A DNA stretch of 64,000 nucleotides from Paludibacteraceae bacterium (GTDB lineage: Bacteria; Bacteroidota; Bacteroidia; Bacteroidales; Paludibacteraceae), in assembly GCA_024401435.1 (NCBI GenBank), contig JAKSLB010000002.1, positions 124,001 through 188,000 on the forward strand, in the 5' to 3' direction. This document shows, one piece after another, positions 1-64,000 of the stretch (the first letter of the stretch is position 1; each line of letters begins with the position of its first letter). A program made the position numbers and the translations under genes. The notes below the pieces were generated by a model. That model saw nothing but the letters and a program-made list of their open reading frames with translations, was not told the DNA's origin and did no database searches.

Positions 1-1
1 G

Positions 2-1726
2 AAACAGTATAAAATTGCAGGTGAAACACAATACATATATGCTCCATTAGCCAATAGGTTGGGCTTATATGCTATAAAAACTGAGTTAGAAGATTTAAGC
101 TTTAAGTATGAACATCCTGATAAATATGCTGAATTGTATGCATTATTGGAAAGTACAAGAGAAGAACGTGATAATTTATTCTCTGTCTTTTCTGACCCAA
201 TTAAGAAAAAACTTGAAAATTTAGGATATAAATTTGAAATATTAGCTCGTGTTAAATCCGTCTATTCTATTTGGCGTAAAATGCAGAATAAGAATATACC
301 GTTTGAGGAGGTATATGATATTTTGGCGTTGCGTATCATTTTTGATGTGAATGAAGGAGAAGACGAAAAATCTGCATGTTGGGCCATCTATTCTGCTATT
401 ACAGATATTTATAAACCTCATCCAGATCGTATACGTGATTGGGTTAGTACTCCGAAGTCTAATGGATATGAGGCTTTGCATGTGACAGTTATGGGCCCTA
501 ATGGACAATGGATAGAGGTGCAAATTAGAAGTCGTCGTATGGATGACATCGCAGAAAAAGGATTCGCTGCACATTGGAAGTATAAGACGGGAGAAAAAGA
601 TGACTCGGAATTGGAGAAATGGTTACAAACAATAAAAGAATTACTAGAAAATCCAGAACCTAATGCTATCGATTTCCTTGATACGTTCAAATTGAATTTG
701 TTTGCTTCTGAGATTTTCGTATTCACACCAGCAGGTGATATTCGTACATTACCACAAGGTGCAACAGCATTGGATTTCGCCTTTTCTCTTCATACGGATG
801 TCGGCATGCAGTGTATTGGCGCTAAAGTTAATCATAAACTTGTACCATTAAGCTATGTTTTAAATAGTGGAGATCAGGTCGAAATATTAACATCCAAAAA
901 ACAAGTTCCTGTTCCTGAATGGATTAATTATGTGGTTACAGCTCGTGCTAAATCTAAGATCCGTTCTATTTTCAAAAAAGAATATAAATCATTCATCAAT
1001 AAAGGAGAACATGATTTAGAAACTTATCTGAAAGAAAATAATCAGAAGATGACTCCTGATAATCTTTCTAAGATTATGGAGTATTTTAAAGAGACGAAAA
1101 AAGAAGAACTTCTATATAAAGTAGGAAAGTCCATTTATAATTTAAATGATTTAACGAATTCTGTTTTTAAATCACAAAGTAAATGGATGAAATATTGGAA
1201 TTTGACATTTAGGAAGGACGGAAAGAGTACTTCTTTGCCATTCTTTGGTAACAAGAATTCAGATCCTAAAAAGACATTGACGTTGGCTGAAGATAATTCT
1301 GGTGTAACTTATCGAATTGCAGATTGTTGTTCTCCGATACCGGGTGATGATATTTTAGGTTTCATGGAGGAAGATGGTATGTTGGTTGTTCATAAACGTC
1401 AATGTCCAGTTGCCATGAAGTTAAAATCAAATTATGGTGAAAGAATTATTTCTGCTGTTTGGGAAACTCACAAGATGTTATCTTTCCCTGCCACAATTGA
1501 AGTGAAAGGAGTGGATCGTTTAGGAGCATTATGTGATGTGATTCGTACGATAACGGAAGAGCATGCGATGAATATTAGTAAATTATCTGTTGATACCAAA
1601 GATGGAATCTTTGAAGGGTATATTACATTGTATGTTCATGATGTGGAAGACGTGAATAATTTGTGCGTTTCGTTGATGAAAATACAAAGTGTGAAATCTG
1701 TAAATAGAGTAGAGACGAATTCTTAA
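2..1726 (+). CDS. RelA/SpoT-family (p)ppGpp synthetase/hydrolase, 5'-truncated by window edge
   Basis: The reading frame is open from base 2 without a start (first residues KQYKIAGETQYIYAPLANRL), so the gene begins outside the window; 574 residues remain of a family usually about 730-750 long. The N-terminal HD hydrolase domain is mostly missing here. Seen in order (numbering from base 2): the ppGpp synthetase domain with ARVKSVYSIWRKM and EVQIRSRRMDDIAEKGFAAHW; a TGS domain at about 233-297 (FVFTPAGDIRTLPQGATALD); a Cys-containing CC/ZFD region near 440-473 (RIADCCSPIPGDD); and a C-terminal ACT domain from about 493. It makes, and probably also degrades, the stringent-response alarmone. Whether it is bifunctional cannot be judged without the HD residues. 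It converges on the OmpA-family gene, with a hairpin between them. Confidence 0.95.
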   Translation, partial: KQYKIAGETQYIYAPLANRLGLYAIKTELEDLSFKYEHPDKYAELYALLESTREERDNLFSVFSDPIKKKLENLGYKFEILARVKSVYSIWRKMQNKNIPFEEVYDILALRIIFDVNEGEDEKSACWAIYSAITDIYKPHPDRIRDWVSTPKSNGYEALHVTVMGPNGQWIEVQIRSRRMDDIAEKGFAAHWKYKTGEKDDSELEKWLQTIKELLENPEPNAIDFLDTFKLNLFASEIFVFTPAGDIRTLPQGATALDFAFSLHTDVGMQCIGAKVNHKLVPLSYVLNSGDQVEILTSKKQVPVPEWINYVVTARAKSKIRSIFKKEYKSFINKGEHDLETYLKENNQKMTPDNLSKIMEYFKETKKEELLYKVGKSIYNLNDLTNSVFKSQSKWMKYWNLTFRKDGKSTSLPFFGNKNSDPKKTLTLAEDNSGVTYRIADCCSPIPGDDILGFMEEDGMLVVHKRQCPVAMKLKSNYGERIISAVWETHKMLSFPATIEVKGVDRLGALCDVIRTITEEHAMNISKLSVDTKDGIFEGYITLYVHDVEDVNNLCVSLMKIQSVKSVNRVETNS

Positions 1727-1742
1727 AAAAGAATTCGTCTCT
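1711..1742. terminator. Perfect 12-bp inverted repeat between convergent genes
   Basis: AGAGACGAATTC is followed after an 8-base loop by its exact complement. The left arm overlaps the last codons of the relA/spoT gene. There is no clean U tract directly after it on either strand, so it may act as a bidirectional transcript-end hairpin. Confidence 0.6.
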
Positions 1743-1766
1743 ATTGAAAAAAACTATTTGTTTTTG

Positions 1767-3704
1767 TTATTTTGCAATAATCATTATTTCGGTTCTACGA
1801 TTGAGAGCTCTGCCTTCTTCTGTCGTATTGTCTGCAATAGGTTGAGTTTTTCCATAACCTTTATATTCCATTCTTGTTCTAGGAACACCTTTTTTTGCTA
1901 AATACTCCAATGCGGCTTTCGCACGATCTGTTGATAGTGTCATGTTGTATTCTGCAGATCCTTTATAGTCTGTGTGACCTGACAATTGAATCTTAACCGT
2001 TGGATTCTCTTTCATAAATTGTACGACATGATTTAATTCGATGAAAGATTGTTTTTTTAGCGTTGCTTTGTCAAAGTCGAAGAAGATGTTTCGAAGCGTT
2101 ATTTTCTTTCCCACTTCGATTTTGTCTAATTCCACGTCATTTTCTCCTACTTTCCCAGAGTTTTTTATTTTCATCGGTTTCTTTGCGACAAAGTTGTCAG
2201 AATAGAATAGATATCCTTTTTTACTAACGTTGACACCATATTCTTCGTTCTCTGGAACGCAGGTTATAAAGTCACCCGTTTTCTTGTCAGATACGGATCT
2301 AAATACCATTTTGTTCGTTTCTATACTGAAAACATCGATAGTGGCTTGTATGGGTTGATTTGTTGTTGCATCAACGATTTTCCCTGTTGCGAATTTCATC
2401 TTTTTCTTAGGAAGAAGGTTGCCTTCAGTAAGGTCTAATTCGTAAATTTCTTTGCCTTTGCCGTTTTTTTCTTGACCATCGGAAGCATAATAAGCTTTAT
2501 CACCTAAAGCGTTGACAATATATCCAAATTCATCTTTGCAAGTATTGATGGGATATCCTAAATTTTTAGGAGTTGTCCATCCGCCATTTCCGTCCTTGTA
2601 TGTTACAAATATGTCGTATCCACCTAACCCTTTCATTCCTTTAGAAGAATAATATAGAGTTTGGTTGTCTGCATGAATGAATGGAGAAAAATCATCTTCT
2701 TTGGTATTCACAACAGGTCCAAGGTTGACAGGATCGGAAAATTTTAGTCGTCCATTCGGTAAAATTTCCACTTTGGATTTCCATATGTCGGATTTACCGA
2801 CACCTCCTGGTCGATCGCTTGCGAAGTATAATTCATCACCTGTTGGACTTAATGTAGGGTATGTTTCCCAATAACGAGAATTGATAGGGGATCCTGCATT
2901 GATGGCTGGTGTCCATGAGTCGCCTTCACGAATAGAGTAATAAATGTCGCAACCACCAAGACCGATACTTCTATCACATGCGACGAAGAACATGTAGCGA
3001 CCGTCTAAGGATATACTTTGTGCGCCTTCGTTTCCGATTGTATTCATGGCTTTTCCCACATTCTCAGTTTTTGTCCAATTGCCATTTTGTTTTTTGCTTA
3101 TAAAAATGTCTTCATGGACACCTTTACCGAATTCGGATTCTCCTTGTTTTTTATTCAGTTTGACGGTTGTGGAAAACAGAGACCCGTCGGCTGTTGTACT
3201 TGGCCAATAATCATCATATATCGTATTGATGTTATTACCCATGTTTCTATAGTTGAAAGGAACAGGCTTTTCCATTATTTCCAATGCCTCTTCACATTGT
3301 TTTATTCCGATTAAAGCCCTTTTATAAAATGTGGCATCCGATTGAGAAATGCTTTTGTAGGTTTCTAATGCTTTCTCATAGTTGCAAGTCTCATGATAAG
3401 CTTTACCTAATCGAAGAAGTGTTGCAGCATAATGCGGTAGATTAGGTTTGGCGATATAGACTAATGTTGCAATTTTCTTTTCATCATTGTTCATTCTTCC
3501 ATAAAGATCGGCTAATGTCCAAGAAGGCGCGATGTATTCTTTATTGTTACGAATGAGTTCTTTCAAAATGGGAAGTGCTTCTTTGTATTTCCCTTCGTTT
3601 ATTAAAAGGACGGCTGTTTCATAGGATTTTATCTCTTTTTTTGTTTCTGCAAGTAGTAAAGAAGAAAATAATAAAGAGATCAATAATAAAAAAAATCTTT
3701 TCAT
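1767..3704 (-). CDS. PorE-like OmpA-family protein: TPR, PD40 beta-propeller, regulatory-like domain, OmpA C-terminus
   Basis: 645 residues. A signal peptide (MKRFFLLLISLLFSSLLLA) is followed by TPR-like helices at about 20-145, PD40/WD40-like repeats at about 150-430 (motifs such as LYFASDRPGG and YYSSKGMKGLGGYDIF), a carboxypeptidase-regulatory-like fold at about 440-520 (ATGKIVDATTNQPIQATIDV), and an OmpA peptidoglycan-binding domain at about 535-645 with FDFDKATL and SGHTD. This is the domain order of PorE of the type IX secretion system, which ties the secretion ring to peptidoglycan. Unlike PorE as described, no lipobox cysteine follows the signal sequence. Proteins of this build are numerous in Bacteroidota, so the PorE role is inferred. 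It is transcribed alone from a TACCTTTG -7 box at 3733-3740. Confidence 0.8.
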   Translation of the reverse strand: MKRFFLLLISLLFSSLLLAETKKEIKSYETAVLLINEGKYKEALPILKELIRNNKEYIAPSWTLADLYGRMNNDEKKIATLVYIAKPNLPHYAATLLRLGKAYHETCNYEKALETYKSISQSDATFYKRALIGIKQCEEALEIMEKPVPFNYRNMGNNINTIYDDYWPSTTADGSLFSTTVKLNKKQGESEFGKGVHEDIFISKKQNGNWTKTENVGKAMNTIGNEGAQSISLDGRYMFFVACDRSIGLGGCDIYYSIREGDSWTPAINAGSPINSRYWETYPTLSPTGDELYFASDRPGGVGKSDIWKSKVEILPNGRLKFSDPVNLGPVVNTKEDDFSPFIHADNQTLYYSSKGMKGLGGYDIFVTYKDGNGGWTTPKNLGYPINTCKDEFGYIVNALGDKAYYASDGQEKNGKGKEIYELDLTEGNLLPKKKMKFATGKIVDATTNQPIQATIDVFSIETNKMVFRSVSDKKTGDFITCVPENEEYGVNVSKKGYLFYSDNFVAKKPMKIKNSGKVGENDVELDKIEVGKKITLRNIFFDFDKATLKKQSFIELNHVVQFMKENPTVKIQLSGHTDYKGSAEYNMTLSTDRAKAALEYLAKKGVPRTRMEYKGYGKTQPIADNTTEEGRALNRRTEIMIIAK

Positions 3705-3732
3705 TTTTATACAATCTATTGTTAACGAGAAA

Positions 3733-3740
3733 CAAAGGTA
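3733..3740 (-). promoter_or_regulatory. -7 promoter box (TACCTTTG) for the PorE-like gene
   Basis: Reading the minus strand gives TACCTTTG, the Bacteroidota TAnnTTTG form, 29 bases upstream of the start codon. I see no convincing -33 TTTG at standard spacing. Confidence 0.55.
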
Positions 3741-3834
3741 AGTAAAATGAACGTAATTTTAATGATGATAGAAATAAAAGAAAAAATCGAATCAAAAATA
3801 TGAATTTTGAGATGGGAAAAAGGAAAAAAAAGAG

Positions 3835-3842
3835 TATCTTTG
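3835..3842 (+). promoter_or_regulatory. -7 promoter box (TATCTTTG) for secDF
   Basis: TATCTTTG matches the Bacteroidota -7 consensus and lies 54 bases before the secDF start, giving a leader of about 48 bases. Confidence 0.6.
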
Positions 3843-3896
3843 CGAGTTATTTTAAGAAATTAAATTTAATACATTAATAATTAACTAATTAAAAAA

Positions 3897-6800
3897 ATGC
3901 AAAACAAGGGATTTGTTAAGTTGATTGCTGTGCTTTTTGCGCTAATCTGTCTTTTCTATCTTTCTTTTAGCTTTGTGTCGTCTTATTATAATAATAAGGC
4001 AGCAGAGATGTATGGAGAAGGAACAGAAGAGTATCAAACGTATCTTGATACTATGTCAAGACAAAAAGTTTGGTTAGGATACACTTTAAAGGAGTGTCGC
4101 GAAAATGAGCTTAGCTTAGGTTTGGACCTTAAGGGTGGTATGAATGTTGTTATGGAAGTTTCTGTTCCAGACATTCTAAATTCATTGGCAGGAACACAAA
4201 ATGCAACGGAGCCATTCTTGAATGCCATGAAAGAGGCAAAGAATAAACAGTTGACAAATCAACGTGATTTCGTAGATCTATTCGCAGAATCTTTTAAAGA
4301 GGTGAATCCAGGTGTACCATTAGCGTCGGTTTTCTCAACTTATGAATTAAGAGAAAAAATATCAGCTGTCTCTTCAGATGAAGAGGTTGTTTCTGTGTTG
4401 AAAACAGAAGTTGCAAGTGCAGTTGATAATTCATTTAACGTTTTACGTTCTCGTATTGACCGTTTTGGTGTTGTTCAACCTAACATTCAAAAATTGGATG
4501 TTGCAGGTCGTATTTTGATTGAAATGCCAGGTGTAAAAGAGCCAGAACGTGTTCGTAAATTATTGCAGGGTTCTGCTGATTTGGAGTTTTGGGAGACATT
4601 AGACATATCTGAAATATACACATATATTTCTAATGTAAATAACATGGCTCGTGATTTGGAACAATTAGGTGATATCCAAGCAGCTAATAATGCAGATTCT
4701 GCTAATGCAGCTCCTGCTGTTGCTGATAAGGATACTGCTAATGTTGCAAAAACAGCATTAGACAGTTTGATGGCTGTATCAGAAAATGATTCTCTTAGTC
4801 AGTCTTCTGTTGATTATGAAAAATTCCAAAAAGAAAATCCTTTGTTTGCTCGTATGCGTTTGAACGCAGATCCTCAATCAGGACGTTTGGGTTACGGACC
4901 TCTTATTGGTTACGTAAATCAAAGAGATACTGCGAAGGTTGCTGAGTATTTCAGAATTGCAAAACAAAGACATATTTTACCACAAAATCTTGTTCCAAAA
5001 TGGTCTGTTGCTCCTGTAGAAGGTAGCGATGATATTTTTGAATTGATTGCAATCAATTGTAAGAGTAAGAATGGAAAAGCTCCGTTAGGAGGTTCTGTTA
5101 TTGTAGATGCGAAAGATGACTTCGCTCAATATTCTTCTAAGTCTACAGTAAGTATGGAAATGAACCAAGAAGGTGCTGCTGCTTGGGCTCGTATGACAAA
5201 GGAAAATATTGGTAAATGTATCGCTATCGTATTGGATGGATATGTTTATTCTTATCCTCGTGTAAACGATGAAATTACTGGTGGACGCTCTGAAATTTCT
5301 GGAAACTTCACAGTTCAAGATGCAAAAGACTTGGCAAATGTGTTGAAGTCTGGTAAGATGCCAGCTCCTGCTCATATTGTTCAAGAGGATGTCGTTGGTC
5401 CTTCATTGGGTCAAGAAGCTATTAATGCAGGTTTGATCTCATTTGTTATTGCATTCTGCGCCATCTTGATTTATATGATTTTCTATTATGGATTAGTCCC
5501 TGGTTTAGTGGCAGATTTCGCTTTAATATGTAACGTATTCTTCATTTTCAGTGTGTTGGCATCCTTTAAGGCTGTTCTTACATTACCTGGTATCGCTGGT
5601 ATCGTATTAACTTTAGGTATGGCTGTCGATGCTAACGTGTTGATTTATGAACGTATTCGTGAAGAACTTCGTGCTGGTAAACAAATAAAGAAGGCTTTGG
5701 CAGATGGTTACAAAAATGCATTTAGTGCAATCATCGACTCTAACGTAACAACTGTATTGACAGGTATTATCTTATTTATGTTTGGTACCGGTCCTATTAA
5801 AGGATTTGCTACAACATTAATCATTGGTGTGCTTTGCTCATTCTTTACAGCTATCTTTATTTCTCGTTTGATTTTTGAATTCTTGTTGAACAAATCTGAT
5901 AAGTTCAATAATCTTCAATTCACTACAAGCTTGATGAAGAATTTCTTACAAGGTACGAATGTTGATTTCATCGGAAAGAGAAAGGTTTTCTATTGCTTGT
6001 CTTCTGCATTGATCCTTATTGGTCTTGTGTCTTTATTCGTTAATGGTATGAATAAGGGTGTCGATTTCTCTGGAGGTCGTAACTATATTGTTCGTTTCGA
6101 ACAACCTGTTTCTACTGTTGAAGTTAGAGATTTGTTAGAACCTTCATTAAAAGAAAGCTCTCTTAACGTAATTACTATTGGAGAAGAAAATCAAGTGCGT
6201 ATTACCACTAACTATAGAATTATGGAAAATGATAATACAATTGATGCTGAAATTGAAGGCTTAATTTATAATGCTGTTAAACCATTATTGAATGGTAATG
6301 TTACTCATGATATGTTTGTCAATCGTTATGTTGTGGAAAATAGCAATGTGCGTTTGTCTAACAAAAACGATCAAACAACTTTCGGTCTTCAAAGTTCACA
6401 AAAGGTTGGACCTACTATGGCTGATGATATTAAGACTTCAGCGATTTGGGCTGTCATTATCTCTTTGATTGGTATCGGATTGTATATCTTGGCTCGTTTC
6501 CGTAATGTTGCATTTAGTGTTGGTGCAGTCGTATCTTTGGCTCACGATACATTGATTGTCTTTGGCTTGTTCTCTTTGTTGAAAGACATTATGCCATTCT
6601 CAATGGAAATAGACCAATCATTCATTGCTGCAATCTTGACGGTGATTGGTTATTCAATCAATGATAATGTGGTTATCTTTGACCGTATTCGTGAAAACTT
6701 AGGTTTGTATCCTAATCGCGATATTCGTTCAGTGATTAATACATCATTGAATTCAACTTTAAGCCGTACATTCAGTACATCAATGAGTACCTTGGTTGTA

Positions 6801-7037
6801 TTAGTTGTTATTTTCTTCTTAGGTGGTGATACAATCCGTGGATTTATCTTCGCTATGTTAATTGGTGTTATTGTAGGTACATATTCTTCATGGTTCGTTG
6901 CAACTCCGTTGGCATACGATATGTTGAAGAAAAATGGAGGGAAAAGCCTCGTTAAGAAAGAAAAAGATTCAGAAGACTCCGTTATAGACGATCAATCTAC
7001 TAAGTCTGTTGAAGGAGTAGATGCTATTGCTCAATAA
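3897..7037 (+). CDS. secDF: Fused protein translocase subunit SecDF
   Basis: 1046 residues, the usual fused form in Bacteroidota. It uses the proton gradient to pull secreted proteins out of SecYEG. An N-terminal membrane segment is followed by the SecD motif LGLDLKGGMNVVMEV near residue 75, a large periplasmic P1 region containing an Ala/Asp/Asn-rich linker at about 265-305, and the SecD membrane bundle with LTLGMAVDANVLIYERIREE near 576. The SecF half starts near 690 and contains VDFSGGRNY near 722 and GYSINDNVVIFDRIREN near 917-933. The C-terminal tail is charged and low in complexity. It stands alone with its own promoter and terminator. Export through Sec is a prerequisite for the T9SS cargo proteins in this window. 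Confidence 0.97.
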   Translation: MQNKGFVKLIAVLFALICLFYLSFSFVSSYYNNKAAEMYGEGTEEYQTYLDTMSRQKVWLGYTLKECRENELSLGLDLKGGMNVVMEVSVPDILNSLAGTQNATEPFLNAMKEAKNKQLTNQRDFVDLFAESFKEVNPGVPLASVFSTYELREKISAVSSDEEVVSVLKTEVASAVDNSFNVLRSRIDRFGVVQPNIQKLDVAGRILIEMPGVKEPERVRKLLQGSADLEFWETLDISEIYTYISNVNNMARDLEQLGDIQAANNADSANAAPAVADKDTANVAKTALDSLMAVSENDSLSQSSVDYEKFQKENPLFARMRLNADPQSGRLGYGPLIGYVNQRDTAKVAEYFRIAKQRHILPQNLVPKWSVAPVEGSDDIFELIAINCKSKNGKAPLGGSVIVDAKDDFAQYSSKSTVSMEMNQEGAAAWARMTKENIGKCIAIVLDGYVYSYPRVNDEITGGRSEISGNFTVQDAKDLANVLKSGKMPAPAHIVQEDVVGPSLGQEAINAGLISFVIAFCAILIYMIFYYGLVPGLVADFALICNVFFIFSVLASFKAVLTLPGIAGIVLTLGMAVDANVLIYERIREELRAGKQIKKALADGYKNAFSAIIDSNVTTVLTGIILFMFGTGPIKGFATTLIIGVLCSFFTAIFISRLIFEFLLNKSDKFNNLQFTTSLMKNFLQGTNVDFIGKRKVFYCLSSALILIGLVSLFVNGMNKGVDFSGGRNYIVRFEQPVSTVEVRDLLEPSLKESSLNVITIGEENQVRITTNYRIMENDNTIDAEIEGLIYNAVKPLLNGNVTHDMFVNRYVVENSNVRLSNKNDQTTFGLQSSQKVGPTMADDIKTSAIWAVIISLIGIGLYILARFRNVAFSVGAVVSLAHDTLIVFGLFSLLKDIMPFSMEIDQSFIAAILTVIGYSINDNVVIFDRIRENLGLYPNRDIRSVINTSLNSTLSRTFSTSMSTLVVLVVIFFLGGDTIRGFIFAMLIGVIVGTYSSWFVATPLAYDMLKKNGGKSLVKKEKDSEDSVIDDQSTKSVEGVDAIAQ

Positions 7038-7057
7038 TAGAAATTTTATAATATGTT

Positions 7058-7089
7058 AAAAAGGTTGGATTTTATATCCAACCTTTTTT
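7058..7089 (+). terminator. Rho-independent terminator of secDF
   Basis: GGTTGGAT (7063-7070) pairs with ATCCAACC (7076-7083) around a 5-base loop. The stem is flanked by A5 and a T6 tract. Confidence 0.9.
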
Positions 7090-7091
7090 GC

Positions 7092-7099
7092 TATCTTTG
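7092..7099 (+). promoter_or_regulatory. -7 promoter box (TATCTTTG) for ispG
   Basis: TATCTTTG lies directly after the secDF terminator and 34 bases before the ispG start. Confidence 0.6.
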
Positions 7100-7133
7100 T
7101 ATAGGTATAATAAATGCTTGAATCAATTTAGAT

Positions 7134-8882
7134 ATGCAAAATTATAAGTTAATGGATGATTCTTCTCGACTTTTTATTTATCAACGTCGAGAAACTATTG
7201 CTGTTAAAGTTGGAAATACTGAGATAGGAGGAAATAATCCTATTCGTATTCAGTCTATGGCAAATACAGATACAAATGATACGGAAGCAAGTGTTCAACA
7301 GGCTCTTCGTATTGAACAAGTTGGAGGTGAATTGGTTCGCTTTACTGCACAAGGAATCAAAGAAGCAACTAATTTAGAAATGATTCGAAAAGAGTTGCGT
7401 TCTAGAGGTGCAAAAGCTCCCTTAGTTGCTGATATTCATTTCAATCCGCAGGCTGCTTTTGTCGCTGCAAAAGTGGTCGAAAAAGTTCGTATTAATCCTG
7501 GTAATTTTGTTGATAGAGTTCATACTTTTAAACGTTTTGATTACACTGATGAGGAGTATCAATTAGAAATAGAGAAAATAAAAGAAAAATTATATCCTCT
7601 TTTAGATATATGTAAGGAAAATCATACAGCTATCCGAATTGGTGTTAACCATGGTTCTTTGTCGGATCGTATTTTATCTCGATATGGAGATACTCCTCAA
7701 GGAATGGTTGAGTCTTGTATGGAATTTCTTCGCTTATGTGTTGCTTATGATTTCTATAATATCGTAATCTCTATCAAAGCTTCTAATACGGTGATTATGG
7801 TTCAAACAGTTCGTCTACTGGTTGATACTATGAATAAAGCAGGTATGAAATTCCCTCTTCATTTAGGTGTGACGGAAGCTGGAAATGGCGAAGATGGCCG
7901 TGTGAAATCTGCTTTGGGTATTGGAGCCTTACTACAAGATGGCATAGGTGATACCATTCGAGTGTCTCTAAGTGAAGCTCCTGAAAACGAAATACCAGTG
8001 GCGAAAAAATTAGTGGATTATGTGACAAAAACAGCAGTCCATCGTTCTGGTAGTGGAGTAGTTTCAAAAGATTCTGGATTGGTTAATCCATTCTCGTACA
8101 AACGACGTGAAAGTTTTGCTGTTGACAAAATTGGTAATGGTCAAGTGCCTGTTGTTGTTTCTGATTCAATGACTAAAGTTGATACTCTTTGCCCAGATTA
8201 TGAAAAAGATAATTTGTTTTCTTCCTATAAAGTCGTATGTGCTTCAATTTCATCCTACGAACAAATTAAATCTCAATTAGATACTCAGACAATTGTTGTA
8301 TTGGATTCTGATGGATATCCTTCTTCTCAAGATGGAATAGGAGGGCAAAGAGAATTTTTCCACAGAATGATGTTGGATGGATTGAAAAATCCTGTGATTT
8401 TACGTCGTCGTTATATGGATGACAATCTTGAAGATGTACAAATAAAAGCGGGTGCTGATTTAGGACAATTCTTTATCGATGGTTTGGCTGATGGCGTTTG
8501 GATAGAAGCTCCTAATATACTTCCTACTCAGGTCGTTTCGTTAATGTTTGCTATACTTCAAGGTTCAAGAGCTCGTGTCTCTAAAACAGAGTATATTTCT
8601 TGCCCTAGTTGTGGACGTACGTTATATGATTTAGAGTCAACATTAGCAAAAATAAAAGAACGTACATCTCATTTGCGTGGTTTGAAAATTGGTGTGATGG
8701 GATGTGTCGTTAATGGACCTGGTGAAATGGCTGATGCGGATTATGGTTATGTCGGCTCAGCTAAAGGAATGGTGAATTTGTATAAAGGTCAAACTTGTTT
8801 AGAAAAGCTGATTCCACAGGAAGAGGCAGTTGATCGTTTGATACAGTTGATTAAGGATAATGGTGATTGGCAGGATTGCTAA
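7134..8882 (+). CDS. ispG: 4-hydroxy-3-methylbut-2-enyl-diphosphate synthase (IspG/GcpE)
   Basis: 582 residues. This is the long IspG type (TIM barrel, inserted domain, iron-sulfur domain) typical of Bacteroidota, Chlamydiae and plants, against about 370 in E. coli. It makes HMBPP from MEcPP in the MEP isoprenoid pathway using a [4Fe-4S] cluster. Seen: the N-terminal barrel motif IRIQSMANTDTNDTEAS, VRINPGNF, the inserted region at about 310-470, then the cluster ligands CPSCGRTLYDLE near 490 and GVMGCVVNGPGEMADAD near 520. The ATG start follows the promoter by 34 bases with no Shine-Dalgarno sequence. It is a single-gene unit. Confidence 0.97.
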   Translation: MQNYKLMDDSSRLFIYQRRETIAVKVGNTEIGGNNPIRIQSMANTDTNDTEASVQQALRIEQVGGELVRFTAQGIKEATNLEMIRKELRSRGAKAPLVADIHFNPQAAFVAAKVVEKVRINPGNFVDRVHTFKRFDYTDEEYQLEIEKIKEKLYPLLDICKENHTAIRIGVNHGSLSDRILSRYGDTPQGMVESCMEFLRLCVAYDFYNIVISIKASNTVIMVQTVRLLVDTMNKAGMKFPLHLGVTEAGNGEDGRVKSALGIGALLQDGIGDTIRVSLSEAPENEIPVAKKLVDYVTKTAVHRSGSGVVSKDSGLVNPFSYKRRESFAVDKIGNGQVPVVVSDSMTKVDTLCPDYEKDNLFSSYKVVCASISSYEQIKSQLDTQTIVVLDSDGYPSSQDGIGGQREFFHRMMLDGLKNPVILRRRYMDDNLEDVQIKAGADLGQFFIDGLADGVWIEAPNILPTQVVSLMFAILQGSRARVSKTEYISCPSCGRTLYDLESTLAKIKERTSHLRGLKIGVMGCVVNGPGEMADADYGYVGSAKGMVNLYKGQTCLEKLIPQEEAVDRLIQLIKDNGDWQDC

Positions 8883-8907
8883 ATTTTTTAATTTTTCTAT
8901 ACTTTTG

Positions 8908-8935
8908 GGAGACGCTTTTTTGCGTCTCCTTTTTT
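8908..8935. terminator. Terminator between ispG and the LytTR gene
   Basis: GGAGACGC (8908-8915) and GCGTCTCC (8922-8929) pair around T6, followed by T6. The T tract overlaps the stop codon of the convergent LytTR gene, so it may serve both. Confidence 0.9.
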
Positions 8936-9776
8936 ATTCTCTAGTAAACAGATCTGCGATTGTTGAAGAATATGTTTTTGACACGGGAATTTCGGTAGAG
9001 AATTCAGTGTCCAGTTCAAGCAGTAACCCGTCTTTGTCTTTCCGTAGAACTCTTACTTTTTTTAGATTTACTACGTAAAAACGGTGACATCGTACTAAAT
9101 TTATATCCGAGAAATTCTCTTCGATATATTTCAATGAATTTCTTAATAAGAACTTAGTTAGTTCTTTTTTGCTATTGAGGTAAAATATAAATATGTAATT
9201 ATCTGCAGATTGAATATACAAAAGATCTTCTAATCGGACAGAAAGTCTGAATGCCCCTTTCTCATCATAAAAATTGATGGTCTCTTTTCCCAATGATCTT
9301 TGTTTTTTGTTGATTATTTCATTGAGTTGGAAGTTCTTCTCTTCTAATGCAAAATAGAGCCAACATATAATATATGGAATAATAAGTAATGATACTACTG
9401 CAAGGGTAGTTCGAGGAAGAATCGTGTATAAATAGGAACGTGAATTAGGGACACTTACGTGCAATGAAACAAGAGAAAGAGCTAAAGAAATGAGTACCAT
9501 TTCTTGTATTATCCACCAACAGAAGAACTGAAAAGATAAATTTTTTCGTTTGTTTAGATTGTAAAATATTACTCTACTCAGAATTAACATTGAAATTCCT
9601 GCAGTTATCATTAGAAACAAGTAATAAATGTATTGGTTCTCTTTTATTTCCAATCCACGTATTGCAACATCGGGGTGATATACCGATGAAAAAATTAGTA
9701 CAAAGAAAATAACGAAACACATAAAACGTATGATATCACGTTTTTGTGTCATGAATTTCGGAATACTTCTCTCCAT
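8934..9776 (-). CDS. Membrane-anchored LytTR-domain transcriptional regulator
   Basis: 280 residues from the ATG at 9776. A longer TTG start at 9797 would add seven residues. Four hydrophobic segments occupy roughly the first 145 residues, followed by a charged linker and a LytTR DNA-binding domain over about the last 105 residues (RLEDLLYIQSADNYIFIFY, LVRCHRFYVVNLKKV). There is no receiver domain, so it is not a classical response regulator; the membrane part presumably senses or tethers. It is divergent from the fabH operon and shares a 234-base intergenic region with it, so control of fatty acid genes is possible but unproven. Confidence 0.88.
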   Translation of the reverse strand: MERSIPKFMTQKRDIIRFMCFVIFFVLIFSSVYHPDVAIRGLEIKENQYIYYLFLMITAGISMLILSRVIFYNLNKRKNLSFQFFCWWIIQEMVLISLALSLVSLHVSVPNSRSYLYTILPRTTLAVVSLLIIPYIICWLYFALEEKNFQLNEIINKKQRSLGKETINFYDEKGAFRLSVRLEDLLYIQSADNYIFIFYLNSKKELTKFLLRNSLKYIEENFSDINLVRCHRFYVVNLKKVRVLRKDKDGLLLELDTEFSTEIPVSKTYSSTIADLFTRE

Positions 9777-9794
9777 GTTTTTGCTAATTTTATA

Positions 9795-9802
9795 CAAAAA
9801 TA
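9795..9802 (-). promoter_or_regulatory. Possible -7 box (TATTTTTG) for the LytTR gene
   Basis: On the minus strand TATTTTTG lies 18 bases before the ATG at 9776. It overlaps the alternative TTG start, which argues for the ATG. The leader would be very short. Confidence 0.35.
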
Positions 9803-9938
9803 ATAATTTTTATACATCATACAAAGCAGTTTTTTTGAACTTCACTTATCTATTTGTTTTTTCATACCTATATATCGAATTTCACCCCAAACCCCTTTGA
9901 AATAAGACCTTTTGTTTTTTCGTGATTTTTTTCAATTC

Positions 9939-9946
9939 TAATTTTG
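9939..9946 (+). promoter_or_regulatory. -7 promoter box (TAATTTTG) for the fab operon
   Basis: TAATTTTG fits TAnnTTTG and lies 64 bases before fabH. The predicted transcript would begin almost exactly at the inverted repeat at 9955-9979. Confidence 0.5.
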
Positions 9947-9954
9947 CTTCGTCT

Positions 9955-9979
9955 CAACACAAGAGAATTTTTTGTGTTG
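9955..9979 (+). promoter_or_regulatory. Inverted repeat at the 5' end of the fabH transcript
   Basis: CAACACAA (9955-9962) and TTGTGTTG (9972-9979) form a perfect 8-bp dyad with a 9-base spacer between the -7 box and fabH. It could be a protein operator or an mRNA 5' stem. Confidence 0.5.
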
Positions 9980-10010
9980 AAATGATAATGAATCTTGAAA
10001 ATTAAGTACG

Positions 10011-10961
10011 ATGAAAATTGTAGCAACAGGAAGTTCCGTGCCAAAGATGGAATTGACCAACGAAATGTTAAGTCAAATGATGGATACTAATGATGAGTGG
10101 ATCCGTACGAGGACAGGTATACGAAGTCGCCGTGTCTTATCATCAGAAACGATTACAGATTTAGCTATAGACGCTGCTAAAAAATGTTTGGGTCAGTCTA
10201 GTTTACAGCCTATTGACATTGATTATATTTTATGTCATAATATTGTGAACAATGTAATTACTCCGTCGTTGGCAAGTATCATCAATAAAGAGATTGGGAC
10301 GACATGTCCTACATTAGATTTGAATTCTGCATGTACTGGTTTTATTTACGCATTAGATGTTGCGGATTCTTTATTGAAGGCAGAAAAGGCTCATAATGTT
10401 TTAATTGTATGTGCAGAACAGATGTCGCATTTTATTGATTGGAATAAAAGGGAAACATGTGTTTTGTTTGGAGATGCTGCAGGTGCTGTGATTGTTGAAA
10501 ATGGTGGAGATGATTGTTATTTTCATTTGAGTACACATTACACAGATGCCCTCCATTGTAACTCGACATATGTTTCAACTCCATTTCACCCATCGGAAGC
10601 ATTATATCCCTATTTGGAAATGAGAGGGAAAGATGTTTTTAAATTAGCAATTCTTAATTCATGTAATGATATAAAAAATGTTATTAACAATGCTGGATTA
10701 AAGCCAAAGGACATCAATTATTATTTGTTACATCAAGCAAATATTCGTATCTTAGAAGCCATAAGAGAAGAACTCGAATTGCCCGAACAATCGGTGCCTC
10801 ACAATATTGAAAAGAGAGGCAATACCTCCTCTGCAAGTATTCCCTTGTTGATGGATGAGTTGAATCGATCACATACGTTTATGAATGGTGATTTGCTGCT
10901 TCTAAGTGCATTTGGCGCTGGTTTTACGTCGGGTGCCTGTCTTATTAAATGGCAATGTTGA
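10011..10961 (+). CDS. fabH: Beta-ketoacyl-ACP synthase III
   Basis: 316 residues, near the usual 320-330. It condenses acetyl-CoA or a branched primer with malonyl-ACP to start fatty acid synthesis. The Cys-His-Asn triad is visible: Cys108 in NSACTGF, His241 in LLHQANIRI and Asn271 in KRGNTSSAS. The N-terminal DEWIRTRTGIRSR is typical. It is first of three fab genes. No acyl carrier protein gene is nearby. Confidence 0.93.
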   Translation: MKIVATGSSVPKMELTNEMLSQMMDTNDEWIRTRTGIRSRRVLSSETITDLAIDAAKKCLGQSSLQPIDIDYILCHNIVNNVITPSLASIINKEIGTTCPTLDLNSACTGFIYALDVADSLLKAEKAHNVLIVCAEQMSHFIDWNKRETCVLFGDAAGAVIVENGGDDCYFHLSTHYTDALHCNSTYVSTPFHPSEALYPYLEMRGKDVFKLAILNSCNDIKNVINNAGLKPKDINYYLLHQANIRILEAIREELELPEQSVPHNIEKRGNTSSASIPLLMDELNRSHTFMNGDLLLLSAFGAGFTSGACLIKWQC

Positions 10962-10992
10962 ATTAAGGAAAAAAATAAATGATGAAAAAGTT

Positions 10993-11940
10993 ATGATAAA
11001 AAGTAGAATTTGCGATTTGATTGGAATACAATATCCAATTTTTCAAGGAGGAATGGCATGGATTTCTGATGCTGTGTTGGCATCTGCGGTTTCAGAAGCT
11101 GGAGGTTTGGGTATTATCTCGGCGATGAATGCTAATGCTGAATATGTTAGAGAAGAAATTCGTAAATGTAAAAGTATGACCAATAAGCCTTTTGGCGTGA
11201 ATATTATGTTGATGAGTCCGTTTGTTGATGAGGTGGCTAAGGTTGTTATAGAAGAGAATGTTGCGGTTGTGACAACTGGTGCAGGTATGCCGTCTAAATA
11301 TATGTCTGATTGGAAAGCCGCTAATATAAAGGTTATACCTGTAGTTGGATCTGTGGCTTTTGCTATTCGAATGGAACGAATGGGTGCTGATGCAGTTGTG
11401 GCAGAAGGTAGTGAGTCGGGTGGTCATGTTGGCGAAACGAATACAATGGCACTTGTTCCTCAAGTATGTGATGCTGTTAAGATCCCTGTCTTGGCAGCTG
11501 GTGGTATAGCTGATGGAAGAGGTGTAGCCGCGGCTTTAATGCTTGGCGCGGATGGCGTTCAGTGTGGAACCTGCTTCTTGGTTGCAAAGGAATGTAAGGT
11601 GCATGAGAATTATAAGAAAAAAATTATTTCTGCAAGTGATTGCGAAACTATTATAACAGGAAGACGTATGGGACATCCTGTTCGTTCTCTGAAAACAAGA
11701 TTTTCACGAAAGTTTGCAGAAATGGAGAAGGATGCATCTAATACAGATGAACAAATTTTAGCATTTGGTTCTGGTTCTTTGAGGAAAGCAGTAGTAGATG
11801 GTGACTTGGAAGGGGGGTCTTTTATGGCAGGTCAGATTGCAGGTATGGTGAAAGAAGAACGTCCAGCCGGCGTTATTGTTGAGACAATGATGAAAGATGC
11901 AGAATCAATATTGAAAACTTGTACTAATAGATTGAAATGA
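10993..11940 (+). CDS. fabK: Enoyl-ACP reductase II, FMN-dependent (FabK-type)
   Basis: 315 residues from the ATG at 10993 (MIKSRICDLIGIQYP). A longer frame reaching back into fabH is less likely because that extension matches nothing in the family. It is a TIM-barrel FMN enzyme of the FabK / nitronate monooxygenase superfamily; seen are PIFQGGMAWISDAVLASAVSEAGG, GADAVVAEGSESGGHVGE and PVLAAGGIADGRGVAAALMLGADGVQ. Position between fabH and fabF supports the enoyl reductase role over nitronate monooxygenase. The stop overlaps the fabF start (ATGA), suggesting translational coupling. Confidence 0.88.
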   Translation: MIKSRICDLIGIQYPIFQGGMAWISDAVLASAVSEAGGLGIISAMNANAEYVREEIRKCKSMTNKPFGVNIMLMSPFVDEVAKVVIEENVAVVTTGAGMPSKYMSDWKAANIKVIPVVGSVAFAIRMERMGADAVVAEGSESGGHVGETNTMALVPQVCDAVKIPVLAAGGIADGRGVAAALMLGADGVQCGTCFLVAKECKVHENYKKKIISASDCETIITGRRMGHPVRSLKTRFSRKFAEMEKDASNTDEQILAFGSGSLRKAVVDGDLEGGSFMAGQIAGMVKEERPAGVIVETMMKDAESILKTCTNRLK

Positions 11941-13172
11941 TGAGAAGAGTTGTTATAACAGGTCTAGGTGCAGTTACTCCAATTGGTAATGATGTACCTT
12001 CATTTTGGCATAATTTACAATCGGGCGTTTGTGGTATTGCGCCTATAACGTCTTACGATACGAAAGATATGCCAGTGAAAATCGCTGCCGAGGTGAAAGA
12101 TTTTAATGCCGAAGATTTTAATATAGACAAGGGAATGGCTCGTCGTTCGGATCGTTATTCTCAGTTTGCTTTAGCGGCTGCTGCACAGGCAATGGAAGAC
12201 AGTGAATTGGCTGGTAAGATTAATTCTGAACGTTTGGGCGTTTATGTTGGTTCGGGAATAGGCGGAATGTCTACCTTTATTAAGGAATGTACGAAGATGA
12301 ATGAAGAAGGTGCCAATCGTGTTTCGCCTTTGTTTATCCCCATGATGATCGCTAATATAGCGGCAGGTAATGTGGCTATTGCCCATCATGCTGAAGGACC
12401 TTGCTTGCCAGTTGTTACAGCCTGTGCAACAAGTACTCATGCAATAGGAGAGGCTTATCGCGCCATTAAATATGGATATGCTGATGCAATCATTGCAGGA
12501 GGAGCTGAAGCGGCTATAAATCCGTTGGCAGTTGGCGGCTTCACAAATTGCAAGGCTTTGTCGAAAGCTACTGATCCAAAGAATGCGTCTCTTCCGTTTG
12601 ATGCTCGTCGTGCTGGATTCGTGATAGGAGAGGGTGCTGGTATAGTTGTTCTTGAAGAGTATGAACATGCGGTTAAACGAGGAGCAAAGATATATGGTGA
12701 ATTGTGTGGATACGGTAATACGTGTGATGCGTATCATTACACTGCCCCTAAACCTGACGGGTCATGTGCTTCTCGTGCTATTTCTCAAGCGCTCCAGGAG
12801 GCAAACTATGGTTCAACAGATGTAGTGTATGTAAATGCACATGGAACAGGAACGCCATTAAATGACAAGTCAGAGACTCAGGCTCTGAAATTGGCTTTTG
12901 GAGAGGAAAATGCAAAGAAACTTCATATCAGTTCTTCTAAGTCTATGACTGGACATACGTTAGGTGCAGCTGGAGGTATGGAGGTGATTGCATCTGTATT
13001 GTCGTTGCAAAATAGTTTTGTGACACCTACAATTGGATTGACAGAACCAGATCCGGAGTGTGATTTGGATTATACTCCAATACATGCCAAAAAAGTAGAT
13101 TTGACTTTGGCAATATCTAATTCATTAGGATTTGGCGGACACAATGCATGTGTTGCCATTAGAAAAGTTTAA
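11937..13172 (+). CDS. fabF: Beta-ketoacyl-ACP synthase II
   Basis: 411 residues, standard length. It performs the elongation condensations of fatty acid synthesis. Catalytic Cys163 (TACATSTH), His302 (NAHGTGTPLND) and His340 (SMTGHTLGAAGG) sit where they do in the E. coli enzyme. The start overlaps the fabK stop by 4 bases. It is last in the operon, before a hairpin terminator. Confidence 0.95.
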   Translation: MMRRVVITGLGAVTPIGNDVPSFWHNLQSGVCGIAPITSYDTKDMPVKIAAEVKDFNAEDFNIDKGMARRSDRYSQFALAAAAQAMEDSELAGKINSERLGVYVGSGIGGMSTFIKECTKMNEEGANRVSPLFIPMMIANIAAGNVAIAHHAEGPCLPVVTACATSTHAIGEAYRAIKYGYADAIIAGGAEAAINPLAVGGFTNCKALSKATDPKNASLPFDARRAGFVIGEGAGIVVLEEYEHAVKRGAKIYGELCGYGNTCDAYHYTAPKPDGSCASRAISQALQEANYGSTDVVYVNAHGTGTPLNDKSETQALKLAFGEENAKKLHISSSKSMTGHTLGAAGGMEVIASVLSLQNSFVTPTIGLTEPDPECDLDYTPIHAKKVDLTLAISNSLGFGGHNACVAIRKV

Positions 13173-13301
13173 GATTCGTTTATAAGATAAAAAAAACAAT
13201 GATTTCTAAATTTTGATATCAATAACCTGACTTAACTATATAATGATAGTGTTAGTATTAGACCTGGGAAAATGACTCTATTTGTTTATTGTACTTTGTG
13301 A

Positions 13302-13334
13302 AAAAGGGAGACTTCGTTATGAAATCTCCCTTTT
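13302..13334. terminator. Bidirectional terminator between fabF and sulP
   Basis: AAAAGGGAGA (13302-13311) pairs with TCTCCCTTTT (13325-13334) between convergent genes. Confidence 0.8.
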
Positions 13335-13351
13335 GCTATGAAATGATGTTT

Positions 13352-15055
13352 TTATTTTACGTATTGACTAGCAGTCTCAAGAGCAACATTGATATTTGGA
13401 CAAATGTTTTCTTTGCCTAATAATTTGTCCATGTTGGCTTTTAAAAGGGTTCTTTCTACGTGAGGATTTACACCAGAAAGGACGACTTTTATGCCAGCTT
13501 TTTTGGATTGTATACATAGATTTTCCAAGTTATGCAATCCTGTAGAATCTATGAACGGAACCTTTCTCATTCGAATAATTCTTACTTTTGGTGTTTCTGC
13601 AACACTTTGCATTACTTCGTCGAATTTGTTGGCAATACCAAAGAAATATGGACCGTCGATTTCGTAAACTTCAACGCCTTCAGGAATCGTTAATTTTTCC
13701 TCGTGAACTGTCACGTCTAGATTTTCACCTGGATCGATTTCATCATGGAAAACGCGAATAACGGAAGTCTCGCTTGTACGACGTAAGAAAAGAACAACAG
13801 CAAGAAGTAGTCCGATTTCAATCGCAATGGTAAGATCGAAAATAACGGTTAAAATGAAAGTGACCATTAATACGGAGAAGTCGGATTTCGGACTCTTCCA
13901 TAATGAGACAAAGGTTCTCCAACCACTCATGTTATAGGAAACGAAAATCAGCACACCTGCTAAGCATGGCATTGGGATATAACCTACAAATTTGCCTAAG
14001 AAAAGAAGAACTAAGAGAAGAACTATGGCGTGAATGATTCCAGCGACAGGTGTTCTTCCTCCATTGTTAATATTGGTCATGGTACGAGCAATAGCACCTG
14101 TGGCAGGAATTCCGCCAAAGAATGGAGAAACAATGTTTGCGATACCTTGACCGATTAATTCTGTGTTAGAATTGTGTTTGTCTCCAATAACACCATCTGC
14201 CACCATGGCTGATAGTAAGGATTCGATGGCACCTAACATGGCAATGGTGAAAGCAGCAGGAAATAAGCGTCGAATGACACTTAATATGGTTTGCCCTTCC
14301 GCTAATTCCATCGCTGGCATTTTAGGTGTAGGAACACCGGATGGTAATTCGTACAGGTCACCAATGGTTTGGATGTTTGTGATTCCAAAATAATTTTTCA
14401 AGATTAAAACGGCTATAGTGGCTATGATGATAGCAACTAGAGAACCAGGAATTTTTTTCGAGATTTTAGGTGTGAAAATGATAATGAGTAGACTGACGAT
14501 ACCAACACCGAATGCCCACCAGTTTATTTGTGTGAAGTTTTGAAAATAACAAATCCATTTGTGAATGAAGTCTGCAGGAACTTTTTCTATGCCGAGTCCA
14601 AACAAATCATTCATTTGCGTTGAGAATATGGTTAAGGCAATACCTCCTGTAAATCCAACAATGACTGGGTATGGGACAAATTTAATGATGCTTCCTAGTC
14701 TGATTAGTCCCATAACTATTAGTATAATACCAGCTAATATGGTCGCAATCATTAATCCGGAAAGTCCGTATTCTTGTATGATGCCATAAATGATGACGAT
14801 GAAGGCACCTGTCGGACCTCCGATTTGAACTTTAGATCCGCCAAAGATGGAGATGATCAATCCTGCGATAATGGCAGTTACTAAACCTTCTGTTGGACCA
14901 ACTCCTGATGCAATACCAAAAGCAATGGCAAGCGGTATTGCTACAATTCCCACAATGATTCCAGCCATAAGGTCTGTGATGAGTTGGTTTTTGTCATAAC
15001 TCTTTAAACAAGAGAATAATTTGGGGGCGAATACATCTTTAAGTGATGCTTTCAT
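13352..15055 (-). CDS. SulP-family anion transporter with STAS domain
   Basis: 567 residues, family length. Membrane segments span about 20-430, including the SulP signature region GGPTGAFIVIIYGIIQEYG and GIANIVSPFFGGIPATGAIARTMTN (positions are near residues 80-105 and 290-315). A cytoplasmic STAS domain follows at about 450-560 (VEVYEIDGPYFFGIANKFDE, FIDSTGLHNLENL). It transports sulfate, bicarbonate or another small anion; the substrate cannot be read from sequence. It is a single gene with a TAAATTTG -7 box upstream. Confidence 0.93.
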   Translation of the reverse strand: MKASLKDVFAPKLFSCLKSYDKNQLITDLMAGIIVGIVAIPLAIAFGIASGVGPTEGLVTAIIAGLIISIFGGSKVQIGGPTGAFIVIIYGIIQEYGLSGLMIATILAGIILIVMGLIRLGSIIKFVPYPVIVGFTGGIALTIFSTQMNDLFGLGIEKVPADFIHKWICYFQNFTQINWWAFGVGIVSLLIIIFTPKISKKIPGSLVAIIIATIAVLILKNYFGITNIQTIGDLYELPSGVPTPKMPAMELAEGQTILSVIRRLFPAAFTIAMLGAIESLLSAMVADGVIGDKHNSNTELIGQGIANIVSPFFGGIPATGAIARTMTNINNGGRTPVAGIIHAIVLLLVLLFLGKFVGYIPMPCLAGVLIFVSYNMSGWRTFVSLWKSPKSDFSVLMVTFILTVIFDLTIAIEIGLLLAVVLFLRRTSETSVIRVFHDEIDPGENLDVTVHEEKLTIPEGVEVYEIDGPYFFGIANKFDEVMQSVAETPKVRIIRMRKVPFIDSTGLHNLENLCIQSKKAGIKVVLSGVNPHVERTLLKANMDKLLGKENICPNINVALETASQYVK

Positions 15056-15136
15056 AATGTTTAATTAAAATTTAATTCGTTAAGAAATATTAACTATTTA
15101 ATATTCAGATATAAAGCAATGTTTAAAAAAGAGGTG

Positions 15137-15144
15137 CAAATTTA
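15137..15144 (-). promoter_or_regulatory. -7 promoter box (TAAATTTG) for sulP
   Basis: The minus strand reads TAAATTTG 82 bases before the sulP start. Confidence 0.5.
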
Positions 15145-15201
15145 TGAGTTTTTTGTAAAAAATCCAATTTGAAACTGTTAAGTTTTGCAAAAAATATTTA
15201 T

Positions 15202-15209
15202 TACATTTG
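15202..15209 (+). promoter_or_regulatory. -7 promoter box (TACATTTG) for the small membrane protein
   Basis: TACATTTG lies 43 bases before the start at 15252. Confidence 0.5.
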
Positions 15210-15251
15210 CAATATATAAGTGAAGATTTTAACGTTTTAATTTAAAAATAA

Positions 15252-15665
15252 ATGGATAATTCAAAATCAGGGAAAAAATTTTATTCGGTAAAGGCTATTG
15301 CTATAGCTTCGTTTCTTGCTACTCCTATTGTGAGTGGTTATATGTTGTGGCATAACTACAAGGTGGTTGGAATGAAAGAGATAGGCAAAAAATATTTTGC
15401 TTGTTGTGTGTTGTTTACAGTCGTGCTTATTTGTATTTTGGGCAGCTTGCCAGAACAAATACAAGAGAAGATACCCCGACAGTTGGTACCTGTGCTGTAT
15501 ACTGGAGCAATTTATGGATTCGTTCGAGAGAAACAAAATGACTTGTTTTATGAGCATCAAACTGAGTTGGATGGATATTATGGTGCAGGAGTGTGTTTTT
15601 TAACGATGTTGCCGGTACTTGTTTTATTAATTGTATTAGGCATTTGTATTGTAGGAATGTTGTAA
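15252..15665 (+). CDS. Small multi-pass membrane protein of unknown function
   Basis: 137 residues. I do not recognise the family. Hydrophobic stretches lie at about 13-33, 47-64, 78-92 (weaker) and 108-137, so three or four membrane passes are likely. Between them is a charged stretch (VREKQNDLFYEH). The gene has its own promoter, sits between the divergent sulP gene and a secreted esterase, and has no clear partner. Reading-frame length, promoter and membrane pattern support a real gene. Confidence 0.7.
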   Translation: MDNSKSGKKFYSVKAIAIASFLATPIVSGYMLWHNYKVVGMKEIGKKYFACCVLFTVVLICILGSLPEQIQEKIPRQLVPVLYTGAIYGFVREKQNDLFYEHQTELDGYYGAGVCFLTMLPVLVLLIVLGICIVGML

Positions 15666-15726
15666 TTGTGTTTGTGTGTAATGGTGCGTTGTGAAGGATG
15701 ACAATAAGGAAATGGCATTATTTGTC

Positions 15727-15750
15727 TTTTTGTTTTTTTTTATAAGTTTG
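15727..15750 (+). promoter_or_regulatory. -7 promoter box (TAAGTTTG, 15743-15750) for the esterase gene
   Basis: TAAGTTTG is preceded by TTTG runs in a T-rich stretch, one of them 18 bases upstream at 15721-15724. The esterase starts 38 bases downstream. Confidence 0.5.
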
Positions 15751-15788
15751 TAGCACCATATATTACAAAATACATTAATTATTACACA

Positions 15789-17288
15789 ATGAAACATTCA
15801 GTTTTAGCATTATGCTTATGCATTGTTTGTGGTTTCTTTATGGGGGTTAATGCTGCTCCTGATCCTAATTTCCACATTTATCTTTGTTTTGGACAATCCA
15901 ATATGGAAGGTCAAGGTAACATTGAGTCACAAGATCGCTCGTGTGATTCAAGATTCCAAAAATTAGTAACTGTTGATAACTCATCATGTATGGGTGCATC
16001 AAAAGGTAAGTGGACTACAGCCACACCTCCGATAGTCTCATGTGATGGTAAATTAAGTCCATTAGATTATTTCGGTCGGGAACTGATTGAAAATTTGCCT
16101 TCTGAAATAAAAGTGGGGGTTGTTGCTGTTGCTGTCGCTGGTTGTGATATTCAATTGTTTGAAAAAAACAACTACAAATCTTATGCTTCGACAGCTCAAT
16201 CTTGGATGTCAAGTAGAATTAATAATTATGGAGGCAATCCTTATGGTCGTTTAATCGAAATGGCTAAGGAAGCCCAAAAGTCGGGAGTTATTAAGGGTAT
16301 CCTTTTGCATCAGGGGGAATCCAATAGCGGTCAAAACAATTGGCCGTCTCGTGTCAAGGCTATTTACAATGATATTATTGCAGATTTGGGGTTGAATGCT
16401 GATGAGGTTCCGTTATTGGCAGGAGAAGTTCATCCTTCTGGTTCTTGCTCGTCTATGAATCGAATTATTGCTAATTTGCCTAGTCAAAGGAGCAACTTCT
16501 ATGTTGTTTCTGCTAGTGGTATTACGGGTATGTTGAATGATGGTCAAAACGTTCATTTCAATTCTGCCGGGTATCGTGAATTGGGTAAACGTTATGCTCA
16601 AAAAATGCTTGAAGTCTTGAAGTTTGATCCTGTCCCTCCGACACCAGTTACTCCTGATTATTATTTTAATGGTGAGGAATTGAGAATAGAAACTGAGGAG
16701 ATGCCGAATGTCGATGGCCAATATTGTAAACCGTATAATGAAAACTTTGCAGGAATGGCTTATTATGCTAATAATGATTTGACATCGGCTACTGTAAATT
16801 TTAAAGAAAAAGGCGATTACTATTTTACATTAAGAGGCTGTGCGGATGCTTCTACAAAAGCTTCTGTTACTTTCTCTGTCGGTGATCAAAGTACTACTTT
16901 TTCTTGGGATAATTCTGTTGCTCAAAACATTTCTAAAGTGTTAAGTGTCCCTGATACAGGAACATATAAAGTGCAAATCCTTATGGAAACAGACAATGGT
17001 CAAAGTGATGCTTTTGTTGATTATTTAATTATTAGTAAAATTGAGCCTACATCTTTTAATTTGATTCATTCTTCAATATTAGGTATATATCCTAATCCTG
17101 CAGAAGATTTTCTTTATGTGACCGGGGAGAATATTGAACGTGTGATAGTGTCTAGTTTAAACGGAGTAGAGATGCTTCAAACAACTGAATCTGTTATTGA
17201 TGTTCGGTCGATATTGACAGGTTCTTATATGGTTCGTGTCACAACAAAAGATGGGAATGTTAAAGTGTTTCCATTGATGAAAAAATAA
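15789..17288 (+). CDS. Secreted SGNH/CE6-like carbohydrate esterase with CBM-like domain and T9SS C-terminal domain
   Basis: 499 residues. A signal peptide (to about residue 22) leads into an SGNH-type esterase domain of the sialate O-acetylesterase / CE6 acetyl-xylan esterase group: Ser37 in FGQSNMEGQG, the LLHQGESN block near 172, and Asp251/His256 in DGQNVHFNSAGY. Residues about 300-415 look like a beta-sandwich carbohydrate-binding module (ADASTKASVTFSVGDQ). The last 75 residues are a T9SS sorting domain (IYPNPAEDFLYVTG through GSYMVRV). It likely removes acetyl groups from plant polysaccharide at the cell surface; xylan or pectin cannot be told apart. Confidence 0.88.
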   Translation: MKHSVLALCLCIVCGFFMGVNAAPDPNFHIYLCFGQSNMEGQGNIESQDRSCDSRFQKLVTVDNSSCMGASKGKWTTATPPIVSCDGKLSPLDYFGRELIENLPSEIKVGVVAVAVAGCDIQLFEKNNYKSYASTAQSWMSSRINNYGGNPYGRLIEMAKEAQKSGVIKGILLHQGESNSGQNNWPSRVKAIYNDIIADLGLNADEVPLLAGEVHPSGSCSSMNRIIANLPSQRSNFYVVSASGITGMLNDGQNVHFNSAGYRELGKRYAQKMLEVLKFDPVPPTPVTPDYYFNGEELRIETEEMPNVDGQYCKPYNENFAGMAYYANNDLTSATVNFKEKGDYYFTLRGCADASTKASVTFSVGDQSTTFSWDNSVAQNISKVLSVPDTGTYKVQILMETDNGQSDAFVDYLIISKIEPTSFNLIHSSILGIYPNPAEDFLYVTGENIERVIVSSLNGVEMLQTTESVIDVRSILTGSYMVRVTTKDGNVKVFPLMKK

Positions 17289-17309
17289 GCTTTCTAGTTT
17301 AAAAAATAT

Positions 17310-17342
17310 GCCCTGAACAATGAAAATTGTTCGGGGCTTTTT
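17310..17342 (+). terminator. Terminator of the esterase gene
   Basis: GCCCTGAACAAT and ATTGTTCGGGGC pair (one G-U) around a GAAA tetraloop, followed by T5. Confidence 0.92.
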
Positions 17343-17426
17343 GTGTCTTGAACATTCTTGTCGTTCTTGAATTTGTGTGTTCTAATATGTTGCTTTGTTT
17401 AGAAAAATGAGCAAGAAACGCTAAAT

Positions 17427-18509
17427 TCATTTCTGATTAGCGTTTCCTGTTTTTGCTATTAAATAAGCGTCGGCAATTGTTAGTGCTGCCATTGCTTCTA
17501 CAATCGGAACTGCACGGGGAAGAACGCAAGGATCGTGTCTTCCTCTTGCTTTGAAGACGATTGATTCTCCTTCTTTATTGATGGTTTGCTGGTCTTTCAA
17601 CAATGTAGGAACGGCTTTGAAGGCAACACGGAAAAAGATGTCTTCTCCGTTGGATATTCCACCTTGTATTCCACCTGAATTGTTGGTCTTTGTTCGGATA
17701 GTTCCATTGTCATTAAAGAATATATCATTTAATTCCGAACCTTTTTTTGTCACGCCCTCAAATCCGCATCCATATTCAAATCCTTTGGCTGCATTGATAG
17801 AGAGCATGGCATGAGCCAATTGCGCGTGTAATTTCCCGAATTGAGGTTCGCCTAATCCGACAGGACAGTTTTGAATTACGCAACTGATAATACCTCCAAT
17901 GGTGTCTCCTTCCTCTTTCGTTTGTTGAATGAGTGTAGCCATCTTTTCTGCCACTTCAGGATCAGGGCATCTGACAGGATTGCTATCTGTCGTTGTTAGG
18001 TCTAATTCCGTATATTGTTTAGCTGTGGCAATATTACCTACTTGAGAAGTGTATGCGTAGATTTTTACGCCTATTTGTTGTAGAATTAACTTGGCAAATG
18101 CTCCGCCGGCTACTTGTGCGATAGTAGTGCGAGCAGAACTTCTTCCGCCACCTGTGTAATCTCTGATGCCATATTTCGCATCGTATGTGTAATCCGCATG
18201 AGAAGGACGAAATAGATCTTTGAGGTCTGAGTAGTCTGTCGAATGTTGATTCTCATTACGAACAATGAAGGCTATAGGCGCACCTGTTGATTTTCCTTCG
18301 AAAGTTCCAGATAGGATTTCTATAGCGTCTTTTTCTTGTCGAGAAGTCGTTAGTTGGGATTGTCCAGGTCTGCGACGATTTAGTTCTTTTTGAATAAAGT
18401 CTAAATCAATTTGAATGCCGGCAGGATATCCATCTAAAATTCCGCCAATTGCTGGACCATGAGATTCTCCAAAAGTGGTTAACTTCAGTATGTTGCCAAA
18501 TGAATTCAT
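17427..18509 (-). CDS. aroC: Chorismate synthase
   Basis: 360 residues, standard length. It converts EPSP to chorismate, the last shikimate-pathway step, using reduced FMN. Signature motifs are seen: [20 protein letters not shown] at the N-terminus, [24 protein letters not shown] and [19 protein letters not shown] at the C-terminus. It is second in a two-gene unit behind slyD with an 18-base gap. Confidence 0.97.
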
Positions 18510-18527
18510 ATATATAGCACTTGAGTA

Positions 18528-19133
18528 TTACTTGTTGCAGTGACCTTTGCCACAACCTTCATCACCGTCACAGCCACCGTCACAATCTCCACCACATTCA
18601 CTATCACAGTTTCCGCAGTTTCCACCGCAGTGACCGCATTTGTGAGGTTTGGTTGCAACAGCAATTTCTTCTTCTGTAGCATCTCTCACTTCAATGACTT
18701 TTCCTCTAAAGTTAAGATCTTCTCCAGCCAATGGGTGGTTAAAGTCCATTTTTACTTTGTCTTTGGAAATCTTTAGAACTATACCATTCATTCTGTTCCC
18801 TTCAGCATCCATCATAGGGACGATATTTCCTTCTTTGATATATTCGTCGTCAAACTTTCCATCTACCACAAATATGGATTTGTCTAATTCGATGACTCTT
18901 CCGTCTTCATATTCTCCGTAGGCGTCATCCTTACTAATGGTAAAGTCAAAAGTGTCACCTTCTTTTAAACCACGAAGGTTTTGCTCGAATTTATCTAACA
19001 TCATGCCTAAACCACATGTGAATTTTAGAGGTTCAGAAGCTGGAGCTTGTTCCCATAACTCAAGTTTGCCTTCTTCGTCTTTAATGAATAGGTCGTAAGA
19101 AACGGCTACGAATTTTTTATCTTCAATAATCAT
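18528..19133 (-). CDS. slyD: SlyD-type FKBP peptidyl-prolyl isomerase with Cys-rich metal-binding tail
   Basis: 201 residues. An FKBP fold is split by an insert-in-flap domain as in SlyD (YDLFIKDEEG, GLGMMLDKFEQNLRGLKEGD, then the IF domain about 75-125 and HPLAGEDLNFRGKVIEV). The last 38 residues hold nine Cys and three His in a Gly/Asp matrix (CGHCGGNCGNCDSEC), a likely nickel- or zinc-binding tail. Known SlyD proteins assist folding and nickel delivery to hydrogenase; no hydrogenase gene is seen here. It leads the slyD-aroC unit from a TATCTTTG box. Confidence 0.87.
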   Translation of the reverse strand: MIIEDKKFVAVSYDLFIKDEEGKLELWEQAPASEPLKFTCGLGMMLDKFEQNLRGLKEGDTFDFTISKDDAYGEYEDGRVIELDKSIFVVDGKFDDEYIKEGNIVPMMDAEGNRMNGIVLKISKDKVKMDFNHPLAGEDLNFRGKVIEVRDATEEEIAVATKPHKCGHCGGNCGNCDSECGGDCDGGCDGDEGCGKGHCNK

Positions 19134-19161
19134 ATTCTAAATTTTAGATTTTATTATGGTG

Positions 19162-19169
19162 CAAAGATA
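19162..19169 (-). promoter_or_regulatory. -7 promoter box (TATCTTTG) for slyD-aroC
   Basis: The minus strand reads TATCTTTG 29 bases before the slyD start. Confidence 0.6.
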
Positions 19170-19275
19170 AGAATATTTAATGGATTTTGAAATGAATGAG
19201 ACATCATGTTCAGAGAAGAGGAATTGTAAACATCTACTTCTAACAAAAATAAGTTTCTAATTAAAAAAAAATTAC

Positions 19276-19283
19276 TATTTTTG
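19276..19283 (+). promoter_or_regulatory. -7 promoter box (TATTTTTG) for the PL11 lyase
   Basis: TATTTTTG puts transcription start near 19289. This excludes a possible TTG start at 19281 and supports the ATG at 19356. Confidence 0.55.
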
Positions 19284-19355
19284 TTGTCCATATGTTCTTC
19301 CTTAGAGAACTTTTTTAGAAACCATAAATATTTAAGTGTTATAAAGTTAAATACG

Positions 19356-22100
19356 ATGAAAAACATTATTACAACATTTTTGGTAAGCTTTTCCTTGTTG
19401 GCATTTAATATAAACGTGATTTTTGCTGAAGGAGGTTCGCGGGGTCTTTGGGCGTCAAAGTCTCAGGATGGGAAAAGTGTTTTTGTGAGTTGGCGTATGC
19501 GTTCTACGGATGCACCTAAAAGTACTACATATAAATTGTTTGCTGATGGCAATTTGGTAAGTACTCTTACCGACAAAACCAATGTCCAATTATCTACACA
19601 GTATCAAAATTCCACATTCTCGTTGGAAGTGTATGATAATTCAGGGAATAAGATTGATTCTCAAACAGGTGTGAAATGTACTCAGTATGATTATCACCCT
19701 ATTCAATTGAACCATCCAGGTACGTATAATTTGAGTGGTGGTACTGTCACATATTCCCCATATGATTGTTCTGCTTATGATATGGATGGTGATGGTGAAC
19801 AGGAGATTATTATGTGTTGGGAAGGAGGTACGGGTGCGTTGGCAACAGCAACAGCTCCTCCTATTTTGGATTGTATCAAATTGGATGGTACTTTGTTGTG
19901 GAGAATTAATTTAGGCCCTAATGTGTTAGCAGGTTGCCGTTTTACTTTCTTGTGTTATGACTTTGATGAAGATGGGTACGGCGAGTTGATTGTAAAAACT
20001 GCACAAGGATCTAAAGATGCAACAGGTAATTTCTTGTCAAAGGGTGCTGCTGCGGGGGCTAATCATTATGCGTCTTCGATTAATGGCGCTGGAGTTATTA
20101 CAGATGCGGGAAAAGAGTGGATAACTTGCTTTGATGGTCGTACAGGTAAAGAGTTGGCAACGATTGATTATTGGCCTTATTTTAATATACAAAATGACTG
20201 GGATGATCGTTCGGGTAACTATGATAGAAATGATTATGGACATCGTGGAAACTGGTTTAAAGGTTGCGTGGCATTCTTGAATGTGGATGGGAAACCAAAA
20301 CCTTGTGCTGTCACAAACCGTGGTATCTATACTTATTCGTATGCCGCAGCTTATACATGGGATGGAACGAACTTGTCTACCTTGTGGCGTCACACATCTG
20401 ATCGTAGCGGTCAGGGAATCTATGGACAAGGTGCTCATAGTATCACTTGTGGTGATGTCGATAATGATGGATTTGATGAAATCATTGTGGGTGCTGCTTG
20501 TTTGGATCATGATGGTAAATTGTTGTGGCGTACTGGATTGGGTCATGGAGATGCTACTCATCTTGGTGAATTTGACCCAAGTCATGAGGGATTAGAGTAT
20601 TTTATGATAACCGAAGAATCAAATGTTTCATACAATTCAGCATTGTTGGATGCAAAGACGGGTAGAGTTTTGGCTGGACGTCCACAAACTGGTGGAGATA
20701 CGGGACGGGGCATGATTTTGGATTGTGATGATCGATATGAAGGTGCAGAGTATTTTGATTGGAGTGATGAACAAATGTTCTCATGTAAAGATCAAGCTAT
20801 AGCTCTATGGCATGTCGGTTCAACCAATAGCAGCTCTATTAATTTCCGTATATTCTTTGATGGCGATTTGTATGAAGAATACACGGATCGAGGTCATGTG
20901 GACTCATGGAATAGCGGACAAAAAACATGGGAAAGAGTTTATGTGTTTGGTTATAATAATATAATTGACGGAACGAAAGTCCAATGGGCTGCTAATACGA
21001 ATAATGACACAAAATATAATTGCTGTCTTCAAGCGGATATCATTGGTGATTGGCGTGAGGAGTCTATTTTCTGGACAAAAGTCAATGGCAAATATTTCCT
21101 TACAATTTATCCTACAACGATTCCTTCTGATTATAAGTTGCCTTGGTTGCGTGATGACCATATATATGATATGGCAGTTGCTTGGCAAAATTGTGGATAC
21201 AATCAACCTCCTCATTTGGGATATAGCCCAGTTGAATATTATAAACAATTAAGTAAGGTTACACCTCCTGCATCGTTGACAAAACAAGGGGAAGGCTCAA
21301 GTAGTCAATCTGTTCGAAAGGGTGATCCTATTGTCAACTTCTCTTATTCGTGGGAAAATGCAACGGGGGTTACTGTGAGTGGATTGCCTAATGGAGTGAC
21401 ATACTCTATCAATAATGCTGAAAAAACTGTTTACATTAGTGGCGTGGCAAATGATAATGCTGGTGATTATAATTTTGTGGTTACTACTGTTGGAAATGAT
21501 GAAAATACGGTTAAAAATGGTGTTATTACCATTTTGCCTGAATCCGTTGCTGAAATTTCTTCCGTAGAAGGAACTTTAGATCAGACTGTCTATCAAGATA
21601 GTGCCATCGCTGCATTAAAGGTTTATTGGAATAATGCCACTAACGTTCAATTGCAAGGAGATGTTCCAAATGGAATATACTTGCAAGTGGATGAAAATAA
21701 TCATGTGGCTGTTCTACAAGGAACTGCAGAAGAACAAGGTATGTACAAATATTGTATTTGTGCCTCTCTTGAATCATCTGACACATGTGTTTGTGGATCT
21801 TTTGAAGTGAAAGAAAATGACATGTCGGATGTATCATTGGTTTCAAATTCAACAGCGTTCTTCGTTGCACCCAATCCTATGGATGATTATACAGAAGTCA
21901 CTTTCACATCTTTGAAGAATCAAGAAATAAAGTGGTTTGTGCAAGATATCTCTGGCACTATTTGCTTGTCTGACGTAGAAAATCTTTGGAAGGAGCAGGC
22001 TAACTTTAAAATTAATGTTTCTGCATTACCTGCAGGCATTTATTTCTTAAGAATTGAGGGAGATGACTTCACTGTAAATGAGAAAATTTTGGTGAAATAA
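19356..22100 (+). CDS. Secreted PL11 rhamnogalacturonan lyase with T9SS C-terminal domain
   Basis: 914 residues from the ATG at 19356, which begins a good signal peptide (MKNIITTFLVSFSLLAFNI, cleaved before EGGSRG). The mature N-terminus SRGLWASKSQDGKSVFVSW and the beta-propeller with calcium-type loops DMDGDGEQEI, DFDEDGYGELI and DVDNDGFDEII are typical of family PL11, which cleaves the rhamnogalacturonan-I backbone of pectin. Residues about 620-830 are two Ig-like modules. The last 80 or so form a T9SS sorting domain (FFVAPNPMDDYTEVTF through LPAGIYFLRI). It is flanked by its own promoter and terminator. Endo or exo action cannot be told from sequence alone. Confidence 0.92.
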   Translation: MKNIITTFLVSFSLLAFNINVIFAEGGSRGLWASKSQDGKSVFVSWRMRSTDAPKSTTYKLFADGNLVSTLTDKTNVQLSTQYQNSTFSLEVYDNSGNKIDSQTGVKCTQYDYHPIQLNHPGTYNLSGGTVTYSPYDCSAYDMDGDGEQEIIMCWEGGTGALATATAPPILDCIKLDGTLLWRINLGPNVLAGCRFTFLCYDFDEDGYGELIVKTAQGSKDATGNFLSKGAAAGANHYASSINGAGVITDAGKEWITCFDGRTGKELATIDYWPYFNIQNDWDDRSGNYDRNDYGHRGNWFKGCVAFLNVDGKPKPCAVTNRGIYTYSYAAAYTWDGTNLSTLWRHTSDRSGQGIYGQGAHSITCGDVDNDGFDEIIVGAACLDHDGKLLWRTGLGHGDATHLGEFDPSHEGLEYFMITEESNVSYNSALLDAKTGRVLAGRPQTGGDTGRGMILDCDDRYEGAEYFDWSDEQMFSCKDQAIALWHVGSTNSSSINFRIFFDGDLYEEYTDRGHVDSWNSGQKTWERVYVFGYNNIIDGTKVQWAANTNNDTKYNCCLQADIIGDWREESIFWTKVNGKYFLTIYPTTIPSDYKLPWLRDDHIYDMAVAWQNCGYNQPPHLGYSPVEYYKQLSKVTPPASLTKQGEGSSSQSVRKGDPIVNFSYSWENATGVTVSGLPNGVTYSINNAEKTVYISGVANDNAGDYNFVVTTVGNDENTVKNGVITILPESVAEISSVEGTLDQTVYQDSAIAALKVYWNNATNVQLQGDVPNGIYLQVDENNHVAVLQGTAEEQGMYKYCICASLESSDTCVCGSFEVKENDMSDVSLVSNSTAFFVAPNPMDDYTEVTFTSLKNQEIKWFVQDISGTICLSDVENLWKEQANFKINVSALPAGIYFLRIEGDDFTVNEKILVK

Positions 22101-22123
22101 AAATAAAGAATTCAGATACGGAA

Positions 22124-22157
22124 GGGAATGTATGGCCTATAATACATTCCCTTTTTT
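22124..22157 (+). terminator. Terminator of the PL11 gene
   Basis: GGGAATGTAT and ATACATTCCC form a perfect 10-bp stem with an 8-base loop, followed by T6. Confidence 0.93.
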
Positions 22158-22210
22158 GTGCCCATTTTATATAAGTGTATGGATTTATTCATAATTAGAA
22201 TTTATTTCTG

Positions 22211-22218
22211 TAGCTTTG
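22211..22218 (+). promoter_or_regulatory. -7 promoter box (TAGCTTTG) for the PL14-like gene
   Basis: TAGCTTTG fits TAnnTTTG, 97 bases before the start codon, implying a leader of roughly 90 bases. Confidence 0.5.
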
Positions 22219-22314
22219 TGCGTTGACTATGAGAAAAGAAACATTGTATTGTTGCCTAATGAGTTCTAATGGACGAAAAATCGTTTTTGGGGAACTTTTT
22301 TATAATAGAATTGT

Positions 22315-24510
22315 ATGAAGAAAATTTTCACATTTATTATAAGTCTTCTTTTTTTGCCAGTTCGTGCAGAAATGATTTCTTCGACAAATTTCGAAGGTTT
22401 TCAGCAGGGAACACCAATGTCTCGTGAATTGTTTCAAGAAAAGGGATTTCAAACGGGAACGTGGGATAATTCATTGTCTACAAGAACAATTATTGATTCC
22501 ACACAATCGTTTTCCGGCTTGCAGTCTATGCGTATTATGTATCCCAAAAACGGATTCGGACCAGAAGAGACAGGTTGCCAAGTTCAATTAAAATTCACGA
22601 AAAGAGACGAAGCATTTGTATCCTATTGCTTACGATTTTCTGAAAATTTCTCATGGGGAATGACTAGTTATGGAGGAAAATTGCCTGGATTGTGTGGCGG
22701 TGCTAATTGTTCAGGAGGGGAAACCTGTGATGGTACGAATGGCTTTTCTGCTCGTTTGATGTGGCGTGAAGGCGGTAAGGCAATTTTGTATTTATATCAT
22801 ATGGACAAACCAGACCAATATGGAGAAATATATGAGTTGCTATATCCTAATGGCAGTCAAGTTGTTTTTAACCGAGGAGAGTGGTATCATGTGGCAGAAC
22901 GTGTAAAAATAAATACCGATGGTTCCACTTATGATGGAGAGGTGGAGATATGGATAAATGGGCTACAAGTTTTATTGGTGAAAGGGTTGCGCTTTACATC
23001 GAATGGTGATAAGGTGGATAATTTTTATATATCTACGTTTCATGGTGGAGATGATGAAACATGGTGTCCAACTGAAACATGTTACACATGGTTGGATGAC
23101 ATACGAATAGGAACCACCTATCAGGACGTGTCATATCAAAGTTGTCGAAAGCCTGAGATAGGAGAGAACCAATCTTTGTGTACGGGTGCAAAATCTTATT
23201 CATTTGCTCCTGATTTTACAAGTGAAAAAGTAAACTATCAATGGGTATGGAATGGTAAACGTATTTCAACAGAATCTTCTATCCTTGTGTGGAATGAAGG
23301 TCGATACGTGTTGATAGCAGATAGTGCTTGGTGTAGTAGAAAAGATACTGCATATTTGTTGACAACTGTACATCCGGATTTAAGAGAAGATAAACGTATA
23401 TGCAGTAGTTCTTTTGTGGAATTAAACACACAATTAACAAATGATACGATGGCGTATTCTTTTGAATGGAGTAGGAATGGGGTGGTACTGAATGAACGTA
23501 CCAATAAGATAAGAGTGAAGGATGCTGGTCGTTATACAGTTAAGGTTTTGGCTGGACAATGCCCGACAGATTCGGATTACATCGATGTTACGTCAGGATT
23601 ATTAGAAATAAAAGAGAATGCGGATGAACAGAATACAAAATTCTATATTGAAAATGCTCGTGAAGATGGAATTTATAATTGGTATAATGATGAAGAATTG
23701 CAGGATTTGTATTTCACAGGTCCTTGCTTGATAATGCCATCGACACTTTCTTCACGTTATTTATATGTGAAAGAAGAAAATTCAATTAGTGCTTTAGTGG
23801 GCAAGAAAAAATTGACGACGAACGCTTGGACACGAAGTGATTTTTCGGAATCTATGCTTTTTACAGTGATGAAAACTTTGACGATAGATTCTTTGTCTAT
23901 CTATCCCAAGGCTGATTTGACGGCTGTGATTCGTATTATAGATGATAAAACAGGAGAATTGGTGTCATCCCAAACATATAAGAATCTTTCTCCAGGAGAA
24001 AACCGGTTGCCTATAAATGTAACATTAAAGCCGGGAAACTATAAAATGAATGCAGACGGCACAACCGCACCTTTGTATCATTCACATGATGACGATGATA
24101 TAAAGTTTCCATATCTGATAGAAAATGTCATTTCTATTAATGGATCTGATAAAGAATGGATGAATGAAAAAGCATGGTATCTGTATTTTTATAATTGGAG
24201 AATCACGGTTGGAAATGTTTGTGCTGCGACACCCGTTTATTTTCATGGAAAAGAATTAACCTTTCGATCAGACATTAGGCAAAATAAAATTGACGTGTAT
24301 CCAAAGTATACTGATGGGGAATTAAATATCGATGGAATAGAGGGGAAAGCAAAAGTGTCCGTTTTTTCATCTAATGGAAAAAAGATTTTTTCTGTCAAAT
24401 GTCGACAATCCCATTTATACTTGAATGTTGGGAAGCTGAAATCAGGACCTTATCTTTTAGTGGTGGAGAATCTACAGGGACGTTTTGTTACCCGATTTAT
24501 GAAATTTTAG
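22315..24510 (+). CDS. Secreted PL14-like polysaccharide lyase with Ig-like domains and T9SS C-terminal domain
   Basis: 731 residues. A signal peptide (MKKIFTFIISLLFLPVRA) is followed by a jelly-roll domain at about 20-270 with GGKLPGLCGG, CSGGE, GFSARLMWREGG, FNRGEWYHVAERVKIN and TWLDDIRIGT. These features recall the PL14 fold, a lyase family acting on alginate or glucuronan; I assign this from memory of the motif, without a search. Two Ig-like modules (about 275-355 and 360-430) and a beta-rich region follow. The last 75 residues look like a T9SS sorting domain (VYPKYTDGELNIDG, LKSGPYLLVVENL). Substrate is uncertain. Cysteines are frequent, as expected for an exported protein. Confidence 0.75.
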   Translation: MKKIFTFIISLLFLPVRAEMISSTNFEGFQQGTPMSRELFQEKGFQTGTWDNSLSTRTIIDSTQSFSGLQSMRIMYPKNGFGPEETGCQVQLKFTKRDEAFVSYCLRFSENFSWGMTSYGGKLPGLCGGANCSGGETCDGTNGFSARLMWREGGKAILYLYHMDKPDQYGEIYELLYPNGSQVVFNRGEWYHVAERVKINTDGSTYDGEVEIWINGLQVLLVKGLRFTSNGDKVDNFYISTFHGGDDETWCPTETCYTWLDDIRIGTTYQDVSYQSCRKPEIGENQSLCTGAKSYSFAPDFTSEKVNYQWVWNGKRISTESSILVWNEGRYVLIADSAWCSRKDTAYLLTTVHPDLREDKRICSSSFVELNTQLTNDTMAYSFEWSRNGVVLNERTNKIRVKDAGRYTVKVLAGQCPTDSDYIDVTSGLLEIKENADEQNTKFYIENAREDGIYNWYNDEELQDLYFTGPCLIMPSTLSSRYLYVKEENSISALVGKKKLTTNAWTRSDFSESMLFTVMKTLTIDSLSIYPKADLTAVIRIIDDKTGELVSSQTYKNLSPGENRLPINVTLKPGNYKMNADGTTAPLYHSHDDDDIKFPYLIENVISINGSDKEWMNEKAWYLYFYNWRITVGNVCAATPVYFHGKELTFRSDIRQNKIDVYPKYTDGELNIDGIEGKAKVSVFSSNGKKIFSVKCRQSHLYLNVGKLKSGPYLLVVENLQGRFVTRFMKF

Positions 24511-24542
24511 AGAGAATATATATTATGTGTTTAAAAAATTGT

Positions 24543-24550
24543 TAAATTTG
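24543..24550 (+). promoter_or_regulatory. -7 promoter box (TAAATTTG) for the GH3-HAD operon
   Basis: TAAATTTG lies 42 bases before the GH3-type gene. Confidence 0.5.
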
Positions 24551-24591
24551 TTCCGTTAAATAAATTTTGAAATAATAAATAGAAAATATAT

Positions 24592-26298
24592 ATGGCAAAA
24601 TCATTTAATTCGTATCTGGCAAAGTTCCTACTTAGTATAGCAGGATCTAAAGAAAAAAAGAAACTAGTGGCAGCTTCAATTGATTGTAAGAAATCGCAAG
24701 CTGAAACGTTGAGAGCAATCTTAGATTATGCAAAAGATTCCGTTTATGGAAAGGAACATAATTTCGCTAAAATATTAGAAGCAACAACTGATGATGCTCT
24801 TTTTGAGGCATATCGTCAGAATGTAAAGCCAAATGATTATGAAGATTTTCGTCCATATGTTGAGAGACATAAGAATGGAGAGGAGAATGTCCTATTCCCA
24901 GGTAAACCAAAAATGTATGCTACCACTTCTGGTACAACAAGTGAACCAAAGTGGATTCCGATTACTAACGAATACTATGGCAACATCTATTCAAAGATGA
25001 CGAAGGTATGGCTTTATTCCTTTATTGAAAATCGACCAGATGTATTTAATGGAAAAATTGTTTCAATTGTAGGTAAGGCTATTGAAGGAGAAGCTCCAGA
25101 TGGTACATTATATGGTTCTGTATCAGGTGTAACTCAACGTGATTGCCCTGGTTTCGTGAAGAAATTGTATACAGCACCTGCAGATGTCTTTACAATTGCT
25201 GATTATAAGGCTCGTTATTATTGTATCATGCGTTTTGGTATCGAACAAGATGTAACACTTATTGTTACTGCAAATCCTTCTACGATAGTTGAGATGCAAA
25301 ACAATGTAAATGAGTTCTTCGATGATTATGTTGATGATATAGAGAAAGGTATAATCAGTTCGAAGATTAATATCTCAGATGAGTTACGTCAAAAAATGTT
25401 AGCAGAGAAGAATATTCAACCCAATCCTAAACGTGCTGCTGAACTTCGTGCTTTGAAGGCAAAATATGGTATTGTGTTGCCTAAACATTATTGGCCAAAT
25501 TTGCAGATTCTTAATACTTGGAAGTGTGGTAATACTCGTATGTATCTTGATAAATTCAAGAATTCATTCCCTGATTGTTGTCTACACCAAGAGTTCAGCT
25601 ATTTCTCTTCTGAATGTCGTGCTGGATTAGTGATGCCAGAAACAAAGGATACAAATGGTACGGTTGTCTTCCCTCATATGCACTATTTTGAGTTTGTTGA
25701 GGAACATGATATTGAGAGTGAAAACCCTAAATTCCTTCAGCTTCATGAACTTGAAATGGGTAAGAGATATTGTCCATATGTAACCACATGGGCTGGTCTT
25801 TATCGTTATACGATGAGTGACCTTCTTGAAGTGGATGGAAAATTCAATTCAATTCCTACAATCCATATGATTCAAAAAATCAATGGTATTGTTACTATGA
25901 CGGGAGAAAAACTACATGAACGTCAGTTTATTTCTGCAGTTGAAGATGCTTCTAAAGCTACAGGTAAGAAATTGAAATTCTATATTGGTTTTGCAGATAT
26001 GGAAATTTCTGCCTACCATTTCTACTATGAGTTCGAAAATCAAGAGACAACTCAAGCAGAGGCTGACGAATTTAATAAACTTGTAGATGAGAATTTGAAG
26101 AAAGTTAATATAGAATATGAAGCTAAGAGAGCTTCTTTCCGTGTGAAGGATCCGATAGCTCATTTGTTAGTTGAAAATTCATTCGAGAAATTTAAAGCTC
26201 GTTGTATTGATGAAGGTGCTCGCGACGGTCAGTTTAAGTTGAATTTGTTGCTCCAAGATGAAAAACGTCACGCTAAATTTAAGGATCTCGTTAAATAA
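24592..26298 (+). CDS. GH3 auxin-responsive-family acyl-acid amido synthetase-like adenylating enzyme
   Basis: 568 residues, in the range of the GH3 family (the plant JAR1/GH3 group, part of the ANL adenylating superfamily, not glycoside hydrolase GH3). Seen: the ATP/AMP motif YATTSGTTSEPKWIPIT near 102-118, the central HQEFSYFSSECRAG near 330 and the hinge-proximal YRYTMSDLLEVDG near 404 with MTGEKLHERQF. Plant members join amino acids to hormones such as jasmonate or indoleacetate. The acid and amine used by bacterial members are, to my knowledge, not established. It shares an operon with a HAD hydrolase 2 bases downstream. Confidence 0.88.
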   Translation: MAKSFNSYLAKFLLSIAGSKEKKKLVAASIDCKKSQAETLRAILDYAKDSVYGKEHNFAKILEATTDDALFEAYRQNVKPNDYEDFRPYVERHKNGEENVLFPGKPKMYATTSGTTSEPKWIPITNEYYGNIYSKMTKVWLYSFIENRPDVFNGKIVSIVGKAIEGEAPDGTLYGSVSGVTQRDCPGFVKKLYTAPADVFTIADYKARYYCIMRFGIEQDVTLIVTANPSTIVEMQNNVNEFFDDYVDDIEKGIISSKINISDELRQKMLAEKNIQPNPKRAAELRALKAKYGIVLPKHYWPNLQILNTWKCGNTRMYLDKFKNSFPDCCLHQEFSYFSSECRAGLVMPETKDTNGTVVFPHMHYFEFVEEHDIESENPKFLQLHELEMGKRYCPYVTTWAGLYRYTMSDLLEVDGKFNSIPTIHMIQKINGIVTMTGEKLHERQFISAVEDASKATGKKLKFYIGFADMEISAYHFYYEFENQETTQAEADEFNKLVDENLKKVNIEYEAKRASFRVKDPIAHLLVENSFEKFKARCIDEGARDGQFKLNLLLQDEKRHAKFKDLVK

Positions 26299-26300
26299 TA

Positions 26301-26996
26301 ATGAACATTGATTTAAGTAAGGTACGTGCCATCGTCTTTGATCTCGATGGCACGTTATATAACAACAGCCGCTTCCCTTTTTGGTTGGTATCATCAAGGG
26401 TTGCGGATGCTTTCGTTTTTAGTGCTGAAAGAAAAATTAGAAGACAAATGAAAGGCGTAGATTTAGATAATTCAGAAGCCTTTTACGACTCTTTTTTCTC
26501 ACATCTTTCAGACAAATCTCGATTTACAGCGGAGGAGGCTCGAGAATGGTATTGGGAAACCTATATGGAACTTTTCCCTCGCATTTTACGTAAACATTAC
26601 AAACCCAATGAGGGTGTGGAAGAGGTCTTTGCTCATTTGAATGAGATGGAGATACCTTCTGCTATTTATTCGGATTATCCTTTGGTAAAAGAGAGAATGG
26701 AAGCGTTAGGACTTTCCGGTGATCTCTGTGAAAATTATTGGTCAGCTCCAGACATGGGAGCATTTAAACCTGCTATCCGCCCTATGCATGAAATTGCATC
26801 GGCTATGGGCGTTTCCGCATCTGAATTATTGGTAGTGGGTGACCGTGTGGATACGGATGGAAAATCGGCTTTTTCATGTGGTGCTCAATTCGTTCATATC
26901 TTAAAGAAGAAAAATTCAAAGGACCCTTCTACCGACTATGTTTCAATGCATTGGGATGAGTTTGTTGAAGTGATATTGAAGTGGAATGGGAAATAG
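26301..26996 (+). CDS. HAD-superfamily hydrolase (phosphatase-like)
   Basis: 231 residues. The N-terminal motif FDLDGTLYNN carries the nucleophile Asp14 and Asp16; the C-terminal motif is VGDRVDTDGKSA, with Lys155-region FKP between them. A helical cap lies at about 22-100. This is the phosphoglycolate-phosphatase-like branch of HAD, acting on a small phosphorylated metabolite that is not identifiable here. A 2-base gap to the GH3-type gene implies co-expression. The ATG directly follows that gene's double stop. Confidence 0.88.
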   Translation: MNIDLSKVRAIVFDLDGTLYNNSRFPFWLVSSRVADAFVFSAERKIRRQMKGVDLDNSEAFYDSFFSHLSDKSRFTAEEAREWYWETYMELFPRILRKHYKPNEGVEEVFAHLNEMEIPSAIYSDYPLVKERMEALGLSGDLCENYWSAPDMGAFKPAIRPMHEIASAMGVSASELLVVGDRVDTDGKSAFSCGAQFVHILKKKNSKDPSTDYVSMHWDEFVEVILKWNGK

Positions 26997-27097
26997 AAAT
27001 AATAATTAATTTCAGAAATCCTATTTAATCGTTCTTGTTATTGCATATTGACCGTTGAGTCTATTAAAGATTTTACGTGTTATCCCGTATAAAATAA

Positions 27098-27135
27098 TCA
27101 CACTACCGACAAAGGTCTTGCTCGTCGGAAGTGTG
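27098..27135. terminator. Long inverted repeat between convergent HAD and acyltransferase genes
   Basis: TCACACTACCGAC and GTCGGAAGTGTGA pair with one mismatch around a 12-base loop, midway in a 191-base convergent gap. T-rich sequence follows on the + strand. The rest of the gap shows nothing else. Confidence 0.7.
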
Positions 27136-27187
27136 AATATATTCTTTTTGTCTGAATGACTTTTATTGCTTTCGTAGGTGTGATTTT

Positions 27188-28048
27188 CTATCCTTTGTCA
27201 TTAGGTTGTACAGAAGGCCATGGATTTTCAATGATACCAGCCATTTCGCACATTTTTGCGTGAACGCGATCTCTTAATTCATCAACAGCTTCTTTTCTTG
27301 GAAGATCAAGGTTAGGGAAGATAGGTTCACCAACGCGACAGGTGTAAAGAGGTTCTTTTTTGTTGAATAATTTATATAATCCAGTTCTTTCTCTATAGAC
27401 GATAACCATCGGAAGAATTGGCATTTTGTATTTGTAAGCAAAGATGAAAGCACCTTTACGGAAAGGACGAAGAGGTTTGTAGTTGTTCCATCTGCACTCT
27501 TCTGGGAATACATGAAACCATTCTTTACGTTCGTGAAGAGTATCAAAAGCCTCGTTGAATTTTTTCATGGCGCTCATGGATTTAGGAACGGGTATACCGC
27601 ATGAGTGTCGCATGTTATCACGATCTCTAGTTTGAAAATTGTCAGCCCAAGCGGGATACCATATTCTTAGTTTGCCAGAAGCACCCCATACAGAGATGAA
27701 GTCCCAACGATAAGCATGGTTACAAACAGTAACAGCACCATTTTCCAAATCTTTTTTGTGCTTTTTAATGTTGTTTTTTCCCTCATATCTCATTCCGAAA
27801 TAGAGAGGGTTGAACCATTTGCATATAAAGTGAAAACGGAATAAAGCCCATACATGACCGATTTTCCATTTCCATGAGTTGTCTAAATAGGGGTATTTTT
27901 CATCGAAAACTTCGTTGTAGATGTTTTCGTAGGATAGCTTGTGTACAAAAGGATCTTCTTCAGGAAAGGTGTCTTCCACATCAGGAATGTATTCATCTTC
28001 CTTTACTTTCATCATTTTGTATCGTTTATTTTCTAAACAAGAACTCAT
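27188..28048 (-). CDS. PlsC-like lysophospholipid acyltransferase
   Basis: 286 residues. The PlsC acyltransferase motif I HX4D is seen in CNHAYRWDFISV (near 112), and a motif III-like FPEECRWN near 180. About 80 residues precede it, acidic at the start (EDEYIPDVEDTFPEEDPF). A short hydrophobic/amphipathic stretch lies near 65-80. It probably acylates a lysophospholipid or related lipid at the inner membrane. It lies 37 bases downstream of the MBL hydrolase gene on the same strand. Confidence 0.85.
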   Translation of the reverse strand: MSSCLENKRYKMMKVKEDEYIPDVEDTFPEEDPFVHKLSYENIYNEVFDEKYPYLDNSWKWKIGHVWALFRFHFICKWFNPLYFGMRYEGKNNIKKHKKDLENGAVTVCNHAYRWDFISVWGASGKLRIWYPAWADNFQTRDRDNMRHSCGIPVPKSMSAMKKFNEAFDTLHERKEWFHVFPEECRWNNYKPLRPFRKGAFIFAYKYKMPILPMVIVYRERTGLYKLFNKKEPLYTCRVGEPIFPNLDLPRKEAVDELRDRVHAKMCEMAGIIENPWPSVQPNDKG

Positions 28049-28085
28049 AAGAATTACAATTAAGAATTAGGAATTAAACAATCTG

Positions 28086-28733
28086 TTAGATGTTTTGCAA
28101 ATATGGATTGTTTTCTTTTTCGAATTTAATGATAGAAGGACATCCATGACCACTATAGATGATAGTGTCGTCAGGAAGTGTTAACAATTTCGTTTTTATG
28201 CTATTGATTAAAGTGTCAAAATTGCCCCTGTGAAGGTCCGTTCGACCTATTCCGCCATGAAAAATTGTATCTCCTGCGAAAACACAGTTCTCTTTTGGCA
28301 TATAGAATGCAAGTCCGCCAGGCGAGTGACCAGGCACAGCCAAAACGTGAAGTTCCAAAGAGTCCATAGTGATAATGTCTCCGTCTTTGATGTATCCTTG
28401 CAGAGGAAGAGCATCGTCATCCATTGGCATTTGGAAGAGAACTAAAAGATCTTGATAATGATTTAAAAAGAAAACGTCTTCTTTTGCACCTTGAGCGCCA
28501 ACGCCATAAGTTTCTTGGATGAATCTATTTCCATAGACATGGTCAAAATGAAGGTGCGTATTGAGAACCATTTTGATGTTTAGGTGGTTCTCTTGAATGA
28601 AATTTGCAAATAATGTTTTTTCTTCTTTGCTTTGACAACCTGCGTCTATGACGATCGTGTTATTTGTCGTTTCGTCAATTAGTAGATATGTGTTAACCTG
28701 TATTTGGTTGAAAACAAAAGTCTTGAGTTTCAT
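28086..28733 (-). CDS. MBL-fold metallo-hydrolase (glyoxalase II-like)
   Basis: 215 residues. The metallo-beta-lactamase metal motif [10 protein letters not shown], with further ligands in PGHSPGG, FAGDTIF and IYSGHGCPS, gives a complete binuclear site. It resembles the hydroxyacylglutathione hydrolase-like group but is shorter at the C-terminus, so the thioester substrate is uncertain. It heads a two-gene unit with the acyltransferase, divergent from lysS. Confidence 0.87.
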
Positions 28734-28770
28734 CTTGGACGTTTCCTTTTTTTAGTTTGAATTGTCTATG

Positions 28771-28778
28771 CAAAGATA
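28771..28778 (-). promoter_or_regulatory. -7 promoter box (TATCTTTG) for the MBL-acyltransferase unit
   Basis: The minus strand reads TATCTTTG 38 bases before the MBL start. Confidence 0.6.
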
Positions 28779-28800
28779 TAATTATTTTGTTTTTTTTGTG

Positions 28801-28808
28801 TAAATTTG
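28801..28808 (+). promoter_or_regulatory. -7 promoter box (TAAATTTG) for lysS
   Basis: TAAATTTG lies 33 bases before the ATG at 28841. Transcription from it would exclude an upstream in-frame start at 28757. Confidence 0.6.
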
Positions 28809-28840
28809 CGCTGTTAAGTTTATGCATAAAAAAAAATAAG

Positions 28841-30388
28841 ATGAGTGTATCAGATTTGAGTGAACAGGAGATCCTTCGCCGTGAGAGCTTGAAGGCTCTG
28901 AAAAACATGGGAATAGAACCCTATCCTGCAGCTGAATATGTTGTTTCAGCACATTCCACAGATATTAAAGCAGAGTTTGATGATGACGCCCCTAGACGTG
29001 AAGTAACAGTGGCTGGTCGTATTATGTCTCGCCGTATTATGGGTAAGGCTTCATTTATGGAGTTGCAAGATAGTAAAGGTCGTATTCAAATATATGTTTC
29101 TCGTGATGAGATTTGTCCAGACGAAAATAAAGACATGTACAATGTGGTATTCAAAAAGTTATTGGATATCGGTGATTTCATTGGAATCAAAGGTTATGTT
29201 TTCCGTACACAAATGGGTGAGATCTCTGTTCATGCTGCCGAACTAACTGTTTTGAGTAAATCATTGCGTCCTCTTCCTATTGTTAAATATAAGGATGGTG
29301 TAGCATATGATGCATTTGATGATCCTGAGTTGAGATACCGTCAACGTTATGTCGATTTGGTTGTCAATGAAGGTGTCAAGGAGATTTTCTTGAAACGTGC
29401 AAGAATCGTAAAGTCTTTGCGTGATCAATTGAATGAGGCTGGTTATACTGAAGTAGAGACTCCAATTCTACAATCGTTGGCTGGTGGAGCTGCTGCACGT
29501 CCGTTTATTACACATCACAACACGTTGGATGTGGATTTGTATCTTCGTATTGCTACTGAATTATATTTGAAACGTTTGATCGTAGGTGGCTTCGAAGGTG
29601 TGTTTGAAATCGGAAAGAATTTCCGTAATGAAGGAATGGACAAAACTCACAATCCGGAGTTCACTTGTATGGAGTTGTATGTTCAATACAAGGATTATAA
29701 CTGGATGATGAACTTTACCGAAAAATTATTGGAAAATATATGTATCGCTGCTAATGGTTGCAGTGAATCAAAGGTCGGTGACAATGTGATTAGTTTCAAA
29801 GCTCCTTATAAGAGAATTTCTATTTTGGATTCTATAAAGGAAAAGACGGGGTATGATTTGGAAGGAAAGTCTGAAGAAGAAATACGTCAGATTTGTAAGG
29901 CTTTGAAAATGGAGATTGATGATACAATGGGTAAAGGTAAGTTGATTGATGAAATCTTCGGAGAATTCTGTGAGGGTACATATATTCAACCTACATTTAT
30001 TACGGATTATCCAGTTGAAATGTCACCTCTAACTAAGATGCATCGTTCGAAAGCAGGTTTGACAGAACGTTTTGAGTTGATGGTTAATGGAAAAGAGTTA
30101 GCCAATGCATATTCTGAGTTGAATGATCCAATAGATCAAATGGAACGATTCCAAGAACAACTTCGTTTGTCTGAGAAGGGTGATGATGAAGCTATGTTTA
30201 TCGATCACGATTTCGTTCGCGCATTGGAATATGGTATGCCTCCTACATCAGGTATTGGAATTGGAATCGATCGCTTGGTTATGTTGATGACGGGTCAAAC
30301 AACCATTCAAGAGGTTTTGTTCTTCCCTCAGATGCGTCCTGAAAAGAAAGCTCAGACAAAAGAAGAATCAGAGTCTAACGAAAAGTAA
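28841..30388 (+). CDS. lysS: Lysyl-tRNA synthetase, class II
   Basis: 515 residues from the ATG at 28841 ([17 protein letters not shown]), normal for class II LysRS. A 28-residue hydrophobic upstream extension is in frame but precedes the likely transcription start and is unlike LysRS. Seen: the N-terminal OB-fold anticodon domain (about 55-150) and the class II core with [39 protein letters not shown] (motif 2) and [15 protein letters not shown] (motif 3). It charges tRNA-Lys. The order lysS-gpsA-pgi, as I recall it, recurs in Bacteroidales. Confidence 0.96.
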
Positions 30389-30393
30389 AAAAC

Positions 30394-31392
30394 ATGGAGA
30401 AAACTCCAAAAATAGCCGTAATGGGTGGCGGAAGTTGGTCTACTGCAATTGCTAAGATTTGCATGTCCCAAAGAGATAGAGAAATCTGTTGGTATATGCG
30501 TCGTGATGAGCAAATCGAAGATTTCAAGAAATACGGCCATAATCCATCCTATTTGTCCACTGTACAGTTTGATACGGACCGTATATATTTCTCGTCGAAT
30601 ATCAATGAGATTGTGAAAAAATCAGATATTTTGATTTTTGCCACACCATCTCCATTCTTGAAACAACATTTAAAGAAATTGAGAGCTTCTTTGAAAAATA
30701 AGATTGTTGTTTCTGCGATTAAAGGTATTGTTCCAGATGAGAATTTGAATGTGTCGGAATATTTCCATCGTATTCATAATGTACCCAAAGAAAATCTGTT
30801 AGTTATTTCAGGTCCTTCTCATGCAGAAGAGGTGGCAATGGATCATTTAACTTATTTGATGATTGGTGGTCATAGCAGAGATAAAGCTAAACAGTTGGCG
30901 GAAATGTTGCAATGCCATTATGTGAAGACCTCTGTTGTGGATGATGTGTATGGTTTGGAGTATGCTTCGGTTTTGAAAAATGTATATGCTATCGCAGCAG
31001 GTATTTGTCATGGTTTAAAATATGGTGATAATTTCCAAGCTGTTTTGGTATCCAATGCCATTCAAGAGATGAACCGATTTCTCAATATCGTAGATGAAAA
31101 ACAACGAAATATTAATGAGTCGGCTTATTTGGGTGATTTGTTGGTGACGGCTTATTCTAAATTCAGTCGAAATCGTACGTTTGGAACGATGATAGGAAAG
31201 GGATATTCCGTTAAAACAGCTCAATTGGAGATGGAGATGATTGCTGAGGGATATTATGGTACGAAATGTATTTATGAAATTAATAAGGGATATCAAGTAA
31301 ATATGCCGATTTTAAATGCCGTATATAATATTTTGTATGGTAAAATTTCACCAGCCATTGAGATTAAGGTGTTGAGTGATTTGATGAGATAA
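30394..31392 (+). CDS. gpsA: NAD(P)-dependent glycerol-3-phosphate dehydrogenase
   Basis: 332 residues. It makes sn-glycerol 3-phosphate for phospholipids from DHAP. The N-terminal Rossmann motif is VMGGGSWSTAIAK; further motifs are AIKGI, GPSHAEEV and the catalytic-region LKNVYAIAAGI near 190. It begins 5 bases after lysS and is probably cotranscribed. Confidence 0.94.
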   Translation: MEKTPKIAVMGGGSWSTAIAKICMSQRDREICWYMRRDEQIEDFKKYGHNPSYLSTVQFDTDRIYFSSNINEIVKKSDILIFATPSPFLKQHLKKLRASLKNKIVVSAIKGIVPDENLNVSEYFHRIHNVPKENLLVISGPSHAEEVAMDHLTYLMIGGHSRDKAKQLAEMLQCHYVKTSVVDDVYGLEYASVLKNVYAIAAGICHGLKYGDNFQAVLVSNAIQEMNRFLNIVDEKQRNINESAYLGDLLVTAYSKFSRNRTFGTMIGKGYSVKTAQLEMEMIAEGYYGTKCIYEINKGYQVNMPILNAVYNILYGKISPAIEIKVLSDLMR

Positions 31393-31430
31393 CGAAGAGA
31401 TAAAAATAATTAAATTAAATACGATTAGAA

Positions 31431-32792
31431 ATGGAGAACATTAAGTTAAACATTGAAAACGCTTTCGCTTGTGAGTCTGTTTTTGTCACAAAGCAAGGTG
31501 TGAATGCATACGATGCAAAGGTTAAGGATTGCATGGAAATGTTGCATGCAGGTACTGGTAAAGGAAATGACTTCCTTGGTTGGTTGACATTGCCTTCTTC
31601 TATCACTGAAAAGTTTATGGACGAGGTAATCGCTACTGCTAAAGATTTGAGAAGCCGTTGCGATGTAGTTGTCGTTGCTGGTATTGGTGGATCTTATCTT
31701 GGTGCTCGTGCTGTTATCGACGCATTGTCTAACGCTTTCGCTGCATTCCAAAAGAGTAAAAAGAACCCTGCAATCGTTTTCGCAGGTAATAACATTAGCG
31801 AAGATTATTTAGCTGAGTTGTCTTCATTCTTAAGAAGAAAACAATTTGGTATCATTAATATCTCTAAATCGGGTACAACAACAGAAACAGCTTTGGCATT
31901 CCGTCTTTTGAAGACTCAATTGGAAGAGCAAGTTGGGAAAAAAGAGGCTCAAAAGCGTATTGTTGCTGTTACAGATGCTGCTAAGGGTGCATTACGTAAA
32001 TTGGCTACTCAAGAAGGTTACAAGACTTTCGTTATTCCTGATAATGTTGGTGGTCGTTTCTCAGTTTTGACTCCAGTTGGTTTGTTGCCAATTGCTGTTG
32101 CTGGTTATGATATCAAGAAGTTGGTGGCTGGTGCTGCTGCAATGGAAAAACTTTGTGGTAAGGACGTTCCTTTCTCAAAGAACCCTGCTGCTCAATATGC
32201 TGCTGTTCGTAACGAATTGTATCAAAAAGGTAAGAAGATTGAAATCTTGGTTAACTATCACCCTAAATTGCATTACATCGGTGAATGGTGGAAACAATTG
32301 TATGGTGAATCAGAAGGTAAGGATTTGAAAGGTATTTTCCCTGCTGCTGTTGATTTCTCTACTGACCTTCACTCTATGGGTCAATGGATTCAAGAAGGAG
32401 AACGTTCTATCTTCGAAACAGTCATCTCTATCAAGAGACCTAACAAGAAATTGATCGTCCCTTCAGACAAAGAAAACTTGGATGGCTTGAACTTCTTGGC
32501 AGGTAAACGTGTTGATGAAGTTAATAAGATGGCAGAGTTGGGTGTTGTATTTGCACACGTTGATGGTCAAGTACCTAACTTGCATATCGATATGCCTTTG
32601 TTAAATGAGTATTATATTGGTCAGTTGTTCTATTTCTTTGAGAAAGCTTGCGGTATTAGTGGATACCTTCTAGGTGTTAATCCATTCAATCAACCAGGTG
32701 TTGAGGCTTACAAGAAGAATATGTTTGCTTTGTTAGGAAAGCCAGGTTATGAAAAAGAAACTGAGGCTATGAAAGCAAGAATTAATAAATAA
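31431..32792 (+). CDS. pgi: Glucose-6-phosphate isomerase
   Basis: 453 residues, the shorter bacterial type. It interconverts glucose-6-P and fructose-6-P. Seen: [34 protein letters not shown] (sugar-phosphate loop), [16 protein letters not shown] and [14 protein letters not shown]. It lies 38 bases after gpsA. Codon choice is strongly biased (many Ggt/Gct, aag), suggesting high expression. A hairpin follows. Confidence 0.96.
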
Positions 32793-32833
32793 TTGATTGA
32801 TAACAATTGAACACTCTGTTCATTATAACCCAA

Positions 32834-32875
32834 AAGAGACTGTGTCTGTGAATCTTTTCGCAGACATAGTCTCTT
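32834..32875 (+). terminator. 15-bp hairpin after pgi, immediately before dedA
   Basis: AAGAGACTGTGTCTG (32834-32848) pairs with CAGACATAGTCTCTT (32861-32875) with one G-T mismatch. It ends 10 bases before the dedA start and is followed by a T/C-rich stretch rather than a pure U run. Confidence 0.7.
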
Positions 32876-32885
32876 CTTCTTTATT

Positions 32886-33527
32886 ATGGAATCTGTTATT
32901 CAATGGTGTTTAGATAATTTGAACTATTGGACCATTACTTTCTTAATGGCCATAGAGAGTTCTTTTATTCCTTTCCCGTCGGAAGTGGTTGTTCCTCCTG
33001 CAGCGTATAAGGCAGCAGCGGGTGAACTTAATGTAATATTTGTTGTGCTTTTTGCTACAATAGGAGCTATTATTGGTGCAACGATTAATTATGTGATATC
33101 TTATACATTGGGACGTACATTTGTATATTGGTTTGTTAATACCAAATTTGGACATTTGTGTATGTTGTCTCAAGAAAAAATGGAACGAGCAGAGGCTTAT
33201 TTTAGGGAGCACGGAATCTCTTCCACATTGGTGGGTCGATTAGTGCCTGCTGTACGACAATTGATTTCGATACCAGCAGGATTATCAAAAATGAAATTTC
33301 ACATCTTCATTCTTTTCACCTTTATAGGTGCAGGAGTATGGAATACAATATTGGCTTGTATTGGTTACGGACTCCATTCTGTTGTCCCAATGGACCAATT
33401 AACAGCTGCTGTTAGTGAGTATAAACCTTATTTGACAATAGGAGGAATTATCCTGTTTTTGATATTTGTAGGTTTTTTAGTCGTATCGGGTTTGAAAAAA
33501 AATAAATCGGATTTAAAAGAAAAGTAA
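32886..33527 (+). CDS. DedA/VTT-family membrane protein
   Basis: 213 residues with four to five membrane segments. The DedA (SNARE-associated / VTT) signatures are seen: the re-entrant region ESSFIPFPSEVVVPPAAY near 21-38 and GRLVPAVRQLISIPAGLSKM near 117. DedA proteins have been linked to undecaprenyl-phosphate or phospholipid scrambling and envelope stress tolerance; the lipid handled here is unknown. It is the first gene of a tight + strand cluster, with 4 bases to the nitroreductase gene. Confidence 0.9.
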   Translation: MESVIQWCLDNLNYWTITFLMAIESSFIPFPSEVVVPPAAYKAAAGELNVIFVVLFATIGAIIGATINYVISYTLGRTFVYWFVNTKFGHLCMLSQEKMERAEAYFREHGISSTLVGRLVPAVRQLISIPAGLSKMKFHIFILFTFIGAGVWNTILACIGYGLHSVVPMDQLTAAVSEYKPYLTIGGIILFLIFVGFLVVSGLKKNKSDLKEK

Positions 33528-33531
33528 AATT

Positions 33532-34269
33532 ATGTACAAGAAGAAATTATTTAATCGTTTATCTTGCGTGACTCTTTCTGTTGTGACTATTGCAAGTTTG
33601 TCTTCATGCCGCTCTAATACAGAGTCTGCTGCAAATGAAGAAGTAAAGGATACAGCAGCCATCGCATGTCCTGCTGCCACTTACACTATTGAGGAATCAA
33701 TGCAAGATTCGTTTGCCTTGTTGGCTCCTTCTAAAAAATCATCAATGTCATTGATTGAGGCATTAGCGAATCGTCGTACTGTACGTTCTTTTGCTGAGAC
33801 AGCTTTGTCAGACCAACAAATCTCTGACTTGTTATGGTGCGCATGCGGTGTTAATCGTGAAGACGGTAAGTTAACTGCTCCTACTGCTTGCAATGCGCAG
33901 GAGATTGATGTTTACTTATTCACTCCCAAAGCTATCTATTTCTATCAAAAAGCATCTCACTCTTTGAAGTTGTTTAAAGAGGGCGATTTTAGAGAGAAAG
34001 CTGGTAACCAAGCATTCTTTAGAACAGCTCCTATCGCAATTGCTTTAGTGGGTGACTTTGACAAAATGGGAAGATTTGACGAGGAAGGTAAACAATTTTA
34101 TTCAGCTACTGACGTTGGTTATGTAAGCCAAGACATTTATTTGTATTGTGCTGCTGCAGGATTGGCAACTGTTGCTTGTGGTAACATCGACAGACCTGCT
34201 ATTACAGAATTGTTAGGTTTGACGAATGCTAAGCCTCTATTGTCTCATCCCGTTGGTATTGAACAATAA
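33532..34269 (+). CDS. Predicted lipid-anchored nitroreductase-family (SagB-like) flavoprotein
   Basis: 245 residues. The N-terminus is a lipoprotein signal with lipobox SLSSC (Cys at about 25) and an acidic linker. The nitroreductase fold follows, with ANRRTVRSFAETALSDQQISDLLW near 80-103, YVSQDIYLYCAAAGLATVACG near 200 and a GI terminus. Family members are FMN-dependent oxidoreductases, usually cytoplasmic. Placement outside the cytoplasm by lipid anchoring is unusual and inferred from the signal only. The substrate is unknown. Confidence 0.85.
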   Translation: MYKKKLFNRLSCVTLSVVTIASLSSCRSNTESAANEEVKDTAAIACPAATYTIEESMQDSFALLAPSKKSSMSLIEALANRRTVRSFAETALSDQQISDLLWCACGVNREDGKLTAPTACNAQEIDVYLFTPKAIYFYQKASHSLKLFKEGDFREKAGNQAFFRTAPIAIALVGDFDKMGRFDEEGKQFYSATDVGYVSQDIYLYCAAAGLATVACGNIDRPAITELLGLTNAKPLLSHPVGIEQ

Positions 34270-34278
34270 TTTAGTAAG

Positions 34279-34956
34279 ATGAAAGGGAAATTCATTGTGA
34301 TTGAAGGTGTGGATGGATGTGGAAAATCCACACAACTCTCATTGATGACACAAGCATATGAAAAAATGGGTGTACAATGCAAGTACATCCATTTTCCTAT
34401 GCTTAATCAAGGTCTTTATGGAACGATGGTGGCCGAATTCCTCCGTGGAGAATATGGTTCCATTGAACAGGTTCATCCTAAATTAGTGGCTTTGCTTTTT
34501 GCTAATGACAGAATGGAACATATCGAGACTATCAAAAATTGGTTGAACGAGGGATTTGTGGTGCTTGCCGACCGTTATGTCTATTCAAACATTGCCTATC
34601 AAGGTGCTAAGTTAAAAACGTCGGAAGAGAAAAAGTCATTGAAACAGTGGATATTACAATATGAATTTGAGTATAATCAATTGCCTGTCCCTGATTGCTC
34701 TTTTTTCTTAAATGTTCCTTTCGAATTCGTTCAAAAAACTTTAGAAGCTAATCGTACAGGTGCTGAACGTGATTATCTGAATGGTAAACAGGACATTCAT
34801 GAACAGTCTATGGATTTTCAAAAACAGGTGTATGACGAGTATATGAAATTACTCGCTGAACAACCTCAGTTCATTAATATTGAATGTTTTAATCAACAAG
34901 GTCAGTTTTTGCCAAAAGAGACTATTCATCAAATGATGATGAATTATTTAAAGTGA
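34279..34956 (+). CDS. tmk: Thymidylate kinase
   Basis: 225 residues, slightly longer than typical bacterial Tmk. It phosphorylates dTMP to dTDP. Seen: P-loop IEGVDGCGKSTQL, the DRYVYSNIAYQGAKL dTMP-site motif near 97, and a lid-like RTGAERDYLNGK. It lies 9 bases after the nitroreductase gene and its stop is next to the start of the nucleotide-sugar dehydrogenase. Confidence 0.92.
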   Translation: MKGKFIVIEGVDGCGKSTQLSLMTQAYEKMGVQCKYIHFPMLNQGLYGTMVAEFLRGEYGSIEQVHPKLVALLFANDRMEHIETIKNWLNEGFVVLADRYVYSNIAYQGAKLKTSEEKKSLKQWILQYEFEYNQLPVPDCSFFLNVPFEFVQKTLEANRTGAERDYLNGKQDIHEQSMDFQKQVYDEYMKLLAEQPQFINIECFNQQGQFLPKETIHQMMMNYLK

Positions 34957-34961
34957 TAGAC

Positions 34962-36236
34962 ATGAAAGAGACTAAGATAGCTGTTGTTGGTTTGGGTTAT
35001 GTGGGGTTACCATTAGCTCGACTTTTTTCGACAAAATTCCCGACAATCGGATTTGATCAAAATGAAAGCCGTTTGTCTGAAATTTTAAAAGGACATGATT
35101 CCACCTTAGAGGTGTCGGATGAGTTATTGAAACAAGCACTAACTCAAAATGGCTTTTCTTGTACATCAGATATCCAGAAAATTAAGGATTGTAATTTCTA
35201 TATTGTCGCTGTTCCCACACCTGTTGATTCATATAATCATCCTGATCTAACGCCTCTACTCAATGCCAGTAAAACGGTAGGAAAGGTGATAAAAAAAGGA
35301 GATGTTGTAGTGTATGAATCTACTGTCTATCCTGGAATGACCGAGGAGGAGTGCATCCCTGTGGTAGAGAAATATTCAGGACTTCGTTTTAATGTTGATT
35401 TCTATGCTGGCTATTCTCCTGAAAGAATTAATCCGGGGGATAAGGAACATACAGTGGAGAAGATAAAGAAGGTGACATCGGGTTCTACGCCAGAAATTGC
35501 AGATTATGTTGACGAAGTCTATTCGTCGGTTTTGGTGAATGGTACGCACAAAGCACCTTCCATTAAGGTGGCTGAAGCATCAAAAATCATTGAAAATTCT
35601 CAGCGTGACGTGAATATTGCCTTTATGAATGAATTGGCAAAGATTTTTAATGCAATGGATATTGATACCAATGATGTGATAGATGCGGCTGCGTCAAAGT
35701 GGAACTTTATCAAAATGAAACCAGGATTGGTGGGAGGCCATTGCATTAGTGTTGATCCCTATTATTTAATTCAAAAGGCACAAGTGTATGGTGTTCTACC
35801 TCGTATCATGACGAACGCTCGTCGGTTGAATGATGGAATGGGAGATTATGTGGCAAATCAGGTGATTAAATGTATGAACAAAAAAGGATTGTTGGTGAAA
35901 AATGCAAAGATCCTGATTTTGGGAATTACCTTTAAAGAGAATTGCCCAGATGTTCGCAATACCAAAGTGGTTGATATCTATCACACGTTAAAGGAGTATA
36001 CCTCTAACATAACCGTTTATGATCCATGGGCTAATCATCAACGCATAGAATCTGAATATGGTATATCTATTGTGAATGCTTTGCCGAATGATTCTTATGA
36101 TGCAGTGATTTTAGCTGTTGCTCATCGAGAGTTTGCTGATTTGCATTTGCGTTCCTTATTAAAGGATTCCTCTTTGGGTGTCGTTTATGATGTAAAAGGT
36201 GTGGCACCACGAGAAGAGGTGGATGAACGTTTGTAA
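34962..36236 (+). CDS. UDP-sugar 6-dehydrogenase (TviB/WbpA-type nucleotide-sugar dehydrogenase)
   Basis: 424 residues from the ATG at 34962; a GTG at 34953 overlapping tmk would add three residues. It oxidises the C6 hydroxyl of a UDP-hexose or UDP-HexNAc in two NAD-dependent steps. Seen: the N-terminal Rossmann AVVGLGYVGLPLARLF, VYESTVYPGMTEEEC, GYSPERINPGD and catalytic Cys in LVGGHCISVDPYYL, with ITFKENCPDVRNTK in the C-terminal domain. The GERINPGD-type motif fits the UDP-GlcNAc/GalNAc branch better than UDP-glucose dehydrogenase. It is likely for capsule or LPS sugars. Confidence 0.9.
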   Translation: MKETKIAVVGLGYVGLPLARLFSTKFPTIGFDQNESRLSEILKGHDSTLEVSDELLKQALTQNGFSCTSDIQKIKDCNFYIVAVPTPVDSYNHPDLTPLLNASKTVGKVIKKGDVVVYESTVYPGMTEEECIPVVEKYSGLRFNVDFYAGYSPERINPGDKEHTVEKIKKVTSGSTPEIADYVDEVYSSVLVNGTHKAPSIKVAEASKIIENSQRDVNIAFMNELAKIFNAMDIDTNDVIDAAASKWNFIKMKPGLVGGHCISVDPYYLIQKAQVYGVLPRIMTNARRLNDGMGDYVANQVIKCMNKKGLLVKNAKILILGITFKENCPDVRNTKVVDIYHTLKEYTSNITVYDPWANHQRIESEYGISIVNALPNDSYDAVILAVAHREFADLHLRSLLKDSSLGVVYDVKGVAPREEVDERL

Positions 36237-36275
36237 TAGAAAAGAAGATATAATTCTATCATGAAAAGAGAGTGA

Positions 36276-36302
36276 AAGATGTATCATAAAGGTGCATCTT
36301 TG
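36276..36302 (+). terminator. Hairpin after the nucleotide-sugar dehydrogenase
   Basis: AAAGATGTA and TGCATCTTT pair (one G-U) around a 9-base loop, with T-rich sequence after it. Confidence 0.6.
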
Positions 36303-36322
36303 TATTTTTACGAATAATTTAT

Positions 36323-36330
36323 ATCTTCGC
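36323..36330 (+). promoter_or_regulatory. Possible -7 box (TATCTTCG) for the aminotransferase gene
   Basis: TATCTTCG differs from TAnnTTTG at one base and lies 48 bases before the start at 36378. Confidence 0.35.
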
Positions 36331-36377
36331 TAAAGCTGCTCGTATAGAATGTGTAGCGGAAATTTTTTTAGCAACTT

Positions 36378-37574
36378 ATGAATCAAACTAAAATACATTT
36401 ATGCTTGGCTCACATGAGTGAGTCTGGAATGGAACAAAAATATGTTCAGGAGGCATTTGATACGAATTGGGTTGTCCCATTAGGACCGAATGTCACTGCT
36501 TTTGAACACGATTTAGAAGACTGGTTAGAAAACAATGGAGCACATGCTAAATATGTCACGGCACTCTCTTCTGGAACAGCAGCGATTCATTTAGCGTTGT
36601 TGGCATGTGGAGTGGAACGGGGAGATGAGGTTATTTGTCAGAGTTTTACTTTTTGCGCATCTGCTAATCCTATTGTATATATTGGAGCCAATCCTATTTT
36701 TGTAGATTCGGAGGTGGAAAGTTGGAATATGGATCCATCTTTGTTACGGGAAGCTATTGAGGAGAGAATTAGACAAACAGGGAAAAAACCTAAAGCAATT
36801 GTAGCGGTTCATTTATATGGAATGCCAGCTAAAATGGATGCGATTGTTGAGGTGGCTAAAGAGTATCAGATTCCGTTGGTGGAAGATGCGGCAGAAGCAT
36901 TAGGTTCCAGCTATCAAGGAAAACCTTGTGGTGCATGGGGCGATTTTGGGGTCTATTCATTTAACGGGAATAAGATGATCACAACCTCTGGAGGTGGTGC
37001 AGTGGTTTGTCCGAATGAAGAGATGAAACAAAAAACGTTGTATTGGGCCACACAAGCACGAGAGTCTGTGCCTTATTATCAGCACAATCAAATCGGATAT
37101 AATTATAGATTGTCCAATATATGTGCAGGTATAGGAAGAGGACAAATGACTGTCTTGCCTGATCATATAGAGCATCACAGACGAATTGCTGATTTATATA
37201 AGCAAGCATTTATTAATATAGAAGGAATCGAGTATCATGATAATCCTTCTGATGCGTATGAATCAAATTTCTGGTTGAGTACCATTTTGTTAAAAAAGGA
37301 TTTGACGATAAAAGGAATGGAGCAACGGCAGAAAGAGGGTGAACCTAATTGTAATGTGGAAGCTTTGCGTAGGTGGTTGGAACAGTGTAATGTGGAATCG
37401 AGAACTTTATGGAAGCCAATGCATCTGCAACCCGTTTTTGCTGAGGCGAAGCATTATGTGAATGGAGTATCGGATGAACTGTTTAGTAGAGGTTTATGTC
37501 TGCCTTCAGGACCATGGGTAACAGAAGAAGATGTACACATGATAGTGAAGAGCATTGTAGACTCCATTAAATAG
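36378..37574 (+). CDS. DegT/DnrJ/EryC1-family PLP-dependent sugar aminotransferase
   Basis: 398 residues, family length. It transfers an amino group to a keto-sugar nucleotide for amino-sugar synthesis. Seen: TALSSGTAAIHLALLACGV near 63, VEDAAEALGSSYQGKPCGAWG near 170 (PLP-contacting Asp) and the PLP lysine in YSFNGNKMITTSGGGA near 195. It resembles PglE/WbpE-like enzymes working on UDP-4-keto sugars, whose substrate could be made by the dehydratase at 61 kb; that link is inference. It is monocistronic with a tRNA gene 72 bases downstream. Confidence 0.92.
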   Translation: MNQTKIHLCLAHMSESGMEQKYVQEAFDTNWVVPLGPNVTAFEHDLEDWLENNGAHAKYVTALSSGTAAIHLALLACGVERGDEVICQSFTFCASANPIVYIGANPIFVDSEVESWNMDPSLLREAIEERIRQTGKKPKAIVAVHLYGMPAKMDAIVEVAKEYQIPLVEDAAEALGSSYQGKPCGAWGDFGVYSFNGNKMITTSGGGAVVCPNEEMKQKTLYWATQARESVPYYQHNQIGYNYRLSNICAGIGRGQMTVLPDHIEHHRRIADLYKQAFINIEGIEYHDNPSDAYESNFWLSTILLKKDLTIKGMEQRQKEGEPNCNVEALRRWLEQCNVESRTLWKPMHLQPVFAEAKHYVNGVSDELFSRGLCLPSGPWVTEEDVHMIVKSIVDSIK

Positions 37575-37597
37575 GCTAAAAATAATAGACGAAAGAG

Positions 37598-37628
37598 TTG
37601 CTTAATTTGTATTTGTTTCCTAAATTTG
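37598..37628 (+). promoter_or_regulatory. Promoter of tRNA-Gln (TTG-N20-TAAATTTG)
   Basis: TTG at 37598-37600 and TAAATTTG at 37621-37628 are separated by 20 bases, a good Bacteroidota sigma-A promoter. It ends 17 bases before the tRNA. Confidence 0.65.
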
Positions 37629-37645
37629 CACCACTTTTAAGGTAT

Positions 37646-37716
37646 TGCCTTATGGTGTAATGGTAGCACATCAGTTTCTGGCACTGCTTGTCCGGGTTCG
37701 AATCCTGGTAAGGCAA
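37646..37716 (+). tRNA. tRNA-Gln (anticodon CUG)
   Basis: 71 bases fold into a cloverleaf: acceptor TGCCTTA/TAAGGCA, D stem GTGT/GCAC, anticodon stem TCAGT/ACTGC (first pair mismatched), loop TTCTGGC with anticodon CTG at 37678-37680, and T stem CCGGG/CCTGG with the TTCGAAT loop. CCA is not encoded. It reads CAG codons. A terminator follows at 37731-37756. Confidence 0.95.
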
Positions 37717-37730
37717 CAAAATAGCAAAAA

Positions 37731-37756
37731 GCTCTTGAGTCATCGAGGGCTTTTTT
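37731..37756 (+). terminator. Terminator of tRNA-Gln
   Basis: GCTCTTG and CGAGGGC pair (two G-U) around a 6-base loop, followed by T6. Confidence 0.85.
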
Positions 37757-37853
37757 GTTTATGGTTGGGAATGAATAGAAGAATGTTCTGCTTTAGTTTT
37801 CACTCATTATCCCACATTAGATATCCAAAATTACACACACAATATTATCAGCC

Positions 37854-38201
37854 ATGAATATCGATCAAAAAAAACTTGACGAGACAATCGTCTATTTCCA
37901 AACCAATCCGAAAGTAGAACTTGACGAACAGTTTTATCCTGTGTATACGTACGAAATGAGTCAGGCGTTTGTATTTCTGGAATTGGATGTTGATTATTTA
38001 AGTAATTACGAAAAGATTACAGCCAAGGGAATTCGCATAGAAGAGATGAACATTGGACAATTGAGCGCCATGTTCACCTTCATACAGCGTGGCGAACGTT
38101 TCTGTGACGGTCATATGGCCACGTACATCGAAGATGGAACAGTTTTGAGACTCCTTCTGCGACTGAAAGAATTGAGTAAATCATTACAAAACGATTTATA
38201 G
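37854..38201 (+). CDS. DUF6508-family small protein
   Basis: 115 residues. The C-terminal motif GERFCDGHMATYIEDGTV followed by a Leu/Arg-rich helix (LRLLLRLKEL) resembles DUF6508; family assignment is from memory. Function is unknown. The conserved RFCDGH block suggests a conserved Cys/His feature. It is a lone gene 137 bases downstream of tRNA-Gln, and base composition by eye is more GC-rich than its neighbours, so acquisition is possible. Its last bases, ATTTATAGAAATC plus CCTA-like sequence, recur at 54660-54679 in a decayed copy. Confidence 0.75.
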   Translation: MNIDQKKLDETIVYFQTNPKVELDEQFYPVYTYEMSQAFVFLELDVDYLSNYEKITAKGIRIEEMNIGQLSAMFTFIQRGERFCDGHMATYIEDGTVLRLLLRLKELSKSLQNDL

Positions 38202-38444
38202 AAATCTCCTAAATGTAATTCTTATCACTCTCGTATTCGACTCATTAATTTTGGTAAGGTTCGGAATGTTTCTGAAGTCGAGTATGACGTTCTGTACCTT
38301 ATAATATGTTTTCTTTTGCTTCGTTTCTCGGTGTATTTTTAAGCAAATCATTTAACAAAATATCTTTAATTGGGGATTCATTGTAATGTGTATGTTTATG
38401 TGCTTTTCATGTTAAAAAAAATAGTGAAAAAAAGTTAATTATTA
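38202..38444. other. Intergenic region before the giant gene, no gene seen
   Basis: This AT-rich stretch between the DUF6508 stop and the giant-gene promoter holds an imperfect dyad (ATTCGACT near 38254 and AGTCGAGT near 38295, long loop), possibly a transcript-end structure. I see no open frame of credible length. Confidence 0.4.
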
Positions 38445-38476
38445 TTTGTTGCATATCACTATGTTATCTATTTTTG
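38445..38476 (+). promoter_or_regulatory. Promoter of the giant surface protein gene (TTTG-N20-TATTTTTG)
   Basis: TTTG at 38445-38448 and TATTTTTG at 38469-38476 with a 20-base spacer match the full Bacteroidota promoter consensus. The leader would be about 115 bases long and contains purine-rich runs. Confidence 0.7.
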
Positions 38477-38598
38477 TGCAGGTAAGTTTATAATGTGAAG
38501 TGAAAATCAAACACAGTTGCCATTCATAAAAAGAGTGAATTGTATTCTTAAATCACATAAAGAAGGGGAGAAAAAGGAAATAATAAATTTATATATAT

Positions 38599-41500
38599 AT
38601 GAAGAATCATAAATTTAGTTTAGAAGGGAGTCAACGTTTGTTGATATCTTCATGTCAGAGAGATTTTAAAATAAAGCAAAGATGGAGATATATGCTATGC
38701 ATTTTCTTTGTGTTTTTTTTATCTGTTCCTTCTCAAAAAATTTTTGCGGTTGATGATTGGGATCCGTTATCAAACTCTTTTACATGGAATTTGGAAAAAG
38801 GTGTTATCGAATATAATGTAAGGTATTTTCAAACATGGGGCGGGCTTGGTGAAGGTCGTTGTGGAGCTGCTCCGTTCAATTTTACGCAAAACACGAATAA
38901 AGTATATAAAATAAAGTTAGGACAAAACAATAGAGGTGAAACATTTTATCTTGAACCAATACCACAGGGAGCTTATACGCCTACATACACTATAGTACAG
39001 TCGAGTGGCGGTGAATATTCTAAAGCTGTTAAATTTAGCATGCCCGTATCACAAAAAGATTTAAATTGTTCTGGTGGTGTTAGTATTACAGTAGATGGAA
39101 CGTGGTGGCGAGAAGGTGCTGCCACAGATCAGAGTATTAATTATACGGATTACAAGGTAATGATACCTGTAGAAGTTGCTGAATATAAAATTGGAGATGT
39201 TGAGTATGTTAAATATAACAATAATCCATGCATTGCTATAAATTGGACACGTACAATAACTGGTAATGCGTCTAAATTGGGAAATATCGTTTTATGTGAT
39301 AAAAATGGGAATCAAATTGTTAGCAGTAAGGGTGTTACATCTATAAAAGAATGTGATAGTCAAAGTGGTGTGTTTTATGTTTGTTACGAAGATATTAATT
39401 TAAATGAGGCTTCAACCTATAAAATAAAACAGACTTATATTCCATCTGAAAACAATACTATTTCCTATACTTCTGAGTCGAATGATATTAATATAAATGC
39501 CTTTCCTCAAATTACGGATTTTCATAGTTCCGTTGATTATCAAGGAAAAAAAATCAAATTGGAATGGAAGTTGAATAATGCTCCTACTAGTAATTATGAT
39601 GATAGTCAGTTTGTTATTACAGTAACTAAAACTGAAAAGACTGAAAGCGATACGACATTTACAATTAAACAGGATTATAAAGGAGGAAAAACATCATATG
39701 ATGCAACGATTGAATTTAAAGAAAATGAGGTTTCCAAGTATAATATTTCCATAAAACGAGAAAATAAAAATAAGTCAGCTTGCTGGGAATCTAAATTTCA
39801 AAAAAACATAACGTTGAATATTAGTTCTGAACATTGTTATCCTGTAGATGTTAATGCGAAACTTTCTGATGATAATCAATCTGTTGAATTGTCATGGACA
39901 CAGAGTGGTTCTGTATGGACAGATGGTTCTGTTATGAAAATTATTCGAACCAATGTTACGAACTCTTCTACCTATGTATTTGAATTAAAACAGAATGAAT
40001 ATGAAAAAGGATCTTTTCGTGATGATTTAGTGACTAATTGTAATGAATATTCATACGAGATTAGAATGATTCCTGGCGGTTCTTATAAGGAGAAATCAGA
40101 ATTAGTAAAGGGTACATTGATTCCGACTAGTATAGGTACCGTAAAGGATTTCTCTATATCAAAAGGATATTATTCTGATATGGTTTTGTTAAGGTGGCGT
40201 ACAACTTCATCTTTTGATGAAATAGCAGTTGAACGTCGTGAATATCAAAATGAGTCATCTGTGTTTGATAAAATTCAAACGGTTAAATCTATATCAAGTT
40301 CAAATTATGTGTTTGAGGATAAAAGCTGTTTGCCTGGTGTTTTGTATGAGTATAGAGTTTATGGACTTGTAAATTGTGCGAAAGGACTTATATCATCCGT
40401 TGATACAATTTATGGTTATGGGTTTAGAACACCGACCGGTGATTTTTATGGACGTGTAACTTACGAAAATGGTCAGTCTGTAGATTCTGTGGAGATAAGG
40501 TTGAATTCGGATGATAACATAGATACTTATGCCCTTTCGTTTGAGAACGATGGTGTGGCAGAAATCGAAGGTGGTAAAGTTTTATCTGTTTCAGGCCCAA
40601 TTACTATACAAGCTTGGATTAATCCAAGTAAAATATCTTCTGATAAGATGAGATTGATTCGTAAGTCGGATATTTATGAGGTGGGATTGATAGATGGTAA
40701 GGTGTATTTTATTGTTGGTGATAAGTCCATAGTGACGAATAATTCTCTTGATATTAATTCTTATACACATGTCACGTCTGTTTTTGAATCAGATAGTTCT
40801 GTGCTGAAAATTTTCATTAATGGAGAATTAGAAAAATCGGGAAAATTTGAAACTGTATCATTAAAAGCTAATGGTGGTAATGTATTCTTAGGTGAGAATT
40901 ATGAAGGATTAATAGATGAGGTTCGTTTATGGAGTAGAAATCTTTCTGATTTAGAAATCAATAGTGATTACACTCGCTATTTAATAGGAGATGAAAATAG
41001 TTTAGATGCTTACTATACGTTTGATTTTGTTACAACTGACCAATTTTATGATAGATCATTTAAAGGGACTATATTCAATGAGAATCATGGAACTTTGTCT
41101 AATGTTGGAATCGTAACTAGTTACTTGACAAGAAATCAACTAACTTATAAAGGTTATACGCGAGAAGATGGAACTTATACGGTTCGTGCAGTCCCTTATT
41201 ACGGAAATGGAACTGCTTATACATTAACGCCAAGAAAAGGTATCCATCAATTCACTCCAACTCAGGAGATCCGCTTTATTAGTGAGAAAGTTCCAAGTCA
41301 TACGGTGAATTTTGTTGATAATAGTTCATTTAGTGTGACTGGAAAAGTTTGCTATAGTGGTGGTAATTATCCTGTGGAAGGTGTTCAATTTAAAATTGAT
41401 GGCGTTCCTGCTTTATCGAAAACAGGTGAATATATAAAGACAAATGAGACGGGTGATTTTACTTTAAGCGTTCCTGTCGGTATTCATGAAGTTAAGGCTG

Positions 41501-44500
41501 TAAAAGATGGTCATACGTTTGAATTAGATGGTCGCATTTGTATGAGTGATAGTCTACATTCGGATCGTAATTACCAAGATAGTGTTTCGGGAGTAAAACT
41601 TTATGATAATACAAAAGTTAAATATATTGGTCGTATTTGTGGTGGTTCTGTTCAAGAAGAATTACCTGTTGGATTCTCACTTTCCAAAAACAATATGGCT
41701 AAGGATATGAAGATCGTCCTTTCACCAAAAGAAAGCAAATATGATTTACAGGCAGATTCGAATGTGTACTCTAGTAGAGTTGCTCATCCAGTTCTTACGA
41801 AAGATTTGAATAAAAATGTAAAGCCACAGACAACTTTGGTGGATTATAACAGAGGGGATATTACTATCCATGTTAATGATACTACAGGTGAATTTATTGC
41901 TTGGGTTTATCCTATTGAGTACAATATAAATTTATCTGTTTATGGTTATGGCGATGAGTCTAATAAAATTACAGGAGATGGTTCTTCTGTTAATCTTACA
42001 TCTTATGCTGCAAGTCAATACGAGAAGTATGAGTATCAAGATACATTATTTGCCAAGGGAACCGATTCTATCATTGAAATTAAAAATTATACCGATTCTG
42101 TGGATTATAGACAGAAACAAGTCTTTAATAAACGAAATCGTGCTAAAATGGAAGTGACTCAGCTTTCTAAAGCGGGTCGTGAACTTGCCTATTTTGGTGC
42201 AAAGGAATATTCTTCAACGAATCTTATGGGTGAAGAGACAATCGTTCCTTTGTATGTTGATTCAACGAAACAATATACATTCGGAATTCCTGCATTCATT
42301 ATGAATGAAACTTACAATATTCACTATCGTATTTTTGAAGAGTATCCTTATTATAAGAATTCGAAGAAAGATATTGATGAAGAAAAAACGGATAAAGTGG
42401 ATATAGAAGGGGCTTCGGTTGCTTTCAATAATAAGATGGCTTCCTATTCGGAGTTGGATACGATAAATCAAATCTACACCTTCAAGGTGGATGAACCGGA
42501 TATGACAACTGCAAAGGGAACAATTGCAGCTACCTTTACTTATGGTGATAGTGAAAATCCAACAAGCGTTTCATGGGAAAACCCAATGGGAAATGCTAAT
42601 GGAGAAGCTCTTGTGTTGGGTTCTCATCAAACTGGAACCAATTTTGTAACAGGTGGCCCTAATCAAATGCTTTGCGTTCTTCGTGACCCACCTGGATCAA
42701 ATAGTTATTCTTATTTGGAGAAAGGTACTTCCTTTACTACCTCTTCCTCTTATACGGGTTCTTTTAATCAAGAGGGATCGGAAACATGGAATACTGGATT
42801 TATATCAAAAACAATGCAAATCACTTTAGTGGGAGGGGTAGGAACTGGTACTACTACTGTTGAGAGTAATACAGGAATATCTGCAGGTGTTGTTCATGAA
42901 GAAGAGTATACGGGTTCAAATTCGAAATCAACGAATACAACCTTAACTACACGTATTCAAACAAGTGAAGACCCTATCTACGATGGTGCAAATGGTGATG
43001 TCTATGTGGGCTATTCTACCAACATTTCGTTTGGTACAATGAACTCTGTTTCAATTGTCCCTATCGCCTTGTTTGATAGTTTAGGAGGTGACGATTATTA
43101 TGAGGTTACTTATGCTAAGGTGGATTCATTTGCTGTCGTAAAGACAAAAGGTATTTCAGCTATACAAAACTTTAATACCATGTTCGCTTACCCTCAAATA
43201 TACATCGAACAAACATTGATACCTAATTTGGAAGATTTGAGAAATTCTTTGTTGCTTCCTATTGCTGAAGTGGATACTTCAAAAATGCAAGCCAAGGCAG
43301 ATGCTGATCAAGAAAATTATTATGTGTCATTAGTCCCTCAATCTGATCCTACGTTTGGTCAAGAAAATAGTTATGTCGTTTATTATACAACGTCGAAAGT
43401 AAATTGTGATACGATTCATTATCTGAATCAATCCATCGAATCATGGGAAAATGAGTTAAGTAAAAATGATAGCATTAAAGTGTCTGCTTCTAAATTGTTA
43501 CAAAACTATTCATTCCAAGCTGGAGCTAATATAGAGTACAGTGAATCCTATTCTTCCACTCTTGCTTCCTCTCATTCTTTTAGTGTGAAATTAGGTGTTT
43601 CCTTAAATGATGATTATGAAGTAACGGTTGCTAGTATTCACTCGAAGTTCGAGTTTGAAGAAACGTTTACCACAACACAAGGAGGAGAGTTTGCTGATGA
43701 GGCTGAAGCTAGTCATTCGAAAGGCTTTGTCTTGGCAGAAGATGGAGATGACGATTATTTAAGTGTGGATGTACTTTATGAAGATCCTAATTTTGATGAA
43801 ACGTATGTTAATTCTGTAGGCGCAGGAAGCGCAGATACAAGTAAACTAGCAACAAAATCTTACTATCCAACATTTGTGTTCCGTACCCGTGGTGGTGCTA
43901 CTAGTTGTCCTTACGAGGATGCTTATAAAGCAATCCACTGGAAAGGCCATGAAAGCAGTATTATTAATGCGGCTACCATGAAGTTGGAAGAACCTTCTAT
44001 TGATATGCCACAGAAGTTCATTGAAAATGTACCTTCTGGCGAAGATGCATACTTGACTGTTTATATGAAGAATAATTCAGAAACAGGTGAAGATCAATGG
44101 TTTGATTTACGTATGGTTGATTCTTCTAATCCGTATGGTGCAATACCAAGTATTGATGGTAACTCTATGTCTGGATTTGCTCTGGAATACTTAGTGCCTG
44201 CGGGTGACATAATAGAAAAAACAATTGCCATTACGAAAGGTTCTGTATTGAACTATGATAATTTGGCGATTGCTCTTTGCTCAAAATGTCAGGCAGATCC
44301 AACAGGTTTCTTGGATGTTATTTCCGATACGGTTTATTTCTCTGTTCATTTTATTCCTTCTTGTACGGATGTTGCTATTACGCAACCTTCTAACAATTGG
44401 ACGTACAATACAAATTGTGCAATTGATACGGTGGATGGACTCGCTAAACATTATATGCCTATCTCTATCTCTGGATTCGATGTTAATTATACTGATTTCG

Positions 44501-47500
44501 AACATATCGAATTACAATATAAGCCAGCTTCAGGTTCAGATGACGAATGGATCACATTGGCTTATTATTATAAGGAAGATACGTTGACACAAAAGCAGAT
44601 AAAGAATGGATTCAATGCCTTTACAATCAATCCAAGTGATGGTGGCGTTATTTCTTATAATTTCTTTATGGATGCTCTCCCTGATCAAAATTATGACATT
44701 CGTGCTGTTTCTTATTGTAATATAAATAACGAGTTGTACGAAAATCCGTCAGAAATTGTTTCTGGAATAAAAGATATGTACAATCCTCGTTTGTTTGGTT
44801 CTCCAAAACCTGCAAATGGTGTTTTAACTATCGATGATGATATTCGGATTGACTTTAATGAAACAATCGCAGAAGGTATGCTTATCTCTGATAATTTTGA
44901 AGTAACAGGTATTCGTAATGGTGCTACTACAGATCATGACGTAGCAATTGACTTAGATGGCGAAAATGATTATCTTGTTACTGAAGCAACTCGGAACTTT
45001 GCTAATAAGGATTTGACATTCGAATGTTGGGTTAATTTTGATTCACTTCAAAATGCAACCTTCTTTAGCCATGGAGATGTTAATAAATCCATTGAAATGG
45101 GTATGAATAAAAAAGGTAATGTGATTGTTAAAGTCGGTGATAAGGAAATCGTTTCTGAAAAAGCTGCTTCATGGGAAAAATCTTCATGGAATCATGTTGC
45201 TTTGGTTTACGACAATGCTAATCAAACGATGACTGCTTATGTGAATTACGTGGCAGTGATTGATGGTGCAGCAGTTGATTCATATCTTGGTAATGGTATA
45301 GTTGAAGTTGGTCGAAGCGTTTCTAAACAATCTAATTATTTCAACGGTAAGGTTGATCAATTTAGAATTTGGAATGAAGTACGTTCTTCTTTAACGATTC
45401 AAGCAAATTGTAATAAGCAACTCTCGGGTAACGACGTTAATTTAATTGCTTATTATGAGATGGATGAGGCCAAAGGAGGTGCAACAGAGGATAAGGCTCG
45501 CGGTGCAAATTTGGTGATGAAAGGTGGAGAATGGGCATTGCCTGAAGGACGTTCCGCTTCATTTGATGGAAAGAGTTACATTGCTTTAAATACAGGTTCG
45601 TCGGTTATCGCTTCTGATATGGACTTTACATTAGAGTTCTGGTTTAATGCAGCATCAGGATCTAAGAATCAAACAATTCTTTCTTCTGGAGATGGTGTTA
45701 ATGATCAATATGCGAAGATAGCTGATGTGTTTAGCATCGGATTTGATTCTTCTAGCAAGTTAGAATTCCGCCATAATGGTCAACAGATTGCTGTTAATGG
45801 AAATTATGCTGACAATAATTGGCATAACTTTACATTGGCAGTAAGCCGTTCTTCTGGTATTGCTCGTATCTATATGGATGGCGAGTTAAATACTTACTTT
45901 GATGCTGATATGGTTGGAAGAATTGCTTCAGATGTTATTTGCGCTGGTGCTCATTATTGGCATACAAATATTGAAAAGGATAGCGTTGATCAATTCTTTA
46001 CGGGTAAAATAGATGAGATTCGCCTTTGGAAGTTGTATCGTCAACAATCTCAGATCGAGTCTTTCTATAATCAAAAGGTGAATGGAGATGAAATGGGCTT
46101 ATTGCTTTATTATCCTTTTGAACATTATATTACATGGCAAGGTACTCCAGAAATGCAATTTACATTGGAGGATAAGGCAAACCCAAATAATGGCAAAGCT
46201 AATAAAAATGGTAATGTTACAGAAACGACAAACATACCTCCAGTAAAGACAATTGGTGCTGTCTCTCCTTTATTGTTCGATTGGGTGGTGAATGATGATG
46301 CTTTAATTATTAACTTGAAAGAACAAGATTCTCGTATCGAGAAAACGATTGTTAATTTCACAGTAAATAAAATTCAGGATGTCAACGGAAATTATATCGT
46401 TTCTCCGATTACTTGGAGCGCTTATATTAGTCGCAATCAATTAAAATGGATGGATGATGTTGTTAAAATCAACAAGAAAGAGAATGAACCTTATACATTC
46501 GAGATGCCAATTGTTAACAATGGTGGTTCTGTGATTAACTATAATCTACAAAATATGCCATCGTGGTTGAGTGCATCTTCTGAATCAGGTTCTATCAATC
46601 CATTGGAAAAGAAAACACTTGAATTTGAAATAGATCCTTCATTGGCTGTAGGTTCTTATGATGAGGTTGTTTATTTGTCTAATTCAAATAATGTAACCGA
46701 ACCATTGAAGTTGAACGTTGTTGTGGAAGGTAATACTCCTGATTGGAGTGTGGATCCAAGCAAGTATGAATACAATATGGTTGTCTTTGCTCAAGTGAAG
46801 ATCGACAATGTGTTCTCTAACGATGAAAAGGATATGTTAGCTGCATTCTATCAAGGTGAGTGCGTGGGCGTTGCTCATATGAGTTATGATAAGACACTAG
46901 ATATGTGGTCTGCTATGTTGACTGTCTATTCTAATTCCTCTTCTTCTCATCACCTTGAATATAGAATATGGGATGCAAGTAATGGAATGATGTTAAGTGC
47001 AACTTCATCTGAAACAGCTAATTTCGTTAATGATAAAGTTATTGGTAAACCAAATACTCCAGTTGTATTCTCTAATGGAACAATAAAATATCAGAATATT
47101 CAATTGGGTAAGGGTTGGAACTGGGTATCCTTTAATTTGAGTAACAAAGGAATGTCTGAATTAGATTCTTATCTTGAGAGTGGAGTATGGGGAGCTAATA
47201 GTATCATTAAGAATATAACAAGTGGTTCTGCCAACTATTCTCCAAATCGTGGTTCTTGGGTAATGTCTGATTCTGCTTTCAAAATGGATAATAAGAGCAT
47301 GTATAAGATTTATTCTGATGTGGAACAAACTTTATCAGTTTCTGGTTCTGAGTTAGATTTAACATCAGTAGAGATTCCAGTTAATAAATCATGGAATTAT
47401 ATTTCTTATTTGCCAAGTATCAGTATGACATTAAAGACGGCATTGTCTAATTATGATGCTGCAGAAGGTGATTTGATTAAGTCAAATGATGGATTCGCAA

Positions 47501-48198
47501 TGTATTATGGAAATGAGTGGATTGGATCTCTTAATAGTTTACAACCAAATAGTGGTTATATGTTGAAGAATACTAGTTCAACAGATAAGACATTTAAGTA
47601 TCCTACTACTGCTACTTCATTACGTTCTAACAGTATTACAAAAGTAAATTCTTCTGCATATGAATCGAATATGAACATTGTTGCCTTTGCTCCTCAGAAA
47701 GAGGATGGTGATGTGGTTCGTGCTATGGTAGGCGATAAAGAAAACGAAGTGGTTGAAATTGCATTGAATGATGAATATGCTCTTCAATTTATTACGGTTT
47801 CTGCTAAGGATGGTGATAATATTCAGTTCGTGTTGGATCGTAAGGGTGAGACATTCGTAGCAACAAACCAAGTGATATATGCTGCGGATGATGTTTATGG
47901 CTCTCCAAAAAATCCAGTCGTGTTGAACTTTAATATAAATGGTTCTGGTGAATCTTTGGCAGTTTATCCAAATCCTGTTGTTGATGATTTAACAATTTCA
48001 GGAGTTGTTAGTCAGGAAGGTGATGCTTTACTTGAACTTTTTGATGTTGCTGGTAGTCTTATTTATTCTGGTAGCGTATCAACATTCAATAATGTATTAA
48101 ATACGAGCATCAATATGACTAATCTCATTCCAGGTTCTTATATGTTGAAGGTTACTCAAAATGAAGAGGTTAAAGTCTTTAAAATTGTTAAGGAATAA
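38599..48198 (+). CDS. Giant multidomain surface protein: FN3/Ig-like, three LamG domains, T9SS C-terminal domain
   Basis: 3199 residues. The N-terminal signal is unusually long (hydrophobic core MLCIFFVFFLSV at about 32-43, mature from AVDDWD); an internal Met at 32 could be the real start. Seen in order: a beta-rich region at 50-610 including FN3/Ig-like modules; a carboxypeptidase-regulatory-like module (about 613-880) interrupted by a LamG domain (about 644-808); a second regulatory-like module (about 915-985); a large region of unknown fold with Ser/Thr-alternating beta stretches (about 1376-1481 and 1633-1730); LamG 2 (about 2115-2294) and LamG 3 (about 2316-2511); a module with AAFYQGECVGVAH (about 2723-2800); a GWNWVSFNLS module (about 2837-2980); a related module (about 3021-3110); and a T9SS sorting domain from 3120 (VYPNPVVDDLTISG). 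It is probably an adhesin or surface scaffold; function is unproven. A lipoprotein gene follows by 18 bases. Confidence 0.9.
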   Translation: MKNHKFSLEGSQRLLISSCQRDFKIKQRWRYMLCIFFVFFLSVPSQKIFAVDDWDPLSNSFTWNLEKGVIEYNVRYFQTWGGLGEGRCGAAPFNFTQNTNKVYKIKLGQNNRGETFYLEPIPQGAYTPTYTIVQSSGGEYSKAVKFSMPVSQKDLNCSGGVSITVDGTWWREGAATDQSINYTDYKVMIPVEVAEYKIGDVEYVKYNNNPCIAINWTRTITGNASKLGNIVLCDKNGNQIVSSKGVTSIKECDSQSGVFYVCYEDINLNEASTYKIKQTYIPSENNTISYTSESNDININAFPQITDFHSSVDYQGKKIKLEWKLNNAPTSNYDDSQFVITVTKTEKTESDTTFTIKQDYKGGKTSYDATIEFKENEVSKYNISIKRENKNKSACWESKFQKNITLNISSEHCYPVDVNAKLSDDNQSVELSWTQSGSVWTDGSVMKIIRTNVTNSSTYVFELKQNEYEKGSFRDDLVTNCNEYSYEIRMIPGGSYKEKSELVKGTLIPTSIGTVKDFSISKGYYSDMVLLRWRTTSSFDEIAVERREYQNESSVFDKIQTVKSISSSNYVFEDKSCLPGVLYEYRVYGLVNCAKGLISSVDTIYGYGFRTPTGDFYGRVTYENGQSVDSVEIRLNSDDNIDTYALSFENDGVAEIEGGKVLSVSGPITIQAWINPSKISSDKMRLIRKSDIYEVGLIDGKVYFIVGDKSIVTNNSLDINSYTHVTSVFESDSSVLKIFINGELEKSGKFETVSLKANGGNVFLGENYEGLIDEVRLWSRNLSDLEINSDYTRYLIGDENSLDAYYTFDFVTTDQFYDRSFKGTIFNENHGTLSNVGIVTSYLTRNQLTYKGYTREDGTYTVRAVPYYGNGTAYTLTPRKGIHQFTPTQEIRFISEKVPSHTVNFVDNSSFSVTGKVCYSGGNYPVEGVQFKIDGVPALSKTGEYIKTNETGDFTLSVPVGIHEVKAVKDGHTFELDGRICMSDSLHSDRNYQDSVSGVKLYDNTKVKYIGRICGGSVQEELPVGFSLSKNNMAKDMKIVLSPKESKYDLQADSNVYSSRVAHPVLTKDLNKNVKPQTTLVDYNRGDITIHVNDTTGEFIAWVYPIEYNINLSVYGYGDESNKITGDGSSVNLTSYAASQYEKYEYQDTLFAKGTDSIIEIKNYTDSVDYRQKQVFNKRNRAKMEVTQLSKAGRELAYFGAKEYSSTNLMGEETIVPLYVDSTKQYTFGIPAFIMNETYNIHYRIFEEYPYYKNSKKDIDEEKTDKVDIEGASVAFNNKMASYSELDTINQIYTFKVDEPDMTTAKGTIAATFTYGDSENPTSVSWENPMGNANGEALVLGSHQTGTNFVTGGPNQMLCVLRDPPGSNSYSYLEKGTSFTTSSSYTGSFNQEGSETWNTGFISKTMQITLVGGVGTGTTTVESNTGISAGVVHEEEYTGSNSKSTNTTLTTRIQTSEDPIYDGANGDVYVGYSTNISFGTMNSVSIVPIALFDSLGGDDYYEVTYAKVDSFAVVKTKGISAIQNFNTMFAYPQIYIEQTLIPNLEDLRNSLLLPIAEVDTSKMQAKADADQENYYVSLVPQSDPTFGQENSYVVYYTTSKVNCDTIHYLNQSIESWENELSKNDSIKVSASKLLQNYSFQAGANIEYSESYSSTLASSHSFSVKLGVSLNDDYEVTVASIHSKFEFEETFTTTQGGEFADEAEASHSKGFVLAEDGDDDYLSVDVLYEDPNFDETYVNSVGAGSADTSKLATKSYYPTFVFRTRGGATSCPYEDAYKAIHWKGHESSIINAATMKLEEPSIDMPQKFIENVPSGEDAYLTVYMKNNSETGEDQWFDLRMVDSSNPYGAIPSIDGNSMSGFALEYLVPAGDIIEKTIAITKGSVLNYDNLAIALCSKCQADPTGFLDVISDTVYFSVHFIPSCTDVAITQPSNNWTYNTNCAIDTVDGLAKHYMPISISGFDVNYTDFEHIELQYKPASGSDDEWITLAYYYKEDTLTQKQIKNGFNAFTINPSDGGVISYNFFMDALPDQNYDIRAVSYCNINNELYENPSEIVSGIKDMYNPRLFGSPKPANGVLTIDDDIRIDFNETIAEGMLISDNFEVTGIRNGATTDHDVAIDLDGENDYLVTEATRNFANKDLTFECWVNFDSLQNATFFSHGDVNKSIEMGMNKKGNVIVKVGDKEIVSEKAASWEKSSWNHVALVYDNANQTMTAYVNYVAVIDGAAVDSYLGNGIVEVGRSVSKQSNYFNGKVDQFRIWNEVRSSLTIQANCNKQLSGNDVNLIAYYEMDEAKGGATEDKARGANLVMKGGEWALPEGRSASFDGKSYIALNTGSSVIASDMDFTLEFWFNAASGSKNQTILSSGDGVNDQYAKIADVFSIGFDSSSKLEFRHNGQQIAVNGNYADNNWHNFTLAVSRSSGIARIYMDGELNTYFDADMVGRIASDVICAGAHYWHTNIEKDSVDQFFTGKIDEIRLWKLYRQQSQIESFYNQKVNGDEMGLLLYYPFEHYITWQGTPEMQFTLEDKANPNNGKANKNGNVTETTNIPPVKTIGAVSPLLFDWVVNDDALIINLKEQDSRIEKTIVNFTVNKIQDVNGNYIVSPITWSAYISRNQLKWMDDVVKINKKENEPYTFEMPIVNNGGSVINYNLQNMPSWLSASSESGSINPLEKKTLEFEIDPSLAVGSYDEVVYLSNSNNVTEPLKLNVVVEGNTPDWSVDPSKYEYNMVVFAQVKIDNVFSNDEKDMLAAFYQGECVGVAHMSYDKTLDMWSAMLTVYSNSSSSHHLEYRIWDASNGMMLSATSSETANFVNDKVIGKPNTPVVFSNGTIKYQNIQLGKGWNWVSFNLSNKGMSELDSYLESGVWGANSIIKNITSGSANYSPNRGSWVMSDSAFKMDNKSMYKIYSDVEQTLSVSGSELDLTSVEIPVNKSWNYISYLPSISMTLKTALSNYDAAEGDLIKSNDGFAMYYGNEWIGSLNSLQPNSGYMLKNTSSTDKTFKYPTTATSLRSNSITKVNSSAYESNMNIVAFAPQKEDGDVVRAMVGDKENEVVEIALNDEYALQFITVSAKDGDNIQFVLDRKGETFVATNQVIYAADDVYGSPKNPVVLNFNINGSGESLAVYPNPVVDDLTISGVVSQEGDALLELFDVAGSLIYSGSVSTFNNVLNTSINMTNLIPGSYMLKVTQNEEVKVFKIVKE

Positions 48199-48216
48199 TT
48201 ATTAATATTGTAAGAT

Positions 48217-48861
48217 ATGAAAAATTGGATATATTTTATAATTGCAGCATTCTTGGCTTTTTCATTCTATTCTTGTAAGGATGACGATGACTATAGTGCT
48301 GAATTAGCAGAGATCAAGAAATTGGAAAAAGAATCGATTGCTAAACTTGATAGTTTAACTAATTTACAGGAAGAACTAAAACAACAACAAGAAGCATTGA
48401 ATAAGCAACAAGAGGAACTTAATCAGCTTCAAAAAACTATATTGGAGAAAACTAAGGAGAAAGAGGACACAACGACTTCGAATAACAATAACGAAGAACC
48501 AAAGGAGAATTATAAAAAGTATGAAAATCCTAATTGGAAGTCAGTTAAAACGTCTGGTGATTATGCTTATTCCATGACTGTCACTTTTGAATTGCCTTCA
48601 GATTTAAAAACAAATGCCTCAAAAAATGATGTTATTGCTGCATTTGTCGGTTCCGAATGTCGTGCTGTAGCGAAAGCGAATGGTGGTGTATTCTTCTTAA
48701 ATGTTATTGGAACAGGTGAAGAATCAGAACCAGTAACCTTCCGTTATTGGAATGCAGGTAATGGTTATTTGTATGAATCTACGATTTCATTACCTTTCAC
48801 ATCTGATTACATTTATGGTGTGGTAGATAATCCTAAATCATTTGATTACAAACAATTATAA
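48217..48861 (+). CDS. Lipoprotein with coiled coil and a domain shared with the giant surface protein
   Basis: 214 residues. A lipoprotein signal ends in lipobox FYSC (Cys20), followed by an acidic DDDD stretch. A heptad-like, Gln/Glu/Lys-rich coiled coil spans about 28-80 (LQEELKQQQEALNKQQEELN) and a low-complexity Thr/Asn linker about 82-95. The C-terminal domain (about 108-212) contains DVIAAFVGSECRAVA, FFLNVIG and VTFRYWNAGNGYLYES, matching the module at 2723-2800 of the protein encoded 18 bases upstream. The acidic residues after the Cys resemble lipoprotein export signals described for Bacteroidota, so it may be exposed on the surface. It is probably cotranscribed with the giant gene, perhaps as its anchor or partner (inference). 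Confidence 0.85.
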   Translation: MKNWIYFIIAAFLAFSFYSCKDDDDYSAELAEIKKLEKESIAKLDSLTNLQEELKQQQEALNKQQEELNQLQKTILEKTKEKEDTTTSNNNNEEPKENYKKYENPNWKSVKTSGDYAYSMTVTFELPSDLKTNASKNDVIAAFVGSECRAVAKANGGVFFLNVIGTGEESEPVTFRYWNAGNGYLYESTISLPFTSDYIYGVVDNPKSFDYKQL

Positions 48862-48879
48862 ATGAGGTTTCTATTGCAG

Positions 48880-48906
48880 GGAGGACATTCCATTGGGGTG
48901 TTCTCC
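48880..48906 (+). terminator. Hairpin after the lipoprotein gene
   Basis: GGAGGACA and TGTTCTCC pair (one G-U) around an 11-base loop, with TTGTTTATTTCTTT following. Confidence 0.7.
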
Positions 48907-48976
48907 TTGTTTATTTCTTTGTAAGCTCCCTGTTGAAAAATAAGACCTTTAGATCGAGTTCTATTGTTTACAAAAA

Positions 48977-49007
48977 TTGCTTTTGTCGCAAATGTTTTAT
49001 ATGTTTG
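48977..49007 (+). promoter_or_regulatory. Promoter of the GH5 gene (TTG-N20-TATGTTTG)
   Basis: TTG at 48977-48979 and TATGTTTG at 49000-49007 are 20 bases apart. The leader to 49103 is about 90 bases. Confidence 0.6.
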
Positions 49008-49102
49008 TATCAAGAATTTTTTGAGGATGATTTCTCAACCTTAAATTGAGAAAAGTAAAGACATTATGTTAATGTATTAATAGCCAATAGAACATTATTG
49101 TT

Positions 49103-50587
49103 ATGGTAATTACAAAAAAATGGGTCTCCGCAATTGCCGCAGTTGCTTTTGCTTTGACCACTCATTCTGTCATGGCAGGTCCGGTACATGGACAAGATGC
49201 CATGGAGATTTCTCGTTTAATGTACACAGGCTGGAATGTAGGTAATTCATTAGATGCCATCCAGCAAGGATATTCAGATCTTGATACTGAATTGGGGTGG
49301 GGAAACGCCAAAATCACGAAGAGTATGATTGATAATGTGAGAAAGACTGGTTTTAGAACGCTTCGAATTCCAGTCAGCTGGGGACAACATACCTATAAAA
49401 GTGGTCAGTATCAATACAAAATTGACGACAAGTGGTTAAGTCGTGTGAAAGAGGTGGTGGATTATGGTATTGACAATGATATGTATGTCATTCTCAATAT
49501 TCACCATGACAATGGAAGTCAATTTGACCATCCTTATTTTTGGCCGACTAACAACACAAAAGACCAGTCAGTCAGGTATGTGACGGATATCTGGACTCAG
49601 TTGGCGGAGTGCTTTAAGGAGTATGATCAAAGATTGATTTTTGAAACATTGAACGAACCTCGTATTGTGGGTGATCGATATGAGTGGTGGTTTACTCCTG
49701 TGGATAATCCGAGTCAGCAACAGGTGGTGGAGGCTATGGGTGTCATCAATGCTATGAATCAGGCTGCAGTTGATGTTATTCGTAATAACGGACATGAAAA
49801 CAACCGTGACCGTGTAATCCTTATCCCAGGTTATGATGCATCTCCGGAAGGCGCCGTTACTAACAAATTCCAGCTTCCGAACGATCCTTCACAAAATCGT
49901 CTCGGTATCGAAATTCATGCCTATCGTCCAACAGAACTTTGCCTTTCGGGCCCTCTTACAATGTTTCAGGAAAGTGATAAACAGGCTATCCGTGACGTGC
50001 TTCGTCCTTGTTACGAAAAATATGTGCAAAGAAATATCCCGGTAGTGATTGACGAGACTTCTATTTCAGATAAGGATCAAGGTGATTGGACTCGTATGCA
50101 ATGGATCGAAGCATTTTATGGAATTGCTATGGAATACAAAATGCCTTGTGTCTTGTGGGACAACGGTACCACATGGGAAGCTTACCAATTGGGATTAAAG
50201 CAAGGTTGGGCAGACCCAAATCAGAATGGAGAGTGCCATGGATTTATGAACCGTAGTACAGGAGAATGGAATCAACCGCAAATGATACAGAAAATTATGG
50301 AAGTGGTGGGTGAGGATCCGAACTTGTCAGATCCGTCTAACGTAGAGAATACACTTGCCTTAAATGACAATATGGTTTTGACACTATCTCCCGAAGAAAT
50401 TGGTTTCGTGAAGTGTGGGACTTCTGTAGAGGTGAACATGGTGACTTTGTTCAATGCGCAGGGGGCGATGGCAATTACAGCCTATCATGTGGAATCATTA
50501 TCGGTCACTTCATTGCCTGCTGGTCTTTACTTGGTAGTGGTAGTATCGGCTGATGGTGTATATAAAGAGAAAATAATGATTCGATAA
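49103..50587 (+). CDS. Secreted GH5-family endoglucanase with a divergent T9SS C-terminal domain
   Basis: 494 residues. A signal peptide (to about residue 25, MAG) is followed by a GH5 TIM barrel, most like subfamily GH5_4: TGWNVGNSLDA near 42, FRTLRIPVSWGQH near 92, LNIHHDNG, acid/base Glu185 in FETLNEPR, EIHAYRP near 273 and the nucleophile Glu318 in VVIDETSI, then VLWDNGTTWEAY. It cleaves beta-1,4-glucan or related beta-mannan or xyloglucan backbones. The last 80 residues (LSVTSLPAGLYLVVV near the end) look like a T9SS sorting domain, more diverged than the other four here. The gene looks more GC-rich than its neighbours. Confidence 0.92.
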   Translation: MVITKKWVSAIAAVAFALTTHSVMAGPVHGQDAMEISRLMYTGWNVGNSLDAIQQGYSDLDTELGWGNAKITKSMIDNVRKTGFRTLRIPVSWGQHTYKSGQYQYKIDDKWLSRVKEVVDYGIDNDMYVILNIHHDNGSQFDHPYFWPTNNTKDQSVRYVTDIWTQLAECFKEYDQRLIFETLNEPRIVGDRYEWWFTPVDNPSQQQVVEAMGVINAMNQAAVDVIRNNGHENNRDRVILIPGYDASPEGAVTNKFQLPNDPSQNRLGIEIHAYRPTELCLSGPLTMFQESDKQAIRDVLRPCYEKYVQRNIPVVIDETSISDKDQGDWTRMQWIEAFYGIAMEYKMPCVLWDNGTTWEAYQLGLKQGWADPNQNGECHGFMNRSTGEWNQPQMIQKIMEVVGEDPNLSDPSNVENTLALNDNMVLTLSPEEIGFVKCGTSVEVNMVTLFNAQGAMAITAYHVESLSVTSLPAGLYLVVVVSADGVYKEKIMIR

Positions 50588-50608
50588 TTGATGATTTAAC
50601 ATAACAAG

Positions 50609-50639
50609 ATAGCCAGCTTTTTTTCGCTGGCTATTTTTT
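50609..50639 (+). terminator. Terminator of the GH5 gene
   Basis: ATAGCCAGC and GCTGGCTAT form a perfect 9-bp stem around a T-rich loop, followed by T6. Confidence 0.93.
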
Positions 50640-50689
50640 ATTCAGAACAAAGACAATGCTTTATGGCATGAATTCATAGTTAACCTCTT

Positions 50690-50820
50690 TATGATACTTT
50701 GTGATTTAAAATCATCTCGTTGATGTTCACTTAATCATAGTTTTCGCACTGCTCTTTCACCCAAATCAATAGTTTGTCTGACAAAATTTAAAAAAACACT
50801 ACAAGGTAATTTGTAAAATT
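50690..50820 (+). pseudogene. Decayed sequence related to the 54.55 kb remnant, possibly an old DUF6508 3' end
   Basis: Over about 68 bases (50718-50785) I count roughly 14 differences from 54570-54637, including identical GCACTGCTC and GTCTGACAAAA blocks, and both then run into AATTT(A/G)TA(G/A)AA-like ends. All frames here are broken by stops. It fills the gap between the GH5 terminator and the nucleoside phosphorylase promoter. Confidence 0.55.
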
Positions 50821-50873
50821 TTCTTAAATACAAAAAGTCTTTGTTCTCATTTTTTTGAATGAAAAAATGCTTT

Positions 50874-50881
50874 TATATTTG
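50874..50881 (+). promoter_or_regulatory. -7 promoter box (TATATTTG) for the nucleoside phosphorylase operon
   Basis: TATATTTG lies 26 bases before the start at 50907. A T-rich stretch with TTTG is 16 bases upstream. Confidence 0.5.
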
Positions 50882-50906
50882 AATAAAATATTAAATATGT
50901 AGAATT

Positions 50907-51779
50907 ATGAGAGAGATTCCTTCTTCTGAATTAATAATAAATGCAGACGGATCTATTTTCCATTTGCATCTGAAGCCAGAACAATTAGCTGATAAAGTTA
51001 TTTTGGTGGGTGATCCCGATCGAGTAGATATGGTTGCCGGTTATTTTGATGAAATAGAGTGTGACGTGCGTAGTCGAGAGTTTCATACGATTACAGGAAA
51101 ACTAAATGGACAACGTGTTTCTTGTGTTTCTCATGGTATTGGTACCGATAATATTGACATTGTCGTGACAGAATTAGATGCATTAAAAAATATAGATTTT
51201 AAGACTCGAACTGTTAAACCGGAACATACTCAATTAACGCTTGTTCGAATTGGAACGTCTGGAGGACTTCAGCCATTCTGTCCAGTCGGTTCTTATGTTG
51301 TTTCACGACGTTCCGTTGGATTTGATGGATTGCTTAATTATTATCAAACCCCTCGTACAGTCATTGACTTAGATTTCGAACAAGCATTTTGTGACCATGT
51401 CAATTGGAACCATCGTTTGGCAGCTCCTTATGTTGTATCTGCTGATGAAGAGTTGGTAAACAAACTATGTGAAGGAATGGTGATGGGTGTGACAATTTCT
51501 GCTCCTGGATTCTATGGACCTCAAGGACGTTTCGTCCGTATTCCATTAGCTGATCCTAAATTGAATGAAAAGATTCAATCGTTTGATTACAATGGAGAAA
51601 AGATCACAAATTTCGAAATGGAAAGTTCTGCAGTGGCTGGATTGTCTAAATTGTTGGGACATAAAGCTGTTACAATTTGTAATATCATTGCAGGACGTGT
51701 TGATAAAACCATGAATACTGAATATAAAGGTTCAATGGAAGATTTGGTGAAGATTGTCTTAACACGTTTGACCAAATGA
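50907..51779 (+). CDS. Nucleoside phosphorylase (NP-I family, uridine phosphorylase-like)
   Basis: 290 residues, longer than the E. coli Udp (253). Phosphorolysis of nucleosides for salvage is expected. Seen: the phosphate-site motif VILVGDPDRVDMVAGYF near 31, SHGIGTDNIDIVVTELDAL, RIGTSGGLQPFCPVGSYV near 115-132, and NFEMESSAVAGLSKLLGH (ribose-site Glu-Met-Glu). The base preference is uncertain. Its stop overlaps the tilS start (ATGA), heading a four-gene overlapping operon. Confidence 0.9.
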   Translation: MREIPSSELIINADGSIFHLHLKPEQLADKVILVGDPDRVDMVAGYFDEIECDVRSREFHTITGKLNGQRVSCVSHGIGTDNIDIVVTELDALKNIDFKTRTVKPEHTQLTLVRIGTSGGLQPFCPVGSYVVSRRSVGFDGLLNYYQTPRTVIDLDFEQAFCDHVNWNHRLAAPYVVSADEELVNKLCEGMVMGVTISAPGFYGPQGRFVRIPLADPKLNEKIQSFDYNGEKITNFEMESSAVAGLSKLLGHKAVTICNIIAGRVDKTMNTEYKGSMEDLVKIVLTRLTK

Positions 51780-53110
51780 TAGATGTATCTCAACTCCGTT
51801 TCCCTTTTCCTACAACGACCAAATTGATTGTTGCTGTAAGTGGTGGTGCAGATTCTGTTGCTTTGCTTGATATCTTACATCAAGCAGGTTTCCCCTGTGT
51901 CGTCGCTCATTGTAATTTCCATTTGCGAGGAGAGGAATCCAATCGAGATGAGAATTTTGTCCGTTCATTGGCGAATCAGTACAAGTTGCCTTTCCGTAAA
52001 ATTGATTTTCATACTTTAGAGTATGCTTCTATGCGGTCTCTTTCTATTGAAATGGCTGCTCGAGAACTTCGTTATGAATGGTTTCGTCAATTGCTGATTC
52101 GAGAAGGTGCGCTAAAAATTGCGGTAGCTCATCATGCAGATGATGTGATAGAAACATTTCTAATGAACCTTTCAAGAGGTACCGGTCTTAAAGGTTTGAC
52201 AGGAATAAAAGAATTGATAGGGGATGTGTGGCGTCCTTTATTGTCTGTTTCAAGAAAAGATATAACGGATTATTTACAAATGCGGAATCTGTCACATGTG
52301 GAAGATTCTACAAATGCAGATACGTTATATACACGTAATAAGTTTCGAAATGAAATTATTCCGATGCTCCAATCTGTTTATCCAACCTTTAAAAACAATT
52401 TGTTGAATACGATTGGATATCTAAAGCAAACAGATGATTTTTTACAACAGATTTTGACTGAAAAGAAACAATCTCTTTTCCACGAAATTTCAGATAATCA
52501 TTTTTCGATTTCATTAGATCTCTTACGAAAAGAGAAATCGATAGACTTCCTTTTGTATGAACTTCTATCCCCATATGGTTTTTCTTCTGCTACGATTGAT
52601 GATCTGGTGCAGTCTGTCGCTTCAGAAAATCCAGGTAATCGCTTTTATAACAAGAAGAAAAGTTTTGTAATCATACAAGAACGGGATGCTTTATCTATTC
52701 ATCCGATTTCGGTAGAAAATCAAATAGAAGAGTATACGATTGTATCAATGGATGATTTTAACTCGTTACCAGTTTCGATTCAATGTACGAAGAAAGATGT
52801 TCGTGATGTTGAGATTGTTAAAAGCCCTAATTTTTGTTACATAGATGCTTCTAAACTTCAGTTTCCGTTACATCTTAGAAGATGGAGAGTGGGAGATTGC
52901 TTCGTTCCTTTTGGAATGAATGGCAAAAAGAAATTAAGTGATTTCTTTATCGATCAAAAGTTATCAAATGAGGAAAAAGAAAAAATGTGGATATTGTTAA
53001 ATCAGGATACGATTGTATGGATTGTCGGATGTCGTGCGGATAATCGATTTAGAATAACAGAGACGACACGTGATATATATGTTTTACAAGTTAATAATAC
53101 AGGAATATAA
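51776..53110 (+). CDS. tilS: tRNA(Ile)-lysidine synthase
   Basis: 444 residues. It modifies C34 of tRNA-Ile(CAU) to lysidine so that it reads AUA. The PP-loop motif VAVSGGADSVALLDIL is near 19, HCNFHLRGEESNRDE near 45, and HADDVIETFLMNLSRGTGLKG near 122; the C-terminal domain has LRRWRVGDCFVPFGMNGKKK near 369. It overlaps the phosphorylase by 4 bases and the DUF805 gene by 1 base (TAATG). Confidence 0.95.
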   Translation: MIDVSQLRFPFPTTTKLIVAVSGGADSVALLDILHQAGFPCVVAHCNFHLRGEESNRDENFVRSLANQYKLPFRKIDFHTLEYASMRSLSIEMAARELRYEWFRQLLIREGALKIAVAHHADDVIETFLMNLSRGTGLKGLTGIKELIGDVWRPLLSVSRKDITDYLQMRNLSHVEDSTNADTLYTRNKFRNEIIPMLQSVYPTFKNNLLNTIGYLKQTDDFLQQILTEKKQSLFHEISDNHFSISLDLLRKEKSIDFLLYELLSPYGFSSATIDDLVQSVASENPGNRFYNKKKSFVIIQERDALSIHPISVENQIEEYTIVSMDDFNSLPVSIQCTKKDVRDVEIVKSPNFCYIDASKLQFPLHLRRWRVGDCFVPFGMNGKKKLSDFFIDQKLSNEEKEKMWILLNQDTIVWIVGCRADNRFRITETTRDIYVLQVNNTGI

Positions 53111-53694
53111 TGAGTTGGATTGATTGTTTTTTTAGTTCGTGGTCAAAATTTTTGGATTTTTCTTCCGAATCAAGTCGGAAAGAGTTTTGGATATTTGCAT
53201 TGTGTAATTTGGCTATCTTCTTTTTGTTTTTCTTATTCATTACACATACCATTTTCTCAAATTCGGTTTTGCAATCGGACTTTTCCGAATTAGGGGCTTC
53301 CTCGATATTTATGGAGATCTTTTCTGATTTTCAATTGCCTACTTTCGAATGGAAAGATGGTTACTCCTTCTTGTTGGAATTAGGGTTTTCATTTCTTGTG
53401 TCGGTTGTCTTTTGGTTAGGTTTCGTGCTGACACCAATGATTTTATATATGATTTTTTCCCTGATTTTTTTTCCATTACTTTTTTCTTCTGGTGTTTATC
53501 CAATACAAGTGCTTACGATATATATGTTAGTTGTTTTGCTCCCTTATTTAGCATTATCGATACGTCGTATGCGAAATGCAGGATACGGACCATTGATTAT
53601 CTTTGTTCAGCTAATTCCATTCTTAGGACCTTTTATTTATGGTTTTTTGCTGATAAAGCTTGATGAAAGTCATGTTAGTTCCCCAAAAGTATGA
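53110..53694 (+). CDS. DUF805-family membrane protein
   Basis: 194 residues. The N-terminal FLDFSSESSRKEFWIF matches the DUF805 opening motif, and the C-terminal ALSIRRMRNAGYG with following membrane segments matches its end. Four to five hydrophobic segments are seen. An insert near 55-80 is more polar than in most members. Function is unknown. The start overlaps the tilS stop and its own stop overlaps the next start (ATGA). Confidence 0.85.
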   Translation: MSWIDCFFSSWSKFLDFSSESSRKEFWIFALCNLAIFFLFFLFITHTIFSNSVLQSDFSELGASSIFMEIFSDFQLPTFEWKDGYSFLLELGFSFLVSVVFWLGFVLTPMILYMIFSLIFFPLLFSSGVYPIQVLTIYMLVVLLPYLALSIRRMRNAGYGPLIIFVQLIPFLGPFIYGFLLIKLDESHVSSPKV

Positions 53695-54440
53695 GTAGAA
53701 GAGATAATATATTGAATGGTTTGACGGGAGATGAGGTGATATACAAATATTTCCCGTTAAGGTATTTGGAACCACTTTTACAGAATCGTTTGTTGAGGGT
53801 GGATCATACTTCAAATTGGGAAGATGTCTATGAAAATTTCTTTTTGAAAAATGAGTTTATTTATGAAAATATGTCGGGTAGGGCAGATGGCTTGATTGGA
53901 TGTGTGTATGGTCAGTCATGGACATTACAAGACGAATCTGATGCTATGTGGCGTATCTATTCCAATAAATATAGAGAGAGTTGTGCTATCCGTATTAAAA
54001 CTACTGTGGGTAAATTGTTTTCTGTTATTTATCCAGAGAAGAGTTCTTCAACTATGCACGCTTCTTCATCTTTTATTGGTCGCGTCAAGTATGTGTCTGA
54101 TGACGAGCTGTTGTCTTGGCAACAACGTTCTATTCCAGCATCTGAAGTGATTCGAATGATGATTAATTCTTTCTTTATTAAACGTAAACCTTTTGAACAT
54201 GAACAAGAGGTCCGTATTATTCGAACTATTCCAGGTGATTTTTGTAATGTGGGTGTCGAATATTTGGAGTTTGAAATTGATCCAGAATCTTTGATTGACG
54301 AATATGTTATAGAACCCCGCTTGACACAAGTTCAAAGTGATGTGGTTAAATCTCAATTGGTCGATTTGGGTGTGAATCCTTCCAAAATAAGACAATCGGA
54401 TTTATATCAGTTTAAACCATCGAAGATTATTATCAAATGA
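53691..54440 (+). CDS. DUF2971-family protein
   Basis: 249 residues. Seen: YKYFPLRYLEPLLQNRLLRVDHTSNWEDVYE at residues 14-44 in the usual opening (given here only as its YKYFP and DVYE ends in most members), GQSWTLQDESDAMWRIYS and FEHEQEVRIIR, all typical of DUF2971. Function is unknown; family members occur in accessory and defence-type contexts as well as alone. It is last in the operon, overlapping the DUF805 gene by 4 bases. Confidence 0.82.
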   Translation: MSRRDNILNGLTGDEVIYKYFPLRYLEPLLQNRLLRVDHTSNWEDVYENFFLKNEFIYENMSGRADGLIGCVYGQSWTLQDESDAMWRIYSNKYRESCAIRIKTTVGKLFSVIYPEKSSSTMHASSSFIGRVKYVSDDELLSWQQRSIPASEVIRMMINSFFIKRKPFEHEQEVRIIRTIPGDFCNVGVEYLEFEIDPESLIDEYVIEPRLTQVQSDVVKSQLVDLGVNPSKIRQSDLYQFKPSKIIIK

Positions 54441-54477
54441 TATAAAAAATATCTGTTTTTGTAATAGAAAAAATATA

Positions 54478-54499
54478 GGGGACTTCTATAAATTCCCCG
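54478..54499 (+). terminator. Weak hairpin after the DUF2971 gene
   Basis: GGGGA and TCCCC bracket a short AT-rich loop, with TATTTTTTTATA about 15 bases later. The stem is short. Confidence 0.35.
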
Positions 54500-54544
54500 A
54501 TTATTAAATATTTTTTTATAGAGGTTATTCTTTAATCTTTTGTG

Positions 54545-54680
54545 CGCTTTTGAACTTTTGTCGCCATCTTGCTGATTTTCACTCAGTCACAGTGCCCGCA
54601 CTGCTCCTTCGTTCAAATCAACAATCTGTCTGACAAAACTTTCAAAATCGCAACAAAGCAATTTATAGAAATCCCCTATA
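54545..54680 (+). pseudogene. Decayed DUF6508-like 3' gene remnant
   Basis: Translation from about 54553 gives LLNFCRHLADF, a broken stretch, then TVPALLLR, which aligns with RFCDGHMATYIEDGTVLRLLLR of the intact gene at 37854. It then shifts frame and hits a stop. The end, CAATTTATAGAAATCCCCTA, nearly repeats the end of the intact gene and its first downstream bases. No start or N-terminal half is seen. Confidence 0.6.
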
Positions 54681-54694
54681 GTGAATAAAAAGAT

Positions 54695-54724
54695 AAAGGA
54701 GAACACATTATTGCGCTCTCCTTT
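54695..54724 (-). terminator. Terminator of the truncated OmpA gene
   Basis: AAAGGAGA and TCTCCTTT form an 8-bp stem. On the minus strand it is followed by ATCTTTTT. Confidence 0.65.
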
Positions 54725-54768
54725 ATTATGTACAGAATATGTTTTTTATTGTTTGTTACAGACCGTTC

Positions 54769-55440
54769 TTATTTTTTAAGGAATACCACGCGACGATTTT
54801 TCGCACGTCCTTCGTCGGTTGAATTGTCTGCAATAGGTTCGCTTGACCCTTTACCTACGGCTGTCAAACGGTCGGCACTGATGCCAAGTTCAACGAGTCT
54901 AGCAACGATTGCTTCGGCGCGTTGTTGACTGAGTTTATTATTGACAGCGGCTGTTCCCGTGTTGTCACAATGTCCTTGCACCTCGAATTTCAAACTTGCG
55001 TTCTGGACCATAATGCTTTTTATACGGTTGATTTCCGTATCAGCTTCTGGTTTAAGTGTTGCCTTGCCAACATCAAATGTGATAGCATAAGTTGTGATTT
55101 TGCCATCGGTTGTAAGTCGGTCGTAGAGAGGCACTGCACCATTGGCTATGCGGACATTGCTGATGCCGTTGTATTGACTGTTAGACTGTGGTTCAACATG
55201 AAACTTTATATATTTAGGAGCTATCATATTTGGCACATTGGTAATTCGTATGCCATTGAAGTATACTTTCAAAGCACGCTTGTTAAAAGAAATGGCAAAG
55301 TGATTCCATCCGTTGTGAATGAAAACTTTCTCTCTTTCTGTATAAGTACCTGATGTTGATCCTCCTCCTGGTTTCTCGCATGACCAATTGAATTGTTGCC
55401 AGTTTAAATCAAATGCTCCAATCTCATCATTTTTTTTCGT
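54769..55440 (-). pseudogene. 5'-truncated OmpA-family protein gene
   Basis: An open frame of 223 codons has no ATG and is closed upstream by TAG at 55441-55443. The first part (DLNWQQFNWSCEKPGGG, NGWNHFAISFNKRALKVYFNG) looks like the end of a beta-sandwich domain, and the rest is a complete OmpA peptidoglycan-binding domain (FDVGKATLKPEADTEINR, VQGHCDNTG, GRAKNRRVVFLKK). Full-length relatives carry a signal peptide and about 150-200 more N-terminal residues. A TTG at 55270-55272 could start a 167-residue product without a signal, which could not reach the periplasm. An A8 run (minus strand, 55430-55437) lies at the break. It is a gene remnant rather than a working gene. Confidence 0.7.
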
Positions 55441-55470
55441 CTAACGCTATTTGTTAATTTTTGCTTTTTA

Positions 55471-55478
55471 CAAATATA
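55471..55478 (-). promoter_or_regulatory. Possible retained -7 box (TATATTTG) upstream of the truncated OmpA gene
   Basis: The minus strand reads TATATTTG within an alternating TA run (55473-55489), about 30 bases upstream of the open frame. The TA run makes chance matches likely. Confidence 0.3.
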
Positions 55479-55571
55479 TATATATATATTGATGGTTTCG
55501 CTTGCAAAATTTCAACTCTCTATTTTGCACTTGTACAAATATTTATTTTAATCTGTAAAACAGACTATATG

Positions 55572-57047
55572 TTACTCTCTTTCTTTTGTTCTTCTCTTAA
55601 TTTTTGAATTATGTTTCCCCCTTCTTGCCCAAGATACGAACATCATAAAGGCAACGATTGTAGTTGAAATACCAATGATGTAAGAGAATTGCGCATCTAA
55701 ATTTAAGCTGTTAGGAGAAATACATAAAAATGTACTACTTACGCATGTCATGAACAATGCTGGTATGAAAGTGACCACATATTTCTTATGGTTACTATAT
55801 AGATAGACAGTAATGGCCCATAATGTGAATACGGAGAGCGTTTGATTAGCCCAACCGAAATAATTCCAGATTATATTGAACCCTTCTTGATCGGCTAAAT
55901 TGAAAAATAATAAAGCCATAGTAATGGCGAATAAAGGTATGCAGATATACAATCTTCCTTTAATGCTTTTTTGTTCTAAATTGACAAACTCTGCAATGAT
56001 AAGACGTGCAGAACGCAATGCAGTATCACCACTGGTGATTGGTGCGGCAACGACACCTAAAATGGCTAATATACCTCCAGCAATTCCTAACCATCCTTTG
56101 CTGACTTCCGTCACTACTTGTGGCGCTTGTAGCGTGTTTGCCACACCTAATTCGTCAGCTCCTCCACCATAAAAGAAATACATCGAAATGGTAGCCCAAA
56201 TTAAGGCTACAATTCCTTCGGTTATCATACTTCCATAAAAAATAGGACGACCATATTTTTCATTTTTAATGCAACGAGCCATTAACGGACTTTGTGTCGC
56301 ATGAAATCCACTGATTGCTCCGCAAGCTATTGTGATAAACAAAGCTGGAAATACATCTACACCATTGAATGAAGATGAACTGACGCCAGCTTCAAATAGT
56401 TCGGGTAGAGATGGCCATTTGATGAAAAGATTGATGCCTAATGCAACAGCCATGAATAATATCGCAAATGCAAATAATGGATAAATTTTACCAATGATTT
56501 TATCGATAGGTAATAAAGTGGCAATCAAATAGTATATGAAGATAATCACACACCAAATATAGACAGAATTAGTAGAGAGTGTGCTGGTCATGTCTCCTAA
56601 TATAAGAGCGGGACTATAAACAAATACGGCACCTACCATCATCATCAAAAAGATAGTGAAGATAAGCATGACTTTTTTAACACTTTTCCCTAAATATATG
56701 CCTACTATTTCTGGTAATCCTGCACCATTATGACGAATGGATAACATTCCACTTAAATAGTCGTGAACGGCTCCTGCAAAAATACATCCGAACACTATCC
56801 ATAAATAGGCAGATGGTCCAAATTTTGCACCCATAATAGCACCAAAAATAGGTCCTGTCCCTGCAATATTTAAAAATTGAATCATGAAAATTTTCCATGA
56901 AGGCATTGGAATGTAGTCAACGCCATCTTTATGAGTGATGGCTGGTGTTTCTCTGGAAGAGTCTGGTCCAAACACATTTTCTATGAACTTGCCATAGATA
57001 AAGTAGCCTATGACTAAAGCAACAAGACTAAGAACAAATGTTATCAT
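55572..57047 (-). CDS. cstA: CstA-family transporter (carbon starvation protein / pyruvate or peptide permease)
   Basis: 491 residues, the shorter CstA type. About 13 membrane segments. Seen: the N-terminal FVLSLVALVIGYFIYGKFIE, QFLNIAGTGPIFGAIMGAKFG near 58, GAVHDYLSGMLSIRHNGAGLPE near 92 and GFHATQSPLMARC near 248. E. coli relatives import pyruvate and peptides during carbon limitation. It lies 34 bases after the FemAB-like gene on the same strand. Confidence 0.93.
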   Translation of the reverse strand: MITFVLSLVALVIGYFIYGKFIENVFGPDSSRETPAITHKDGVDYIPMPSWKIFMIQFLNIAGTGPIFGAIMGAKFGPSAYLWIVFGCIFAGAVHDYLSGMLSIRHNGAGLPEIVGIYLGKSVKKVMLIFTIFLMMMVGAVFVYSPALILGDMTSTLSTNSVYIWCVIIFIYYLIATLLPIDKIIGKIYPLFAFAILFMAVALGINLFIKWPSLPELFEAGVSSSSFNGVDVFPALFITIACGAISGFHATQSPLMARCIKNEKYGRPIFYGSMITEGIVALIWATISMYFFYGGGADELGVANTLQAPQVVTEVSKGWLGIAGGILAILGVVAAPITSGDTALRSARLIIAEFVNLEQKSIKGRLYICIPLFAITMALLFFNLADQEGFNIIWNYFGWANQTLSVFTLWAITVYLYSNHKKYVVTFIPALFMTCVSSTFLCISPNSLNLDAQFSYIIGISTTIVAFMMFVSWARRGKHNSKIKRRTKERE

Positions 57048-57081
57048 TGTATGTAATTTTAATTAAAAAACATGTATATTA

Positions 57082-58017
57082 TTATTGATGAAAAAATTTC
57101 CAAAGACGAATGAATGGATGATTTGTTTTTTCAATTTGAGGGTAACATACTTCTGTTGAACCGAATTGCTTGTAAAAATTAGCAATGGAGTTTTGCATAC
57201 TGCCTTCAAAATCGAATCTTTTTAACCCTTTTTCTTTGGCTAAGCGAATGGCATGCCATACTAAAAGGGAAGAGGCACCTGACGTTTTTTGATCGTAATC
57301 AAAAGTCGGAATTAAATAATAAGCTGTAGTAGCATCCCATACAAGGAATAAGGCAGCTATTGTTTTGTTATTGATGTCTTTCGCGTATAAAATAGTTCCC
57401 AAACCTCTTTTAAAAGCTTCTTGACATAATGTGATTTCAACATTAGGAGAGTTGAGGTTTTTTTCACCTCTTTGTGCGAGGCAGAAGGAGTGATATTGAT
57501 AAAAATCTTCTGCGGATGAATCTTCTAAGATGTTGATTCCGTTCTTTCCTGCTTTTCTTATTTGTCTTTGTTGCGCAGTAGAGAACGATTTGAAAATAGA
57601 ATCTGAAGAATTACTAAGGTTCTCTATCACATAAGTATGTCTTTGATTTATTATGTAATTTTTATTTCCCCATATGTCTGTTTGTGCAGAAGATGGAAAA
57701 AATTGCATAAACCAGTGAGGCTTTAATGCTTCAATTTTGTGAATGAATTTTTGAATAATAGCTTCTTTGTCATTCGCTTTAGGTGATATCCAAATGCCAT
57801 TGCATTGAGATAATAGAGGTTGTAAAATAAGTCGAAATCCATATTTGCGAACAATCATATAAGGTAGAAAAGCAATAATTCTGTTGTCATTGTCAAGTTC
57901 TAATAGAACATCCCAATCGTTTTTTCCAGAGACACATTCCATCCACCATGCTTGTTGAAATAATGGAATTTCGGCATGTTGACAGCAGAATGAGTGGTAT
58001 TGCTCTTTGTTTGTCAT
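57082..58017 (-). CDS. FemAB/GNAT-fold acyltransferase-like protein
   Basis: 311 residues. It resembles the FemAB-type double GNAT fold: an N-terminal half with PLFQQAWWMECVSG, and a C-terminal half with RQIRKAGKNGINI, SSLLVWHAIRLAKEKGLKRFDFEG and IANFYKQFGS (acyl-CoA or aminoacyl site region). Relatives add amino acids or acyl groups to peptidoglycan precursors or surface glycans; the target is unknown. The start is only 13 bases from a strong hairpin behind rfbD, so either readthrough or a promoter inside rfbD must drive it. Confidence 0.78.
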   Translation of the reverse strand: MTNKEQYHSFCCQHAEIPLFQQAWWMECVSGKNDWDVLLELDNDNRIIAFLPYMIVRKYGFRLILQPLLSQCNGIWISPKANDKEAIIQKFIHKIEALKPHWFMQFFPSSAQTDIWGNKNYIINQRHTYVIENLSNSSDSIFKSFSTAQQRQIRKAGKNGINILEDSSAEDFYQYHSFCLAQRGEKNLNSPNVEITLCQEAFKRGLGTILYAKDINNKTIAALFLVWDATTAYYLIPTFDYDQKTSGASSLLVWHAIRLAKEKGLKRFDFEGSMQNSIANFYKQFGSTEVCYPQIEKTNHPFIRLWKFFHQ

Positions 58018-58030
58018 GGTCTTTTAAAAA

Positions 58031-58059
58031 AAAGAGGCGAGAGGGAGTCTCGTCTCTTT
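58031..58059 (-). terminator. 12-bp hairpin with U tract after rfbD
   Basis: AAAGAGGCGAGA (58031-58042) pairs with TCTCGTCTCTTT (58048-58059) with one G-U, loop of 5. On the minus strand it runs into T8. The FemAB-like start codon lies 13 bases beyond. Confidence 0.85.
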
Positions 58060-58077
58060 ATTATCTTTTCAACTATA

Positions 58078-58929
58078 TTATGCTAAAAGAATGTTCATGC
58101 ACTCTTTTAAAGAGTCTTTCCAATAAGGAACGTTTACGCCAGCCTCTTTTATTTTCTTTTTGTTGAGAACACTATATGCTGGTCGTTCAGCAGCTGTGGG
58201 ATATTCGTAACTTTCAATTGCACCGACTTTCGTTTTGTAATCTGCAATTTCAAAAATGGCTTTAGTGAAATCAAACCAACTGATAACACCTTCGTTGGAG
58301 AAATGGTAAGTGTCAAAACCTTTGATTCCTTTATTTAAGAGTGTCATGATTGCATATGCCAAATCTGTTGCATATGTGGGTGTACCAATTTGATCGTATA
58401 CAACATTCAGACTCTCACGTTCTTTGCCTAATCGCAGCATTGTCTTTACGAAATTGTTTCCATATTCGCTATATAGCCATGCCGTTCTGATGATGATGGC
58501 GTCGCATCCAGTTTTTTCAACTTCTATTTCGCCTTGCCTTTTAGTGCGTCCATAAACGCCGATTGGATTTGTCTCGTCTGTTTCTTTTAATGGCAGACTG
58601 CTTTTCCCTCCGAACACGTAGTCTGTAGAAATGTGAATTAGTTTTGCACCAACTTCATGAGCAGCAATAGCTAAGTTTTTAGGACCATCAAGATTTATTT
58701 TGCCTGCTAATTCTTCACAACTTTCGGCTTTGTCAACGGCTGTGAATGCAGCACAATTAATGATGGCTCCGATGGATTCCTTTTTTACCAGATTGCGTAA
58801 GAGGTTTAAATCAGTGATGTCAACTTCAGGAACATCGGTAAAAATAAATTTATGTTCTGAATATTGAACGGAAATTTTTTTGATAGAATTTCCTAGTTGA
58901 CCATTTCCTCCTGTTACTAAAATATTCAT
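58078..58929 (-). CDS. rfbD: dTDP-4-dehydrorhamnose reductase
   Basis: 283 residues. It performs the last step of dTDP-L-rhamnose synthesis, NADPH-dependent. Seen: VTGGNGQLGNSIK at the N-terminus, NCAAFTAVDKAE, STDYVFGG and YGRTKRQGE (the SDR Tyr-X3-Lys as YGRTK). It lies 11 bases after rfbC. The operon order on the minus strand is thioredoxin, rfbA, rfbC, rfbD. Confidence 0.95.
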   Translation of the reverse strand: MNILVTGGNGQLGNSIKKISVQYSEHKFIFTDVPEVDITDLNLLRNLVKKESIGAIINCAAFTAVDKAESCEELAGKINLDGPKNLAIAAHEVGAKLIHISTDYVFGGKSSLPLKETDETNPIGVYGRTKRQGEIEVEKTGCDAIIIRTAWLYSEYGNNFVKTMLRLGKERESLNVVYDQIGTPTYATDLAYAIMTLLNKGIKGFDTYHFSNEGVISWFDFTKAIFEIADYKTKVGAIESYEYPTAAERPAYSVLNKKKIKEAGVNVPYWKDSLKECMNILLA

Positions 58930-58940
58930 ATTCTTGTATG

Positions 58941-59489
58941 TTATTCAAAAAGAACAGCGTCTTTTAAATAAGGATGTTTTTTATCTTTTTCAGATAATAG
59001 CATTTCGGATTCTTTTATTGGCCATTCGATGCCAATTGTTGGATCATTATACATGATGCCAGCGTCAGCCTGAGGCGCATAGACGTTGTCTACTTTATAG
59101 GTAAAGATGGCTTCTTCGCTAAGCACAACAAAACCATGAGCAAATCCTCTAGGAATAAACAATTGTTTTTTGTTGTCTTCGCTTAATAATACAGCTACAT
59201 GTTTGCCAAAAGTAGGGGAACTTTTCCGAATGTCAATGGCAACGTCTAAAACTTTACCTTTGATGACACGTACTAATTTAGCTTGAGAAAATTCACCTTT
59301 TTGATAGTGCAATCCTCGTAGAACACCATAAGATGATTTTGATTCGTTGTCTTGAACGAAGTCAACTTTTCCCACAAACTCTTCAAATTCATTTTGTTTG
59401 AAGGCCTCCATAAAGTAACCGCGGCTATCTTCAAAAACTTTGGGTTCAATCACCCATACGCCTTTTATTTCTTGTTCTGTAAAAATCAT
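58941..59489 (-). CDS. rfbC: dTDP-4-dehydrorhamnose 3,5-epimerase
   Basis: 182 residues, standard length. A cupin epimerase with [36 protein letters not shown] (catalytic His) and [12 protein letters not shown]. The start overlaps the rfbA stop by 4 bases. Confidence 0.96.
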
Positions 59490-60355
59490 TTTTCTTCTAA
59501 TAGAGAAAGTATATATTGACCATATTGAGTTTTAGACAAGTTCTCTCCTAATGTTTTTAATTGGTCGTCAGAAATCCATTTATTACGCCATGCGATTTCT
59601 TCGATACAAGCAATGTAATATCCTTGTCTTTTTTGTATTGTCTCGACAAAATTACTAGCTTCCAATAATGAATCACAGTTTCCTGTGTCGAGCCATGCAA
59701 AGCCACGACCGAAAAGGTCAACATGTAATGAACCTTCTGCTAAATATAATTTGTTGAGATCTGTTATTTCATATTCACCGCGAGCTGATGGCTGAATCAT
59801 TTTTGCTTTTTCCGTGACTGTTTTGTCGTAAAAATAGAGTCCTGGAACAGCATAATTTGATTTTGGCTTTTTGGGCTTTTCTTCAAGAGAAATCACCTTG
59901 CCATTTTTGTCAAATTCAGCAACACCATATGCTGTTGGATCTTTTACGTAGTATCCAAAGATGGTTGCACCAGTTGTTTTGCTAACTGCCTTTTTTAACA
60001 TTGCGGAGAAATTTTGTCCATAAAACAAATTGTCCCCTAATATAAGGCAACCAGCCTCTCCATTTAAGAAATCCGCTCCTAAAATAAAGGCTTGTGCTAA
60101 TCCGTTAGGCGTTTCTTGTATTTTGTACTGAAATGACATACCTAAGTTTTCCCCGTCTCCTAGTAGCTGTTGAAACATTGGTAGATCTCTAGGAGTTGAT
60201 ATGATTAAAACCTCTCGTATTCCAGCTAACATTAGAGTGGAAAGAGGATAATATATCATCGGCTTGTCATATACAGGCATTATTTGTTTAGAAATAGCTT
60301 TAGAAAGAGGATAAAGCCTTGTGGCACTACCTCCTGCTAATATGATTCCTTTCAT
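59486..60355 (-). CDS. rfbA: Glucose-1-phosphate thymidylyltransferase
   Basis: 289 residues, standard length. It makes dTDP-glucose from dTTP and glucose-1-P. Seen: [19 protein letters not shown] (nucleotide-binding GGxxTRLxP), [29 protein letters not shown] and [20 protein letters not shown]. The next enzyme in the pathway, rfbB (dTDP-glucose 4,6-dehydratase), is not in this window. Confidence 0.96.
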
Positions 60356-60370
60356 AATCTTGAAGTATGT

Positions 60371-60829
60371 TTATTTCTTGTTTTTTAGTAAAACTGTTTC
60401 AATAGCGTTTTTCAACTCATTTTTTGACATTGCACCACGAGACATTTGTGCTTGTCCATCTTGAGGAATGAAAACCAATAATGGAATAGATGTTGCTCCA
60501 AACATACGACCTAATTCACGTTCTTTGTCAACGTCGATTTTATATATGTATATTTGGTCTTTGTATTCTTTTGCCAAATCGTCTAAAAATGGAGAAATCA
60601 TTCTACATGGTCCACACCAAGTTGCATAAAAGTCTAATATGCAAGGTTTGTCCCCTAAATATTTCCATTCACTGTTTACGTTCGCTACTTTTTTGTTGAA
60701 ATCAGTATAGTTTATATGGATGACTTTACCTTCATTTTCGTTTTTTGCGTCTTTGTTTGCTGCACAAACACATGAAGAAATTCCAAATAGGAAACAAATA
60801 ATTGTTGCTTTTAATATACTATTTTTCAT
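60371..60829 (-). CDS. Exported thioredoxin-fold protein, probable lipoprotein
   Basis: 152 residues. The N-terminal signal contains a lipobox-like ISSC (Cys at about 20), with a second Cys two residues on, so lipid anchoring is probable but a plain signal peptide is possible. The thioredoxin fold carries the active site DFYATWCGPCRMISPF near 70 and the cis-Pro motif TSIPLLVF near 115. It is a disulfide reductase or oxidase in the periplasm. It is first gene of the rfbA-rfbC-rfbD operon, with 15 bases to rfbA. Confidence 0.88.
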   Translation of the reverse strand: MKNSILKATIICFLFGISSCVCAANKDAKNENEGKVIHINYTDFNKKVANVNSEWKYLGDKPCILDFYATWCGPCRMISPFLDDLAKEYKDQIYIYKIDVDKERELGRMFGATSIPLLVFIPQDGQAQMSRGAMSKNELKNAIETVLLKNKK

Positions 60830-60861
60830 ATCGAATATAATTAGATGCTAAAATTTCCCCC

Positions 60862-60869
60862 AAAAGTAC
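60862..60869 (-). promoter_or_regulatory. -7 promoter box (TACTTTTG) for the thioredoxin-rfbACD operon
   Basis: The minus strand reads TACTTTTG 33 bases before the thioredoxin start. Confidence 0.5.
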
Positions 60870-60965
60870 TATTTATATTTTATAATAATGGTATCTTTCT
60901 TAAAAATCTTTTCTCTATTGGTGTGAAAAAGTGTTGAACTTTCTATTGAACTTGATTAAAAACAT

Positions 60966-60984
60966 TATATTTGCAATAATTTTG
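60966..60984 (+). promoter_or_regulatory. Two candidate -7 boxes (TATATTTG, TAATTTTG) for the dehydratase gene
   Basis: TATATTTG at 60966-60973 and TAATTTTG at 60977-60984 both lie within 45 bases of the start at 61007. The first leaves the more usual leader length. Confidence 0.45.
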
Positions 60985-61006
60985 GTCGACGCAACTATCA
61001 TTAGTC

Positions 61007-62932
61007 ATGTCTGAATATTTTGGAAATATATTTAAATCGTTTGTTGATTACTGCTCCAATAAATCCTATTCCAAATGGATGGTTTTATTGACAGATTTGT
61101 TGATAGTTGTTTTTTCTTTTTGGTTTATTTCTTGGGGTGATAATTGTATATCGACTGATTCTTCAACAATAGATGTTTTGGGAAAATTGTTGGCTCTTTT
61201 GTTGATGTATGTTCTTTCTTTTGTTTTTGTTAAACCTTATTATAGCATAATCCGTCATTCTGGAATGCGTGACGTGATTCAGATAATAAGCGCAAATCTT
61301 CTTGCTTTTTTAGTCTATTTTTTACTTCAAATATGTTCCTTTTTTGTGAATGATTTAAAGTTTTTCTTGTTGTCTTTCTTTAGCATGTTTTTTGAAATTT
61401 GTATGGTGATAATTTTAATGATTATTACACGAATTTCTGTTAAATTTTTGTATTCGGATTTGGATTTTAATCATACTAGTGTTTCTTCGAATATAGTCAT
61501 CTATGGTGCTGGTAGCGTTGGTGTTGTAGTTAATGATGCTTTAAAACAACAGGAGAACGCTTCGAATCGTGTGGTGGCTTTTATAGATGATAATAGAAGC
61601 AAAATGAATAAGACAATTGATGGTGTGCCTATCCTCTCTGCAGAAGAAGTGCTAACACAATCTTATATAACAAAGAAGAACATAGATAGTTTGATTATAG
61701 CCTTACCTAAAATTTCAGTTAGTAAACGACAGTCTATTATTACCCAAGCTTTGAATCTTAGTTTAAAGGTTAAATTGGTTCCTGAAATAAATTCCTGGAT
61801 ATACGACAATTTCTCTCCGAATCAATTGCAAAATATTAAAATTGAAGATCTTTTGGATCGTGACCCTATTGTTTTGAATGATAAAAATATAGAAAGAGAA
61901 ATAGAGGATAAAATTGTTTTGGTGACAGGTGCGGCAGGTTCTATAGGTAGCGAAATAGTTCGTCAGCTACTGTTGTATAATCCTAAAAAAGTTATTGCAT
62001 TGGATCAGGCTGAAACACCATTGTTTGATTTGCAATTTGATTTGAAAAATAGTGATTTGTACAAGAAATTTTCGTCAAAGGTTGAAATAGTAATAGCGGA
62101 TATTAAAGATTCTGTTTGTGTGGATTCTTTACTCTCTAAATACCATCCTGATGTGATTTATCATGCTGCTGCTTATAAACATGTTCCTTTGATGGAAGAT
62201 AATCCTTATGAGTCAACACTGGTGAATTCTTTTGGAACGAAAATTGTTGCGGATGCTGCTATTAAATATAATGTTCGTAAATTTGTAATGATTTCTACAG
62301 ATAAAGCTGTAAATCCTACAAATGTGATGGGCGCTACGAAACGATTAGCGGAAATTTATGTTCAAAGTCGCTTTTCTAATTCTACTGCCTTTGTAACAAC
62401 TCGTTTTGGAAATGTACTTGGTTCTAATGGATCAGTGATACCTTTATTTCGTAAGCAGTTGGAACATGGTGGACCAATTACCGTGACTCATAAAGATATC
62501 ATTCGTTATTTTATGACTATCCCAGAAGCGGCAAGTTTGGTGTTAGAAGCGAGTACAATTGGTCATAATGGCGATATTTTTGTGTTTGATATGGGTCAAC
62601 CGATAAAAATATATGATATGGCTAAAAATATGATTCGCTTGTCAATGGCGAATGGTGTGGAAATCAAAGAAATTGGTTTGCGCCCTGGTGAAAAATTATT
62701 TGAGGAATTACTCTTTAATAAGGAAAATACAATACCAACTCAACATCCAAAAATTATGCACGCAAAAGTGATTCAATATGAAAAGGATATCGTGGATAAT
62801 TATATGAAAGAACTATGGATAGAGTTAAATACTTGTGATCCTATACGTATTGTAAAAAAATTGAAAGATTTTTTGCCTGAGTATATTAGTAATAATAGTG
62901 AATTTTCAAAATTAGATAATGAACGTGCCTGA
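61007..62932 (+). CDS. Membrane-bound nucleotide-sugar 4,6-dehydratase, CapD/WbpM/PglF type
   Basis: 641 residues, family length. Four membrane segments occupy about 20-150. A first Rossmann region follows (IYGAGSVGVVVNDALKQQ near 167) and then an SDR dehydratase domain (VLVTGAAGSIGSEIVRQLLL near 305, HAAAYKHVPLMEDNP near 390, STDKAVNPTNVMGATKR near 432, GLRPGEKLFEELL near 562). It converts a UDP-HexNAc to the 4-keto-6-deoxy sugar for capsule or glycan synthesis. The Met-Gly-Ala-Thr-Lys motif replaces the classic SDR Tyr, as usual in this subfamily. It overlaps manA by 14 bases. Confidence 0.93.
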   Translation: MSEYFGNIFKSFVDYCSNKSYSKWMVLLTDLLIVVFSFWFISWGDNCISTDSSTIDVLGKLLALLLMYVLSFVFVKPYYSIIRHSGMRDVIQIISANLLAFLVYFLLQICSFFVNDLKFFLLSFFSMFFEICMVIILMIITRISVKFLYSDLDFNHTSVSSNIVIYGAGSVGVVVNDALKQQENASNRVVAFIDDNRSKMNKTIDGVPILSAEEVLTQSYITKKNIDSLIIALPKISVSKRQSIITQALNLSLKVKLVPEINSWIYDNFSPNQLQNIKIEDLLDRDPIVLNDKNIEREIEDKIVLVTGAAGSIGSEIVRQLLLYNPKKVIALDQAETPLFDLQFDLKNSDLYKKFSSKVEIVIADIKDSVCVDSLLSKYHPDVIYHAAAYKHVPLMEDNPYESTLVNSFGTKIVADAAIKYNVRKFVMISTDKAVNPTNVMGATKRLAEIYVQSRFSNSTAFVTTRFGNVLGSNGSVIPLFRKQLEHGGPITVTHKDIIRYFMTIPEAASLVLEASTIGHNGDIFVFDMGQPIKIYDMAKNMIRLSMANGVEIKEIGLRPGEKLFEELLFNKENTIPTQHPKIMHAKVIQYEKDIVDNYMKELWIELNTCDPIRIVKKLKDFLPEYISNNSEFSKLDNERA

Positions 62933-63977
62933 GTTGCCTATATTATATCCTTTAAAATTCGAGTTGAATTTACATGAATTATTGTGGGGTGGAGGTAGAT
63001 TGAGATCATTTAAAGGCCTTCCGACCAAACCTGATGATAAAATAGGAGAAAGTTGGGAAATTAGTGCTGTGCCGGGTAAGGAGTCTGTCGTGTCAAATGG
63101 CGTTTTCCAAGGTGAAACATTAAATGATTTGATCGCTAAATATGGTGATATGTTGCTTGGGAAAACGGTTGTGTCTTTATATAAAGATAAATTTCCATTG
63201 CTGATTAAATTTATTGATGCTGTGGATGACCTTTCTGTTCAAGTGCATCCGAATGATCAATTAGCACAAGAAAGACATGGATGTTTTGGAAAAACGGAGA
63301 TGTGGTATGTTATGGACGCTATGCCAAATGCTAACTTATATTGTGGATTCAATTCTCCGATATCGAAATATGAATATCAAAAAAGAATAGAAGATAATTC
63401 TATTTGTGAGGTCTTGCAGAAACATTCTGTCTCTAAAGGAGATGTGTTTTTTATCCCTGCCGGTAGAGTTCATGCAATATGCGGAGGGTCTTTGATTGCC
63501 GAAGTTCAGCAAAGCAGTGATGTGACTTATAGAATCTATGATTACGGTAGGTTAGATTTAAATGGACAGCCAAGAACATTACATACGGATTTGGCTGTTG
63601 ACGCAATTGATTATTCGGTTTCAGACTCAAATAAAACAGCGTATGAACGGAAATTGAATAAACCTGTTTGTGTTGCTGAATGTCCATTCTTTACGGTGAA
63701 ATTGTTGGAAATAAACCGAGGCTTCCATAGAAAATTATTCAAATACGATTCCTTTATTGTATATATGTGCTTGCAAGGTAATTGTACCATAGAAGTTTTA
63801 AGTACCAAAGGCTACGATAGAAATTCAAAGCCTGAGATTACAAAAATTTCGTTAACAACAGGAAATAGCTGCTTGATTCCTGCTTCTGTGGCTGATGTGA
63901 TGATTGTCCCTGATAATTTAGCTGGTACAACTAATCTTTTAGAAGTGTATATTGACAATAAACATTTTAACAAATGA
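62919..63977 (+). CDS. manA: Class I mannose-6-phosphate isomerase
   Basis: 352 residues. It interconverts mannose-6-P and fructose-6-P, supplying GDP-mannose precursors. Seen: the zinc motif SVQVHPND near 107, GKTEMWYVMDA near 126, and PAGRVHAICGGSLIAEVQQSSDVTYRIYD (near 184-212; His and Glu ligands plus catalytic Arg region). The start overlaps the preceding gene by 14 bases, indicating coupling. Only 23 bases follow it in the window. Confidence 0.94.
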   Translation: MNVPELPILYPLKFELNLHELLWGGGRLRSFKGLPTKPDDKIGESWEISAVPGKESVVSNGVFQGETLNDLIAKYGDMLLGKTVVSLYKDKFPLLIKFIDAVDDLSVQVHPNDQLAQERHGCFGKTEMWYVMDAMPNANLYCGFNSPISKYEYQKRIEDNSICEVLQKHSVSKGDVFFIPAGRVHAICGGSLIAEVQQSSDVTYRIYDYGRLDLNGQPRTLHTDLAVDAIDYSVSDSNKTAYERKLNKPVCVAECPFFTVKLLEINRGFHRKLFKYDSFIVYMCLQGNCTIEVLSTKGYDRNSKPEITKISLTTGNSCLIPASVADVMIVPDNLAGTTNLLEVYIDNKHFNK

Positions 63978-64000
63978 TCTGTACGTTTTGAAAATTGGTC

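Follow-up and report, generated by a model that had tools for sequence, protein, structure and literature searches.

A homologous module shared by giant type A T9SS proteins of Bacteroidota and the products of their neighbouring genes, with a possible role as a surface pedestal

A giant T9SS protein and the lipoprotein encoded by the adjacent gene carry one and the same homologous module, present twice near the C-terminus of the giant (M1 and M2) and once in the lipoprotein, and this gene pair is widespread across the phylum Bacteroidota. The pair was examined in a 64,000-nucleotide stretch, referred to here as the window (Table 1), of the genome of a Paludibacteraceae bacterium with relatives among gut species. 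Anchoring or docking appears to be the best reading of the recurrence of the pair taken together with the placement of the module in each partner, and we assign a probability of about 0.57 to the lipoprotein being a surface pedestal for the giant. In our literature search we recognised no description of this gene pair; most subscription papers lay outside the search, so its absence is unproven.

Table 1. Features of the giant gene, the partner lipoprotein gene and the adjoining sequence in the window
Feature	Position	Strand	Basis
Giant T9SS type A protein, 3199 aa	38599..48198	+	ORF, Pfam, NCBIfam
Giant layout: three LamG_3 stretches, unnamed middle region, BACON-like domain, M1, GWNW linker, M2, type A CTD			
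BACON_2-like domain directly before module 1	46465..46704	+	Pfam 24.3 bits, below 25-bit cut-off
Module 1 (M1), giant residues 2715-2828	46741..47082	+	profile comparison
M1-M2 linker region with conserved GWNW(V/I)SFN motif	47083..47646	+	
Module 2 (M2), giant residues 3017-3114	47647..47940	+	profile comparison
T9SS type A C-terminal sorting domain	47962..48195	+	TIGR04183 40.3 bits, cut-off 23
Partner lipoprotein, 214 aa: lipobox Cys20 then KDDDD, helix, C-terminal module	48217..48861	+	
Predicted single helix (spacer), lipoprotein residues 26-83	48292..48465	+	
Partner module, lipoprotein residues 106-214	48532..48858	+	profiles, AlphaFold
Terminator-like stem, 16 pairs and T-rich tail, 3' of lipoprotein	48876..48910	+	pattern match only

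The two genes lie next to each other on the same strand, separated, as had been read from the sequence at the outset, by 18 bases (end at 48198, start at 48217), and a pattern scan of positions 48000-49200 revealed no terminator-like stem between them. Upstream of the giant lies a small gene (37854-38201) matching DUF6508 (46.6 bits, cut-off 23.6). Directly downstream, past the terminator-like stem, a GH5 cellulase is encoded at 49103-50587, with a weak, sub-threshold match to a T9SS tail.

The giant has the sequence properties of type A cargo: its sorting domain scores above the curated cut-off of TIGR04183, the sole NCBIfam match in the giant, as well as that of Pfam Por_Secre_tail (36.3 bits, cut-off 27), and the same genome encodes the T9SS sortase PorU (NF033707, 978.8 bits, cut-off 420) and the translocon SprA (SprA_N, 516.7 bits, cut-off 27). 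Pfam detected neither CHU_C nor PorP_SprF in the giant, the lipoprotein or the next gene, and the window pair does not appear to be a PorP/SprF-anchored type B system.

Two further traits of the giants were seen. The unnamed middle region (about 42640-44560 in the window, with relatives in L164-L242) contains the motif VLRDPPGSxSYxYLEKG. Its RDPPG core, located at window position 42682 (giant residue 1362), is present in 58 of 62 giants having more than 2000 aa in view, and searches of PDB and Pfam with this region gave no match. In addition, giants start with a long basic leader ahead of the hydrophobic signal segment (window 38599-38750), which we take to resemble extended signal peptides. 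Long leaders among the relatives are found in L035 (4328-13912) and L036 (384-10142 and 10977-13920); the leader is similar between these two loci and common to two genes adjoining the pair in L036.

That the giant and its neighbouring lipoprotein share a domain was the core of the original prediction, and it is borne out: profile-profile comparison of the three modules gave probabilities of 99.66-100, whereas seven controls, in which other parts of these giants were compared, gave 0.90-7.89. M1, M2 and the lipoprotein module are hereby confirmed as a single homologous domain. In searches with class profiles derived from 72 loci other than that of the window, for which E-values were scaled to 50,000 sequences, the M1-class profile found residues 103-214 of the window lipoprotein at E=2.6e-14, the M2-class profile found the lipoprotein at 7.9e-14 and module 1 of the giant at 5.9e-13, and the lipoprotein-class profile found module 1 at 2.2e-15. 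The profile match on which the original prediction had been made to depend is thus present. When the last 114 residues of the lipoprotein were shuffled, just one of 500 shuffles reached E<=1 with any of five profiles (0.049).

Module 2 is the harder one to find. In the window it is matched weakly by the lipoprotein-class profile (E=0.0064) and poorly by the M1-class (0.83) and secreted-partner-class (0.1) profiles. Single-sequence matches are weaker (1.8e-4 for module 1 against the lipoprotein), and module 2 used as a single-sequence query did not find the window lipoprotein. Membership of module 2 is therefore established by profiles and not by the residue motif first proposed for all three modules. 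Conserved positions of the module include Trp, Met, Asp, Ala, Phe, Cys, Gly and Pro. We considered a disulfide between the two proteins, formed by the cysteine of the GEC turn, and dropped this idea, as 8/72 M1, 12/72 partner and 47/72 M2 modules are free of Cys.

In a Pfam scan of 23 modules each family listed matched just one member (best E 0.0027), NCBIfam gave nothing above cut-off at the modules of the giant and the lipoprotein, the lipoprotein as a whole gave nothing above cut-off in either library, and PDB held no sequence covering the module. The module thus appears to be a domain without a family in the libraries searched (Pfam, NCBIfam). In the AlphaFold model, strands are predicted with confidence for the lipoprotein module, and a helix of 58 residues precedes it.

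We also examined how often the pair recurs. A match to the lipoprotein at 1e-5 is present in 22 of 101 close genomes, a set that contains the window genome, and ten full-length lipoproteins (again with that of the window) begin no more than 18 bases from the ends of giants of 3194-3294 aa, gaps and lengths being measured by called start codons. With an alignment of 23 modules, the domain was detected in 34 of 295 genomes sampled within the order and in 9 of 296 sampled across the phylum; both counts include the window genome. A scan of viral contigs found no relative.

Named genomes were scanned with the giant C-terminus, which matched at least 593 stretches and at least 477 relatives; the best 80 of these relatives gave 79 loci, picked by the giant alone and leaning toward the window's kin. 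Bacteroidota account for 76 of these 79 best-80 loci, with Paludibacteraceae, Prevotellaceae, Bacteroidaceae, Fulvivirgaceae, Saprospiraceae and Chitinophagaceae among the families. Organisms that can be cultured, such as Fulvivirga and Tangfeifania, also have the pair. Of the other three, one is filed as archaeal, one as gammaproteobacterial and one has no phylum; the module-bearing contigs filed as archaeon and gammaproteobacterium (L201, L226) are probably misbinned.

In 73 of the 79 loci from the best 80 of at least 477 relatives, the gene immediately downstream of the giant carries the module, and none of the 79 contains an additional module ORF. Three of the six partnerless loci are cut by contig ends (L195 and L236 stop at the contig edge, and in L178 the contig end cuts the partner), which leaves 73 of 76 evaluable loci; L205, L211 and L224 gave no partner at the thresholds used. 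An even draw, with 54 loci examined and G170:C14, G182:C3 and the window genome's own left out, showed a module gene next to 24 of 36 giants with an M1-class module and none next to the other 12. The window genome itself has a second giant, on contig C128 (L005, 11308 to stretch end), which possesses M1 and M2 and is partnerless; it is followed by a gene for a 2046-residue protein whose tail we read as CHU_C-like. Recurrence in related genomes was among the checks proposed at the outset, and the pair does recur. We regard the observation as confirmed and as firmer than a single sequence could reveal.

The partners are of more than one kind. In the best-80 set (of at least 477 relatives), 55 of the 73 are lipoproteins, 51 recognised by a lipobox rule and four (L165, L192, L194, L210) by eye from the alignment; the remaining 18 are other proteins, mostly T9SS-tailed. 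Home-made profiles detected a type A tail in eight and a type B tail in three of the 73. Seven residual partners comprise L234 and L241, with Por_Secre_tail above the Pfam cut-off, L212, in which Pfam detected no tail, L206, which represents the same locus as L123 and has a type B tail by profile, and L214, L226 and L228, which extend past the sequence stretch examined. The lipobox Cys is invariant in all 32 aligned rows, that of the window among them, and 45 of the 51 lipoproteins have at least two D/E residues at positions +2 to +7. Polar and acidic residues following the lipid cysteine direct lipoproteins to the surface, according to the accessible text of PMC5080379. The window lipoprotein, with its CKDDDD, displays this LES pattern of polar and acidic residues at +2 to +6, and its surface exposure may be inferred.

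Outside the module, partners vary in architecture. Their bodies contain up to 15 cadherin stretches, or LRR or Ig domains, and in T9SS-type partners cadherin, LRR or Ig domains stand in place of the lipid. Some partners hold two or four tandem modules; lipoproteins with four are encoded in L199 (7757-9259) and L202 (5558-7030). The spacer between lipid and module measures 9-17 residues in 17 lipoproteins, 77-136 in 14, and 275 and 349 in two.

These spacers argue against an essential role of the coiled coil that had been proposed as a part of the anchoring. Seventeen partner lipoproteins offer just 9-17 residues and other partners are of T9SS type. As many partners lack the room for it, the coiled coil was discarded as the essential link; it is a local variant that belongs to one partner group and does not define the system. 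The heptad signal of the window helix is weak, being equalled by 153 of 2000 shuffles; the corresponding values for relatives are 0-2 of 2000 in four of five and 31 of 2000 in one.

The third gene was inspected as well. In 13 of the 73 loci it encodes a barrel-like protein with an OmpA domain and in two more a barrel alone, the barrel-like nature of the N-terminal part being our own reading; examples with a Pfam OmpA domain are L046 (5000-6178), L047 (12353-13531) and their relatives. The OmpA-domain barrel accompanies 13 of 17 lipoproteins with spacers of at most 17 residues and none of 16 with spacers of at least 77, a split which may be a single event, the long-spacer group being mostly one family. 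The third gene is PorP/SprF in three of the 73 loci according to home-made profiles, all after type B partners, and also in seven type B loci of other sets. One of these is G070, where both CHU_C and PorP_SprF occur.

The position of the module follows a rule. In 54 of 55 lipoproteins (the exception is L231) it ends at most 11 residues from the C-terminus. In all 18 other partners it is preceded by 18-120 residues (in the stop-to-stop frame) and followed by at least 85-1995, four of these frames being cut by the stretch end. Thus, in both kinds of partner, the module occupies the end distal to the inferred anchor, whichever end that is. For short single-domain lipoproteins this rule is trivial; it is the long-spacer types and the 18 non-lipoprotein partners that make it informative. 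In the giants of the best-80 set (of at least 477 relatives), the last module lies 35-102 residues from the protein end in 78 of 79; in L196 the distance is 363 because module 2 was unscored there.

Partner and giant modules also vary together. In a tree of 216 modules, all 72 M1 modules formed one clade, with 67 of 72 M2 and 51 of 72 partner modules grouped likewise. Over 53 loci, partner distances correlated with those of M1 at 0.87 and of M2 at 0.80; after removal of the signal of two other giant regions the values were 0.58 for partner-M1 and 0.60 for partner-M2, with 0.40 for M1-M2, which reside in one protein. This co-variation is suggestive support for a link, shared descent being only partly removed.

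Taken together, the homology, the recurrent pair, the position rule, the co-variation, the acidic signal and the presence of PorU and SprA count for the pedestal, the anchor-distal position of the partner module being the main argument. The giant would leave the cell through the T9SS and have its sorting tail cleaved off. The lipoprotein, with the acidic run after its lipid cysteine, would be flipped onto the outer face of the outer membrane, where its helical stalk would raise the module above the membrane, and this module would bind M1 and/or M2 at the giant C-terminus and so retain the giant at the cell surface. Lineages in which the partner is a T9SS protein of type A or type B would use that protein in the lipoprotein's place, and in some of them the third gene encodes a PorP/SprF barrel or a barrel with an OmpA domain. 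Some facts count against the pedestal. PorU processes type A proteins, and in P. gingivalis they are attached to A-LPS (PMC9143113, accessible text), so that a second anchor may be unneeded; giants without a partner exist (12/36 in the even draw, 3/76 evaluable loci, the C128 giant); and co-variation of operon neighbours can arise from common descent.

Other explanations deserve consideration. Were the module a ligand-binding beta-sandwich, directed for instance at a glycan, giant and partner could be co-expressed to act on the same ligand with no mutual contact. We consider this unlikely, for it would leave unexplained the anchor-distal placement in the partner, the near-C-terminal placement in the giant and the fixed gene order. 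That the partner gene is left over from a duplication or fission of the giant's tail, and has been retained for expression or a separate function, seems very improbable to us: tandem duplication does leave three related modules in adjacent genes, and partnerless giants would fit it, but the clades described above point to an old split with each position kept, and the partner persists in nearly every evaluable locus despite complete change of anchor and spacer.

The partner might instead recognise the giant C-terminus during T9SS transport as an export helper or carrier, similar to carriers of the PorP/SprF type, and not be a lasting anchor. Such a role would agree with the PorP/SprF third gene behind 3/3 type B partners and in the seven further type B loci, and with SprF serving as both carrier and anchor for SprB in the available text of PMC12635249 and PMC9143113. 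It is nevertheless improbable, as the type A tail is already the known export signal and as lipoprotein, type A and type B partners share one place, for which a surface role would be the better fit.

A broader reading is a polar docking code in which the C-terminal modules of a giant would bind the far-end module of the protein encoded next to it. T9SS proteins would then form a string that follows gene order and runs head to tail from its tip to an anchored base. This reading is possible but doubtful. Polyketide synthases, which are cytosolic enzymes with helical docking ends, offer a likeness, in that the order of successive gene products would be set by their matching ends. One genome, G281 (L246, L135; G281:C37:19644-40509), contains three consecutive module-bearing giants: the first two have an N-terminal module, a C-terminal module pair and a type A tail, the third an N-terminal module only and a type A tail. 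This series has the layout expected of a head-to-tail chain. For every module in it the partner-class profile gives the highest score, so that class does not distinguish the two ends.

Among known systems, SprB-SprF and PG1035-PorP-PorE resemble the proposed one in that a T9SS protein is held at the surface by another protein, and for SprB the holder is the product of an adjacent gene, as suggested here. There, PorP-like barrels are the presumed holders of type B proteins, in one case with PorE, which has an OmpA-like wall-binding domain, behind the barrel (all as far as the accessible text of PMC9143113 goes; for SprF as carrier and anchor also PMC12635249). Unlike these, the giant described here has a type A tail, and the proposed link is a shared module, a putative beta-sandwich. 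The partner resembles LES lipoproteins of Bacteroidota in its lipobox Cys followed by polar and acidic residues; those named in the accessible text of PMC5080379 are Sus-type and act on glycans, whereas the partner ends in a module shared with the giant.

The two-part surface system of the original prediction is partly supported by these comparisons of sequence. To our knowledge, the retention of type A T9SS giants by Bacteroidota cells other than through A-LPS has for the most part yet to be explained. The recurrent two-gene arrangement suggests a general way to hold giant proteins on the cell surface, and the pedestal, if true, would represent an anchoring route additional to A-LPS linkage and PorP/SprF.
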